From a virus: a stretch of 27,791 nt of DNA. The stretch covers positions 1 to 27,791 of the IMG/VR virus record IMGVR_UViG_3300022918_000230; one strand, given 5' to 3'. Below the pieces are notes generated by a model that saw only the letters and a program-made list of their open reading frames with translations, was not told where the DNA came from and searched no databases. Made by a program: the position numbers and the translations under genes. This document shows positions 1 through 27,791 of this stretch, piece after piece (within the stretch, counting starts at the first letter, position 1; each line of letters starts with the position of its first letter).

Positions 1-912
1 GTGGCAATTCCGGATTTTCAAAGTGTGATGCGCCCGGTGCTGAGCACCGTGCAGAACGGTGCACCGCTACCGCTCAACGAGCTGCGCGAGCGTGTGGCCG
101 ATCAGTTCCAACTGAGCGAGGACGAACGCAAGGAGCGCCTACCCTCCGGTCAGCAGACGATGATCAATAACCGAGTGGGCTGGGCTCGCACCTATTTGAA
201 TAAGGCTGGACTGCTGTGCATTCCGGCCAAAGGAATGGTGCAAATCACTCCGCGTGGCCTTGATGCCTTGGCCAATGGTCCGCCGCGCATCACGGTGAGC
301 TGGTTGAAACAGTTTCCCGAATTTGCGGACTTCCATACGGCCAAGCCGCAATCAGTTGACGCTCCCGCCGTGCTGAACGTTGGTATTGCCGAAACCACGC
401 CAGACGAGCAGTTGGTCGAGGCGCATCAGGCGCTGATGCAGTCCTTGGCAGATGAGCTGCTAACGCAAGTCCGGGTAGCCACCCCCGGCTTCTTTGAGCA
501 GTTGGTAGTCGATTTGATGATCGCCATGGGGTACGGAGGTTCGCGTAAGGAGGCAGGCAAGGCGACCCAAGCGACCAATGATGACGGTATCGACGGCATC
601 ATCAAAGAAGACAAGCTCGGCCTCGACGTGATCTATCTCCAGGCCAAGCGCTGGACCAACACGGTGCATCGTCCGGAGATCGACAAGTTTATCGGCGCAC
701 TGACTCGCCAGCGTGCGCGAAAGGGCGTGTTCATCACCACCTCGGAGTTCTCCGATGGTGCTCGCACTGCAGCGCTGGGGCTGGATATCAAAGTAGTATT
801 GATCGACGGTGTTGAACTGGCTCGGTTGATGGTGGAGAACAACCTGGGTGTGAGCGTTAAGCAGGTGTATGAAGTGAAACAGCTGGACAGTGATTACTTC
901 GCTGAAGGCTGA
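1..912 (+). CDS. mrr: Mrr-type restriction endonuclease
   Basis: The 303-aa product has the two-domain layout of Mrr-family type IV restriction enzymes, which cut modified DNA in the cytoplasm. Residues 1-100 resemble the Mrr winged-helix N-terminal domain. Residues 150-285 look like the Mrr catalytic domain, with FFEQLVVDLMIAMGYGG (164-180), D-G-I-D (195-198) and Q-A-K (214-216), the PD-(D/E)XK-type active site. The start is GTG at base 1, so upstream signals cannot be checked. No methylase lies in view, as expected for a modification-dependent enzyme. It lies on the host side of the putative attL, so it is probably chromosomal or part of a neighbouring island. Family call is confident; substrate is unknown. 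Confidence 0.9.
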   Translation: MAIPDFQSVMRPVLSTVQNGAPLPLNELRERVADQFQLSEDERKERLPSGQQTMINNRVGWARTYLNKAGLLCIPAKGMVQITPRGLDALANGPPRITVSWLKQFPEFADFHTAKPQSVDAPAVLNVGIAETTPDEQLVEAHQALMQSLADELLTQVRVATPGFFEQLVVDLMIAMGYGGSRKEAGKATQATNDDGIDGIIKEDKLGLDVIYLQAKRWTNTVHRPEIDKFIGALTRQRARKGVFITTSEFSDGARTAALGLDIKVVLIDGVELARLMVENNLGVSVKQVYEVKQLDSDYFAEG

Positions 913-1180
913 GCTGAAACGCTGGTGGACCGGTCAGCCAGGCAGGTATGAGCTCGGATATGCTGTTGGCAGGCAGTTTTGAATCAATTTTCGTCTCTCT
1001 TGATGAGATCCGGATTGACTCCGCCCCGCTCATTACTGTGCTCTCGAGCCTGGCATCCTCCTCCGCGACAACCGAGTTAACGCCAGCCTGTTTGCTTCGG
1101 AAAGCGTCGGAGAACTTATTGTCGGCTTTTGCAGTGACGGCGGTAGGGGCAGATGGTGCATGAGCAAAAGATGCTGTCAT
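857..1180 (-). CDS. Possible small ORF, unknown
   Basis: This open frame of about 107 residues lies on the minus strand, convergent with and overlapping the end of mrr by 56 bases. It starts with MTASFAHAPSAP and has plausible amino-acid composition, but no recognisable domain. The start at 1180 has only a weak ribosome site. The same frame stays open upstream through the tmRNA 3' end, which argues that openness here may be chance. The rest of the 913-1263 interval shows only the terminator described separately. I do not recognise it. Confidence 0.25.
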   Translation of the reverse strand: MTASFAHAPSAPTAVTAKADNKFSDAFRSKQAGVNSVVAEEDARLESTVMSGAESIRISSRETKIDSKLPANSISELIPAWLTGPPAFQLSLQRSNHCPAVSLHTPA

Positions 1181-1215
1181 AAAGCTGGCACTGCCAAAAC
1201 AATCCTGACAGCCAC

Positions 1216-1250
1216 AAAAAAAGCACCTGCTCAACGCGAGGTGCTTTTTT
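1216..1250. terminator. Bidirectional intrinsic terminator, probably of ssrA
   Basis: A perfect stem AAGCACCT (1221-1228) / AGGTGCTT (1239-1246) with a 10-base loop is flanked by A-runs on one side and T-runs on the other, so it can stop transcription in both directions. It lies 14 bases beyond the CCA end of the tmRNA-like fragment on the minus strand, as expected for the natural ssrA terminator left on the host side after integration. Confidence 0.8.
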
Positions 1251-1263
1251 GTACTGCTGAATG

Positions 1264-1295
1264 TGGTGGAGCCGGGGGGATTTGAACCCGCATCC
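1264..1295 (-). other. attL core: 3' end of a tmRNA (ssrA)-like gene
   Basis: Read on the minus strand, the segment ends in TTCAAATCCCCCCGGCTCCACCA, i.e. a T-loop, a T-stem strand, an acceptor strand CGGCTCC, discriminator A and CCA. No matching 5' acceptor strand (GGGGCCG-type) or body follows to the right, so it is a 3' fragment only. The T-stem 5' strand is GCGGG against CCCCC, a C-C mismatch that suggests the identity block ends there, giving a core of about 1264-1289. The acceptor matches Pseudomonas tmRNA as I recall it. Orientation predicts the intact RNA gene at the other prophage end, outside this window. A tRNA gene is the alternative source. Confidence 0.6.
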
Positions 1296-1346
1296 AACCC
1301 TTATAAGCCGTGGCTTTTAGCGGTAGGGCTGCCATTTTGCTGTCAT

Positions 1347-2336
1347 TTACGCGTCATGAAAAATATCTTGAGCCTTGCCGGTCGCCACGTAGTCCGCCAA
1401 ACCCTGAAGCCGACGGTAGTAGGCAAGGACGATTTTTATAGCAGACAGCGGATCCCCGCTGGCGAGCTCGAGAATGTGTGAAGCGCTGTCGTCTAATCCG
1501 AACGCCTTGCACGTATCCTCCAGTAATTCGACAAGCTCGGTGATGTCTTCGTCTGACAGATCAATGTCGGTATCTGATTTGCTTAGCCAGCCCAAATTTT
1601 GGAGATGGCCATAAGCTTTTTTGTAAGCCTCTTGAGCAGGACTATCGTCATCATTAATCCCGTTCACTAACTCTCGTATGGAGTCGGCAACGTCACCGTT
1701 CATATAGAACTTAATTTCGCCTGGAGACGCGTAATCAATTTTTCTGATAGCAGCTCTATCTTCGTTTGGAATGTTTTTATAAAGCTCTTTGAAAAAATTT
1801 ACTGAGCTAAAGCCGCCTCTCCAAGGATGTTTATGGAACAAAGAGTTGATCTTGTTTGTGGCGGCTTGGCCCGTTGCACCAAGAAGCGCAAATCCAAGGG
1901 AATAACAATCTTGTACCAGATCAGAAAATTTCCTTAAATCGCTTATTTCCCACTGACCATCGATGTCTACAACTTTGAAATCACTGTTCAAGCTTTCCTC
2001 AGCATGCCCTGGTATAAACATGCCAGGTTCTGGCAACGCATCGTGCGGGAGGGTTTCTGTGCTTTTCGTTTTAAACTCCTCGCCTACAGTGCCCCACACC
2101 TCTCCGAGCTCATACTTGCCCTTGTGAAGCTTAGTGACAGCATAATGCACGTCAATTTTCTCGGCATATAGCTGCTTGAGATGCTCAGTCTTTATTCTTG
2201 AAAAATAAAACTTGAATGATGTTTCACCATCATCGTAGTTAACACCTAAATACTTATCGCCGTTTTTTGCCTTCGCGAGCGCGATCAGCGGAACATCATA
2301 GCTAAGTAATATTTTCTCTACCGTTAGCTTAGCCAT
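1347..2336 (-). CDS. Accessory protein between int and attL, DUF6575-like (tentative)
   Basis: The 329-aa product starts MAKLTVEKILLSYDVPLIAL. The N-terminal 100 residues look like a small alpha/beta domain; the C-terminal half (about 215-320) is helical and acidic. The opening resembles what I remember as DUF6575, but this is recall without alignment and no function is known to me. The start at 2336 overlaps the upstream gene by 8 bases, so the two are probably translated together from the promoter at 2765-2793. The gene is clearly more AT-rich than the integrase beside it, a sign of separate acquisition. The location between integrase and att is a usual site for lysogenic conversion or phage-defence genes. 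Function is inferred only from place. Confidence 0.7.
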   Translation of the reverse strand: MAKLTVEKILLSYDVPLIALAKAKNGDKYLGVNYDDGETSFKFYFSRIKTEHLKQLYAEKIDVHYAVTKLHKGKYELGEVWGTVGEEFKTKSTETLPHDALPEPGMFIPGHAEESLNSDFKVVDIDGQWEISDLRKFSDLVQDCYSLGFALLGATGQAATNKINSLFHKHPWRGGFSSVNFFKELYKNIPNEDRAAIRKIDYASPGEIKFYMNGDVADSIRELVNGINDDDSPAQEAYKKAYGHLQNLGWLSKSDTDIDLSDEDITELVELLEDTCKAFGLDDSASHILELASGDPLSAIKIVLAYYRRLQGLADYVATGKAQDIFHDA

Positions 2337-2727
2337 TGAGAGCTTCCACCTTTCCAGCAATCGCTGTTGGGTCGACCGACTTATACGGCCACCAGTTCAC
2401 ATGCGTGGGTTGGTCCTTGTGCCACACTCCGTAGTCGTTACTGAACGGTACCTCAACGGCATGAGTGAACTTCATCTTAGTCATTCGCGGGCTTTTTGCA
2501 GCGGCACGACAGGCGGCTAGCGAAGTCATCAGCGAAACAGATCTTGCTGAACACTCATCCGGATATTTATGATTGGACGAGCGTTTCCGCTGAGAGTCGA
2601 AATCATTGGCGGTATGGTTGCCAGCCCTCAACAGCCTCCAGAGCGTAGGCTCGGTCGGAGCCTTTACATCCGCAGGGGGGCAACTGGTTGGTAGTGGCTC
2701 GAGGAAATCAAATCCATTTGTCGACAT
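2329..2727 (-). CDS. Unknown protein, first gene of the int-attL cassette
   Basis: The 132-aa product begins MSTNGFDFLEPLPTS. I do not recognise a domain. Visible traits are a proline-rich N-terminus, a TLWRLLRAG segment, a basic stretch DSQRKRSSNHKYP near residue 45, two cysteines, and a Trp-rich C-terminal part (HVNWWPYKSVDP). No signal peptide or membrane segment is evident. I chose the ATG at 2727 because an upstream in-frame ATG at 2766 would lie before the predicted transcription start near 2758. The 8-base overlap with the following gene suggests a coupled pair. Confidence 0.65.
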   Translation of the reverse strand: MSTNGFDFLEPLPTSCPPADVKAPTEPTLWRLLRAGNHTANDFDSQRKRSSNHKYPDECSARSVSLMTSLAACRAAAKSPRMTKMKFTHAVEVPFSNDYGVWHKDQPTHVNWWPYKSVDPTAIAGKVEALNG

Positions 2728-2764
2728 GAAGCAATATCCAATGGTGGCGTTGTACGTGGCGCGC

Positions 2765-2793
2765 ATTCTCGATTACGACATGCAATGCGTCAA
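2765..2793 (-). promoter_or_regulatory. Sigma-70 promoter of the int-attL cassette
   Basis: On the minus strand a -35 box TTGACG (2788-2793) is followed by a 17-base spacer and a -10 box GAGAAT (2765-2770), 5/6 and 4/6 matches to consensus. The predicted start is near 2758, about 30 bases before the ATG at 2727. This would let the cassette be expressed in the lysogen independently of PL. Confidence 0.6.
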
Positions 2794-2811
2794 AGTTTTA
2801 ATTTTGACGCA
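2786..2811. promoter_or_regulatory. Palindrome over the cassette -35 and the int stop codon
   Basis: GCGTCAAA (2787-2794) and TTTGACGC (2803-2810) form a perfect inverted repeat with an 8-base AT-rich centre, extended to 9 bp by T2786/A2811. It covers the -35 box of the cassette promoter and the integrase stop codon. No T-run follows, so it is more like a protein-binding site than an intrinsic terminator. The binding protein is unknown. Confidence 0.45.
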
Positions 2812-3995
2812 AGGGTATCTTCTTGTTGTTTATCGGTTTTTATATCTCCGCGCTGTAAAAATGCCAGCTCTGCTCTTTGTCCAGCACCAATATCTGCTGC
2901 GGGCATCCATCGTCCATAGACTCGCGCAATCATCGTCCAGTCGGTATGCCCCATCTGTTTGGCTACCCACATAGGGTGCTCACCGGCGGAAAGCATCATC
3001 GAAGCGTAGGTGTGTCGGGTCTGGTAAGGCCGCCGATACCTGACGCCTGCTTTCTTCATGGCAGGTACCCACATAGTTTTGCGTATTGGCCCGTCGCCTG
3101 CCCATCGCTCCAACGTCCTGGGATTTTGAAATACTTCAGCGTCTGCCAGGAACGTATGAGCCTTCTGGGCCGTTAATGCTTCCATGGCTGGCCTGAGCAG
3201 CTTCACGCTTCGCCGGCCCGCGGATGTCTTTGTAGTCTCGGCCGTACCCTTCGCTGCCTGGGTCATAGCGCGGGTCACCATTACCTCTTCACGTAGCCAG
3301 TCGATATCGCCCCAGTCCAGGGCGACCAGCTCGCTGGTTCGCAGGCCAGTCCAAAGGGCGAATTGCATCATGTTGCGCGCCTGGCCGGTAAGGGCGCCCA
3401 GCACGGCCTGTTGTTCCTCCGGGCTAAAAGGGTCTACGTCGTCTTCCTTGGGAGGCGCTTCTTTCCGGGTATAGGTCCAGCCGGCCATAGGGTTAAGGTC
3501 GATTAATTCCTCTTCCGCAGCGTCATTCAGCGCAGAGCGAAGACAGCTCTGAATATTGCTAAGCGTTTTATTGCTCACTAGCAGCGTATCGAGCCAGTCA
3601 CGGATAGCCTTTCGCTTGAGATCGACCACCATGGTTTCGCCCAGGGCAGGGATGAGACGCAGCTCCACGAGCTTTCGATAGCCATCGAACGTGCTGCTAG
3701 CCACATGCTTGCGTTTGGCAGCCAGCCACCTGGTTAGGAAACCGTGCACAGTTTCCCGCGACGCCTCCGGTGCGAACTTATCTGCCCGGGCAGAGCCAGG
3801 GAACGTAACGGCATAATCGAACGTGCCAATGGATATCGCGTGCTCGATCGCCGCCTTGTGCTGTTCGGCCTTCTTTAGATTAGTGGGGGAGGGCTTGAGT
3901 GTGATGCGCTCGCGGCACCGGACGCCCCGATACATGAACGTGATTTCGATACTCGTATCGGAGACCGCCCGAACTCCCCGCCCGCCTCTACCCAT
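2790..3995 (-). CDS. int: Tyrosine-family phage integrase
   Basis: The 401-aa protein catalyses site-specific recombination between phage and host att sites. Residues 1-65 resemble a DUF3596-type arm-site-binding domain (GVRAVSDTSIEI, YRGVRCRERI), 80-175 a SAM-like core-binding domain, and 190-365 the catalytic domain. The active-site set is R219 (TGLRTSE), K256 (TKTSAGRR), R327 with Y324 in place of the usual His of HxxR, H350 (MGHTDW) and Y360 (VYGRW). The start at 3995 fits the conserved MGRGGRG opening of this family and makes the gene overlap xis by 121 bases. It lies about 1.5 kb from the putative attL, separated by the accessory cassette. Confidence 0.95.
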   Translation of the reverse strand: MGRGGRGVRAVSDTSIEITFMYRGVRCRERITLKPSPTNLKKAEQHKAAIEHAISIGTFDYAVTFPGSARADKFAPEASRETVHGFLTRWLAAKRKHVASSTFDGYRKLVELRLIPALGETMVVDLKRKAIRDWLDTLLVSNKTLSNIQSCLRSALNDAAEEELIDLNPMAGWTYTRKEAPPKEDDVDPFSPEEQQAVLGALTGQARNMMQFALWTGLRTSELVALDWGDIDWLREEVMVTRAMTQAAKGTAETTKTSAGRRSVKLLRPAMEALTAQKAHTFLADAEVFQNPRTLERWAGDGPIRKTMWVPAMKKAGVRYRRPYQTRHTYASMMLSAGEHPMWVAKQMGHTDWTMIARVYGRWMPAADIGAGQRAELAFLQRGDIKTDKQQEDTLASKLKL

Positions 3996-4150
3996 GATTC
4001 ATATCCTTCAACGTCAATAAGCGTCCGGCCGTCCGGCGCTCTATTCCATATCTGTCCGAGCCGCCAGATTCCGTCACGGATCTTTGAGCGGATCGCGTCC
4101 TCCGTATAGCCAGACTCGCTGGCAAATTTCCTGATGGTCACGTAACGCAT
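3875..4150 (-). CDS. xis: Excisionase
   Basis: The 91-aa product starts MRYVTIRKFASESGYTEDAIRSKIRDGIW, a MerR-like winged-helix motif typical of small phage excisionases, followed by DGRTLIDVEGYESWVE. It should bind beside att and direct the integrase towards excision. A GTG lies immediately before the chosen ATG; AGGAG is 9 bases from the GTG and 12 from the ATG, so either may be used. The serine-rich C-terminal tail is read in a different frame from the start of int, with a 121-base overlap. The CTGAC-N2-GTCAG sites lie directly upstream. Confidence 0.85.
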   Translation of the reverse strand: MRYVTIRKFASESGYTEDAIRSKIRDGIWRLGQIWNRAPDGRTLIDVEGYESWVEAGGEFGRSPIRVSKSRSCIGASGAASASHSSPPPLI

Positions 4151-4165
4151 CACTTCACCGCACTC

Positions 4166-4209
4166 CTGACTCGTCAGGTTCTGATTGATCTTCGAAACTG
4201 ACGAGTCAG
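4166..4209. promoter_or_regulatory. Paired palindromic sites upstream of xis
   Basis: CTGACTCGTCAG (4166-4177) and CTGACGAGTCAG (4198-4209) are each nearly palindromic (CTGAC-N2-GTCAG) and are perfect reverse complements of each other. Their centres are 32 bp apart, about three helical turns. They abut the xis ribosome site, so they could be an operator pair or, in RNA, a 12-bp stem next to the Shine-Dalgarno sequence. Confidence 0.5.
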
Positions 4210-4263
4210 TTCCGATCTGCTCTGCGCCACGATTTCGCTGTGGGTGAGTCGTGGCGCGTACGG

Positions 4264-4467
4264 TCAGGGATCAGCATCTGCTTCGCCAGATTCAACCACT
4301 GCACGCAGCTTCAGCGCGATGCCGCAGCGGCGGGCTAGAGCGTTCAATTCCCCGACGGTGGTTTCGGGGGACTGCAACGCCTGCCCGAACTGAATTAGTC
4401 GATCGCCCAGCTTTTCCAGATCGCTGCGCAAGCTGATACGAGCGCCGGCGGATGTGTGAACGGTCAT
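4264..4467 (-). CDS. Small phage protein, unknown
   Basis: A 67-aa product (MTVHTSAGARISLRSDLEKLG) with a predominantly helical pattern and a central LIQFGQALQSPETTVGELNALARRCG segment. No cysteine pair, membrane segment or known motif is seen. It begins 2 bases after the csrA stop codon with GAGG about 10 bases upstream, so it is in the PL operon. I do not recognise it. Confidence 0.6.
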   Translation of the reverse strand: MTVHTSAGARISLRSDLEKLGDRLIQFGQALQSPETTVGELNALARRCGIALKLRAVVESGEADADP

Positions 4468-4469
4468 AG

Positions 4470-4658
4470 TTAACAGACCTCGGGACGCTGGCGTGGGTTG
4501 GCCAGTTTGCGAAGGTGGATTTCTTCGCGGTCTACCGGCACACCAACGGGTGCTGAGACGCCAATGCGAACCTGCATACCCTGAACGCCCAACACGGTCA
4601 CGGTGATGTCGTCGTTGATGCGGATGGTTTCGCCTACACGGCGAGTCAAAATGAGCAT
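4470..4658 (-). CDS. csrA: Phage-borne CsrA/RsmA-type translational regulator
   Basis: The 62-aa product [17 protein letters not shown]... matches the CsrA family along its length. CsrA dimers bind GGA motifs in mRNA leaders and alter translation or stability. The RNA-contacting residues L4, R6, R7 and R44 (PVDREEIHL) are all present, as is the [14 protein letters not shown] core. The start at 4658 is fixed by AAGGAG five bases upstream. The tail after residue 52 (NPRQRPEVC) differs from host RsmA. It is the second gene of the PL operon, so it should be made early after infection or induction, possibly acting on phage leaders or host Rsm targets. Confidence 0.92.
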
Positions 4659-4797
4659 ATGAACTCCTTGTCTACTTTCTTGAGGGCGAACAAAGGCCCG
4701 CCACTTTGTTGGCAATCGCAAAAATTTGAATTGGTTATCGCGTCAGATCGAGCCTGAACACTGGGCTACCCAACTGCACGGATGGGTACACCGCTGC

Positions 4798-5103
4798 TCA
4801 CGCGATAAAGACGCCTTCATGCTGGTTGTCCTGCTGGTGGTCTGGCGGGGTCGGCAGCATCCCGGTTGAGAAGCTGATCAGGCCCATCGCGAAAGCCTTG
4901 GCGACCAATGCTGCGCGCTTTGTACAGCCCAGCTTTGTCGATGCTGCCAGCAAGCGCTTGTCCACACTGTCAGGTGCCAGGCCCAGTTCGCGGGCGGCTT
5001 CTTTGCTTGTCATGCCTGCTGCGACTGCCAGCAGGCATTGAAGCTCTCTTGGAGCCACGCCCTTGCCGAGTTGGCCGGTCAGTCCCGCGAAGGTAATAGT
5101 CAT
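4798..5103 (-). CDS. LuxR-type HTH transcription factor without sensor domain
   Basis: The 101-aa product contains the four-helix LuxR C-terminal DNA-binding domain at about residues 16-77: APRELQCLLAVAAGMTSKEAARELGLAPDSVDKRLLAASTKLG. There is no N-terminal receiver or ligand-binding domain, so activity is probably set by concentration alone. A longer start at 5139 exists but has a poor ribosome site; the ATG at 5103 has GGAG upstream. It is the first gene downstream of PL, the place of N in lambda, and could regulate the int arm or host genes. Target is unknown. Confidence 0.75.
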   Translation of the reverse strand: MTITFAGLTGQLGKGVAPRELQCLLAVAAGMTSKEAARELGLAPDSVDKRLLAASTKLGCTKRAALVAKAFAMGLISFSTGMLPTPPDHQQDNQHEGVFIA

Positions 5104-5151
5104 TTTTGCCGCTCCATGCTGCTCGGATACGATTTGCATCGCGATGGAATT

Positions 5152-5180
5152 AATTTAGCCCCAAGCTAAACAAATAACAA
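5152..5180 (-). promoter_or_regulatory. PL promoter
   Basis: On the minus strand -35 TTGTTA (5175-5180), a 17-base spacer and -10 TAAATT (5152-5157) face the LuxR-type gene. PR (7354-7382) has the same 17-base spacer, the same -10 and a similar GCTNNGGGCTAAATT stretch, which strengthens both calls. Confidence 0.7.
5154..5170. promoter_or_regulatory. Operator OL1
   Basis: The perfect 17-bp palindrome TTTAGC-CCCAA-GCTAAA overlaps the -10 box of PL. It shares half-sites and spacing with sites at 7315-7331 and 7364-7380 next to the repressor gene, so it is the likely CI/Cro binding site. Confidence 0.7.
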
Positions 5181-5195
5181 TAGCTGATAGCTAAA
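5179..5195. promoter_or_regulatory. Operator OL2
   Basis: AATAGC-TGATA-GCTAAA has the same 6-5-6 spacing, with one perfect half-site and one with 4/6 matches. Its centre is 25 bp from OL1, and it touches the -35 of PL. Confidence 0.55.
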
Positions 5196-5273
5196 TAAAT
5201 TGTTCAGAGGTTGCACTCTCCTCACTTTAGGCGCTGTTGCATTTTCAATCCTGTCAGTTATGCTGCGCGAAAC

Positions 5274-5289
5274 CTGTATGGATATACAG
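5274..5289. promoter_or_regulatory. LexA (SOS) box
   Basis: CTGTATGGATATACAG fits the CTGT-N8-ACAG LexA consensus exactly, with the AT-rich centre usual for functional sites. It lies 22 bases before the DUF1654 ATG. No consensus -35 could be fixed, though TATACA within the box could be the -10. Confidence 0.75.
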
Positions 5290-5311
5290 CATTAGAAGGG
5301 AGGGTTATTAA

Positions 5312-5629
5312 ATGGCTAAGAAGCTGGCTAAACCGGCAGTTCGGCAGGAAATGAGTGGTATCGAGCGGCTTGGCCTAAGGGTGGCTTCAATGATCAATCA
5401 TCCGATTGCACAGGATCAGCGCTGGGTGACGATCCACAGAATGGACAGTGATGGAGATAGGGAGTGGGATGAGGTCATGAGCGTTCTGTCAGAAACGGAT
5501 GGTATAGACATGACATTCAACGATGAGGACGAGTCGGTCACGCTCAAGTGGGAGGCGTCGTCCGAGAACGACCACCAGGTTGAGGTGCACGACGAATTTA
5601 TGGCTGTGGAGGAGTCCGCGCCTTTCTAG
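5312..5629 (+). CDS. DUF1654-family protein under a LexA box
   Basis: The 105-aa product contains SGIERLGLRVASMINHPIAQ and a later VTIHRMDSDGDREWDEV segment, the signature of DUF1654, a family of unknown function common in Pseudomonas and its phages. The C-terminal third is strongly acidic (FNDEDES, VEVHDEF), and no membrane segment is present. The start has GAAGGGAGGG about 8-14 bases upstream. The LexA box just before it predicts induction on DNA damage. It is transcribed against the neighbouring leftward genes and is closed by the terminator at 5637-5666. Confidence 0.8.
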   Translation: MAKKLAKPAVRQEMSGIERLGLRVASMINHPIAQDQRWVTIHRMDSDGDREWDEVMSVLSETDGIDMTFNDEDESVTLKWEASSENDHQVEVHDEFMAVEESAPF

Positions 5630-5636
5630 TGGGTAC

Positions 5637-5666
5637 AAAAAAGCCCGCTTAGTGGCGGGCTTTTTG
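5637..5666. terminator. Bidirectional intrinsic terminator
   Basis: Stem GCCCGC (5643-5648) / GCGGGC (5655-5660), a 6-base loop, A-run before and T5 after. It separates the rightward DUF1654 gene from the leftward gene ending at 5690. Confidence 0.85.
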
Positions 5667-5689
5667 ATTCCTAGAATCGCTGTCAGCGG

Positions 5690-6097
5690 TCACGGATGAA
5701 GCGAGCGAGCGAGACCAAAAGCAATCGCACCTACAGCGCCTGACAATATTAGAGCTGTCCCGATAAACCACTTGATCATGCTGCCTTCAACTCGCGTGAT
5801 TTCTGTTCGAAAATTTGCGACAGCGAGGCCTGTACCGGCGGTCTCATTGATAAGATCAGCTTTCGTCGATAGATTCGGGAAAACGTACTTATCGAAAGTA
5901 CCCAGCGTCGCCTCGATCCTGGCTAATGAGGCCTGGATCTCAGGCAAAGCCTTCTCAAGTTTTTCAACGCGAGCTTCCAATTCTCGACCCCCAGGCGGTA
6001 GTCCGCCGCTTGATCCGGTACCGCTGCCGGCGCCACTGGCGTTACCGCTGCCGGTTAGGCGACTTCCGATTGGTGAAACATTATCACCCTTCGCCAT
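5690..6097 (-). CDS. Coiled-coil membrane protein in the rexB position
   Basis: The 135-aa product has three parts: a Gly/Ser-rich disordered N-terminus (about 8-37, SGNASGAGSGTGSSGG), a coiled coil (about 38-68, ELEARVEKLEKALPEIQASL), and a single C-terminal transmembrane helix (about 110-130, WFIGTALILSGAVGAIAFGL). That predicts a tail-anchored inner-membrane protein with its coiled coil in the cytoplasm. It overlaps the upstream zinc-ribbon gene by 14 bases and is downstream of and co-oriented with cI. It could be a superinfection-exclusion component; no sequence match to RexB is seen. Confidence 0.75.
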   Translation of the reverse strand: MAKGDNVSPIGSRLTGSGNASGAGSGTGSSGGLPPGGRELEARVEKLEKALPEIQASLARIEATLGTFDKYVFPNLSTKADLINETAGTGLAVANFRTEITRVEGSMIKWFIGTALILSGAVGAIAFGLARSLHP

Positions 6098-6392
6098 TCT
6101 CTGCAGACCTCATCCGTTTCAATTCGTTCACCACAAATGTCGCATTGAAAAATCTACTACTGCCACAGTTTGCACAGTTTAGAGCGAAATTCAGCTCCAG
6201 CTGGGACGGGTCCCGGAAGAGCAAGGTTTGGACGAGGTGCGGACTAGCGCCGTTTGTGCGCATGTACCATTCTCCCTCATAGCCACAAGCCTCACATCTT
6301 TGTTCAGCGTTTTTTTCTGCAAGGAACTTGTTGAAATCATCAAAACTGACTGCGAGAACCTCTTCTATTTCTACATCGAACATTTTGGCCAT
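6084..6392 (-). CDS. Zinc-ribbon protein in the rexA position
   Basis: The 102-aa product starts MAKMFDVEIEEVLAVSFDDF. Two CxxC pairs, CEACG near residue 33 and CANCG near residue 73, make a zinc ribbon. An alternative start is the Met at residue 4. It lies 72 bases downstream of the cI stop, same strand, with only a weak hairpin (no T-run) between, so read-through from the repressor promoter in the lysogen is plausible. It overlaps the membrane-protein gene that follows. The function is unknown. Confidence 0.75.
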   Translation of the reverse strand: MAKMFDVEIEEVLAVSFDDFNKFLAEKNAEQRCEACGYEGEWYMRTNGASPHLVQTLLFRDPSQLELNFALNCANCGSSRFFNATFVVNELKRMRSAENGEG

Positions 6393-6464
6393 TTGTAAAA
6401 CTCTGCTTGATTTAGGCTTGAGTAAAAGAATGAAGAGCCTGAATGTGTTGCTTTTATGAGGTAT

Positions 6465-7295
6465 TCACGCCTTGCGGCCATTCCATATGAACAGTACTTT
6501 GGCATGAATCGTTACGTCATCGACTCTGGCGGTCTGATTTTCGTAATGCTGGTTGTCCGAGATCAATCGATAGTGATCTTCGTCGAGTCGCATCATCCGC
6601 TTGATGTACAACTCCTGATGCCAGGTAACGACATAGATGCCTTCGCCAATGAAGTCCTTCACGCCACGATCAACGATAACCAGATCCTTGTCATTGATCG
6701 TGCCTTCCATGCTCTGACCCCAGCCGGTGATCATCGCTAGTGCTGAGGCGGCAGTATAAGTAACGCCTTTCTCGCGAAGGATTTCTTCACGTACCACCAG
6801 ATTCCGCACAGCCTCGTTGTAGTCTGCCGGAACTTGGCCGTGGCCCATTGCCCCGCGCACGTCGTACTGGGGAATCAGGATCTCTTCGCTGTTAGGGCGT
6901 AGGGCTGCATGGTTCGCTAGCGTTATATTGGACGCATTCTCAGTAGTTTCTTCCGCTGCTGAAACAAGCCGCTGGCGAGCTTCGTCCGATAAACCCCGTC
7001 CATGCTTTTCAAGCATGGCACGCACGATCTCGGAGGATGATTTCTGAGGCCGCGCCTCTGCCCCTATATCTGAACCTTCGGATACAGACTGAATGCTATC
7101 CAGCCAGCCATGCGGCAGGCCCTGGAGCGCTTCAATTCTCCGGGCCACGTCGTCGCCCAAATTCTTGGGCGTTTTGACTGAGAGAATTTGACTCAGGTGT
7201 GCCGGACTCATCCCCCAGCGATCGGCACAGGCAGACTTCCTCTGCTTGCCAATCAGCATGATGAGGTTTGCTTTTCTGATTTCGTAGATATCCAT
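6465..7295 (-). CDS. cI: CI-like repressor, HTH plus S24 peptidase domain
   Basis: The 276-aa protein has an N-terminal HTH (about 8-60, KSACADRWGMSPAHLSQIL) and a C-terminal LexA/CI-type S24 domain (about 140-272). The Ser-Lys dyad is S195 (GWGQSMEGTI) and K232 (ELYIKRM). The linker has no Ala-Gly or Cys-Gly dipeptide; the place where cleavage is expected reads Y-D-V-R-G-A-M-G-H-G (144-153). It should bind the TTTAGC-N5-GCTAAA sites and hold the lysogen. It diverges from Cro across the three-operator region. The ATG at 7295 has only a distant AAAGGA; the next Met, at codon 13, is less likely. Confidence 0.9.
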   Translation of the reverse strand: MDIYEIRKANLIMLIGKQRKSACADRWGMSPAHLSQILSVKTPKNLGDDVARRIEALQGLPHGWLDSIQSVSEGSDIGAEARPQKSSSEIVRAMLEKHGRGLSDEARQRLVSAAEETTENASNITLANHAALRPNSEEILIPQYDVRGAMGHGQVPADYNEAVRNLVVREEILREKGVTYTAASALAMITGWGQSMEGTINDKDLVIVDRGVKDFIGEGIYVVTWHQELYIKRMMRLDEDHYRLISDNQHYENQTARVDDVTIHAKVLFIWNGRKA

Positions 7296-7314
7296 GCCGT
7301 TCAGAATGCCATCC

Positions 7315-7331
7315 TTTAGCTGCGTGCTAAA
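7315..7331. promoter_or_regulatory. Operator OR3-like
   Basis: The perfect palindrome TTTAGC-TGCGT-GCTAAA is the nearest operator to cI, 20 bases from its ATG, so it is placed to control the repressor's own promoter. Confidence 0.7.
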
Positions 7332-7347
7332 TGTGCTTTGAGCTAAA
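7331..7347. promoter_or_regulatory. Operator OR2-like (half-degenerate)
   Basis: ATGTGC-TTTGA-GCTAAA keeps one perfect half-site and 3/6 of the other, with correct spacing. It abuts the neighbouring site, with centres 16 bp apart, and lies just upstream of the PR -35. Confidence 0.45.
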
Positions 7348-7353
7348 TAAATC

Positions 7354-7382
7354 TTGATCGGCAGTTAGCTCTGGGCTAAATT
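7354..7382 (+). promoter_or_regulatory. PR promoter with operator OR1
   Basis: -35 TTGATC (7354-7359), 17-base spacer, -10 TAAATT (7377-7382). The operator GTTAGC-TCTGG-GCTAAA (7364-7380) fills the spacer and overlaps the -10, so binding would block PR directly. The predicted start is near 7389, about 20 bases before the Cro ATG. Confidence 0.75.
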
Positions 7383-7410
7383 CTCCTGTATGCACCGAGG
7401 AGAACATCTT

Positions 7411-7761
7411 ATGAATGACCACTTACGCAAGTGGTTGGCGAACTCGACCGTAAATGACCGTGAACGGGTTGCCCTCAAGGCGGGGACGACGGTCGGTCAC
7501 TTGAGGCAGTTGTCTGGCGGACACCGAAAAGCTTCGGTTGATTTGGCAGAACGCTTGCAGGATGCCTCAAGCGGCAGCATCACGATTGCCGGTCTACGGC
7601 CGGATTTGGTCGTCATCGCTGAAAAAATTCTCATGGGAGCCTCGCTGGTTGCCGGGGCAAATGCCTTGCCCACCTTGGAGCAAAAGATAAACCCAATCCC
7701 AGTTGCTGATCAGTCCGCCAACCCTGCTGTGAATTCATCCAGTAGCGGTGAGCCGCAGTGA
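7411..7761 (+). CDS. cro: Cro-like HTH repressor
   Basis: The 116-aa product begins MNDHLRKWLANSTVNDRERVALKAGTTVGHLRQLSGGHRKAS, a YdaS/Cro-type HTH. The C-terminal third (after about residue 75) is low-complexity and Ser/Asn-rich. The start at 7411 is set by GAGGAG eight bases upstream; an in-frame ATG at 7390 coincides with the predicted transcription start and is rejected. As first gene from PR it would repress the cI promoter in lytic growth. Its stop overlaps the next gene's GTG (GTGA). Confidence 0.8.
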   Translation: MNDHLRKWLANSTVNDRERVALKAGTTVGHLRQLSGGHRKASVDLAERLQDASSGSITIAGLRPDLVVIAEKILMGASLVAGANALPTLEQKINPIPVADQSANPAVNSSSSGEPQ

Positions 7762-7943
7762 CTGCACAGACCATCGAGCATTATTGCCAGCTGAGAATCA
7801 CCCCGCAGGCGCAGGTGAGGAGAGCAACTGCACGCAGTAAGGATGAAATGGATTCCGGTTCTGCAGATAATTTTCAAACCGAGGGTCTGACCAGGGCCTT
7901 CCAACCATCGGCGTTTGTCGATTTGATTGAGATACCGAAATGA
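7758..7943 (+). CDS. Small early protein, unknown
   Basis: A 61-aa frame (MTAQTIEHYCQLRITPQAQ) with a GTG start overlapping the Cro stop as GTGA, the coupling pattern seen throughout this operon. There is no HTH, so it is not an evident CII despite its position. No domain is recognised. Confidence 0.5.
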   Translation: MTAQTIEHYCQLRITPQAQVRRATARSKDEMDSGSADNFQTEGLTRAFQPSAFVDLIEIPK

Positions 7944-7997
7944 ACAAGCGCCCATCCCAGTATTTGTTGACCGGCTGACTTTCCAGCAGGCAACAAA

Positions 7998-8046
7998 AAG
8001 CCCGCTTCGCAGGCGGGCTTCTTAACCAGACCCTTCGCAGGGGTCT
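7998..8046 (+). terminator. Tandem hairpins in the tR1 position
   Basis: The first hairpin is AAGCCCGC (7998-8005) / GCGGGCTT (8013-8020), and the second is AGACCC (8028-8033) / GGGTCT (8041-8046). Both loops begin TTCGCA. T-tracts are short (TTCTT, TTCG), so termination may be partial. The place between cro and the replication genes corresponds to lambda tR1. Confidence 0.6.
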
Positions 8047-8081
8047 TCGTACTACTACGTCTATTTACAAGGACAGCACTT

Positions 8082-8150
8082 ATGCACCCGAAAAATAGCA
8101 CCGGACATGAACGGATGCAACAACGATCTAAGAAGGCGGCGGCTCTATGA
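8082..8150 (+). CDS. 22-aa leader-type peptide upstream of the protease
   Basis: The short frame MHPKNSTGHERMQQRSKKAAAL has AAGGA about 8 bases before its ATG and ends in TGA overlapping the ATG of the next gene (ATGA). The peptide is basic (K and R at 7 of 22 positions counting His). The good ribosome site and exact overlap suggest it is translated and couples translation into the HEIGH protein. Confidence 0.5.
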   Translation: MHPKNSTGHERMQQRSKKAAAL

Positions 8151-8944
8151 GAACCAACTCCACTATTCGGCTCGGTCGCATCCAGTACCGCGAGCTTGCC
8201 GGTCTGGCAAAACAGGCTGGCTGCTGCCTAGGGCTTTCGACATTTGAAAAGCTTGGCTCCGCCTGGGGAATGTTCAATCCCTTCGCTGTTGCCGTCCACG
8301 AAGATGTTTCGAAACCTGAGTATGAACTTGAGGAACGGGTCGTCATTGAGCTTGCTACTACCGTCGACCTGGCCCGCCTGCGCAGCGTTGTGCGCCCAGA
8401 AATCGACTGGGCCAACCTCGATGACGATGAAGCCTTCAAGTTCATAACGCATCACGAAATCGGGCACTACGTTGACAATCATTCTGGGTTTAGCGCTTTC
8501 GGTCTTGTTGATACGGATGACACACACATCGACCTGATCCGAGCGTTCTACGCGCTGTCGGTGCTATTCAAGCGCAAGACTGGTCACGAAGCCAAGCAGG
8601 TCGCTAAAGATCACTGGGAGGCGATGGGCCGCCACCTACTGGAGGGTGCGCCACTGCCTGACCAGCAAATCCCGCTCGTTACCGCACCCGTTGTGCCTAT
8701 GCCACCAGCAGCTTTTGTTGGGCTGACAAATCTGGAATTGGCGTGCGCGGCTTTCAACTACAGCGACCAGGTGCACGAATCGCTGATGGATCATTCGCCG
8801 AAAGCATTGGCCATGTCCCAAGCGCGGGTGACAGCTCTTGACGCCACGACCGCGCTTCGCAAGTTGGTACTCCGCCTTTCTGGCGGATCAGTGGCGGCGC
8901 GGGGCTCCAAGATCAAGCGCCAGCCAGGGGAGACTCTGCAATGA
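8147..8944 (+). CDS. Zincin-like protein with HEIGH motif
   Basis: The 265-aa product carries H103-E-I-G-H107 in FITHHEIGHYVDNH, the HExxH zinc-binding and catalytic motif of zincin metallopeptidases. This layout recalls ImmA/IrrE-type proteases, but no HTH is attached and the third zinc ligand cannot be assigned by eye; E143-H156 downstream is a candidate region. No signal peptide is seen, so it acts in the cytoplasm. Residues 165-200 are Pro-rich. It lies between the cro region and the replication genes, overlaps the leader peptide and the O-like gene by ATGA, and would be made early. An anti-repressor or host-factor protease role is inference. Confidence 0.7.
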   Translation: MRTNSTIRLGRIQYRELAGLAKQAGCCLGLSTFEKLGSAWGMFNPFAVAVHEDVSKPEYELEERVVIELATTVDLARLRSVVRPEIDWANLDDDEAFKFITHHEIGHYVDNHSGFSAFGLVDTDDTHIDLIRAFYALSVLFKRKTGHEAKQVAKDHWEAMGRHLLEGAPLPDQQIPLVTAPVVPMPPAAFVGLTNLELACAAFNYSDQVHESLMDHSPKALAMSQARVTALDATTALRKLVLRLSGGSVAARGSKIKRQPGETLQ

Positions 8945-9696
8945 GTATGGATTCGATGGTCAAGGCCATGAAAACCAAGGTAGGGAACCCGCTGCGCAAG
9001 TTGGTGCTTATCAAGCTCGCCGACAATGCCAACGACCAGGGCGAATGCTGGCCTTCCTATCAGCACATCGCTGACCAGTGCGAGATAGATCGGAGCACTG
9101 TGCGCCGACATATCAAAGAGCTGCAAAGTCAGGGATTGCTGCGCATTGAAAATCGCGACGGCCCGAAAGGTAATTCCTCAAACCTGTACTTTTTGACGCT
9201 CTCAGCGGTAGGCCAAAAAAGCATAGCTGTAGGCACAAAAAGCACAGGTGTAGGCACACAGCCTACAGGGGGGGTAGGCCCAGAAAGCACCAGAACCAGT
9301 CACTCTTCTGAACCAGTCATTGAACCTAAACCTTTGTGCAAAGCGGACCCAATGGAAGGGTTTGATCAGTTCTGGAAACTGTACCCCCGCAAGGCGAGTA
9401 AGGGTTCGGCTGAGAAAGCGTGGAAGAAACTTTCCGTCACGCCTGATCTGTTCAACCTGATGTTGGAAGCCCTGACCAAACAGGCCACCAGCATCGACTG
9501 GCTCAAAAGTGGAGGCCAATACATTCCGCACCCGGCGAGCTGGCTCAACTCGCGGCGCTGGGAAGATGAATTCCCATGCAGCCGTGTTGGCACCGGCAAA
9601 CCATCCAGCCAAACCCCGCTCAGCCAGATCGACTACGAAGAAGGTCTTGACCTCGACGAACACGGCCACTATCGAATTGCAGGTAACGCCAAATGA
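8941..9696 (+). CDS. O-like replication initiator with winged helix
   Basis: The 251-aa protein has an N-terminal winged HTH (about 10-75: NPLRKLVLIKLADNANDQGECWPS, IDRSTVRRHIKELQSQGLLRI), a repetitive linker (about 90-115, with VGTKST-type repeats) and a C-terminal domain starting FDQFWKLYPRKASKGSAEKAW, which in related phage proteins contacts the helicase or loader. The linker DNA contains the iterons described separately, the same arrangement as ori inside lambda O. It overlaps both neighbours by ATGA. Initiation role is inferred from architecture and from the loader and helicase that follow. Confidence 0.8.
   Translation: MSMDSMVKAMKTKVGNPLRKLVLIKLADNANDQGECWPSYQHIADQCEIDRSTVRRHIKELQSQGLLRIENRDGPKGNSSNLYFLTLSAVGQKSIAVGTKSTGVGTQPTGGVGPESTRTSHSSEPVIEPKPLCKADPMEGFDQFWKLYPRKASKGSAEKAWKKLSVTPDLFNLMLEALTKQATSIDWLKSGGQYIPHPASWLNSRRWEDEFPCSRVGTGKPSSQTPLSQIDYEEGLDLDEHGHYRIAGNAK
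9208..9295 (+). repeat. Iterons, candidate phage replication origin
   Basis: GTAGGC begins four repeat units at 9208, 9229, 9250 and 9274, spaced 21, 21 and 24 bases, each followed by a mostly A-rich then GCA-containing stretch. An inverted copy GCCTAC lies at 9261-9266, forming palindromes with its neighbours. The direct repeat GAACCAGTCA occurs twice just downstream. Iterons inside an O-like gene are the lambda-type origin plan. Confidence 0.55.
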
Positions 9697-10481
9697 CCAC
9701 CAGACCGAAGTACACAATCGAAACCCGGGCCGGCGAGTGCGAGCACCACGGGCAATACCCCAACTCCCTTGTTGAGCAGTTCGGCGCAGATCCGGCTTGG
9801 TATGGCTGCCCACGGTGCCACTTTGACGCGCGCCACTCGGTCGACCTGGATATATCGGCGAAGGCCGGATTGGTGCAGCGCCAGCGACTACTGGACGAGC
9901 GTCTGCTCAATGCTGGTATCCCGCCGCGCTTCCAGACCTGCACACTCGATACTTGGGCTGCCGGGGATGACGCGAGCAAGCTTAAGGCGTGGAACTACGC
10001 CACCGGTTACGTGGAAGCCTTCAGCGAAAACTTCGAGGTGGGTCGTTCCATGATGCTGTTGGGACAGGTGGGCACCGGGAAAACCCACCTTGCCACTGGC
10101 ATCCTGCAGCAGGTGATCCGCAACTTTGGCTCACAGGGCTTGTTCGGCCGCTACGCCACCGCCGGCGGCATCATCCGCAGCGTCAAGGACACGTTTGGCA
10201 ATCAGGGCAAAACCGAGTCACAGGTCTACGCGGATCTGATCGCACCACATCTGCTGATCATCGACGAGGTGGGCGTTCAGCACGGCACCGACTTTGAGCG
10301 CACGGTGCTGTTCGAGGTGATTAACGGCCGCTACGAGCAACTGAAGCCCACCATCGTGGTGAGCAACCTTGGCTTGCCAGATCTGCGCCAATGCCTGGGA
10401 GATCGTGCAGTTGATCGACTGAGGGATAAGGGCGGGCTTGTGGCCCTGTTCCGCTGGGAATCGGCGCGGGGTGCAGCATGA
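9693..10481 (+). CDS. DnaC-like helicase loader ATPase
   Basis: The 262-aa protein is an AAA+ ATPase of the DnaC/IstB type. Walker A is G124-QVGTGK-T131, Walker B is LLIIDE with D191-E192, and a sensor-like VVSN follows near 226. The N-terminus has C16 and C39-x2-C42, a possible zinc-binding module. It should deliver the DnaB-type helicase encoded next to the origin melted by the O-like protein. ATGA-type overlaps join it to both neighbours. Confidence 0.88.
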   Translation: MTTRPKYTIETRAGECEHHGQYPNSLVEQFGADPAWYGCPRCHFDARHSVDLDISAKAGLVQRQRLLDERLLNAGIPPRFQTCTLDTWAAGDDASKLKAWNYATGYVEAFSENFEVGRSMMLLGQVGTGKTHLATGILQQVIRNFGSQGLFGRYATAGGIIRSVKDTFGNQGKTESQVYADLIAPHLLIIDEVGVQHGTDFERTVLFEVINGRYEQLKPTIVVSNLGLPDLRQCLGDRAVDRLRDKGGLVALFRWESARGAA

Positions 10482-11851
10482 GTCGCGACCTGTTCAACAT
10501 CGAGGCCGAGCACGGCCTGCTGGGCGCAATCTTCATCGAGCCGACGCTGCTTGACGAGATATCCAGCAAGGTGGATATCTCCGACTTCTACGAAATCGAG
10601 AATGCCGCGCTGTTCAGGGCCATCCTGGACTGTCACGCCGCTGGCGACCCGGTCGATGTCGTGATGGTTAGCGAGCACCACCAGTACATGCCTGATGGCA
10701 GTAGCATGCTGGCGTATGCCGCACAGGTCCACGCAGGCGCTCAGGGAACCTCGAGCTGGAAGACATACGCACGGGTTATCCGCGAGCGTGCCGTTCTGCG
10801 CAAGGTTGTCGAGACGGCGACGTCGATCAGCCAGTCAGCCAATGATGATTTGCCGGTGGCGGAGATCATCGCGCGCGGGCAGCAGGCAATGGCAGACTTG
10901 CGCGACCTCGACGACGGCGAGCCTGATTACCATCAGGTGAAAGACATCCTGCCCTGGGTGGTAGATACGATCGATGCCAAGTTCAATAAGACGGCACCCA
11001 AGGGTCTGGGCACTGGCCTGCCCGATCTGGACAAGATGATCAGAGGGCTACGCCCTGGGAACATGGTGGTCGTCGCTGGCCTTCCAGCCTCCGGCAAAAC
11101 CATCCTCGGCGTGCAGATTGCCCAGCACGTCACCACTCGTTTGGGCGGTTCCGGTCTGGTGTTCTCGCTGGAGATGACCAAGGAAGAGTTGGTGACGCGC
11201 AACATCGCGTCACTTGGCTCCGTGGATCTGACCCGGCTGGACGAGGGCGAGAGCATTCAGGACGAGGACTGGCCGCGCATCACCAGTGCCGTCAACCAGC
11301 TCAACAGCGCCCGACTCTATGTGTGCGATCAGGCAGGCATGACCGTTGCCCGTATCCGCTCAATTGCACGCCAGTGCCAACGCCGTGAAGGGTTGGACGT
11401 GATCGTGGTCGACTACATCACCCTGATCAACGGGGAGGGCGGGCACAACCGGACGCTTGAGGTCGGCAAGATTTCCACGGCGCTGAAGAACTTGGCCAAG
11501 GAGCTCAAGGTGCCGGTGATCGTGCTGGCGCAGCTCAACCGCGGGCCAACCAATCGCCCCGATAAGAAACCACGGCCCAGCGACATACGCGACAGCGGCC
11601 AGATCGAGCAGGACGCCGATGTCGTCATCTTGGTGCACCGCGATGGCGACAGCGAAGAGGGCGCCAATGGTGTCACCCAACTTATCGTTGGCAAATGCCG
11701 TCACGGCAAGCCGGGCGATTGTCTTGTCCAGGCCCAAGGGCAATTCGTGCGTTTCGTGCCATTTGGCGGCAAGCCACCCTCAGACGAACAGGTCGAGATG
11801 GGCCGCGTGGTGAAGTTCACTGGCCGCGCCCGGGGCCCAGTCGATGAATGA
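10478..11851 (+). CDS. dnaB: DnaB-type replicative helicase
   Basis: The 457-aa protein has the DnaB N-terminal domain (about 5-105, EAEHGLLGAIFIEPTLLDEI), a linker, and a RecA-like motor domain. Walker A is G201-LPASGK-T208, Walker B is VIVVDYI near 310, and the H4-type segment LAQLNRGP follows near 348. It should form the hexameric ring that unwinds phage DNA 5'->3'. The length matches the family. Having both loader and helicase makes the phage largely independent of host DnaB and DnaC. Confidence 0.93.
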   Translation: MSRDLFNIEAEHGLLGAIFIEPTLLDEISSKVDISDFYEIENAALFRAILDCHAAGDPVDVVMVSEHHQYMPDGSSMLAYAAQVHAGAQGTSSWKTYARVIRERAVLRKVVETATSISQSANDDLPVAEIIARGQQAMADLRDLDDGEPDYHQVKDILPWVVDTIDAKFNKTAPKGLGTGLPDLDKMIRGLRPGNMVVVAGLPASGKTILGVQIAQHVTTRLGGSGLVFSLEMTKEELVTRNIASLGSVDLTRLDEGESIQDEDWPRITSAVNQLNSARLYVCDQAGMTVARIRSIARQCQRREGLDVIVVDYITLINGEGGHNRTLEVGKISTALKNLAKELKVPVIVLAQLNRGPTNRPDKKPRPSDIRDSGQIEQDADVVILVHRDGDSEEGANGVTQLIVGKCRHGKPGDCLVQAQGQFVRFVPFGGKPPSDEQVEMGRVVKFTGRARGPVDE

Positions 11852-13199
11852 CCTGGTGAAAACGCTTACGGTCATCATGACTGACGCCGAAATCCGCCGG
11901 CATGCGGACCGCTCCCATGTCCGTGCTCTGCGCGATGCTCGCCACCCAGCACTGCACTTTCGTTACTCCACCGTCGACCGCGCCCGAGGGTCATGGCATG
12001 TGGTGGTGCGCGGCAAGTGGGGCAAGGCCGGTAACTATCCCGGTATCAACGCCAAGCTGATGCAGTCCACGCTCCCAGCGATCCTCGCGCGCCGCTCGGC
12101 TGATCCCGCTGCGGCCTCGACCACCAGCAGCTGGACGACTGTCGGCGACGTGCTGGCCTGGTACACCGACAGGATGACGCGCGACCGTGGCCTGTCTGCC
12201 AAGCGCAAGGCCAGCGCCCAGTCAGCACTCCGTTGCCACCTGGTGCCAAAGCTTCAGCATGTGGAGTTGGCCAGCCTCAACCGAGCAGCGCTCGACAAGC
12301 TGCTGATGTGGCCGATGCAGGAAAAATATGAGCTGTCGTTTGTGCGTTCGGTCTATGGCGTTCTGGCCGCAGCATTCCGGCAAGCGACACGCCTGGCGCT
12401 CGTGGGAACGAACCCCATGGCCGACCTCAAGTACAGCGACTTTGTCCGGACGCGCATCAAGCCCAAACCCGCGCGGTTGCGGGGCGATGATCTGCCGGCG
12501 CTGCTGGTGGACCTGCAAGAGCGAATTGATCGCGCACCGTTGGAGTCAATGCTGGCGCTGCTGATGCTTTGCCACGGTACTCGCCTCGGGGAAACCCGGC
12601 TGGCCCGCTGGAAAAACGTCAACGTAAAAACGGGTCAATGGTTCATTCCGGCGCCAGATACCAAGACCAAGGCAGAGCACATGCTGCCGCTGACCCGCCA
12701 AGCCTGCGCCCTGATTGAACGTTACCGGGCCATGCAACTGGCGACCGGTTATCAAGGGCCTTTCCTGTTCCCTGGCCGATCTGGTGATGCTATCAGCGCG
12801 ACCAAGGCCAGCACCTTGTTTGCCGGGATGGCTGGGCGTGAATGGTCGAGCCATGACCTGCGCAAGGTCGCCCGCACTGCTTGGGCCGATCTGGGCGTGG
12901 ACTACATGGTGGGCGAGATGCTGCTCAACCATGCGATGAAAGATCTCGACGCCACCTACATCCACACCACCGCCGAAGGGCTGAAACGCCAAGCCTTGGA
13001 ATCGTGGCACGACCACCTCGACAAGCTCGGACTTGCTCCACTGCATAACGGGACATGTGCGGGACGCGAATCGATGACCGAAAGCGAGCAAGCCAATAAA
13101 ACCGTGGCCTGTAGCGACAATCTGCATCCATCCCAAGGGAGGAGGTTAATAGACAAAACGACCGCCAACCAGACCCAGCCAGGAGACGGCAATGAGTAG
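11844..13199 (+). CDS. Second tyrosine recombinase, in the replication operon
   Basis: The 451-aa protein carries a full tyrosine-recombinase active site: R247 (CHGTRLGE), K274 or K276 (DTKTKAEH), H337-x2-R340 (SHDLRKVART), H363 (LLNHAMKD) and Y372 (ATYIHT). The N-terminal 1-85 resembles an arm-binding region, 97-200 a core-binding domain. It overlaps dnaB by 8 bases; an alternative start is Met12 (MTDAEIRRH). The C-terminal 45 residues are a Glu/Asn/Thr-rich tail. It is unrelated in sequence to the integrase at 2790-3995 beyond the active site. Placed after the helicase, it may resolve replication products or serve another site; att function is unproven. Confidence 0.85.
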   Translation: MNDLVKTLTVIMTDAEIRRHADRSHVRALRDARHPALHFRYSTVDRARGSWHVVVRGKWGKAGNYPGINAKLMQSTLPAILARRSADPAAASTTSSWTTVGDVLAWYTDRMTRDRGLSAKRKASAQSALRCHLVPKLQHVELASLNRAALDKLLMWPMQEKYELSFVRSVYGVLAAAFRQATRLALVGTNPMADLKYSDFVRTRIKPKPARLRGDDLPALLVDLQERIDRAPLESMLALLMLCHGTRLGETRLARWKNVNVKTGQWFIPAPDTKTKAEHMLPLTRQACALIERYRAMQLATGYQGPFLFPGRSGDAISATKASTLFAGMAGREWSSHDLRKVARTAWADLGVDYMVGEMLLNHAMKDLDATYIHTTAEGLKRQALESWHDHLDKLGLAPLHNGTCAGRESMTESEQANKTVACSDNLHPSQGRRLIDKTTANQTQPGDGNE

Positions 13200-13494
13200 A
13201 GTGTCTGCGGCGCTGCCGCGCAAAACCCTGCAAGAGTACGAGCGCAAATTCCTGAAGATTGCCGGGGATGCGCTCTCACAAGAAAAGCTCGGCGGTGCTG
13301 CCGCCTTGGCCTGCCTGCTCGACATGGTCGCCAGTTGGCACGCCACCCGGGTTGATATCGAATTCGGGGAGTACTGCAAACGCTGGGTCGCCGAGGGAAA
13401 CGCCAAGAGCAAGATTGCAGATCGCCTACTTCGGGATCTGCTGGGCCTCGATGACGAGCCAACACCGCCACGACGAATCAGGAAGGCAGCATGA
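13192..13494 (+). CDS. Small early protein, unknown
   Basis: A 100-aa helical protein (MSRVSAALPRKTLQEYERKF) with a basic C-terminus (PPRRIRKAA). The ATG overlaps the end of the recombinase gene, with GGAG six bases upstream. No domain is recognised. Confidence 0.7.
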   Translation: MSRVSAALPRKTLQEYERKFLKIAGDALSQEKLGGAAALACLLDMVASWHATRVDIEFGEYCKRWVAEGNAKSKIADRLLRDLLGLDDEPTPPRRIRKAA

Positions 13495-14039
13495 GTGTTT
13501 ACAGATCGGCGGAGCACGCCATCATGCGAGCAATGAACGTGGATTCAATCTCTCTTCACAAGGGCGCTGGCTGGCAGAACAAGTGCCAGTCGGACAACTG
13601 GGAGCCGCCGAAGGCCGACAATCCATGCCCGCTGGATAAGTTCGACCAACTTACCCAGGACAGCATGACCCGGGCGATACTGCGTCGTGGTCTGTCCAAG
13701 CATCACTGGGCGGTACTGGTCGCACACTTCATGGTCAACCTTGACGGATCGACCCAGCAGCAGCGGGTGACGGCTATCATTGACCTGGCGCGATCTGCGC
13801 CTGGGAAGGCGCATCACCTGTTCAAGACTAAATGCGTGACTGCCTGGGCAACGCCTAGAATCCCTGATTCGTTCATGGTTATCCATACGTGGGACAACGC
13901 GGAGCCGATGACGCCTGAGAAAACGCTGTACCGGTGGCGAACAGATCTGCGCAAGTGGTTGAACACCGAACGGGACGCTGCCATAGCGTCTGCCTCGGTG
14001 GTTTTGGACGAAGCTCAACTCATTGCCGAAGCCGCTTGA
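13491..14039 (+). CDS. Last gene of the early operon, possible late regulator
   Basis: The 182-aa product has a central helical part (about 60-115, MTRAILRRGLSKHHWAVLVAHFMV, QQRVTAIIDLARSA) and a Trp-rich C-terminal half (WRTDLRKWLN). It overlaps the previous gene by ATGA and is followed after about 75 bases by a strong terminator. In lambdoid maps this is where the Q antiterminator lies, and the terminator-rich region downstream would need one, but I see no Q-family motif. The function is inferred from place only. Confidence 0.7.
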   Translation: MSVYRSAEHAIMRAMNVDSISLHKGAGWQNKCQSDNWEPPKADNPCPLDKFDQLTQDSMTRAILRRGLSKHHWAVLVAHFMVNLDGSTQQQRVTAIIDLARSAPGKAHHLFKTKCVTAWATPRIPDSFMVIHTWDNAEPMTPEKTLYRWRTDLRKWLNTERDAAIASASVVLDEAQLIAEAA

Positions 14040-14114
14040 ATGGCTGAGAAAATGAGAATATAGTTTCCCACATTGCGGTTCTGCGTCTTTGAGATGCGAA
14101 GCCCACGAAAGAAG

Positions 14115-14144
14115 AAAAGCCCGGCCATTGAGTCGGGCTTTTTT
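14115..14144 (+). terminator. Intrinsic terminator after the early operon
   Basis: Stem AAGCCCG (14117-14123) / CGGGCTT (14134-14140) with A-run and T6. Its GCCCGGCCAT left part recurs in the terminator at 16099-16130. Confidence 0.88.
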
Positions 14145-14201
14145 GTGGTTCATGAAAACTGTTATGGTCAGCCTTCAAACATCGAAAGGACGATCCGAAG
14201 C

Positions 14202-14642
14202 ATGTTTTCCGTAAGATCCTCGAAGCATGGAAGCAAGACCCTTTGGGCAGTATTCATTGGCGAAAAGGAAGTCGCTGGGCCTTATGCCTCAGAATCGCAC
14301 GCCGACTCAAGAGCGCAGGAGCTTGCCAAAGCGCATCACGCCAGAGCTGCTGAAGCGAAGCTGATCCAAGATCATGAAAACTTGGTAGGTATCTACGAGA
14401 CGCTAATCAATAAGACCCCGCTGACAGTTGGTGAGTTTTTGGATATTCAGATGCCTGGCCGCCGCGGCGTGCCAGAATTTGAGGCGTTGTTTCCGCATCT
14501 GGTCCAGATGCTGAATATCTTGGCGCTGTCTGATACGGCTAAAATTGATATGCCCATCCACGAAGGGGCGATAATCCACGGGATTACGTCGCAGGGTATG
14601 AAGAGCTATGAGATCTATCTTCGGGATTACGCTCCGAAGTAG
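14202..14642 (+). CDS. Accessory protein, unknown
   Basis: The 146-aa product starts MFSVRSSKHGSKTLWAVFIGEKEVAGPYAS. The N-terminal part suggests a short beta-sheet domain, and residues 35-60 an Ala-rich helix (ELAKAHHARAAEAKL). The longer frame reaching to 14073 runs through the terminator, so the ATG at 14202 (AAGGA 11 bases upstream) is preferred. It is more AT-rich than the early operon. The 200 bases after it hold no gene that I can see. Confidence 0.65.
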   Translation: MFSVRSSKHGSKTLWAVFIGEKEVAGPYASESHADSRAQELAKAHHARAAEAKLIQDHENLVGIYETLINKTPLTVGEFLDIQMPGRRGVPEFEALFPHLVQMLNILALSDTAKIDMPIHEGAIIHGITSQGMKSYEIYLRDYAPK

Positions 14643-14842
14643 GTGCCACTGAGTCCTGCAGTAGACGCACGCGAAGCTCCGCTTTAGTGGCCGGGTTGAT
14701 CACCGTATGGCGTGTATCCGACCTCGCTAAGCGCGGGTTTCCGTGTGCAGACGGCACGGCCATGTTTACGAGGGGCTTTATGTTGCTCACCCCGTGAAAT
14801 TAGGCTAAACATGCTCGCTCTCAAACGTGCAGGAGCAGGTCA

Positions 14843-15250
14843 GTGAGCGAAGTAGAGAATCTTCAGGTAGGGACGGAAGCGGCGTTTCATGCAGTATTGC
14901 GGATAGTCAACGAGACCTCTGCTAATTTGCCCATAACTCTGCAAATAGCTGGCAGTTTGGTGAGTGGGACACTGATCCCGTCATCGCAATATAACCACGC
15001 CCAGGCGCTAGCTCACGCCAGCCAGGCGTCAGGTGAAGCTGCCCATGTTGCCGAAGCTCTTGGGCAAGTGTTTGCTCAGCGCGTTGTCGCTGAGAAAGCG
15101 AATGGCTTTCCCGATCTAGAGTTCGCTTATTTAGAAAAAGCTCAGATTTTCAATGGAATGTCGAAAGGAGTTCCAACAGGCGGGGTGCTTTGGCAGCTCA
15201 AAACCTCATCGGTGGAAGGTTTCTTTTTTGGCAAGCTCGCTGAAACCTAA
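14843..15250 (+). CDS. Accessory protein, faintly GvpU-like
   Basis: The 135-aa product starts at GTG with AGGAG about 8 bases upstream. The N-terminus LRIVNETSANLPITLQIAGSLVSGTLIPSSQY has the pattern of GvpU-type proteins (ITL..G..VSG.LI...Y), followed by an Ala-rich helix and a mixed C-terminal domain ending GVLWQLKTSSVEGFFFGKL. The resemblance is weak and gas vesicles are not implied. It is a single-gene unit closed by a terminator. Confidence 0.65.
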   Translation: MSEVENLQVGTEAAFHAVLRIVNETSANLPITLQIAGSLVSGTLIPSSQYNHAQALAHASQASGEAAHVAEALGQVFAQRVVAEKANGFPDLEFAYLEKAQIFNGMSKGVPTGGVLWQLKTSSVEGFFFGKLAET

Positions 15251-15273
15251 GATCTGATCATTCGCTTGAAGAT

Positions 15274-15300
15274 AAGGCCATCACACGATGGCCTTTCTTG
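15274..15300 (+). terminator. Intrinsic terminator
   Basis: Perfect stem GGCCATC (15276-15282) / GATGGCC (15287-15293) with an ACAC loop, followed by TTTCTTG. Confidence 0.8.
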
Positions 15301-15315
15301 TTTCTGGAGTTCCAT

Positions 15316-16038
15316 ATGACGCCACCTTGGATATTCAGCTGGCTCGCATGGTGCTTCATCTGCTACTGGCCGAGCCTGTTTCTATGCATCGCCCTGACCA
15401 TCGCCCACAAGGCATACGACGAATCCAGTTACCGATATCCGCCAGCGCTGATCACGGGCTGGCATGACGTCGTGATCATGGCCTTCGTCGCGTTCTGCCT
15501 TTGGGTCGTCGTTTGTGCGGTCCGGAACGGGTACGGCGTAGGTCAGAAATTTTTGGAAGGTGGCGCTCAGTGGTGGGCAATCCGGTCTGAACCCAGAAGA
15601 TGGCTACCATCTGAAATGCGTTGCTGGTATGTTCGAGCCCCTCTAAATCAAGCCTATGAGAGGGATCTTATGCACTCATTCTTCGCCAAGTCTTTCGGTG
15701 GCCTTAACGGAAGCTATTATGTCCGTCAGTTTTTATTTGGGGCTGCTTTTGCCGCCCTGATTTTCTGGGTAGTCGGCAGCTCCCCTGCAGGGCTTTCCGC
15801 CAAACCGGGACTGATTGTTTACGCGGTGATCAATACGTTGCTTTACCCGTACTCACGTTTTGTTTACGAGAGCATCATCGGCTACGTCATGGGAGACAAC
15901 GTATTTTTCGTGAGTGCCCCATTGATGCTGATTGTGAAAGCAATGACCATGTCAATGTGCTGGACGATGGCGATTTTTGTCGCTCCTGTCGGGTTGGCCT
16001 ATCTCTTCTGGCGCAACAGCCGCGCTCCTACGAACTGA
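15316..16038 (+). CDS. Polytopic membrane protein, unknown
   Basis: The 240-aa product (MTPPWIFSWLAWCF) has about five hydrophobic segments, near residues 5-30, 52-72, 140-158, 162-182 and 205-232, with a polar loop between 73 and 135. It should sit in the inner membrane. The ATG at 15316 has GGAG 7 bases upstream; a TTG at 15298 is inside the terminator tail. Single membrane genes at such places are often superinfection-exclusion factors, but I recognise no family. Confidence 0.75.
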   Translation: MTPPWIFSWLAWCFICYWPSLFLCIALTIAHKAYDESSYRYPPALITGWHDVVIMAFVAFCLWVVVCAVRNGYGVGQKFLEGGAQWWAIRSEPRRWLPSEMRCWYVRAPLNQAYERDLMHSFFAKSFGGLNGSYYVRQFLFGAAFAALIFWVVGSSPAGLSAKPGLIVYAVINTLLYPYSRFVYESIIGYVMGDNVFFVSAPLMLIVKAMTMSMCWTMAIFVAPVGLAYLFWRNSRAPTN

Positions 16039-16057
16039 TTTGATCGAGACTTTTACA

Positions 16058-16086
16058 AGCCCCATCTAAATGCGGGGCTCATTGTT
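16058..16086 (+). terminator. Terminator-like hairpin
   Basis: Stem AGCCCC (16058-16063) / GGGGCT (16074-16079), then CATTGTTT. The T-tract is interrupted, and a stronger terminator follows 20 bases later. Confidence 0.55.
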
Positions 16087-16096
16087 TCCGCAGACA

Positions 16097-16130
16097 GGAA
16101 GCCCGGCCATATTTGAGCCGGGCTTTTTTT
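16097..16130 (+). terminator. Strong intrinsic terminator
   Basis: Stem GCCCGGC (16101-16107) / GCCGGGC (16117-16123), 9-base loop, T7. Shares GCCCGGCCAT with the terminator at 14115-14144. Confidence 0.9.
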
Positions 16131-16196
16131 ATGCCTGATTGCATGGTTCTACATCGAGGTGCTAGCGTCCGACGACCAATACGTCGAGGCTTGACC

Positions 16197-16421
16197 ATGT
16201 CAGTAGAAGTAATCGAGAAGACTGGGGCCGATGTCCCCAAGGAATGGCGTGACCTTCGCTGCGAAGCGATATGGGTCGTTATAGTTGAGGGGCGCTTTCA
16301 AGCAGTGTTCTTTGATGAAGCGGACGCCCAGTGGTACGCCAATGCAATGGAGGACGTCATCCAGCAAGAGTTGGAACATGACAATCCTCCCAGACCAAGT
16401 GCAGGCCCCCGCATGGGCTAA
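16197..16421 (+). CDS. Small accessory protein, unknown
   Basis: A 74-aa product starting MSVEVIEKTGADVPKEWRDL, with a central beta-like segment (EAIWVVIVEGRFQAVFF) and a helix DAQWYANAMEDVIQQELEH. A longer frame from 16113 begins inside a terminator and is rejected; the ATG at 16197 has GAGG upstream. No domain is recognised. Confidence 0.65.
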   Translation: MSVEVIEKTGADVPKEWRDLRCEAIWVVIVEGRFQAVFFDEADAQWYANAMEDVIQQELEHDNPPRPSAGPRMG

Positions 16422-16425
16422 CACC

Positions 16426-16453
16426 AAACCCCGGCCATGTGTCGGGGTTTCTC
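16426..16453 (+). terminator. Intrinsic terminator
   Basis: Stem AAACCCCG (16426-16433) / CGGGGTTT (16443-16450) with loop GCCATGTGT. It shares the CCCGGCCAT element of the neighbouring terminators. Confidence 0.75.
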
Positions 16454-16521
16454 GTTGTGCGCCTCTTGCGTAGACTCGGTGCGAGTTCAAACATCAGCTT
16501 GAGCTCATACGGGAGTTGAAT

Positions 16522-16800
16522 ATGCAACGTGACATGTTGATGGCGGTTCGCCTTCTAGGTTTTTTAGTCCAGGAATGTGAAGGCAGTGGAGTAACCCGCA
16601 ATGATATTCGGCACAAATACGTAGGCGACAAGGTGCATGGCGTGCCTACTGAAGTTATCTGGGACCAGATTGATTACCATCTGGAGCTTTTGGAGTCTGC
16701 AGGTTTAGTAGCGATCTACCGCGACGGGGAGGATTTCAGTGCTGATGTTTTCTCCATGACATGGGCGGGGCACGACTATTTGGACCAGCGAGATATTTGA
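16522..16800 (+). CDS. DUF2513 protein
   Basis: The 92-aa product matches DUF2513: it opens MQRDMLMAVRLLGFLV, then has IDYHLELLESAGLVAI and ends with MTWAGHDYLDQRD. This looks like a winged-helix fold and the family is frequent in phages and plasmids without a known role. The ATG at 16522 has GGGAG 6 bases upstream. Confidence 0.85.
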   Translation: MQRDMLMAVRLLGFLVQECEGSGVTRNDIRHKYVGDKVHGVPTEVIWDQIDYHLELLESAGLVAIYRDGEDFSADVFSMTWAGHDYLDQRDI

Positions 16801-16819
16801 AAATTGTGAGCGCATTCTG

Positions 16820-16844
16820 AGCCCCGCTAAGTGCGGGGTTTTCT
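16820..16844 (+). terminator. Intrinsic terminator
   Basis: Stem CCCCGC (16822-16827) / GCGGGG (16833-16838), 5-base loop, then TTTTCT. Confidence 0.8.
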
Positions 16845-16868
16845 ATGGCAGCTTTTGGGAGATTGATA

Positions 16869-17066
16869 ATGAAAAGCGAATACCGCCAGGCGGTCGAGTC
16901 GGTCATTGCTCAAGAGGCAAAGGTAAGTGAAGTCGCCCGTATGCACACAGAAGCAGCCAATCGTGAAAATCAACTTGCTGAGGATCTGCGACTCAATCAA
17001 GAAACGCTTGCTCGTTACGAGGATCGCGTAGGAAGGATTGAATCGCAGCTTTCAAGGCGGGGCTGA
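16869..17066 (+). CDS. Small coiled-coil protein
   Basis: A 65-aa product (MKSEYRQAVESVIAQEAKVSE) that is almost wholly heptad-patterned helix, rich in Glu, Arg and Gln, without membrane segment. GGGAG lies about 7 bases before the ATG at 16869. It ends 4 bases before the stop of the convergent gene at 17071. Function is unknown. Confidence 0.6.
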   Translation: MKSEYRQAVESVIAQEAKVSEVARMHTEAANRENQLAEDLRLNQETLARYEDRVGRIESQLSRRG

Positions 17067-17070
17067 AGAA

Positions 17071-17370
17071 TTAAAAACCGAGGTATTTCTCAAGCAGCCC
17101 TGGGTATACAAGCGGTCCTTTGACGGCGCGGCTCCTGTTCGAAACATCAATCACTACCATCATATCGGTAATTGCGCTGAATTTGCTGCCAACCCACAGA
17201 GCGGTGCACAAATCGTCGGCAGACATTTCCGATTCGAAGCAGTAGAACGACGTGGTCTCGTCCCAATGCTTGTATTCGCACAGTTCGTTAATCTTGCTTT
17301 TAAATGAGTTGTATCTCTCGCTGTAAGTCGCGTCCGACTTGATATGAAATGTAACGATAAAGTTTGCCAT
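17071..17370 (-). CDS. SinR-family-annotated small protein (tentative), opposite strand
   Basis: The 99-aa product MANFIVTFHIKSDATYSERY... has a ferredoxin-like pattern: an N-terminal strand, a helix (SERYNSFKSKINELCEY), ETTSFYCFES, then ADDLCTALW and DMMVVIDVSNR. Similar proteins are, from memory, named SinR family in databases, without a known role. It is the only leftward gene in the 14-18 kb block, so it is likely to have its own promoter in 17371-17480. The start at 17370 matches the conserved MA-FIVTF opening; a longer frame exists upstream. Confidence 0.7.
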   Translation of the reverse strand: MANFIVTFHIKSDATYSERYNSFKSKINELCEYKHWDETTSFYCFESEMSADDLCTALWVGSKFSAITDMMVVIDVSNRSRAVKGPLVYPGLLEKYLGF

Positions 17371-17959
17371 GGTTCCGTCCATCATCTTGCCGTAGGGGCT
17401 CTGAAGATAGCACGGAGCCACTAGCCGCCACTGAGCGGTTTTTTTATATCTGAATTTTGCGCAAGCGGCAGACACAGCAAGGGTTCACGTTTTGAATCAA
17501 GGCGAAAGCCCCGGCTCCTTGCTCTCCGGGCGCAGATAGGCGTTTGGGTTGCGACTACGCGGCCGGCGTCGAACACCCCGTTGCATCCGGGGTATTTATT
17601 CTTTTCAAGTTTGTGTGTGCAGACCACTGCCAGGGTGGGCCTTCGGGCGGGCCTGGACATCGATTCGCCGGTTAGTGCGATGTACAGAAAAACACCGGCA
17701 GCCAGTGTGTCTCAAACCTCGTTTTGCTCCGGGGCGGATCTGGCGGACAGGCGTGGAAAGACACGCATTTTATGCAGGTGATCAAAGCCCGGCACGGTCG
17801 TAGCGTTAGGCCGGTCAAAGCGCAGGGGTAACAGTCAGCGTGGGGACTGTAGGGAAACGCCACGACAGCGACCTGAAAGGGTTGCCATCTGCACCCATTT
17901 CAAGCCTCGGCAAATGCCGGGGCTTTCTTGTTTACAGCTCCCCAAAGGGAGGACATCGG
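17371..17959. other. Non-coding stretch of about 590 bases with several hairpins
   Basis: No convincing gene is seen. Visible structure: ACCCCG/CGGGGT hairpin at 17575-17593; GCGTG/CACGC near 17750-17766; ACAGTC/GACTGT near 17831-17850; GGGT/ACCC near 17880-17896; then the terminator at 17902-17930. This could hold a late promoter and an RNA ending at that terminator. No -35/-10 pair could be fixed with confidence. Confidence 0.4.
17902..17930 (+). terminator. Intrinsic terminator before the lysis genes
   Basis: Stem AAGCCTCGGC (17902-17911) / GCCGGGGCTT (17916-17925) with one G-T pair, AAAT loop, then TCTTGTTT. The transcript it ends starts somewhere in the non-coding stretch upstream. Confidence 0.75.
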
Positions 17960-18286
17960 ATGAAGACCATGCCAGAAAAGAATCCTGATTTCTGGGCAGC
18001 GCTGTACCTCTTCATCAGCACGCCGCTATGGCAAGGCGCGATCATGGCTACCACTGTCTCGCTGCTGCGTGTCCTCTACGAAGCCAAGGAAGCGAACAAA
18101 TGGCGGATCGTGCTGGAGGCGCTCATCTGTGGCTCGCTGAGTCTGTCAGCCAGTAGCGTTATCGAATGGATGGCCTGGCCGCCGAGCCTGTCAGTAGCCG
18201 CCGGCGGAACCATTGGCTTCGTCGGAGTGACAGCAATCAGAGAGCTGATCATCAAGTTCCTCGGACGCAAGGCGGACGCACCATGA
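17960..18286 (+). CDS. Lambda-family class I holin
   Basis: The 108-aa product opens MKTMPEKNPDFWAALYLFI, close to lambda S (MKMPEK). Three hydrophobic segments lie near residues 10-35, 50-70 and 72-95, followed by the basic tail IIKFLGRKADAP. It forms inner-membrane holes that time lysis. GGAGG is about 8 bases before the ATG. A second ATG at codon 4 creates a possible dual-start holin/antiholin pair. It overlaps Rz by ATGA; no endolysin gene intervenes. Confidence 0.88.
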   Translation: MKTMPEKNPDFWAALYLFISTPLWQGAIMATTVSLLRVLYEAKEANKWRIVLEALICGSLSLSASSVIEWMAWPPSLSVAAGGTIGFVGVTAIRELIIKFLGRKADAP

Positions 18287-18669
18287 GCGCATTGAAGTCC
18301 TTCGCGCTGGCATGCGTGATTGCCCTCGTCGGCGTTCTGCTGGTGGGTATTCAGCAGTACCGGGTGCTCGCCCTCGAAGGCAAAGTCAGCATTGAAACCA
18401 AGGCCAAGACTGACGCCGTGGCAGCCAACGAGGCGAGCCAGGCGACGATCACCACGTTACAGGCCGAAGCCAGACGTAACGCCGCGTACAGCGCGGACCT
18501 GGTCAAGCGCATCAAGGCCAGCGAAGACAAAGCCAAACAGGCGAGGAAGAACTTTGAAGATCTCAAGCGCAACAGCAAGCCTGTTCGTGATTGGGCTGCT
18601 CAGCCTTTGCCTGACGGCCTGCGCAGCAAAGCCAGCGGTAGTAACAAAGACAAGCGCCCTAAGAATTGA
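18283..18669 (+). CDS. Rz: Rz-type inner-membrane spanin
   Basis: The 128-aa product has an N-terminal membrane anchor (about 5-23, FALACVIALVGVLLVG), a long coiled coil (30-105) and the PVRDWAAQPLPDGLR segment typical of Rz-like proteins. Together with Rz1 it spans the periplasm and fuses the membranes at the end of lysis. It starts at the ATG overlapping the holin stop. The last 116 bases are shared, in another frame, with Rz1. Confidence 0.88.
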   Translation: MSALKSFALACVIALVGVLLVGIQQYRVLALEGKVSIETKAKTDAVAANEASQATITTLQAEARRNAAYSADLVKRIKASEDKAKQARKNFEDLKRNSKPVRDWAAQPLPDGLRSKASGSNKDKRPKN

Positions 18670-18826
18670 GGCACCGGAACTGGTGCCGTGTGAGCGGGTA
18701 GACGCTGATGAAGCTGACCTGCGAGACAACGGCGATGTCTGGGCTTTGAAGGATCAGGCCATCAAGCTGCTCGATACGTGCGCCGATCAGGTGGATGCGC
18801 AGATCGTTCGCAGCCAGAGCAAATAG
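18554..18826 (+). CDS. Rz1: Rz1-type outer-membrane lipoprotein spanin
   Basis: Embedded out of frame in Rz. The 90-aa product from a TTG start (GAGG about 8 bases upstream) reads MKISSATASLFVIGLLSLCLTAC, a lipoprotein signal with lipobox LTAC and lipidated C23. The mature part (68 residues) is longer than lambda Rz1 and less Pro-rich, with four further charged clusters and two cysteines. The frame is open further upstream, but only this start yields a signal peptide at the N-terminus. Confidence 0.82.
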   Translation: MKISSATASLFVIGLLSLCLTACAAKPAVVTKTSALRIEAPELVPCERVDADEADLRDNGDVWALKDQAIKLLDTCADQVDAQIVRSQSK

Positions 18827-18835
18827 GGATTCAAT

Positions 18836-18936
18836 GGGGCCGTAGCTCAGCCGGTTAGAGCATACCCCTGCTGCACAGATCCAGTGTGCAGCAGACGAGG
18901 TGCGGGACAGAGGTTCGAATCCTCCGGCTCCACCCA
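18836..18936 (+). tRNA. tRNA-Ala-like RNA with abnormal anticodon arm
   Basis: Acceptor strands GGGGCCG (18836-18842) and CGGCTCC (18925-18931) pair with a G3-U70 wobble and are followed by A73, the alanine identity elements. The D-stem is GCTC/GAGC (18845-18848/18858-18861), and the T-arm is GAGG-TTCGAAT-CCTC (18910-18924), only 4 bp. In place of a normal anticodon arm there is a perfect 9-bp stem (18868-18876/18886-18894) with loop AGATCCAGT and an extra GACGAGGTGCGGGACA segment. The 3' end reads ACCCA rather than ACCA. It may be non-decoding. Confidence 0.6.
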
Positions 18937-19032
18937 TTTCGCGCCACGATTACAGAAGCGCCGTTTCGTGGCGCTAGGTGATCACCTGAAAGATTTGAAT
19001 GCCAAGCATGGCGCTATGGAACAGCGATCACA

Positions 19033-19485
19033 TTAGAACAAGCCAGGCAGTGAGAGGAACGCGCGGACTACAAATGCGATGATCACACCTGATCCAACGC
19101 CTACCAGAGTGTATTTGGCCACTGGCGATGACTTCTCTTTTAGATTTTGAAGAGTCCATGCGAGGTTCGCTATAGCTAGGGCAACCGCACTTCCAATCAC
19201 AAAGCAACCAATTGCCCCTTGAGCTCCGTCGGGCAGATAGTCGATAGCCTTATACAGGCTTGGTAAGCCAAGCAGCATCGCGATGCAGATACCCATGTTC
19301 CTTAGGCTGTCAAAGATAGTCTTGGTGTCGGCTTGTTTCTCTTCCCCAAAAAATTTCCGCATACGCGATTGTTTTGCTATGGGCGGTGCCGTCTGGGCTG
19401 GTGCCGTAACTATGGGATCGGCCGGTGCTCCCGCAAATGATGAGGCGGCAGCTTGGGCGGTGTCATGGGGTTCATTCTGCGACAT
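19033..19485 (-). CDS. Membrane protein on the opposite strand, unknown
   Basis: The 150-aa product starts MSQNEPHDTAQAAASS, has an Ala/Pro-rich cytoplasmic N-terminus to about residue 50, then three hydrophobic segments (about 66-80, 93-112, 125-145). GGAAGAG lies 7 bases before the ATG at 19485; a much longer frame upstream is rejected. It is the only leftward gene between lysis and packaging genes, so it is probably an independently expressed lysogenic gene. Confidence 0.72.
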   Translation of the reverse strand: MSQNEPHDTAQAAASSFAGAPADPIVTAPAQTAPPIAKQSRMRKFFGEEKQADTKTIFDSLRNMGICIAMLLGLPSLYKAIDYLPDGAQGAIGCFVIGSAVALAIANLAWTLQNLKEKSSPVAKYTLVGVGSGVIIAFVVRAFLSLPGLF

Positions 19486-19623
19486 AAGATGTCTCTTCCG
19501 GGCTGGTTGGTCATGCAGTATCACTGTGCCACCTTTGCCCGCACAACTTCTTTGGCTGAAGAGCTGCTTAAGACTCCCAAATCCAAAACCGGCAACCCGC
19601 CACCATTCAAGTGGTGATTCAAT

Positions 19624-19944
19624 ATGACTACGGATATGCGCTCGTTCACGTTCAAGTCTCGACACTTCGACACGACTAAGCGAATCACCGGCAGAGCGCT
19701 GCAGAAGCGCCGCCTCAGCGTCTGGACCAAAGACCCTTGCTGCGCCATATGCCGACGGCTCACTGACTACCCGTCAGGCTTCGAACTCGATCACAAGGTG
19801 CCACTGTTCAAGGACGGTGATGACACCGAGGCGAACTGCCAGGTGCTCTGCAACGGGGTCAACGGATGCCACGAGAAGAAGACCGCGCAGGACATGGGGT
19901 TCCGCTACAAGCAGACCATCGGGCCTGATGGCTATCCCGTCTAA
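19624..19944 (+). CDS. HNH endonuclease next to the terminase
   Basis: The 106-aa protein has the HNH core ELDHKVPLFKDGDDTEANCQ with D56-H57, N71 and H83, and zinc cysteines C40, C43, C76 and C82. HNH proteins beside HK97-type terminases nick DNA and support cos cleavage and packaging. The ribosome site is weak. The 138 bases between it and the divergent membrane gene should contain both promoters, but none stands out. Confidence 0.9.
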   Translation: MTTDMRSFTFKSRHFDTTKRITGRALQKRRLSVWTKDPCCAICRRLTDYPSGFELDHKVPLFKDGDDTEANCQVLCNGVNGCHEKKTAQDMGFRYKQTIGPDGYPV

Positions 19945-20102
19945 TGAATGCGAAATGATCTCATTTGTGACGCTCGATTCTGGTGCGTGCACCGAAATGG
20001 GGCGGGGTGGGTCAAGAGTTCAGAAGTCTCGAAGCCGGAAATCGACTCCCGCCCTTTTCTTGCGCGACCGCGAAATGAATAGTTTTTTTTCGGAATGAAA
20101 TC
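19945..20102 (+). other. Interval upstream of terS, candidate cos region
   Basis: No gene is seen. A GGGGCGGGGTGGG tract near 20000 and a CCCGCCC tract near 20048 form an inverted pair, and a T8 run lies near 20085. cos of HK97-type phages usually lies in this place. The exact nick site cannot be read from the sequence. Confidence 0.3.
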
Positions 20103-20570
20103 ATGGCAGGACGACGACCCACTCCCACGACGCTGAAGCTCGTAAAAGGGAATCCGGGGAAGCGCGCGCTGAACAAAAAGGAGCCGAAGCCAGCCCGGTC
20201 TATCCCTAGCCCACCAGATCACTTGACCGACGCAGGGAAAGTCGCCTGGGGCCGACTCACCGTGATGCTGGATCGCATGGGCGTGTTGACCGAGGCCGAC
20301 ACCTTCGCGCTTGAACGGCTCTGCGATTGCTATGCCGACATCCTCGAACTGCGCGATCTCGTCGAGCGGGATGGCCGGACCTACGAAACGACCAGTACCC
20401 AAGGCGAGACGGTCATCAAGGCCAACCCCGCTGTTTCCATGCTCGCCGACGCTGATCGACGCTTCAAGGGCTACTTAGTCGAGTTCGGCCTGACCCCGGC
20501 CGCCCGCTCTAAGGTTCAAATAAAAGACGATGACCCAAAAGAAGACCAGTTCGCGGAGTTCTTCGGTTGA
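20103..20570 (+). CDS. terS: Terminase small subunit, P27 family
   Basis: The 155-aa product opens MAGRRPTPTTLKLVKGNPGKR, the hallmark of P27-family small terminases, followed by the helical core (LTDAGKVAWGRLTVMLDRMGVLTEAD) and ANPAVSMLADADRRFKGYLVEFGLTPAAR. It recognises phage DNA and regulates TerL at packaging start. It overlaps terL by 41 bases. Confidence 0.93.
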   Translation: MAGRRPTPTTLKLVKGNPGKRALNKKEPKPARSIPSPPDHLTDAGKVAWGRLTVMLDRMGVLTEADTFALERLCDCYADILELRDLVERDGRTYETTSTQGETVIKANPAVSMLADADRRFKGYLVEFGLTPAARSKVQIKDDDPKEDQFAEFFG

Positions 20571-22266
20571 GGACCGAGCAACCCAATACGCGACCGAGGT
20601 CGCCAGCGGCGCGCGGATCGCCGGCCCGGATATTAGAAACGCTTGCGCACGGCACCTGAAGGATCTGAAAGAGGGTAAAAAGCGCGGGCTTGTCTGGGAT
20701 GTTGAGGCCGCAACGAAGGCAATCCGGTATTACCGGACGGTTCTAAAGCTCAACGGCGGTGATTACGAAGGCAAGCCCTTCGAGCTGCTGCCATGGCAAT
20801 GCTTCATTGTTGGCAGCGTCTTCGGCTGGAAATCAGCGGATGGCTACCGACGGTTCCGGGTCGCTTACGTCGAGACCGGCAAAGGTTCGGGCAAATCGCC
20901 GTTGGCGGCAGGGGTAGCGCTGTTCGGTCTGATTGCCGATGGCGAGGCGCGCGCCGAAATCTACGCGGCGGCGACCAAGAAAGACCAGGCCATGATCCTG
21001 TTCCGCGATGCGGTGGCAATGGTCCAGCAGTCTCCGGAACTGTCCAAGCGGCTGACCACCAGCGGCACCGGGCAGAACATCTGGAACCTTGCCTACCTGA
21101 AGACCGGCTCGTTTTTCCGCCCGATCAGCTCGGACGACGGGCAGTCCGGCCCGCGCCCGCACATGGCGCTGATCGACGAGGTTCACGAACACAGAAACAA
21201 CACAGTCGTGGAGATGATGCGCGCCGGCACCAAGAGCCGAAAGCAAGCAATGATCTTCATGATCACCAACAGCGGTTCCAACAAGCTTGGGCCGTGCTGG
21301 AGCTATCACGAATATGGATCACGGGTTGCCTCCGGCGAACTGACTGATGATGCATTTTTCTCGTTCATCTGTTCCTTGGATGAAGGCGATGACCCTATTC
21401 AAGATGAGGGTTGCTGGTTCAAGTCCAATCCGTCACTACAAGACGCCGATCTGCCCGGTATGAAGTACCTGCGAGAACAGGTAACCGAGGCTCGCGGCAT
21501 GCCCAGCAAAGAGGCAATGGTTCGCCGCCTGAATTTCTGCCAGTGGACCGGCGCTGAATCACCCTGGATCAGCACTGACGTTTGGAAAGGTGCCGCGCTT
21601 GATTTCGACTGGAATGAATTGCGGGGCCGGCGGGCGTATGCCGGGCTTGATTTGTCCAGCACCCAGGATCTCACCGGCTTGGTCTTTCTCGTCGAGCCGC
21701 TAAAACCGGGCGAGAAGTGGTTGCTGGTTCCTTTCGCCTGGCTCCCCGATGAGGGGCTCGCTCGCAAGGCAGAGCAGGACCGGGTGCCTTATGTCGAATG
21801 GAAGGCTCGGGGCGTGCTTGAGACGACGCCAGGGCGAGCCATCAGCAAAAGGGTAATCCTTCAGCGGCTTTCCAAACTGTGCAGCTTCTTCGAGGTCATC
21901 GCGGTCGCCTATGACCGCTGGCGCATTGAAGACCTCATCGCCATGGCTAATGACGACGGCATAACCCTGCCGCCGATGATCCCTTTTGGCCAGGGATACA
22001 AGGAAATGAGCCCAGCAGTTGAGCGGTTCGAAGAAATGCTGCTCAACAACGACCTGGCCCACCCGAACAACCCCGTCATGAACTGGTGCGCGAATAACGC
22101 GGTGACCACTTCGGACGACGCTGAAAACCGGAAGCCTTCGAAAGAGAAGGCTATCGGCAGGATCGACCTCATCGTCGCCGCAATCATGGCCGTGGGTATC
22201 GCAGCGAAAGAAGCTGACGCCGCTCCAGACGTAAATGACTTTCTAGATAATATGGTGATCGCCTAA
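20530..22266 (+). CDS. terL: Terminase large subunit
   Basis: The 578-aa packaging motor has an ATPase domain with Walker A in ETGKGSGKS (115-123) and Walker B ALIDE (D216-E217), a coupling region ITNSGS near 245, and an RNase H-like nuclease domain with D374 (AGLDLSSTQD), AYDRW near 460 and D near the GRIDLIVA motif. It drives DNA into the procapsid and cuts cos ends. Length and order match HK97-type TerL. Its TAA overlaps the portal ATG (TAATG). Confidence 0.95.
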   Translation: MTQKKTSSRSSSVEDRATQYATEVASGARIAGPDIRNACARHLKDLKEGKKRGLVWDVEAATKAIRYYRTVLKLNGGDYEGKPFELLPWQCFIVGSVFGWKSADGYRRFRVAYVETGKGSGKSPLAAGVALFGLIADGEARAEIYAAATKKDQAMILFRDAVAMVQQSPELSKRLTTSGTGQNIWNLAYLKTGSFFRPISSDDGQSGPRPHMALIDEVHEHRNNTVVEMMRAGTKSRKQAMIFMITNSGSNKLGPCWSYHEYGSRVASGELTDDAFFSFICSLDEGDDPIQDEGCWFKSNPSLQDADLPGMKYLREQVTEARGMPSKEAMVRRLNFCQWTGAESPWISTDVWKGAALDFDWNELRGRRAYAGLDLSSTQDLTGLVFLVEPLKPGEKWLLVPFAWLPDEGLARKAEQDRVPYVEWKARGVLETTPGRAISKRVILQRLSKLCSFFEVIAVAYDRWRIEDLIAMANDDGITLPPMIPFGQGYKEMSPAVERFEEMLLNNDLAHPNNPVMNWCANNAVTTSDDAENRKPSKEKAIGRIDLIVAAIMAVGIAAKEADAAPDVNDFLDNMVIA

Positions 22267-23495
22267 TGGCAGACCTCAACGATTCTGGCTTCTGGCAGCG
22301 GTTCTGGAGCCGCTTCAGCGGCAGTACGCGCCTCGATGATGGCGAGCGGGCCGTGCCTTTCGAATCACATACCACGCCGTCAGGCTCGGTAGTGGGCGCC
22401 GACTCATCGCTGAAACTGTCGGCGGTGTGGGCATGCGTACGACTCCGCGCCCAGACCGTCGCATCACTGCCTTTGCATCTGCGCGGCGAAGACAAATCGC
22501 ACGCCAAAGAGCATCCGCTGTACCGGCTGCTGCACTCTTCGCCAAACGCGGACATGACTGCGAGCGAATTCTGGGAGTCGCAGCTGGCATCGCTGGACCT
22601 CTGGGGCAATGCGTTTTCCCATATCGTCTGGATCGGCCGCCGTGTGACGGCCCTGGTGCCGCTCAACCCTGAAAAGATGACTGTCCGTCGCACCGGTAGC
22701 GGGAAGCTGGTCTACGAATACACGAAGGGCGGCAACGTCAAAGAGTATGCCGAAGAGGAGATCCTTCATCTAAAGGGTTTCACCCTGGACGGCTTGATGG
22801 GCTTGTCTCCGATCCAGTTCGCCGCCGAAACACTGGGCGGCCTGATGGATGCGAACAAAGCGGCCACTCGCGAGTTCCAGAACGGCCTGAAGGTTGGCGG
22901 ATTCTTGAAGACTGGCGTTGCAACGCTGGCCCAGGAACAACGTGATCGACTTCGCGCCGGGCTGTCCACATTCGGTCTGCCGGAGAACGCTGGCAAATGG
23001 ATGGTGCTTGAGGCGGGTATGGAGCCGGCATCTGCCCAGGGGATTCGCATCAATCCTGTCGACGCCCAGCTTCTAGAGTCTCGATATTTTGGCATTGAGG
23101 AAATCTGCCGCGCGTTCGGCGTACCTCCTCAGCTTGTCGGCCACACAAACAAGGCGTCCAGCTGGGCCTCCAGCCTGGAGCAAACAAACATGGGGTTCCT
23201 GACCTATTCGCTCCGGCCGACGCTGGTGCGGATTGAGCAGGCCATCACCAAAAAGCTGCTGCTTCCCGAGGAGCGCGGCCTCTACCGGCCGAAATTCGCG
23301 GTCGAGGGCCTGCTCCGGGCTGATTCCGCCGCTCGATCCGACTTCTACTCCCAGATGCTGCAAAACGGGGTTATGAGCCGAAATGAAGTTCGTGCGCTTG
23401 AGGATTTCCCGCCAGTTGAAGGTGCAGATGCACTCACCGCGCAGCTGAACCTGACCACTATCGACAAGATCGGGGCTCCCGAGGATCCGAAATGA
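22266..23495 (+). CDS. Portal protein, HK97 family
   Basis: The 409-aa protein has the HK97-portal pattern: SAVWACVRLRAQTVASLPLHL near 52, HPLYRLLHSSPNADMTASEFWE near 83, LHLKGFTLDGLMGLSPIQFA near 165, and IEEICRAFGVPPQLVGH near 275. Twelve copies form the ring through which DNA enters and the head joins the tail. It overlaps the protease gene by ATGA-type coupling. Confidence 0.95.
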   Translation: MADLNDSGFWQRFWSRFSGSTRLDDGERAVPFESHTTPSGSVVGADSSLKLSAVWACVRLRAQTVASLPLHLRGEDKSHAKEHPLYRLLHSSPNADMTASEFWESQLASLDLWGNAFSHIVWIGRRVTALVPLNPEKMTVRRTGSGKLVYEYTKGGNVKEYAEEEILHLKGFTLDGLMGLSPIQFAAETLGGLMDANKAATREFQNGLKVGGFLKTGVATLAQEQRDRLRAGLSTFGLPENAGKWMVLEAGMEPASAQGIRINPVDAQLLESRYFGIEEICRAFGVPPQLVGHTNKASSWASSLEQTNMGFLTYSLRPTLVRIEQAITKKLLLPEERGLYRPKFAVEGLLRADSAARSDFYSQMLQNGVMSRNEVRALEDFPPVEGADALTAQLNLTTIDKIGAPEDPK

Positions 23496-24151
23496 CTCAC
23501 AAGACCCTGGATTTACATTTTGAAATCAAGGCTGTCAGCGATGACGGCCTTTTTTCTGGCTACGGATCGGTATTCGGCAACGTGGACGGCGGCGGCGACA
23601 TCGTCCACGCCGGCGCCTTCACCAAGTCCATCAAGGAATGGGAAGGCCGCAAGCGGATGCCACCGGTTCTCTGGAATCACGACCGGAACGAGCCAATCGG
23701 CGTCTACACGGTCCTTCGAGAGGACGAAAAGGGCCTTTATGTCGAGGGCAAGCTGCTGGTCGGCGAGGTACAGCGTGCTCGCGAGATCCACGCCCTTATG
23801 AAAGTTGGCGCCCTGGACGGCATGTCCATCGGTTACGGCGTGCGCGGGGCTGACCGGGACCGCGCAACCGGCGTGAGAAACCTCAAAGATTTGCGCCTTT
23901 TCGAAGTCAGCATCGTCACTTTCCCCATGAATGAAGCAGCGACCATCGATGCGGTGAAATCTGCACTGGAGGAGGGCGCGCTGCCCAGCCTCCCAGAATT
24001 TGAAAAGTTCCTGCGTGAGGCCGGCTTTTCGAAAACCCAGGCTGCCGCCGTCGCAAGTGGCGGCCTGGTCAAGTTGCTCCGGAGTGAGTCCGGCGACACC
24101 GAAGCGAACAAAACGCTAAGCGATGCGCTAGCGATTCTCAAATCAAATTAA
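23492..24151 (+). CDS. Prohead serine protease, HK97 family
   Basis: The 219-aa protease carries H63 (PVLWNHD) and S112 (LDGMSIGY), with LFEVSIVTFPMN near 137, typical of HK97 gp4. It removes the N-terminal delta domain of the capsid protein during prohead maturation. It overlaps the portal gene by 4 bases. Confidence 0.94.
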   Translation: MTHKTLDLHFEIKAVSDDGLFSGYGSVFGNVDGGGDIVHAGAFTKSIKEWEGRKRMPPVLWNHDRNEPIGVYTVLREDEKGLYVEGKLLVGEVQRAREIHALMKVGALDGMSIGYGVRGADRDRATGVRNLKDLRLFEVSIVTFPMNEAATIDAVKSALEEGALPSLPEFEKFLREAGFSKTQAAAVASGGLVKLLRSESGDTEANKTLSDALAILKSN

Positions 24152-24163
24152 GGATTCACTCCC

Positions 24164-25357
24164 ATGGCTGACGAAAATCAACTCGTTGAACTGACCAACG
24201 AATTCAAAAAAGCGACCGATGAGGTCAAGAAGCTTGGCGAAGACATCACCGGCAAGATGGTGGCCGGCGAGAAAATCACTGTCGACCTGAAAGAGCAGGC
24301 TGACAACGCGCTAACCACCATGAACGGCTTCAAAGCTCGCGTCGACGAGCTCGAGCAGAAGCTCGCGCGGCATGGCGAAGATGACGGCAACCCGGAGCAG
24401 AAAAGCTTCGGCGAGCAGTTCGTTGAGTCGCAGAATTTCAAGGGTCTTGCTGAATCGGGCTCCCAGCGTGGCCGCGTTGATATGCAATTCAAGGCGACCA
24501 TCACCCTGGCAACGGCTAACGCTGCTGGTTCTGCCGGCGCGACCGTTCAGACCAGTCGCCTGCCGGGCATCGTTGCTCAGCCTGACCGTCGCCTGACCGT
24601 ACGTGACTTGATCACCCCTGGTCGCATGGACGGTAACGCGCTGGAATACGTCCGTGAAACAGGCTTCACCAACGCGGCAGCCGCTGTTGCAGAAGCAGCC
24701 AAAAAACCGCAATCGGATCTCCAGTTCGATCTGATCAGCACCACCGCGAAGGTGATCGCGCACTACGTCAAGGCGTCTCGCCAGATTCTGTCGGATGCTC
24801 CGATGCTGGCTAGCTACATCGACGGCCGTTTGCGCTACGGCCTGGCCTACAAGGAAGAACAGCAGCTGCTCAATGGCGACGGCACCGGCCAGAACCTGCT
24901 GGGCATCGTACCTCAGGCCACGGCTTTCGCTGCCCCGTTTGCTCTGGCTGGCGCCACCACCATGGATACGCTTCGCCTTGCGATGCTCCAGGCGGTGCTC
25001 GCAGAGTTCCCGGCTACAGGGCACGTTCTGAACCCTATCGACTGGGCGCGCATCGAGCTGACCAAGGACAGCGAAGGTCGCTACATCATCGGACAGCCTC
25101 AGGGCGTTGCATCTCCGACCATGTGGGGCCTGCCGGTGGTTTCTACCCAGGCGATGGCGTCCGGCAAATTCTTGACCGGTGCTTTCCGAATGGGCGCCCA
25201 GCTGTTTGATCGCTGGATGGCCCGCGTGGAAGTGGCTACCGAGAACGAAGACGACTTCGTCAAAAACCTGGTAACCATCCTGGCAGAGGAGCGCCTTGCA
25301 CTGGCCGTGTATCGCCCTGAAGCCTTCATCTACGGCAGCGTTGTTCCTGCCGTCTGA
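24164..25357 (+). CDS. Major capsid protein, HK97 fold
   Basis: The 397-aa protein has an N-terminal coiled-coil delta domain (about 1-75), a linker, and the HK97-fold body (about 110-395) with QFKATITLATANAAGSAG, LITPGRMDGNALEYVRETG and NGDGTGQNLLGI. The delta domain serves as internal scaffold and is likely cut off near residue 100 by the protease encoded just upstream. Cross-linking residues of HK97 could not be assigned. Confidence 0.95.
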   Translation: MADENQLVELTNEFKKATDEVKKLGEDITGKMVAGEKITVDLKEQADNALTTMNGFKARVDELEQKLARHGEDDGNPEQKSFGEQFVESQNFKGLAESGSQRGRVDMQFKATITLATANAAGSAGATVQTSRLPGIVAQPDRRLTVRDLITPGRMDGNALEYVRETGFTNAAAAVAEAAKKPQSDLQFDLISTTAKVIAHYVKASRQILSDAPMLASYIDGRLRYGLAYKEEQQLLNGDGTGQNLLGIVPQATAFAAPFALAGATTMDTLRLAMLQAVLAEFPATGHVLNPIDWARIELTKDSEGRYIIGQPQGVASPTMWGLPVVSTQAMASGKFLTGAFRMGAQLFDRWMARVEVATENEDDFVKNLVTILAEERLALAVYRPEAFIYGSVVPAV

Positions 25358-25399
25358 TCAAGTCGGGGCTGGGTAAAACCAGCCCCCACGAGGTGAATC

Positions 25400-25588
25400 A
25401 TGAGTCAGAAAACGATTTATACCGTTGACAGGCAGCACCTGGGCGACCGGATGTATATGCCTGGCGATGACCGCGAGCTCGATCCGAACGAAGCGAAACG
25501 TCTCGTCGAACTGGGCGTCCTGGTTGAGAAAAAAGCAGAGCCGAAAGCCTCGAACAAGTCATTGAAGGGCGCACCCGAGAATAAATAA
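25400..25588 (+). CDS. Small head-region protein
   Basis: A 62-aa product (MSQKTIYTVDRQHLGDRMYMPGDDRELDPNEAKRLVELGVL) with Lys-rich tail. It resembles, in layout, the 59-aa product at 26262 (both contain M-PGD followed by AA/EAKRL-type helix and a Lys-rich tail). Such proteins are common between capsid and connector genes; role unknown. AGGTG precedes the ATG. Confidence 0.8.
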   Translation: MSQKTIYTVDRQHLGDRMYMPGDDRELDPNEAKRLVELGVLVEKKAEPKASNKSLKGAPENK

Positions 25589-25929
25589 TGAGCCTGATCG
25601 CTATCGAAGACGCAATGCTCCATGTCCGAGCGGAGGAAGCCGACCGGCATCTCGTCCAGCTGTACTTGGACGCGGCAGAAGACAGCGCGGTGCGTTTCAT
25701 GGGGCGCAGCGTCTACCCAGATCAGGCGGCCCTGGATGCGGATGTGACGGCGGAACTGGCCGGGGAAAACCCGATTGTGGTGAACCCTTCTATAACCGCT
25801 GCATGCCTCCTGCTGGCTGGCCATCTCTACGCAAACCGCGAAGATGTGGCCACCGGCGTCAGCGTGACTCAAATGCCAATGGGTTCCACCTTCCTGCTCA
25901 TGCCTTACCGCGCAAACATGGGAGTTTGA
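25588..25929 (+). CDS. Head-tail connector, gp6-like
   Basis: The 113-aa product (MSLIAIEDAMLHVRAEEADRHLVQLYLDAAEDSAVRFMGR) is helical and matches the HK97 gp6/phage connector family, which forms a ring under the portal. The C-terminal MPMGSTFLLMPYR is typical. Start overlaps the previous stop. Confidence 0.9.
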   Translation: MSLIAIEDAMLHVRAEEADRHLVQLYLDAAEDSAVRFMGRSVYPDQAALDADVTAELAGENPIVVNPSITAACLLLAGHLYANREDVATGVSVTQMPMGSTFLLMPYRANMGV

Positions 25930-25930
25930 T

Positions 25931-26251
25931 ATGAGGGCCGGGCCACTGCGTAACCATTGTTCGCTTCAGTCCGAGCAGCGCGTCTCCGACGGTGGCGGCG
26001 GCTATTCAAAAGGCTGGGTAGAGCTGAGAAAAATCTGGGCAGCGATTGAAACACCTGGTGGGCGCTCCGCCGTAATTGCCCAGCAAGTGAAAACTCTGGT
26101 CACTGCCGAGATTCTGGTTCGCCCAGCGGCGGACCTGGCGGCGGGGCGCAGGATTGTTCATTCCGGCACCACGTACCTGATCGAAGCGGCACTCCCTGAC
26201 AACAAGCTCGCCATGCTGCGGCTGGTGTGCTCCAACGTTCCCAACCCTTGA
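25931..26251 (+). CDS. Head closure / head-tail adaptor protein
   Basis: The 106-aa product (MRAGPLRNHCSLQSEQRVSDGGGGYSKGWVELRKIWAAIE) has the layout of SPP1 gp16-like head closure proteins: a short N-terminal strand, GGGY loop, W.....WA..E and a C-terminal beta-rich part. It seals DNA in the head and docks the tail. Confidence 0.9.
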   Translation: MRAGPLRNHCSLQSEQRVSDGGGGYSKGWVELRKIWAAIETPGGRSAVIAQQVKTLVTAEILVRPAADLAAGRRIVHSGTTYLIEAALPDNKLAMLRLVCSNVPNP

Positions 26252-26261
26252 GGTTTCCACC

Positions 26262-26441
26262 ATGAAAATTCGAGCATTGTCCCGTTTGTCCGGTCCGACT
26301 GGCGTTCAGATGCCAGGCGATGAGTTCATCGTCGACGCCGCGACCGCCGCCGATCTGATCGCGCGCCGCGCAGCCGAAGAAGTCTTGCCAGTGCCAGCCG
26401 AACCGGTGGCCGACAAGAAACCAGCGAAGAATAAGGCCTGA
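26262..26441 (+). CDS. Small head-region protein, 59 aa
   Basis: A frame starting MKIRALSRLSGPTGVQMPGDEFIVDAATAADLIARRAAEE with tail DKKPAKNKA. The ATG lies 10 bases after the head-closure stop with AGG upstream, and the stop is 2 bases before the GTG of the next gene, so the spacing fits a real gene. It shares an M-PGD plus helix plus Lys-rich tail plan with the product at 25400. Confidence 0.8.
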   Translation: MKIRALSRLSGPTGVQMPGDEFIVDAATAADLIARRAAEEVLPVPAEPVADKKPAKNKA

Positions 26442-26443
26442 TC

Positions 26444-26878
26444 GTGGCCCGGCGCTCAAGCGTGCAGGGCAACTTCAAGTTGCGTGGGCTGCTGCGCCGG
26501 ATCGGCAACCAGATGGAAAGCGATTTGCGCCCGGCGATGGTCCAGGCTGCCAATCTGGTGCTCGCCACCCAGCAGCGCCTGATTCCACGCGACCCGAGTT
26601 CGTCGGAGCACATCGAGGATGAGCTTGAGGCGTTTGTCTCGAAAAGCGGCCTCGATGCGCAGATCGGCATTCGTGGGAAGAAAGACAATCGGAAGTTCTT
26701 CTACGGCCGATTCCTTGAATACGGCACGAAGCAGTACACCCGGGGCGACAGCACTGTCGCTGCTCGGCCTGCGCATCCTTGGCTGCGTCCGTCGTACGAC
26801 ATGAACCGCGAGCAGATTGTCGACCTGATCACCAAGGCGGTTGCTTCAACCTTGCGCATGGCAGCGGAGGCCAAATGA
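26444..26878 (+). CDS. HK97 gp10-like tail-completion protein
   Basis: The 144-aa product (MARRSSVQGNFKLRGLLRRIGNQMESDLRPAM) belongs to the HK97-gp10 family: a long N-terminal helix, then FYGRFLEYGTKQ and RPAHPWLRPSYD. It acts at the head-tail joint. The start is GTG at 26444, with AAGG upstream. Confidence 0.92.
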   Translation: MARRSSVQGNFKLRGLLRRIGNQMESDLRPAMVQAANLVLATQQRLIPRDPSSSEHIEDELEAFVSKSGLDAQIGIRGKKDNRKFFYGRFLEYGTKQYTRGDSTVAARPAHPWLRPSYDMNREQIVDLITKAVASTLRMAAEAK

Positions 26879-27261
26879 GCGATCCAAGCTGGGCGTTGCA
26901 AGTGGCTTTGTTTGAACGTCTGTCAGCGGCCCTGACAGTACCCGTGTTCGACGCTGTAGAAAGCGGCACGCTGTGTCCCTACGTGACGCTTGATTACGAG
27001 GCTGTAGACAACACCTCGCCGATCTCGGGCAAGAAGCGCGAAACCCGTTTTTTCTACCTCAGCGTCTGGAGCGACCACCAAGGCCAGGCCGAAGTAAAGC
27101 GCATCAATGCAGAGATCGCTGAAGCCCTGGACGAAGTGAAACTGCCGCTCAGCACGGGCAGCGCGGTATCGGTTCGCGTCATCCGCACAGAATCAAATCG
27201 TGACGCTGACGGCGTCACCTACATGGGCTCCGTCACGCTGCGCATCATCACCCAACACTAA
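26875..27261 (+). CDS. Tail terminator, DUF3168 family
   Basis: The 128-aa product (MSDPSWALQVALFERLSAALTVPVFDAV) shows DUF3168 features: CPYVTLDYEAVDNTSPISGKKRETRFFYLSVWSDHQGQAEVKRI. The family is related to lambda gpU, which ends tail-tube growth. The ATG overlaps the previous stop as ATGA; a longer frame starting at 26779 is inside the previous gene. Confidence 0.9.
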   Translation: MSDPSWALQVALFERLSAALTVPVFDAVESGTLCPYVTLDYEAVDNTSPISGKKRETRFFYLSVWSDHQGQAEVKRINAEIAEALDEVKLPLSTGSAVSVRVIRTESNRDADGVTYMGSVTLRIITQH

Positions 27262-27317
27262 TTTCGGCCACTCCGGCCGCGCTGCGGCTACATCACCTGT
27301 CCTCAGGAGGACTACCC

Positions 27318-27791
27318 ATGCCTGTTAATACCGCTGCCGGTACGCGACTTTCCATTGGTCCGCGTCTCTCGGCAAAACTCCCGGCTCTGGATTCCGCCGC
27401 TATCACGCTGCTGGCCGCCATCACCTACGTCGAAGTTGGCGAACTGGAAAACATCGGCGACTACGGCGACGAAGTGGGCGACGTGACGTTCTCGGCCCTC
27501 GCCGATTCACGCACGCGGCACTTGAAAGGCCTGGCTGACGCCGGCTCGGTCGAGCTGGCTATTGGCTTCGACGCCGGTGACGCGGGCCAGCTGGCTCTGG
27601 TCGCCGCTCAGAAAGACCGCTCCCAGTTCGATTACCCGGTGAAAGTCGAGTACGTCGACGGCCTGGTCGATTATTTCGCCGTCAAGGTCATGAGCTCCCG
27701 CAAAGGCGTGGGCGGTGCCGAAGACGTGATCAAGCGCAACGTGACCGTGGGTATCAACTCCGGGATCTACGAAGTGCCTGTCGCGCCTTGA
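27318..27791 (+). CDS. Major tail tube protein
   Basis: The 157-aa product (MPVNTAAGTRLSIGPRLSAKLP) has the tail-tube pattern: YVEVGELENIGDYGDEVGDVTF near 37, SVELAIGFDAGDAGQLAL and an AVKVMSSRKGVGGAEDVIKRNVTVGI C-terminal part. It polymerises into the inner tube of the long tail, so a siphovirus is expected. AGGAGG lies 8 bases before the ATG. The gene is complete; the window ends with its stop codon. Confidence 0.9.
   Translation: MPVNTAAGTRLSIGPRLSAKLPALDSAAITLLAAITYVEVGELENIGDYGDEVGDVTFSALADSRTRHLKGLADAGSVELAIGFDAGDAGQLALVAAQKDRSQFDYPVKVEYVDGLVDYFAVKVMSSRKGVGGAEDVIKRNVTVGINSGIYEVPVAP

Follow-up and report, generated by a model that had tools for sequence, protein, structure and literature searches.

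The closest described counterpart of the locus analyzed here is PD-T4-10, an E. coli system of two overlapping open reading frames that was discovered by functional selection (Vassallo et al. 2022, PMC9519451). The PD-T4-10 B protein is toxic and is neutralized by A, for which no deletion could be obtained; cells deleted for B lose their resistance to T4, the mode of action is abortive infection, and protection has been reported against T-even coliphages (PMC9519451). The system was published without a predicted function for either protein, and DUF6575 was listed among the domains newly tied to defense (PMC9519451).

Here, we analyzed a 27,791-nt stretch of viral DNA (IMG/VR record IMGVR_UViG_3300022918_000230, hereafter the window), in which two overlapping genes, A and B, occupy the interval between the integrase gene and the att site. 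Judging from its proteins and their order, this cassette is a divergent PD-T4-10 subfamily, that is, a system of an already known kind, and we consider it highly probable that it is a prophage-borne PD-T4-10-type toxin-antitoxin (TA) module that shields the lysogen against other phages through abortive infection. The cassette shares with PD-T4-10 the overlapping genes in the order antitoxin-toxin, the homology of B over its full length, the homology of A through a chain of intermediates, and the residence in mobile elements. It differs in its protein sequences, with about 20–25% identity to the members best matching the PADLOC models, in an A protein that falls outside the PADLOC A model, in its location within a Pseudomonas prophage, namely, the int-att interval, and in that its activity is predicted by homology. 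The earlier note on this DNA had proposed a coupled two-component anti-phage cassette of unrecognized function. The first part of this proposal is borne out, B being a PD-T4-10_B homologue and A its partner by homology chain, synteny and motif; as for the second, the product of A indeed lacks a direct family match, but the system as a whole can be recognized. What is new is the reading of the toxin as modular, a tentative reading of the antitoxin as ADP-ribosyltransferase (ART)-like, and the view of the int-att interval as a place of TA exchange.

Organization of the cassette and pairing of the two genes

Gene A (2329..2727, minus strand; protein P0001, 132 aa; PD-T4-10A-like putative antitoxin) and gene B (1347..2336, minus strand; protein P0002, 329 aa; PD-T4-10B putative toxin) are placed directly downstream of a tyrosine integrase gene (2790..3995, minus strand; Pfam Arm-DNA-bind_2, SAM-like and catalytic Phage_integrase domains) and directly before the att core. 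Both open reading frames are present as the earlier note described them, including the 8-nt overlap between the A stop and the B start (2329..2336, minus strand). In seven close relatives from viral contigs and Pseudomonas genomes (76–92% identity for B and 61–90% for A), A lies directly before B with the identical overlap in every case, and because both proteins and the overlap are conserved in all seven, we regard A and B as real genes. The further claim that the genes are more AT-rich than the integrase gene clearly applies to B (45.1% GC compared with 56.7%) but only slightly to A (53.1%). The GC content of the window is 56.3%, and that of the cassette, 47.4%, is the fifth lowest among 265 windows of equal size.

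The cassette has been suggested to possess its own promoter. The location given was right: a predicted promoter occupies 2765..2793 on the minus strand, with a -35 box TTGACG (2793-2788), a 17-nt spacer and a -10 box GAGAAT (2770-2765). Taken alone, this match is at chance level (one promoter-like match found against 2.7 expected in shuffles), but both boxes are present upstream of the cassette in 7/7 close relatives, in differing surroundings, as TTGAC(G/T) and (A/G)AAT separated by 16–18 bases. A near-perfect 12-bp inverted repeat at 2786..2811 covers the -35 box and the end of the integrase gene, is kept in part among the relatives, and is a possible autoregulatory operator.

Elsewhere in the window, we noted a phage-encoded CsrA homologue (4470-4664, minus strand; E = 2e-20) and a second tyrosine recombinase located in the replication region, far from att (11844-13199, plus strand; Pfam Phage_integrase, E = 2e-18). 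A CsrA-like ORF also lies upstream of the cassette in one of the relatives (L003).

The association of the two genes extends well beyond the close relatives. A precedes full-length B in all 17 loci with upstream DNA, distant ones included, a count that leaves out two contigs ending at B (L050 and L052), so the pair that had been expected to recur elsewhere does so. Among 398 Pseudomonadota genomes, the A profile matched all six that encode a full-length B, and it matched none of the three that encode only the effector domain; A and B co-diverge across 19–92% identity. One could still suppose that the overlap is accidental and that the two genes are cargo without any relation to each other, the sole argument for this being the missing direct family match of A; this pairing, the identical overlap in the close relatives and the co-divergence all speak against it, and given these co-occurrence data, we consider this reading refuted in practice, leaving it a negligible probability.

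The pair adjoins an integrase gene in the window and in two relatives (L013 and L014), and a third (L004) retains an integrase fragment. Other settings include the vicinity of a phage portal gene (L002), of phage tail genes (L005) and of a retron-type reverse transcriptase (RT) (L012). The B family is rare, given that B-family matches were detected in six of 399 Pseudomonas genomes. With B as the query, tblastn found no relative in 50,697 phage records and, among plasmids, only two relatives, both of the effector domain.

B as a PD-T4-10_B protein with a predicted modular architecture

P0002 matches the PADLOC profile PD-T4-10_B (PDLC04024) with an E-value of 6.3e-43 over residues 3-322 of 329, that is, at full length, and on the strength of this profile match we assign it to the PD-T4-10_B family. 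Neither P0001 nor P0002 had a usable match in Pfam, PHROGs or NCBIfam. B consists of a DUF6575-like N-domain (residues ~1-106) and an effector domain (~121-326) with the motifs W172-xGGxS, YASPG (202-206) and R308-R309, and comparison of the relatives indicates that the two domains behave as separate units.

The effector domain also exists alone, in proteins of 200–240 aa, many of them phage-borne, and none of the effector-only proteins examined is directly preceded by an A gene. A hydrophobic stretch following YASPG is usual in these stand-alone proteins and absent from P0002. Genes for a DUF4917/SIR2-like PDC-S21 protein and for a Drt8-type RT are among their neighbors. In two phages (L056, 3001-4668, and L058), a lone PD-T4-10B effector gene lies directly before the DUF4917/SIR2-like PDC-S21 gene, and these two genes are maybe a separate two-gene system.

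The N-domain, too, occurs in other combinations. Four A homologues (in L034, L041, L042 and L067) precede long proteins that share with B the N-domain only (E = 6e-6 to 6e-5 in a small-scale search), and two of these long proteins end in an M78/IrrE peptidase. P0002 has no match to Pfam DUF6575 (PF20215), and its likeness to this family comes by two other routes: the N-domain of the B protein of L020, which matches PD-T4-10_B at 1e-130, matches DUF6575 (E = 2.4e-5, under the cut-off), and the top match of the P0002 structure model in BFVD, a library of viral structures, is a DUF6575 phage protein (E = 1.8e-8). DUF6575 matches were also found in L034, L041 and L044. DUF6575 proteins differ from B in that the domain is also part of larger proteins with other C-termini, such as the M78 peptidase, which likewise follow an A gene. 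A further candidate, with A-like and N-like pieces in one frame (L040), was set aside as a truncated remnant.

Thus, as far as these comparisons reach, it appears to be the N-domain, not the effector, that always accompanies A, and because of this constant association we infer that A acts through the DUF6575-like N-domain of B. The same comparisons suggest that B combines this domain with an exchangeable effector, that is, a toxin built from swappable parts.

The structure model of B (mean pLDDT 84.8, pTM 0.65) did not match any solved structure, with a best Foldseek E-value of 0.026 at a TM-score of 0.15 and a best VIA Z-score of 4.4, and PDB sequence profile searches with A and with B returned chance matches only. 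Because no solved structure matches B, we put forward no enzyme class for it.

A as a divergent PD-T4-10A protein with a possible ADP-ribosyltransferase fold

P0001 does not match the PADLOC PD-T4-10_A models even at an E-value of 10. Genes at the same position in other loci do, with E-values that grade from 2.6e-50 (L020) and 1.7e-32 (L026) through 2e-5 (L031), 6e-4 (L032) and 7e-4 (L030) to 0.0018 (L025), and P0001 is 45% identical to the A protein of L025. In hhalign comparisons, the P0001 group matched the L030-L033 group with an E-value of 7e-14 and the L020/L026 group with 7e-4, and the latter two groups matched each other at 1.4e-4. On the strength of this chain of intermediates, together with synteny and motifs, and not of a direct match, we classify A as a divergent PD-T4-10A.

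The model of A has a pLDDT of 76 and a pTM of 0.73, with two of five models in agreement and three of low confidence. The top eight Foldseek matches were all ART-family entries, with E-values of 0.25–1.9, none significant alone; among the 50 VIA matches listed, all appear, when sorted by name, to be ART or ART-like. The leading VIA match is Tpt1/KptA (the ART lobe of tRNA 2'-phosphotransferase), with a Z-score of 8.0 over 86–93 residues at 2.8–3.1 Å, a Z-score of 8 falling within the range quoted for models without true relatives. Four residues, R31, F43, S65 and H109, are invariant in 21/21 A homologues, down to about 20% identity, and R31, S65 and H109 are located on predicted strands 1, 2 and 5, respectively. 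His109 lies on predicted strand 5, where the catalytic glutamate of an R-S-E or H-Y-E triad would be expected, and this usual glutamate was not found in A. On the basis of these models, an ART fold for A seems somewhat favored, and ART activity is doubtful.

Antitoxins that are enzymes are not without precedent: in Type VII TA systems, the antitoxin is an enzyme that modifies the toxin, and the same logic would apply here if A were enzymatic. To our knowledge, no ART antitoxin has been described. Within the abortive-infection explanation favored here, A could be an active ART-fold enzyme that silences B by modifying the DUF6575-like domain, or that senses NAD or ADP-ribose, such that a phage-caused change frees B. 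The agreement among the Foldseek and VIA matches and the invariance of R31, S65 and H109 are what would be expected under such a scheme. Conversely, the Foldseek E-values of 0.25 or worse, a Z-score no higher than that of models lacking true relatives, the missing glutamate, the disagreement among the five models, and a profile-profile comparison of A with the RES and KptA families that detected nothing (E = 0.15–0.5) all weigh against it, and we rate the scheme as unlikely.

The att site and the int-att interval

The cassette lies between the integrase gene (2790-3995) and an att core (1264..about 1295, minus strand) that corresponds to the 3' end of a tmRNA gene; the same layout is seen in L013 and L014. 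In two host genomes carrying relatives (G006 and G007), a complete tmRNA gene has the matching 26-mer as its 3' end, and the 26-mer recurs beside the cassette. Directly after gene B, at 1328..1345 on the minus strand, is an arm-type-like repeat, TGACAGC-NNN-ATGGCAGC, which resembles an integrase arm site. Across the core from it (1173-1190) lies a second copy that differs by one mismatch, and a perfect, terminator-like 12-bp inverted repeat, AAAAAAGCACCT/AGGTGCTTTTTT, lies beside the core (1217..1250). A sequence like the arm-type repeat also follows B in L013, L014 and L012 and, in a more degraded form, in L004.

The junction had been described as attL, an assignment that is not certain. The segment 1173-1316 spans the core and matches twelve Pseudomonas phage records to either side of it, with the far side, 1173-1263, matching P. 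aeruginosa phages, and because of these matches the junction looks more like attP, or like the boundary between tandem prophages, than like a simple attL. Positions 1-1172 were considered as host flank, an interpretation that was dropped in view of the phage matches beyond the core; this segment, with the Mrr gene that it carries, need not be host DNA. The gene in question, which the core separates from the cassette, encodes an Mrr-type restriction enzyme (1-912, plus strand; PADLOC type IV mREase, E = 9e-83) and is possibly a second phage-borne defense gene.

Related Pseudomonas phages carry different genes in the same interval. Phage Hali encodes an MqsR/MqsA-like pair and a third gene (L078, 4238-5564), and phage CF55b encodes a Panacea antitoxin with an NsnC-like partner (L072, 4187-5053), a layout similar to which is found in CF60a, CF67a, CF79a, BR133a and BR201a; in JBD68, the int-att interval contains two genes of no assigned function. 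The MqsRA and Panacea modules resemble the cassette in place, from the integrase to a tmRNA-type att site, in orientation, and in TA function (here by homology), but their proteins belong to families unrelated to A and B. We infer that the int-att interval is an exchange site for TA modules, and because several different TA modules occupy it in related Pseudomonas phages, it is a practical place to seek new anti-phage systems.

That ordinary TA pairs occupy this interval in other phages of the same att family, together with the TA organization of the cassette and its position at the prophage edge, would also fit a plain addiction module that stabilizes the prophage, with phage defense being incidental. 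Against this stand the strong anti-phage defense conferred by the characterized homologue (PMC9519451), the retron-type RT near the cassette of the close relative L012, and the Drt8-type RT and PDC-S21 defense candidate near the lone effector domain. We regard the addiction module as the less plausible account, improbable though not far-fetched, and a module that defends the lysogen as the preferred one.

Proposed mode of action and implications

This analysis establishes the pairing of A and B and their order, assigns B to its family, and places the pair behind a shared predicted promoter and next to att; by analogy, the Pseudomonas pair would act like its E. coli homologue. In the resting lysogen, A and B would be produced from their own promoter and overlapping genes, with A keeping B silent, presumably through the DUF6575-like N-domain to which the domain comparison points. 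A superinfecting phage would disturb A or the A:B balance and thereby release B, which would then halt the cell or the phage cycle.

A more far-reaching and rather improbable version, to which we give slightly less credence than to the active-enzyme scheme, is that A has an ART fold with an unusual R-S-H active site and neutralizes toxins via the shared DUF6575-like domain, behind which phages and bacteria swap killing domains, namely, the PD-T4-10B effector, the M78 metallopeptidase and others. If true, this would amount to a modular enzyme-antitoxin immune system with one common lock. For the PD-T4-10 family, the present comparisons suggest that the toxin is split into a lock domain, DUF6575-like and always found with A, and an exchangeable effector that also exists alone in phages near other defense genes, and they offer the first testable idea of the nature of the PD-T4-10 antitoxin.

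Follow-up and report, generated by a model that had tools for sequence, protein, structure and literature searches.

Genomic context of the HEIGH reading frame

The window (i.e., the whole stretch of DNA that was analysed, the 27,791 bases of an IMG/VR virus record) carries at 8147-8944 (+) a reading frame of 265 amino acids, the product of which (P0001, hereafter the window protein) has an HEIGH motif at residues 103-107 (8453-8467, +). The frame is real, E104 was correctly numbered, and the early-operon placement proposed by the initial annotation is borne out by the neighbouring genes: a divergent CI-like repressor with an S24 peptidase domain (6465-7295, -), a Cro-like gene (7390-7761, +; phrog_35 with E 7e-5, and phrog_10248) and, from 8941, genes of the O, DnaC and DnaB types. 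A conserved early-operon leader with tandem hairpins (7951-8107, +) and a 22-codon stub (MHPKNSTGHERMQQRSKKAAAL; 8082-8150, +) lie upstream, the stop of the stub overlapping the start of the 265-residue frame (ATGA). At the other end, the start of the replication initiation O-like gene (8941-9696, +) overlaps the stop of the frame, and a DnaC-like loader and a DnaB-like helicase follow (9693-11851, +). By its sequence, the stub resembles a shortened form of a gene of ~110 amino acids (L139, in which it begins MTHPKNSTGHNRMQQQ). The CI-like repressor has the Ser/Lys pair of S24 peptidases (S195 in GQSM, K232 in YIKR), but shows RGAMG at 147, where an A-G cleavage site is expected in CI-type repressors, and its self-cleavage is uncertain.

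Composition shuffles of the window protein produced an HExxH motif by chance in 2.6% of cases and the narrower HE[hydrophobic]GH in 0.075%, and the homology described below is stronger support for a non-chance HEIGH than this rarity. The window protein had no Pfam or NCBIfam match above cut-off (the best Pfam model, PF01435 of the M48 peptidases, scored 13.8 bits, below its cut-off of 20.3), and PF06114 (M78) matched neither it nor the intact relatives that were scanned. Searches with the whole protein by tblastn in phage and plasmid collections returned no match, and those of the PDB (by phmmer and profiles) nothing meaningful.

Two protein families in one reading frame

A family of intact HEIGH proteins emerged when the N-terminal half of the window protein alone served as query. 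It is present in 9 of the 398 Pseudomonas genomes and in 15 viral contigs, and turned up afterwards in further genomes; its carriers are Pseudomonas phages, prophages and further integrative elements. Its members are mostly 236-262 amino acids long, and codons 1-122 of the window frame (8147-8512, +) are homologous to the first half of this 238-aa family, residues 1-122 corresponding to positions 1-122 of a profile HMM built from 21 intact relatives (E = 2e-49). The two also share the early-operon slot ahead of the replication genes, and the homology of residues 1-122 runs end to end. At 67-70% amino acid identity to L005 (and with saturated dS), this half retains 32 of the 35 positions that are invariant in nine genome relatives, among them H103, E104, H107, D110 and N111; the HEIGH..DN block, invariant or almost so in the intact relatives, is thus kept. 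All complete relatives that were read (~31 sequences) combine HE[IVL]GH..DN with NE[ILMV]LADR[YF]AW, situated ~31 residues after HEIGH, and in the 21-member alignment N137, E138, L140, A141, D142, R143, A145 and W146 are invariant. The second segment is the expected third zinc ligand of the intact family. Judged by this homology, the peptidase-like part is the first half of the window protein only.

The intact relatives apparently form an unnamed family of phage zincins. Members that were scanned (the L005, L049 and L050 family) had no Pfam or PHROG match, and the family profile weakly detects a Pfam-confirmed Peptidase_M78 protein in G041 (E 2.7e-4). In the elements L040, L042 and L043 an integrase precedes the intact gene and a primase/AAA_25-type gene follows it, a layout that sets them apart from lambdoid phages; in integrative elements they adjoin an AAA_25 ATPase and a gene with a DnaG-type zinc ribbon (a weak assignment, below cut-off).

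The remainder of the frame (codons 123-265; 8513-8941, +) is homologous by profile HMM to residues 53-195 of phrog_14891 proteins. The PHROG collection matches residues 122-265 of the window protein only, and aligns them to positions 53-196 of the phrog_14891 model (E 6.8e-55). This half shares 82% amino acid identity with L014 and retains all 16 residues that are invariant in the phrog_14891 family; its dN/dS against L014 (about 0.10) is comparable to that between L015 and L014 (0.11). In L014 and in a Pseudomonas abietaniphila prophage (L001/L003) the phrog_14891 gene lies just upstream of O, as the fused frame does in the window. The P. abietaniphila match is confined to window residues 118-265, as the prophage protein has its own, different first 52 residues, devoid of HExxH. 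The first 52 residues of phrog_14891 (the VEVIDEENFEKYADAALLLKCFEVVKDTLDVINEPEYSIEKE region) are replaced in the window protein by the peptidase half, and on the evidence of its sequences phrog_14891 is a non-peptidase family. At L140:4001-4605 a phrog_14891 gene is split in two overlapping reading frames, probably by a frameshift.

The junction occurs once in the sampled loci

The two family profiles divide the window protein cleanly at residue 122, and the DNA places the changeover in the same region: homology to the peptidase family stops at 8483-8491 and homology to phrog_14891 begins at 8515/8516 in most matching loci, leaving a breakpoint interval of 8492-8514 (+). Across all fetched loci no reading frame besides the window protein matched both profiles, and a repeat search of the 398 genomes yielded relatives of one part of P0001 or of the other, with none matching both. 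A seeming second copy of the junction in L048 proved to be a spurious match, out of frame. The long phrog_14891 frames of L116, L138 and L144 were likewise discarded as further fusions, as a complete phrog_14891 protein starts inside each of them; their extra N-terminal residues are taken to be upstream read-through.

The single occurrence of the fusion, in an IMG/VR virus record, and our failure to find its junction in other viral contigs would suit an assembly chimera, a purely computational joining of two phage genomes. We regard such an artefact as very unlikely, since the reading frame is kept across the junction, the gene order is canonical on both sides of it, and the upstream gene has also been shortened to an ATGA-coupled stub, which suggests real deletions.

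Zinc site and structural models

In gluzincins a Glu on a helix after HExxH is needed as the third metal ligand. The AlphaFold2 model of the intact L005 protein (pLDDT 90, pTM 0.87) comprises a beta-sheet, a helix with HExxH (93-109) and a long helix (123-149) bearing E138. Foldseek found no significant match to this model in the PDB, while VIA re-alignment gave weak ones, among them MATCAP (Z 5.2), IrrE (3dti, Z 5.0; 88 residues aligned with rmsd 3.2 and 25% identity) and CapP (7t5t, Z 4.0). Matches to toxin metalloproteases were weak (Z below 4.5), and we read them as a shared zincin layout only. On these models the members of the intact family are likely IrrE/ImmA-like zincins.

After residue 107 the window protein has no NExxAD, ExxAD or ExxA motif. 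It is without NExLADRxAW, the RPGE motif and the C-terminal region of the intact family, and the segment in which the third ligand would be sought aligns with phrog_14891 and is modelled with low confidence. A zincin-like fold with a downstream Glu helix is predicted for the intact family, and this helix is absent from the window copy. In the model of the hybrid, the N-terminal half reaches a pLDDT of mostly 71-93 and resembles its counterpart in the intact protein; at the junction (112-121) the pLDDT falls below 50, and the pTM is 0.44, so that the two parts lack a defined arrangement. Fold matches to the hybrid were nearly all helical (ribosomal proteins, carriers), covered residues 182-265, and were uninformative on function.

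Considering the absence of the conserved third-ligand motif, zinc peptidase activity is unlikely, and the fusion, as read from its sequence, is probably not a working zinc protease. The initial annotation had likened the protein to ImmA, which cuts its repressor. Precedents for Xre repressors cleaved by COG2856 peptidases come from phages, transposons and other mobile elements (PMC8072749). The window protein has in common with IrrE/PprI and ImmA (M78/COG2856) the HExxH motif, and its intact relatives also the downstream Glu motif, whereas the downstream Glu helix is missing from the window copy. The likeness thus extends to a zincin-derived N-terminal half (given the IrrE and CapP fold matches and the M78 profile match) and ends where the third-ligand helix is replaced.

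That the protein is an active ImmA-like metallopeptidase which cuts CI, Cro or a host factor would accord with its intact HEIGH, with the weak resemblance of the intact family to the IrrE and CapP folds and with the COG2856 precedent. We nonetheless consider it extremely improbable, as the third-ligand motif is absent after residue 107 and the substituted segment has its homologues among proteins that lack HExxH; repressor cleavage in the manner of ImmA is unlikely for a copy in which an unrelated protein part has taken the place of the NExLADRxAW helix. Given the low confidence of the hybrid model, another residue (e.g., D129 or E148) might conceivably complete the metal site of the fusion. 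The Cro-like gene of the window lies 385 nt upstream, with the stub in between; in the relatives other small genes usually separate the Cro-like gene from the peptidase, unlike in the tight repressor-peptidase pair typical of ImmR/ImmA. As the intact family is also found in integrative elements, CI is not necessarily its target. CapP regulates host defence, and the weak zincin-half likeness to it concerns the intact HEIGH family only.

Origin of the fusion

We think it probable that the window protein is a natural in-frame fusion created by deletion and dead as a zinc peptidase; the deletion (rather than some other recombination), the loss of catalysis and any residual function are inferred. 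Relatives often carry in one early operon, in this order, HEIGH, an antirepressor, a small gene, phrog_14891, O, DnaC and DnaB. Both genes are separate in L049, L056, L057 and L044 (HEIGH, Ant, small gene, phrog_14891, O) and in L051, which is without the small gene. In L049, HEIGH is followed by a gene of 113 amino acids, one of the ORF6N antirepressor type, one of 102 amino acids, phrog_14891, one of 75 amino acids and O, and the other loci are similar; the domain of the intervening gene is ORF6N in L049 and Bro-N in L051. In the window no gene lies between the fusion and O.

Under the deletion reading, the 5' half would stem from an early phage gene that encodes a HEIGH-family peptidase of the zincin/gluzincin type, and the 3' half from phrog_14891, situated 0.7-1.4 kb further downstream in the same operon of relatives. 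Joining codon 122 to codon 53 would remove about 1.5 kb in L056 and 1.9 kb in L049. The lost stretch would then span about 1.5-1.9 kb between codon ~122 of the peptidase and codon ~53 of phrog_14891, and would have comprised the remaining peptidase sequence with its third zinc-ligand helix, the intervening antirepressor gene and the beginning of phrog_14891. At most, the C-terminal region of phrog_14891 would keep its original role.

An unfused parent phage or an intermediate was not found among the loci, and the nearest relatives of the two halves belong to different genomes (L005/L049 for the first, L014 for the second). Since mosaicism is common among temperate phages, the fusion could also have arisen by illegitimate recombination between two phages, one contributing the stretch from CI to peptidase codon 122 and the other phrog_14891 from codon 53 onward. 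This alternative, which competes for the origin only (the resulting protein being identical), is possible but the less likely of the two, as several phages hold both genes in cis and in the right order, where one deletion is enough. The occurrence of both genes in cis in relatives, together with the shortened upstream stub, makes operon deletions the simplest account.

Possible roles of the fusion and of its family

The window copy is a probable relic or new fusion, and possible residual roles are the phrog_14891 function or non-catalytic binding. As 32 of the 35 invariant positions of the N-terminal half are kept, the fusion is either recent or its N-terminal half still useful. The latter could take the form of a pseudoprotease, the zincin half of which binds its original substrate or partner uncut while tethered to the phrog_14891 part, and which acts as a decoy or dominant-negative regulator. 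The retained invariants, the good local confidence of the modelled N-terminal half and the single continuous reading frame, translationally coupled to its neighbours, speak for this idea, which we still deem unlikely: a catalytic domain cut in half may be unable to fold stably by itself (the junction pLDDT being below 50), and with one example known there is no sign of maintenance across phages. Even less probable, in our estimation, is a maintained regulator in which the dead zincin half recognises whatever the uncatalogued peptidase family targets, with a second binding function contributed by the phrog_14891 part; were it true, one tethered decoy would have replaced a protease and an antirepressor in this phage.

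The probable reading, that of a deletion-born fusion without peptidase activity, sets right an attractive annotation as an ImmA-like protease at the switch and illustrates how misleading a motif can be by itself. It also brings to light an apparently unnamed zincin-like family in the early operons of Pseudomonas temperate phages and in integrative elements, often beside antirepressor genes. Its intact HEIGH members are directly testable, and in the fusion the two halves of the family have been separated naturally.

Leader and other features of the window

Conservation of the leader (7951-8107), which follows the Cro-like gene, extends to at least 36 Pseudomonas phage loci. The leader contains a strong terminator-like hairpin (AAGCCCGCTTCGCAGGCGGGCTT) and a second hairpin, the stem of which varies between phages, and in this region a conserved AAAAATA(G/C)CACC comes directly after the start codon. 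The leader had no match in Rfam, and its RNAalifold consensus (on a MAFFT alignment) was weak. Within a phage the loops of the tandem hairpins match: 22 of 34 pairs share 5 or more bases versus about 5 expected by permutation ignoring relatedness, and, with relatedness likewise ignored, 0 of 5000 permutations reached the observed mean. The leader could act as an RNA element that a phage-specific protein recognises.

Directly after the leader, an MHPKNST-like 5' end is common to many different genes of about 100-140 amino acids (in L139, L081, L100, L137, L138 and others), the bodies of which differ, as if this 5' end were a shared module. Of such a gene the window carries the 22-codon stub only.

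Two integrase-like genes are present in the window. The first (2790-3995, -) matches P. aeruginosa phage DNA that bears an integrase or transposase annotation, and the second (11844-13199, +), with a Phage_integrase domain, comes directly after the DnaB-like helicase, as in L045. Rfam models additionally located a Proteo-phage-1 sRNA at 17624-17703 (+; 79.6 bits) and a tRNA at 18836-18932 (+; 36 bits).

Follow-up and report, generated by a model that had tools for sequence, protein, structure and literature searches.

The DNA analyzed here is a 27,791-nucleotide stretch of a viral record, IMGVR_UViG_3300022918_000230 (hereafter, the window). The window is a Pseudomonas-type prophage that encodes an integrase (2790-3995, minus strand), a CI-like repressor, replication proteins, lysis proteins, an HNH endonuclease, a terminase, a portal protein and a capsid protein. 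Integration has occurred in the tmRNA gene (ssrA), at its 3′ end (1264-1450, minus strand), and the attL sequence is identical to the tmRNA 3′ ends of Pseudomonas-type genomes. An ORF for a host-side Mrr-type restriction endonuclease occupies positions 1-912. The RNA known as Proteo-phage-1 (RF03044, 79.6 bits) lies upstream of the holin gene at 17624-17703 (plus strand), and is also present in another sequence, L003, at 2457-2535. The holin gene (17840-18286) and the Rz/Rz1 genes (18166-18826) are followed by a tRNA-like RNA placed between the lysis genes and the packaging genes, upstream of the terminase. A minus-strand ORF in the same interval (19033-19665), for which PHROG and Pfam give no match and which probably encodes a membrane segment, is a candidate accessory gene. 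The features relevant to the RNA are listed below, along with their state in the homologous RNA of a second contig, L070.

1264-1288, minus strand: prophage attL, formed by the 3′ end of the host tmRNA gene (ssrA); reads GGTTCAAATCCCCCCGGCTCCACCA
18320-18826, plus strand: ORF with an Rz1-like spanin in its 3′ part (PHROG 456); its stop codon is 9 nt before the RNA
18836-18842, plus strand: 5′ strand of the acceptor stem, GGGGCCG, read from the sequence; pairs with CGGCUCC at 18925-18931 to form 7 bp, including G3-U70
18845-18861, plus strand: D-arm, GCTC-AGCCGGTTA-GAGC, with G18 and G19, read from the sequence; stem unchanged in L070
18863-18903, plus strand: domain of 41 nt, also in L070, that takes the place of the 17-nt anticodon arm and so adds 24 nt, from alignments
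18868-18894, plus strand: 10-bp hairpin, CTGCTGCACA-GATCCAG-TGTGCAGCAG, from the fold; one compensatory and two one-sided changes in L070, with zero broken pairs
18878-18884, plus strand: 7-nt apical loop, GATCCAG (GATCCTG in L070), with no U at the U33 position, from alignment and fold
18895-18903, plus strand: unpaired 3′ linker, ACGAGGTGC (ACGCGATGC in L070), from alignment and fold
18904-18908, plus strand: variable loop, GGGAC (GGGTC in L070), equivalent to standard tRNA positions 44-48 in the register that we infer
18910-18924, plus strand: T-arm, GAGG-TTCGAAT-CCTC, 4 bp (5 bp in L070), read from the sequence
18925-18934, plus strand: 3′ strand of the acceptor stem, CGGCTCC, then A73 and CC, read from the sequence
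18941-18974, plus strand: hairpin GCGCCACGA...TCGTGGCGC (GCGCCAC...GTGGCGC), which directly follows Rz1 in several relatives that lack the RNA

The body of the RNA, from G1 to the discriminator A73, spans 97 nt at 18836-18932 on the plus strand, and therefore stops short of position 18936, where a preliminary description of this DNA had placed its end. The Rfam tRNA model (RF00005) matches this interval with a score of 36 bits versus a gathering score of 29, whereas ARAGORN in its default mode reports zero tRNAs in the window. No plausible coding ORF covers the element, and its minimum-energy fold is better than those of shuffled sequences by 2.8 standard deviations (z = -2.8). In common with canonical tRNAs, the RNA has a 7-bp acceptor stem, a D-arm (GCUC-AGCCGGUUA-GAGC) with a 4-bp stem and a standard D-loop, a T-arm (GAGG-UUCGAAU-CCUC) whose loop conforms to UUCRANU, and the nucleotides U8, A14, G15-C48 and G18-G19, with U8-A9 standing between the acceptor and the D-arm. 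The window T-stem is one pair short. Position A73 (18932) is followed by CCC, so the CCA end is only partly encoded. With only two positions left free, phage tRNA-Arg(CCU) genes match the RNA over the last 22 nt of its variable loop and T-arm. The G3-U70 pair and A73, the normal D-arm and T-loop, and the 4-bp T-stem that had been described previously can all be read directly from the window copy, and the Rfam match lends further support to the two arms.

What sets this RNA apart from a canonical tRNA is its middle. A 5-bp anticodon stem with a 7-nt loop carrying U33 and an anticodon is absent from the canonical place, and the arm spans 41 rather than 17 nt. Between A26 and the variable loop, these 41 nt are made up of UACCC, a perfect hairpin and an unpaired 3′ linker. 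The hairpin strands, written as RNA, are CUGCUGCACA and UGUGCAGCAG, which form 10 bp closed by the 7-nt loop GAUCCAG. The earlier view of a tRNA-like RNA with an aberrant anticodon arm is borne out by the Rfam match and the replacement domain, including the hairpin in place of the arm and the lack of U33 in the apical loop, although the hairpin is 10 bp long and not 9. A candidate base stem, CCC/GGG (18865-18867 with 18904-18906), was entered in the structural model but has a pair probability of 0 in the thermodynamic ensemble. Alternative base pairs at 30:65 and 31:64, with a C-G to U-A change, fit about equally well. Because a canonical anticodon arm is absent, the window RNA is unlikely to decode.

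Relatives of the RNA were sought among 2.9 million viral contigs with a pattern consisting of a normal D-arm, a spacer of 40-68 nt and a normal T-arm, which matched 74 stretches. The sole homologue found among these contigs is carried by L070 (IMGVR_UViG_3300023083_000106) at positions 1291-1388 on the minus strand, and is 82% identical to the window RNA. The covariance-model search for relatives that had been proposed at the outset retrieves the same RNA: A model built from the window sequence alone scores L070 at 86.9 bits, whereas every other match, mostly ordinary tRNAs, scores at most 41 bits. The L070 RNA sits just after the Rz1 stop codon, the same place as in the window. The lysis regions of the two phages are 72% identical, and their homology stops at the 3′ end of the RNA. 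Besides the phage integrase, a second tyrosine-recombinase-like protein is encoded between the replication and lysis genes, at 11844-13199 (plus strand) in the window and at 3647-4936 (minus strand) in L070.

The two RNAs differ by 18 substitutions and one indel, yet all 28 of the proposed base pairs are kept. Six pairs have changed, two of them on both sides: acceptor pair 4:69, which is G-C in the window and A-U in L070, and one pair of the hairpin. When 18 substitutions were placed at random in simulations, all pairs survived in 0.015% of trials (p = 0.00015), and when the same columns were given random letters, all pairs survived in 2% (p = 0.02). Sliding the 3′ partners by 1-3 columns reduces pairing from 100% to 56% or less. 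This covariation comes from a single comparison of two sequences, and a control in which columns were shuffled is uninformative when there are just two rows (136 of 500 shuffles perform equally well). Preservation as a structure in a related phage, which had been set beforehand as the test that could refute the preliminary description, is what the L070 homologue displays.

Conservation is not confined to paired positions. The T-arm sequence is identical in the two RNAs, and the unpaired parts of the new arm are also similar, with 6/7 loop and 7/9 linker nucleotides identical. The conserved stretch runs on from the linker into the variable loop (AGACGNGNTGCGGG). In contrast, L070 has a G-C pair at 3:70, C73 as its discriminator and a 5-bp T-stem. 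Judging from this alignment, the conserved features are the determinants of the L-shape, the hairpin, its GAUCCNG loop and the 3′ linker. We conclude from these sequence comparisons that the element is a real RNA gene, conserved and unusual.

The distribution of the RNA is narrow. About 80 prophages have the same lysis cassette, but the element is present only in the window and L070. The region right after Rz1 varies widely among these relatives and carries differing extra genes. Because the hairpin that adjoins Rz1 in relatives follows the RNA in the window (18941-18974), the RNA is a discrete insertion of ∼110 nt. This hairpin recurs in several Pseudomonas-type prophages with a conserved stem and a variable loop. 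BLAST searches with the element gave zero matches in phages and only D-arm fragments in plasmids. A core pattern produced four chance matches, with no surrounding tRNA, in 85,000 bacterial and archaeal genomes, and a looser version produced eight chance matches besides L070 in viral contigs. The matches to a variable-loop/T-arm pattern were L070 and two ordinary phage tRNA-Arg genes. For one genus, which the tmRNA ends and the lysis module suggest is Pseudomonas, a pattern search through 398 genomes gave no match. A covariance-model search of the same genomes was likewise empty, but is weak, with 10 candidates scored per genome and no positive control.

Several explanations for such an RNA were weighed, beginning with those in which it is, or once was, an ordinary tRNA. 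A tRNA gene acquired by the phage whose anticodon arm has degraded would account for the weak Rfam score, the base lost from the window T-stem and the rare distribution. However, a decaying gene is not expected to retain 28 of 28 pairs through 18 substitutions, with double compensatory changes in both the acceptor and the hairpin, nor to be better conserved than the adjoining Rz1 stretch (82% versus 75% identity), and we therefore regard decay as unlikely. It is more doubtful still that the RNA is a genuine tRNA with a short intron or insert of ∼24 nt in its anticodon loop. When introns are allowed, ARAGORN does report a tRNA-Ser(GCU) in the window and a tRNA-Arg(GCG) in L070; both arms exceed the normal length by 24 nt, the usual C-U would open the loop, and other phage genes (L088, L092 and L112) have perfect anticodon stems around expanded loops. 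The two ARAGORN models nevertheless disagree in intron position, in intron length (9 nt in the window, 24 nt in L070) and in anticodon. Moreover, the anticodon stem in the canonical register is poorly paired (3/5 in L070 and, depending on register, 2-4/5 in the window), and it is the 10-bp hairpin that is conserved instead. Bacteria are not known to have splicing machinery for such introns. The intron model was rejected since the versions of it obtained for the two homologues are incompatible, with different anticodons.

Two other possibilities draw on the tmRNA gene in which the prophage resides. The window acceptor (GGGGCCG/CGGCUCCACC, with G3-U70 and A73) is identical to that of Pseudomonas-type tmRNA (RF00023), whose 5′ ends read GGGGCCG in 3 of 6 genomes, the other three not having been parsed. 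An RNA with these nucleotides might be charged by alanyl-tRNA synthetase through G3-U70 and A73, and then compete with host tmRNA or occupy the alanine-charging machinery, EF-Tu or SmpB. The element is not itself a tmRNA, because it has a D-stem (4 bp) and no RF00023 match in the Rfam search; at 97 nt, it also differs from tmRNA in having neither a tag reading frame nor pseudoknots. L070 keeps the fold but does not share the acceptor identity, having a G3-C70 pair and C73, and its terminal integrase has no significant similarity to that of the window. The alanine-identity elements and the tmRNA match are thus properties of the window copy only, since they are absent from L070, and the tRNA-like gene is not tied to integration into tmRNA, since the L070 integrase is unrelated. 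The acceptor shared with tmRNA, as described earlier, therefore holds for the window copy, but the comparison does not support alanine identity or likeness to tmRNA as the purpose of this RNA. It may be that the 3′ strand of the window acceptor arose as a copy of the att core that the phage itself carries. On balance, mimicry of an alanine-accepting tmRNA is improbable. The likeness to the attL core that had been pointed out for the 3′ end is real in the window, where it extends over 23 nt, but is not shared by L070. This resemblance, together with the end of L070 homology at the 3′ end of the RNA, might suggest that another integrative element left behind a secondary att site. Yet a second copy of the 3′ segment was not found downstream, the tRNA body is complete and carries compensatory changes, and the post-Rz1 region is variable in all relatives. 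Such a remnant is very improbable, and the att-site reading was rejected on the absent downstream repeat and the unrelated L070 integrase.

The explanation that we favor, albeit tentatively and at somewhat less than an even chance, is that the element is a non-coding, non-decoding phage tRNA mimic that is processed by RNase P and serves as a decoy or inhibitor of a tRNA-binding host factor. Since it has lysis genes on one side and packaging genes on the other, the RNA would most likely be excised from the late transcript by RNase P and tRNA 3′ enzymes. The body is intact in its acceptor, T-arm, elbow nucleotides and G15-C48, which should be enough for RNase P and for 3′ processing, going by what is established about these enzymes. 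No promoter-like site was found near the element, so the RNA would depend on the late transcript. As a stable mimic, it would be brought by its tRNA body to a tRNA-binding or tRNA-cutting host factor, such as an anticodon-directed defense nuclease, and the altered arm would then block this factor. A blocking role for the new arm, in an RNA situated with accessory genes of the late operon, is favored because the hairpin, loop and linker are also conserved. A decoy or sensor role had been suggested at the outset, and either may apply.

A simpler use of the same processing signals is unlikely, but is the closest competitor. The tRNA-like fold might be nothing other than a cut signal for RNase P and 3′ processing that punctuates the late transcript, either to set the lysis mRNA apart from the packaging genes or to shield the 3′ end of that mRNA. 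The location of the RNA, 9 nt past the Rz1 stop codon and upstream of the terminase, the intact RNase P determinants in the acceptor and T-arm, and the absence of a terminator-like site directly 3′ of the RNA are all consistent with this role. However, punctuation leaves the sequence conservation of the hairpin, loop and linker unexplained, and the ∼80 relatives with the same lysis cassette manage without the RNA.

Phage tRNAs are known to counter tRNA-cutting defenses, with tRNA-Tyr acting against retron-Eco7 and tRNA-Lys against PrrC (PMC11555353). Like the proposed decoy, these RNAs are phage-encoded, tRNA-shaped and located in or near accessory regions. They differ in having normal anticodon arms, and a counter-defense phage tRNA had to remain decoding-competent to work (PMC11555353), such that the step from a decoding anti-defense tRNA to a non-decoding decoy would be one taken by analogy. 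Noncanonical tRNAs such as tRNA-Sec, allo-tRNA, tRNA-Pyl and mitochondrial tRNAs also depart from the standard cloverleaf, including by 6-bp anticodon stems, but all decode; none in the review that covers them, which leaves phages unmentioned, has a 10-bp hairpin and a long linker (PMC7609411). Our literature searches in an open library returned no description of phage RNAs like the one reported here. The bands C and D RNAs of phage T4 are small stable RNAs from a phage tRNA region that likewise have no known function.

The 74 viral pattern matches include ∼40 distinct genes (in the range L058-L131) with a closed acceptor and an expanded middle, and the element resembles these phage tRNA-like genes; none occur in the 398 Pseudomonas-type genomes. 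In some of them the anticodon arm, with a UAU anticodon, is normal and the variable arm is long; in others (L088, L092/L101, L095 and L112), an expanded loop is closed by a well-paired anticodon stem. Two types recur at the following positions.

The clearest case other than the element itself, a conserved tRNA-like gene that has an anticodon loop of ∼31 nt and occurs within phage tRNA arrays of at least seven contigs: L072, 3515-3614; L090, 10365-10465; L099, 2892-2990 (minus strand); L106, 1204-1302; L107, 8950-9048; L114, 7292-7391 (minus strand); L116, 865-963
tRNA-like gene with a perfect anticodon stem and a 27-nt loop containing its own hairpin: L092, 2656-2751 (minus strand); L101, 1114-1209; L146, 3026-3121

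A phage-encoded tmRNA gene is present in 6 of the 7 contigs listed for the ∼31-nt-loop gene, with none in L090 within its stretch. The L146 copy of the 27-nt-loop gene is upstream of a Pseudomonas-type holin, and a home-made scan indicated possible larger tRNA-like elements (∼130 nt) upstream of the holin in L149 and L155. It is conceivable, though rather doubtful, that these genes belong to an unrecognized phage class that retains the tRNA body as a module for delivery and processing but carries dedicated binding or inhibitory domains instead of an anticodon arm, with the element described here as one family.

Genes of this kind are overlooked by tRNA finders in their default mode, as in the window, and a simple pattern suggests that tens of comparable genes exist in phage genomes. 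Provided that the RNA is expressed and takes no part in decoding, it would be a viral case of a tRNA body uncoupled from decoding, and would offer a small, deletable and testable candidate for the means by which phages disarm tRNA-directed host factors.
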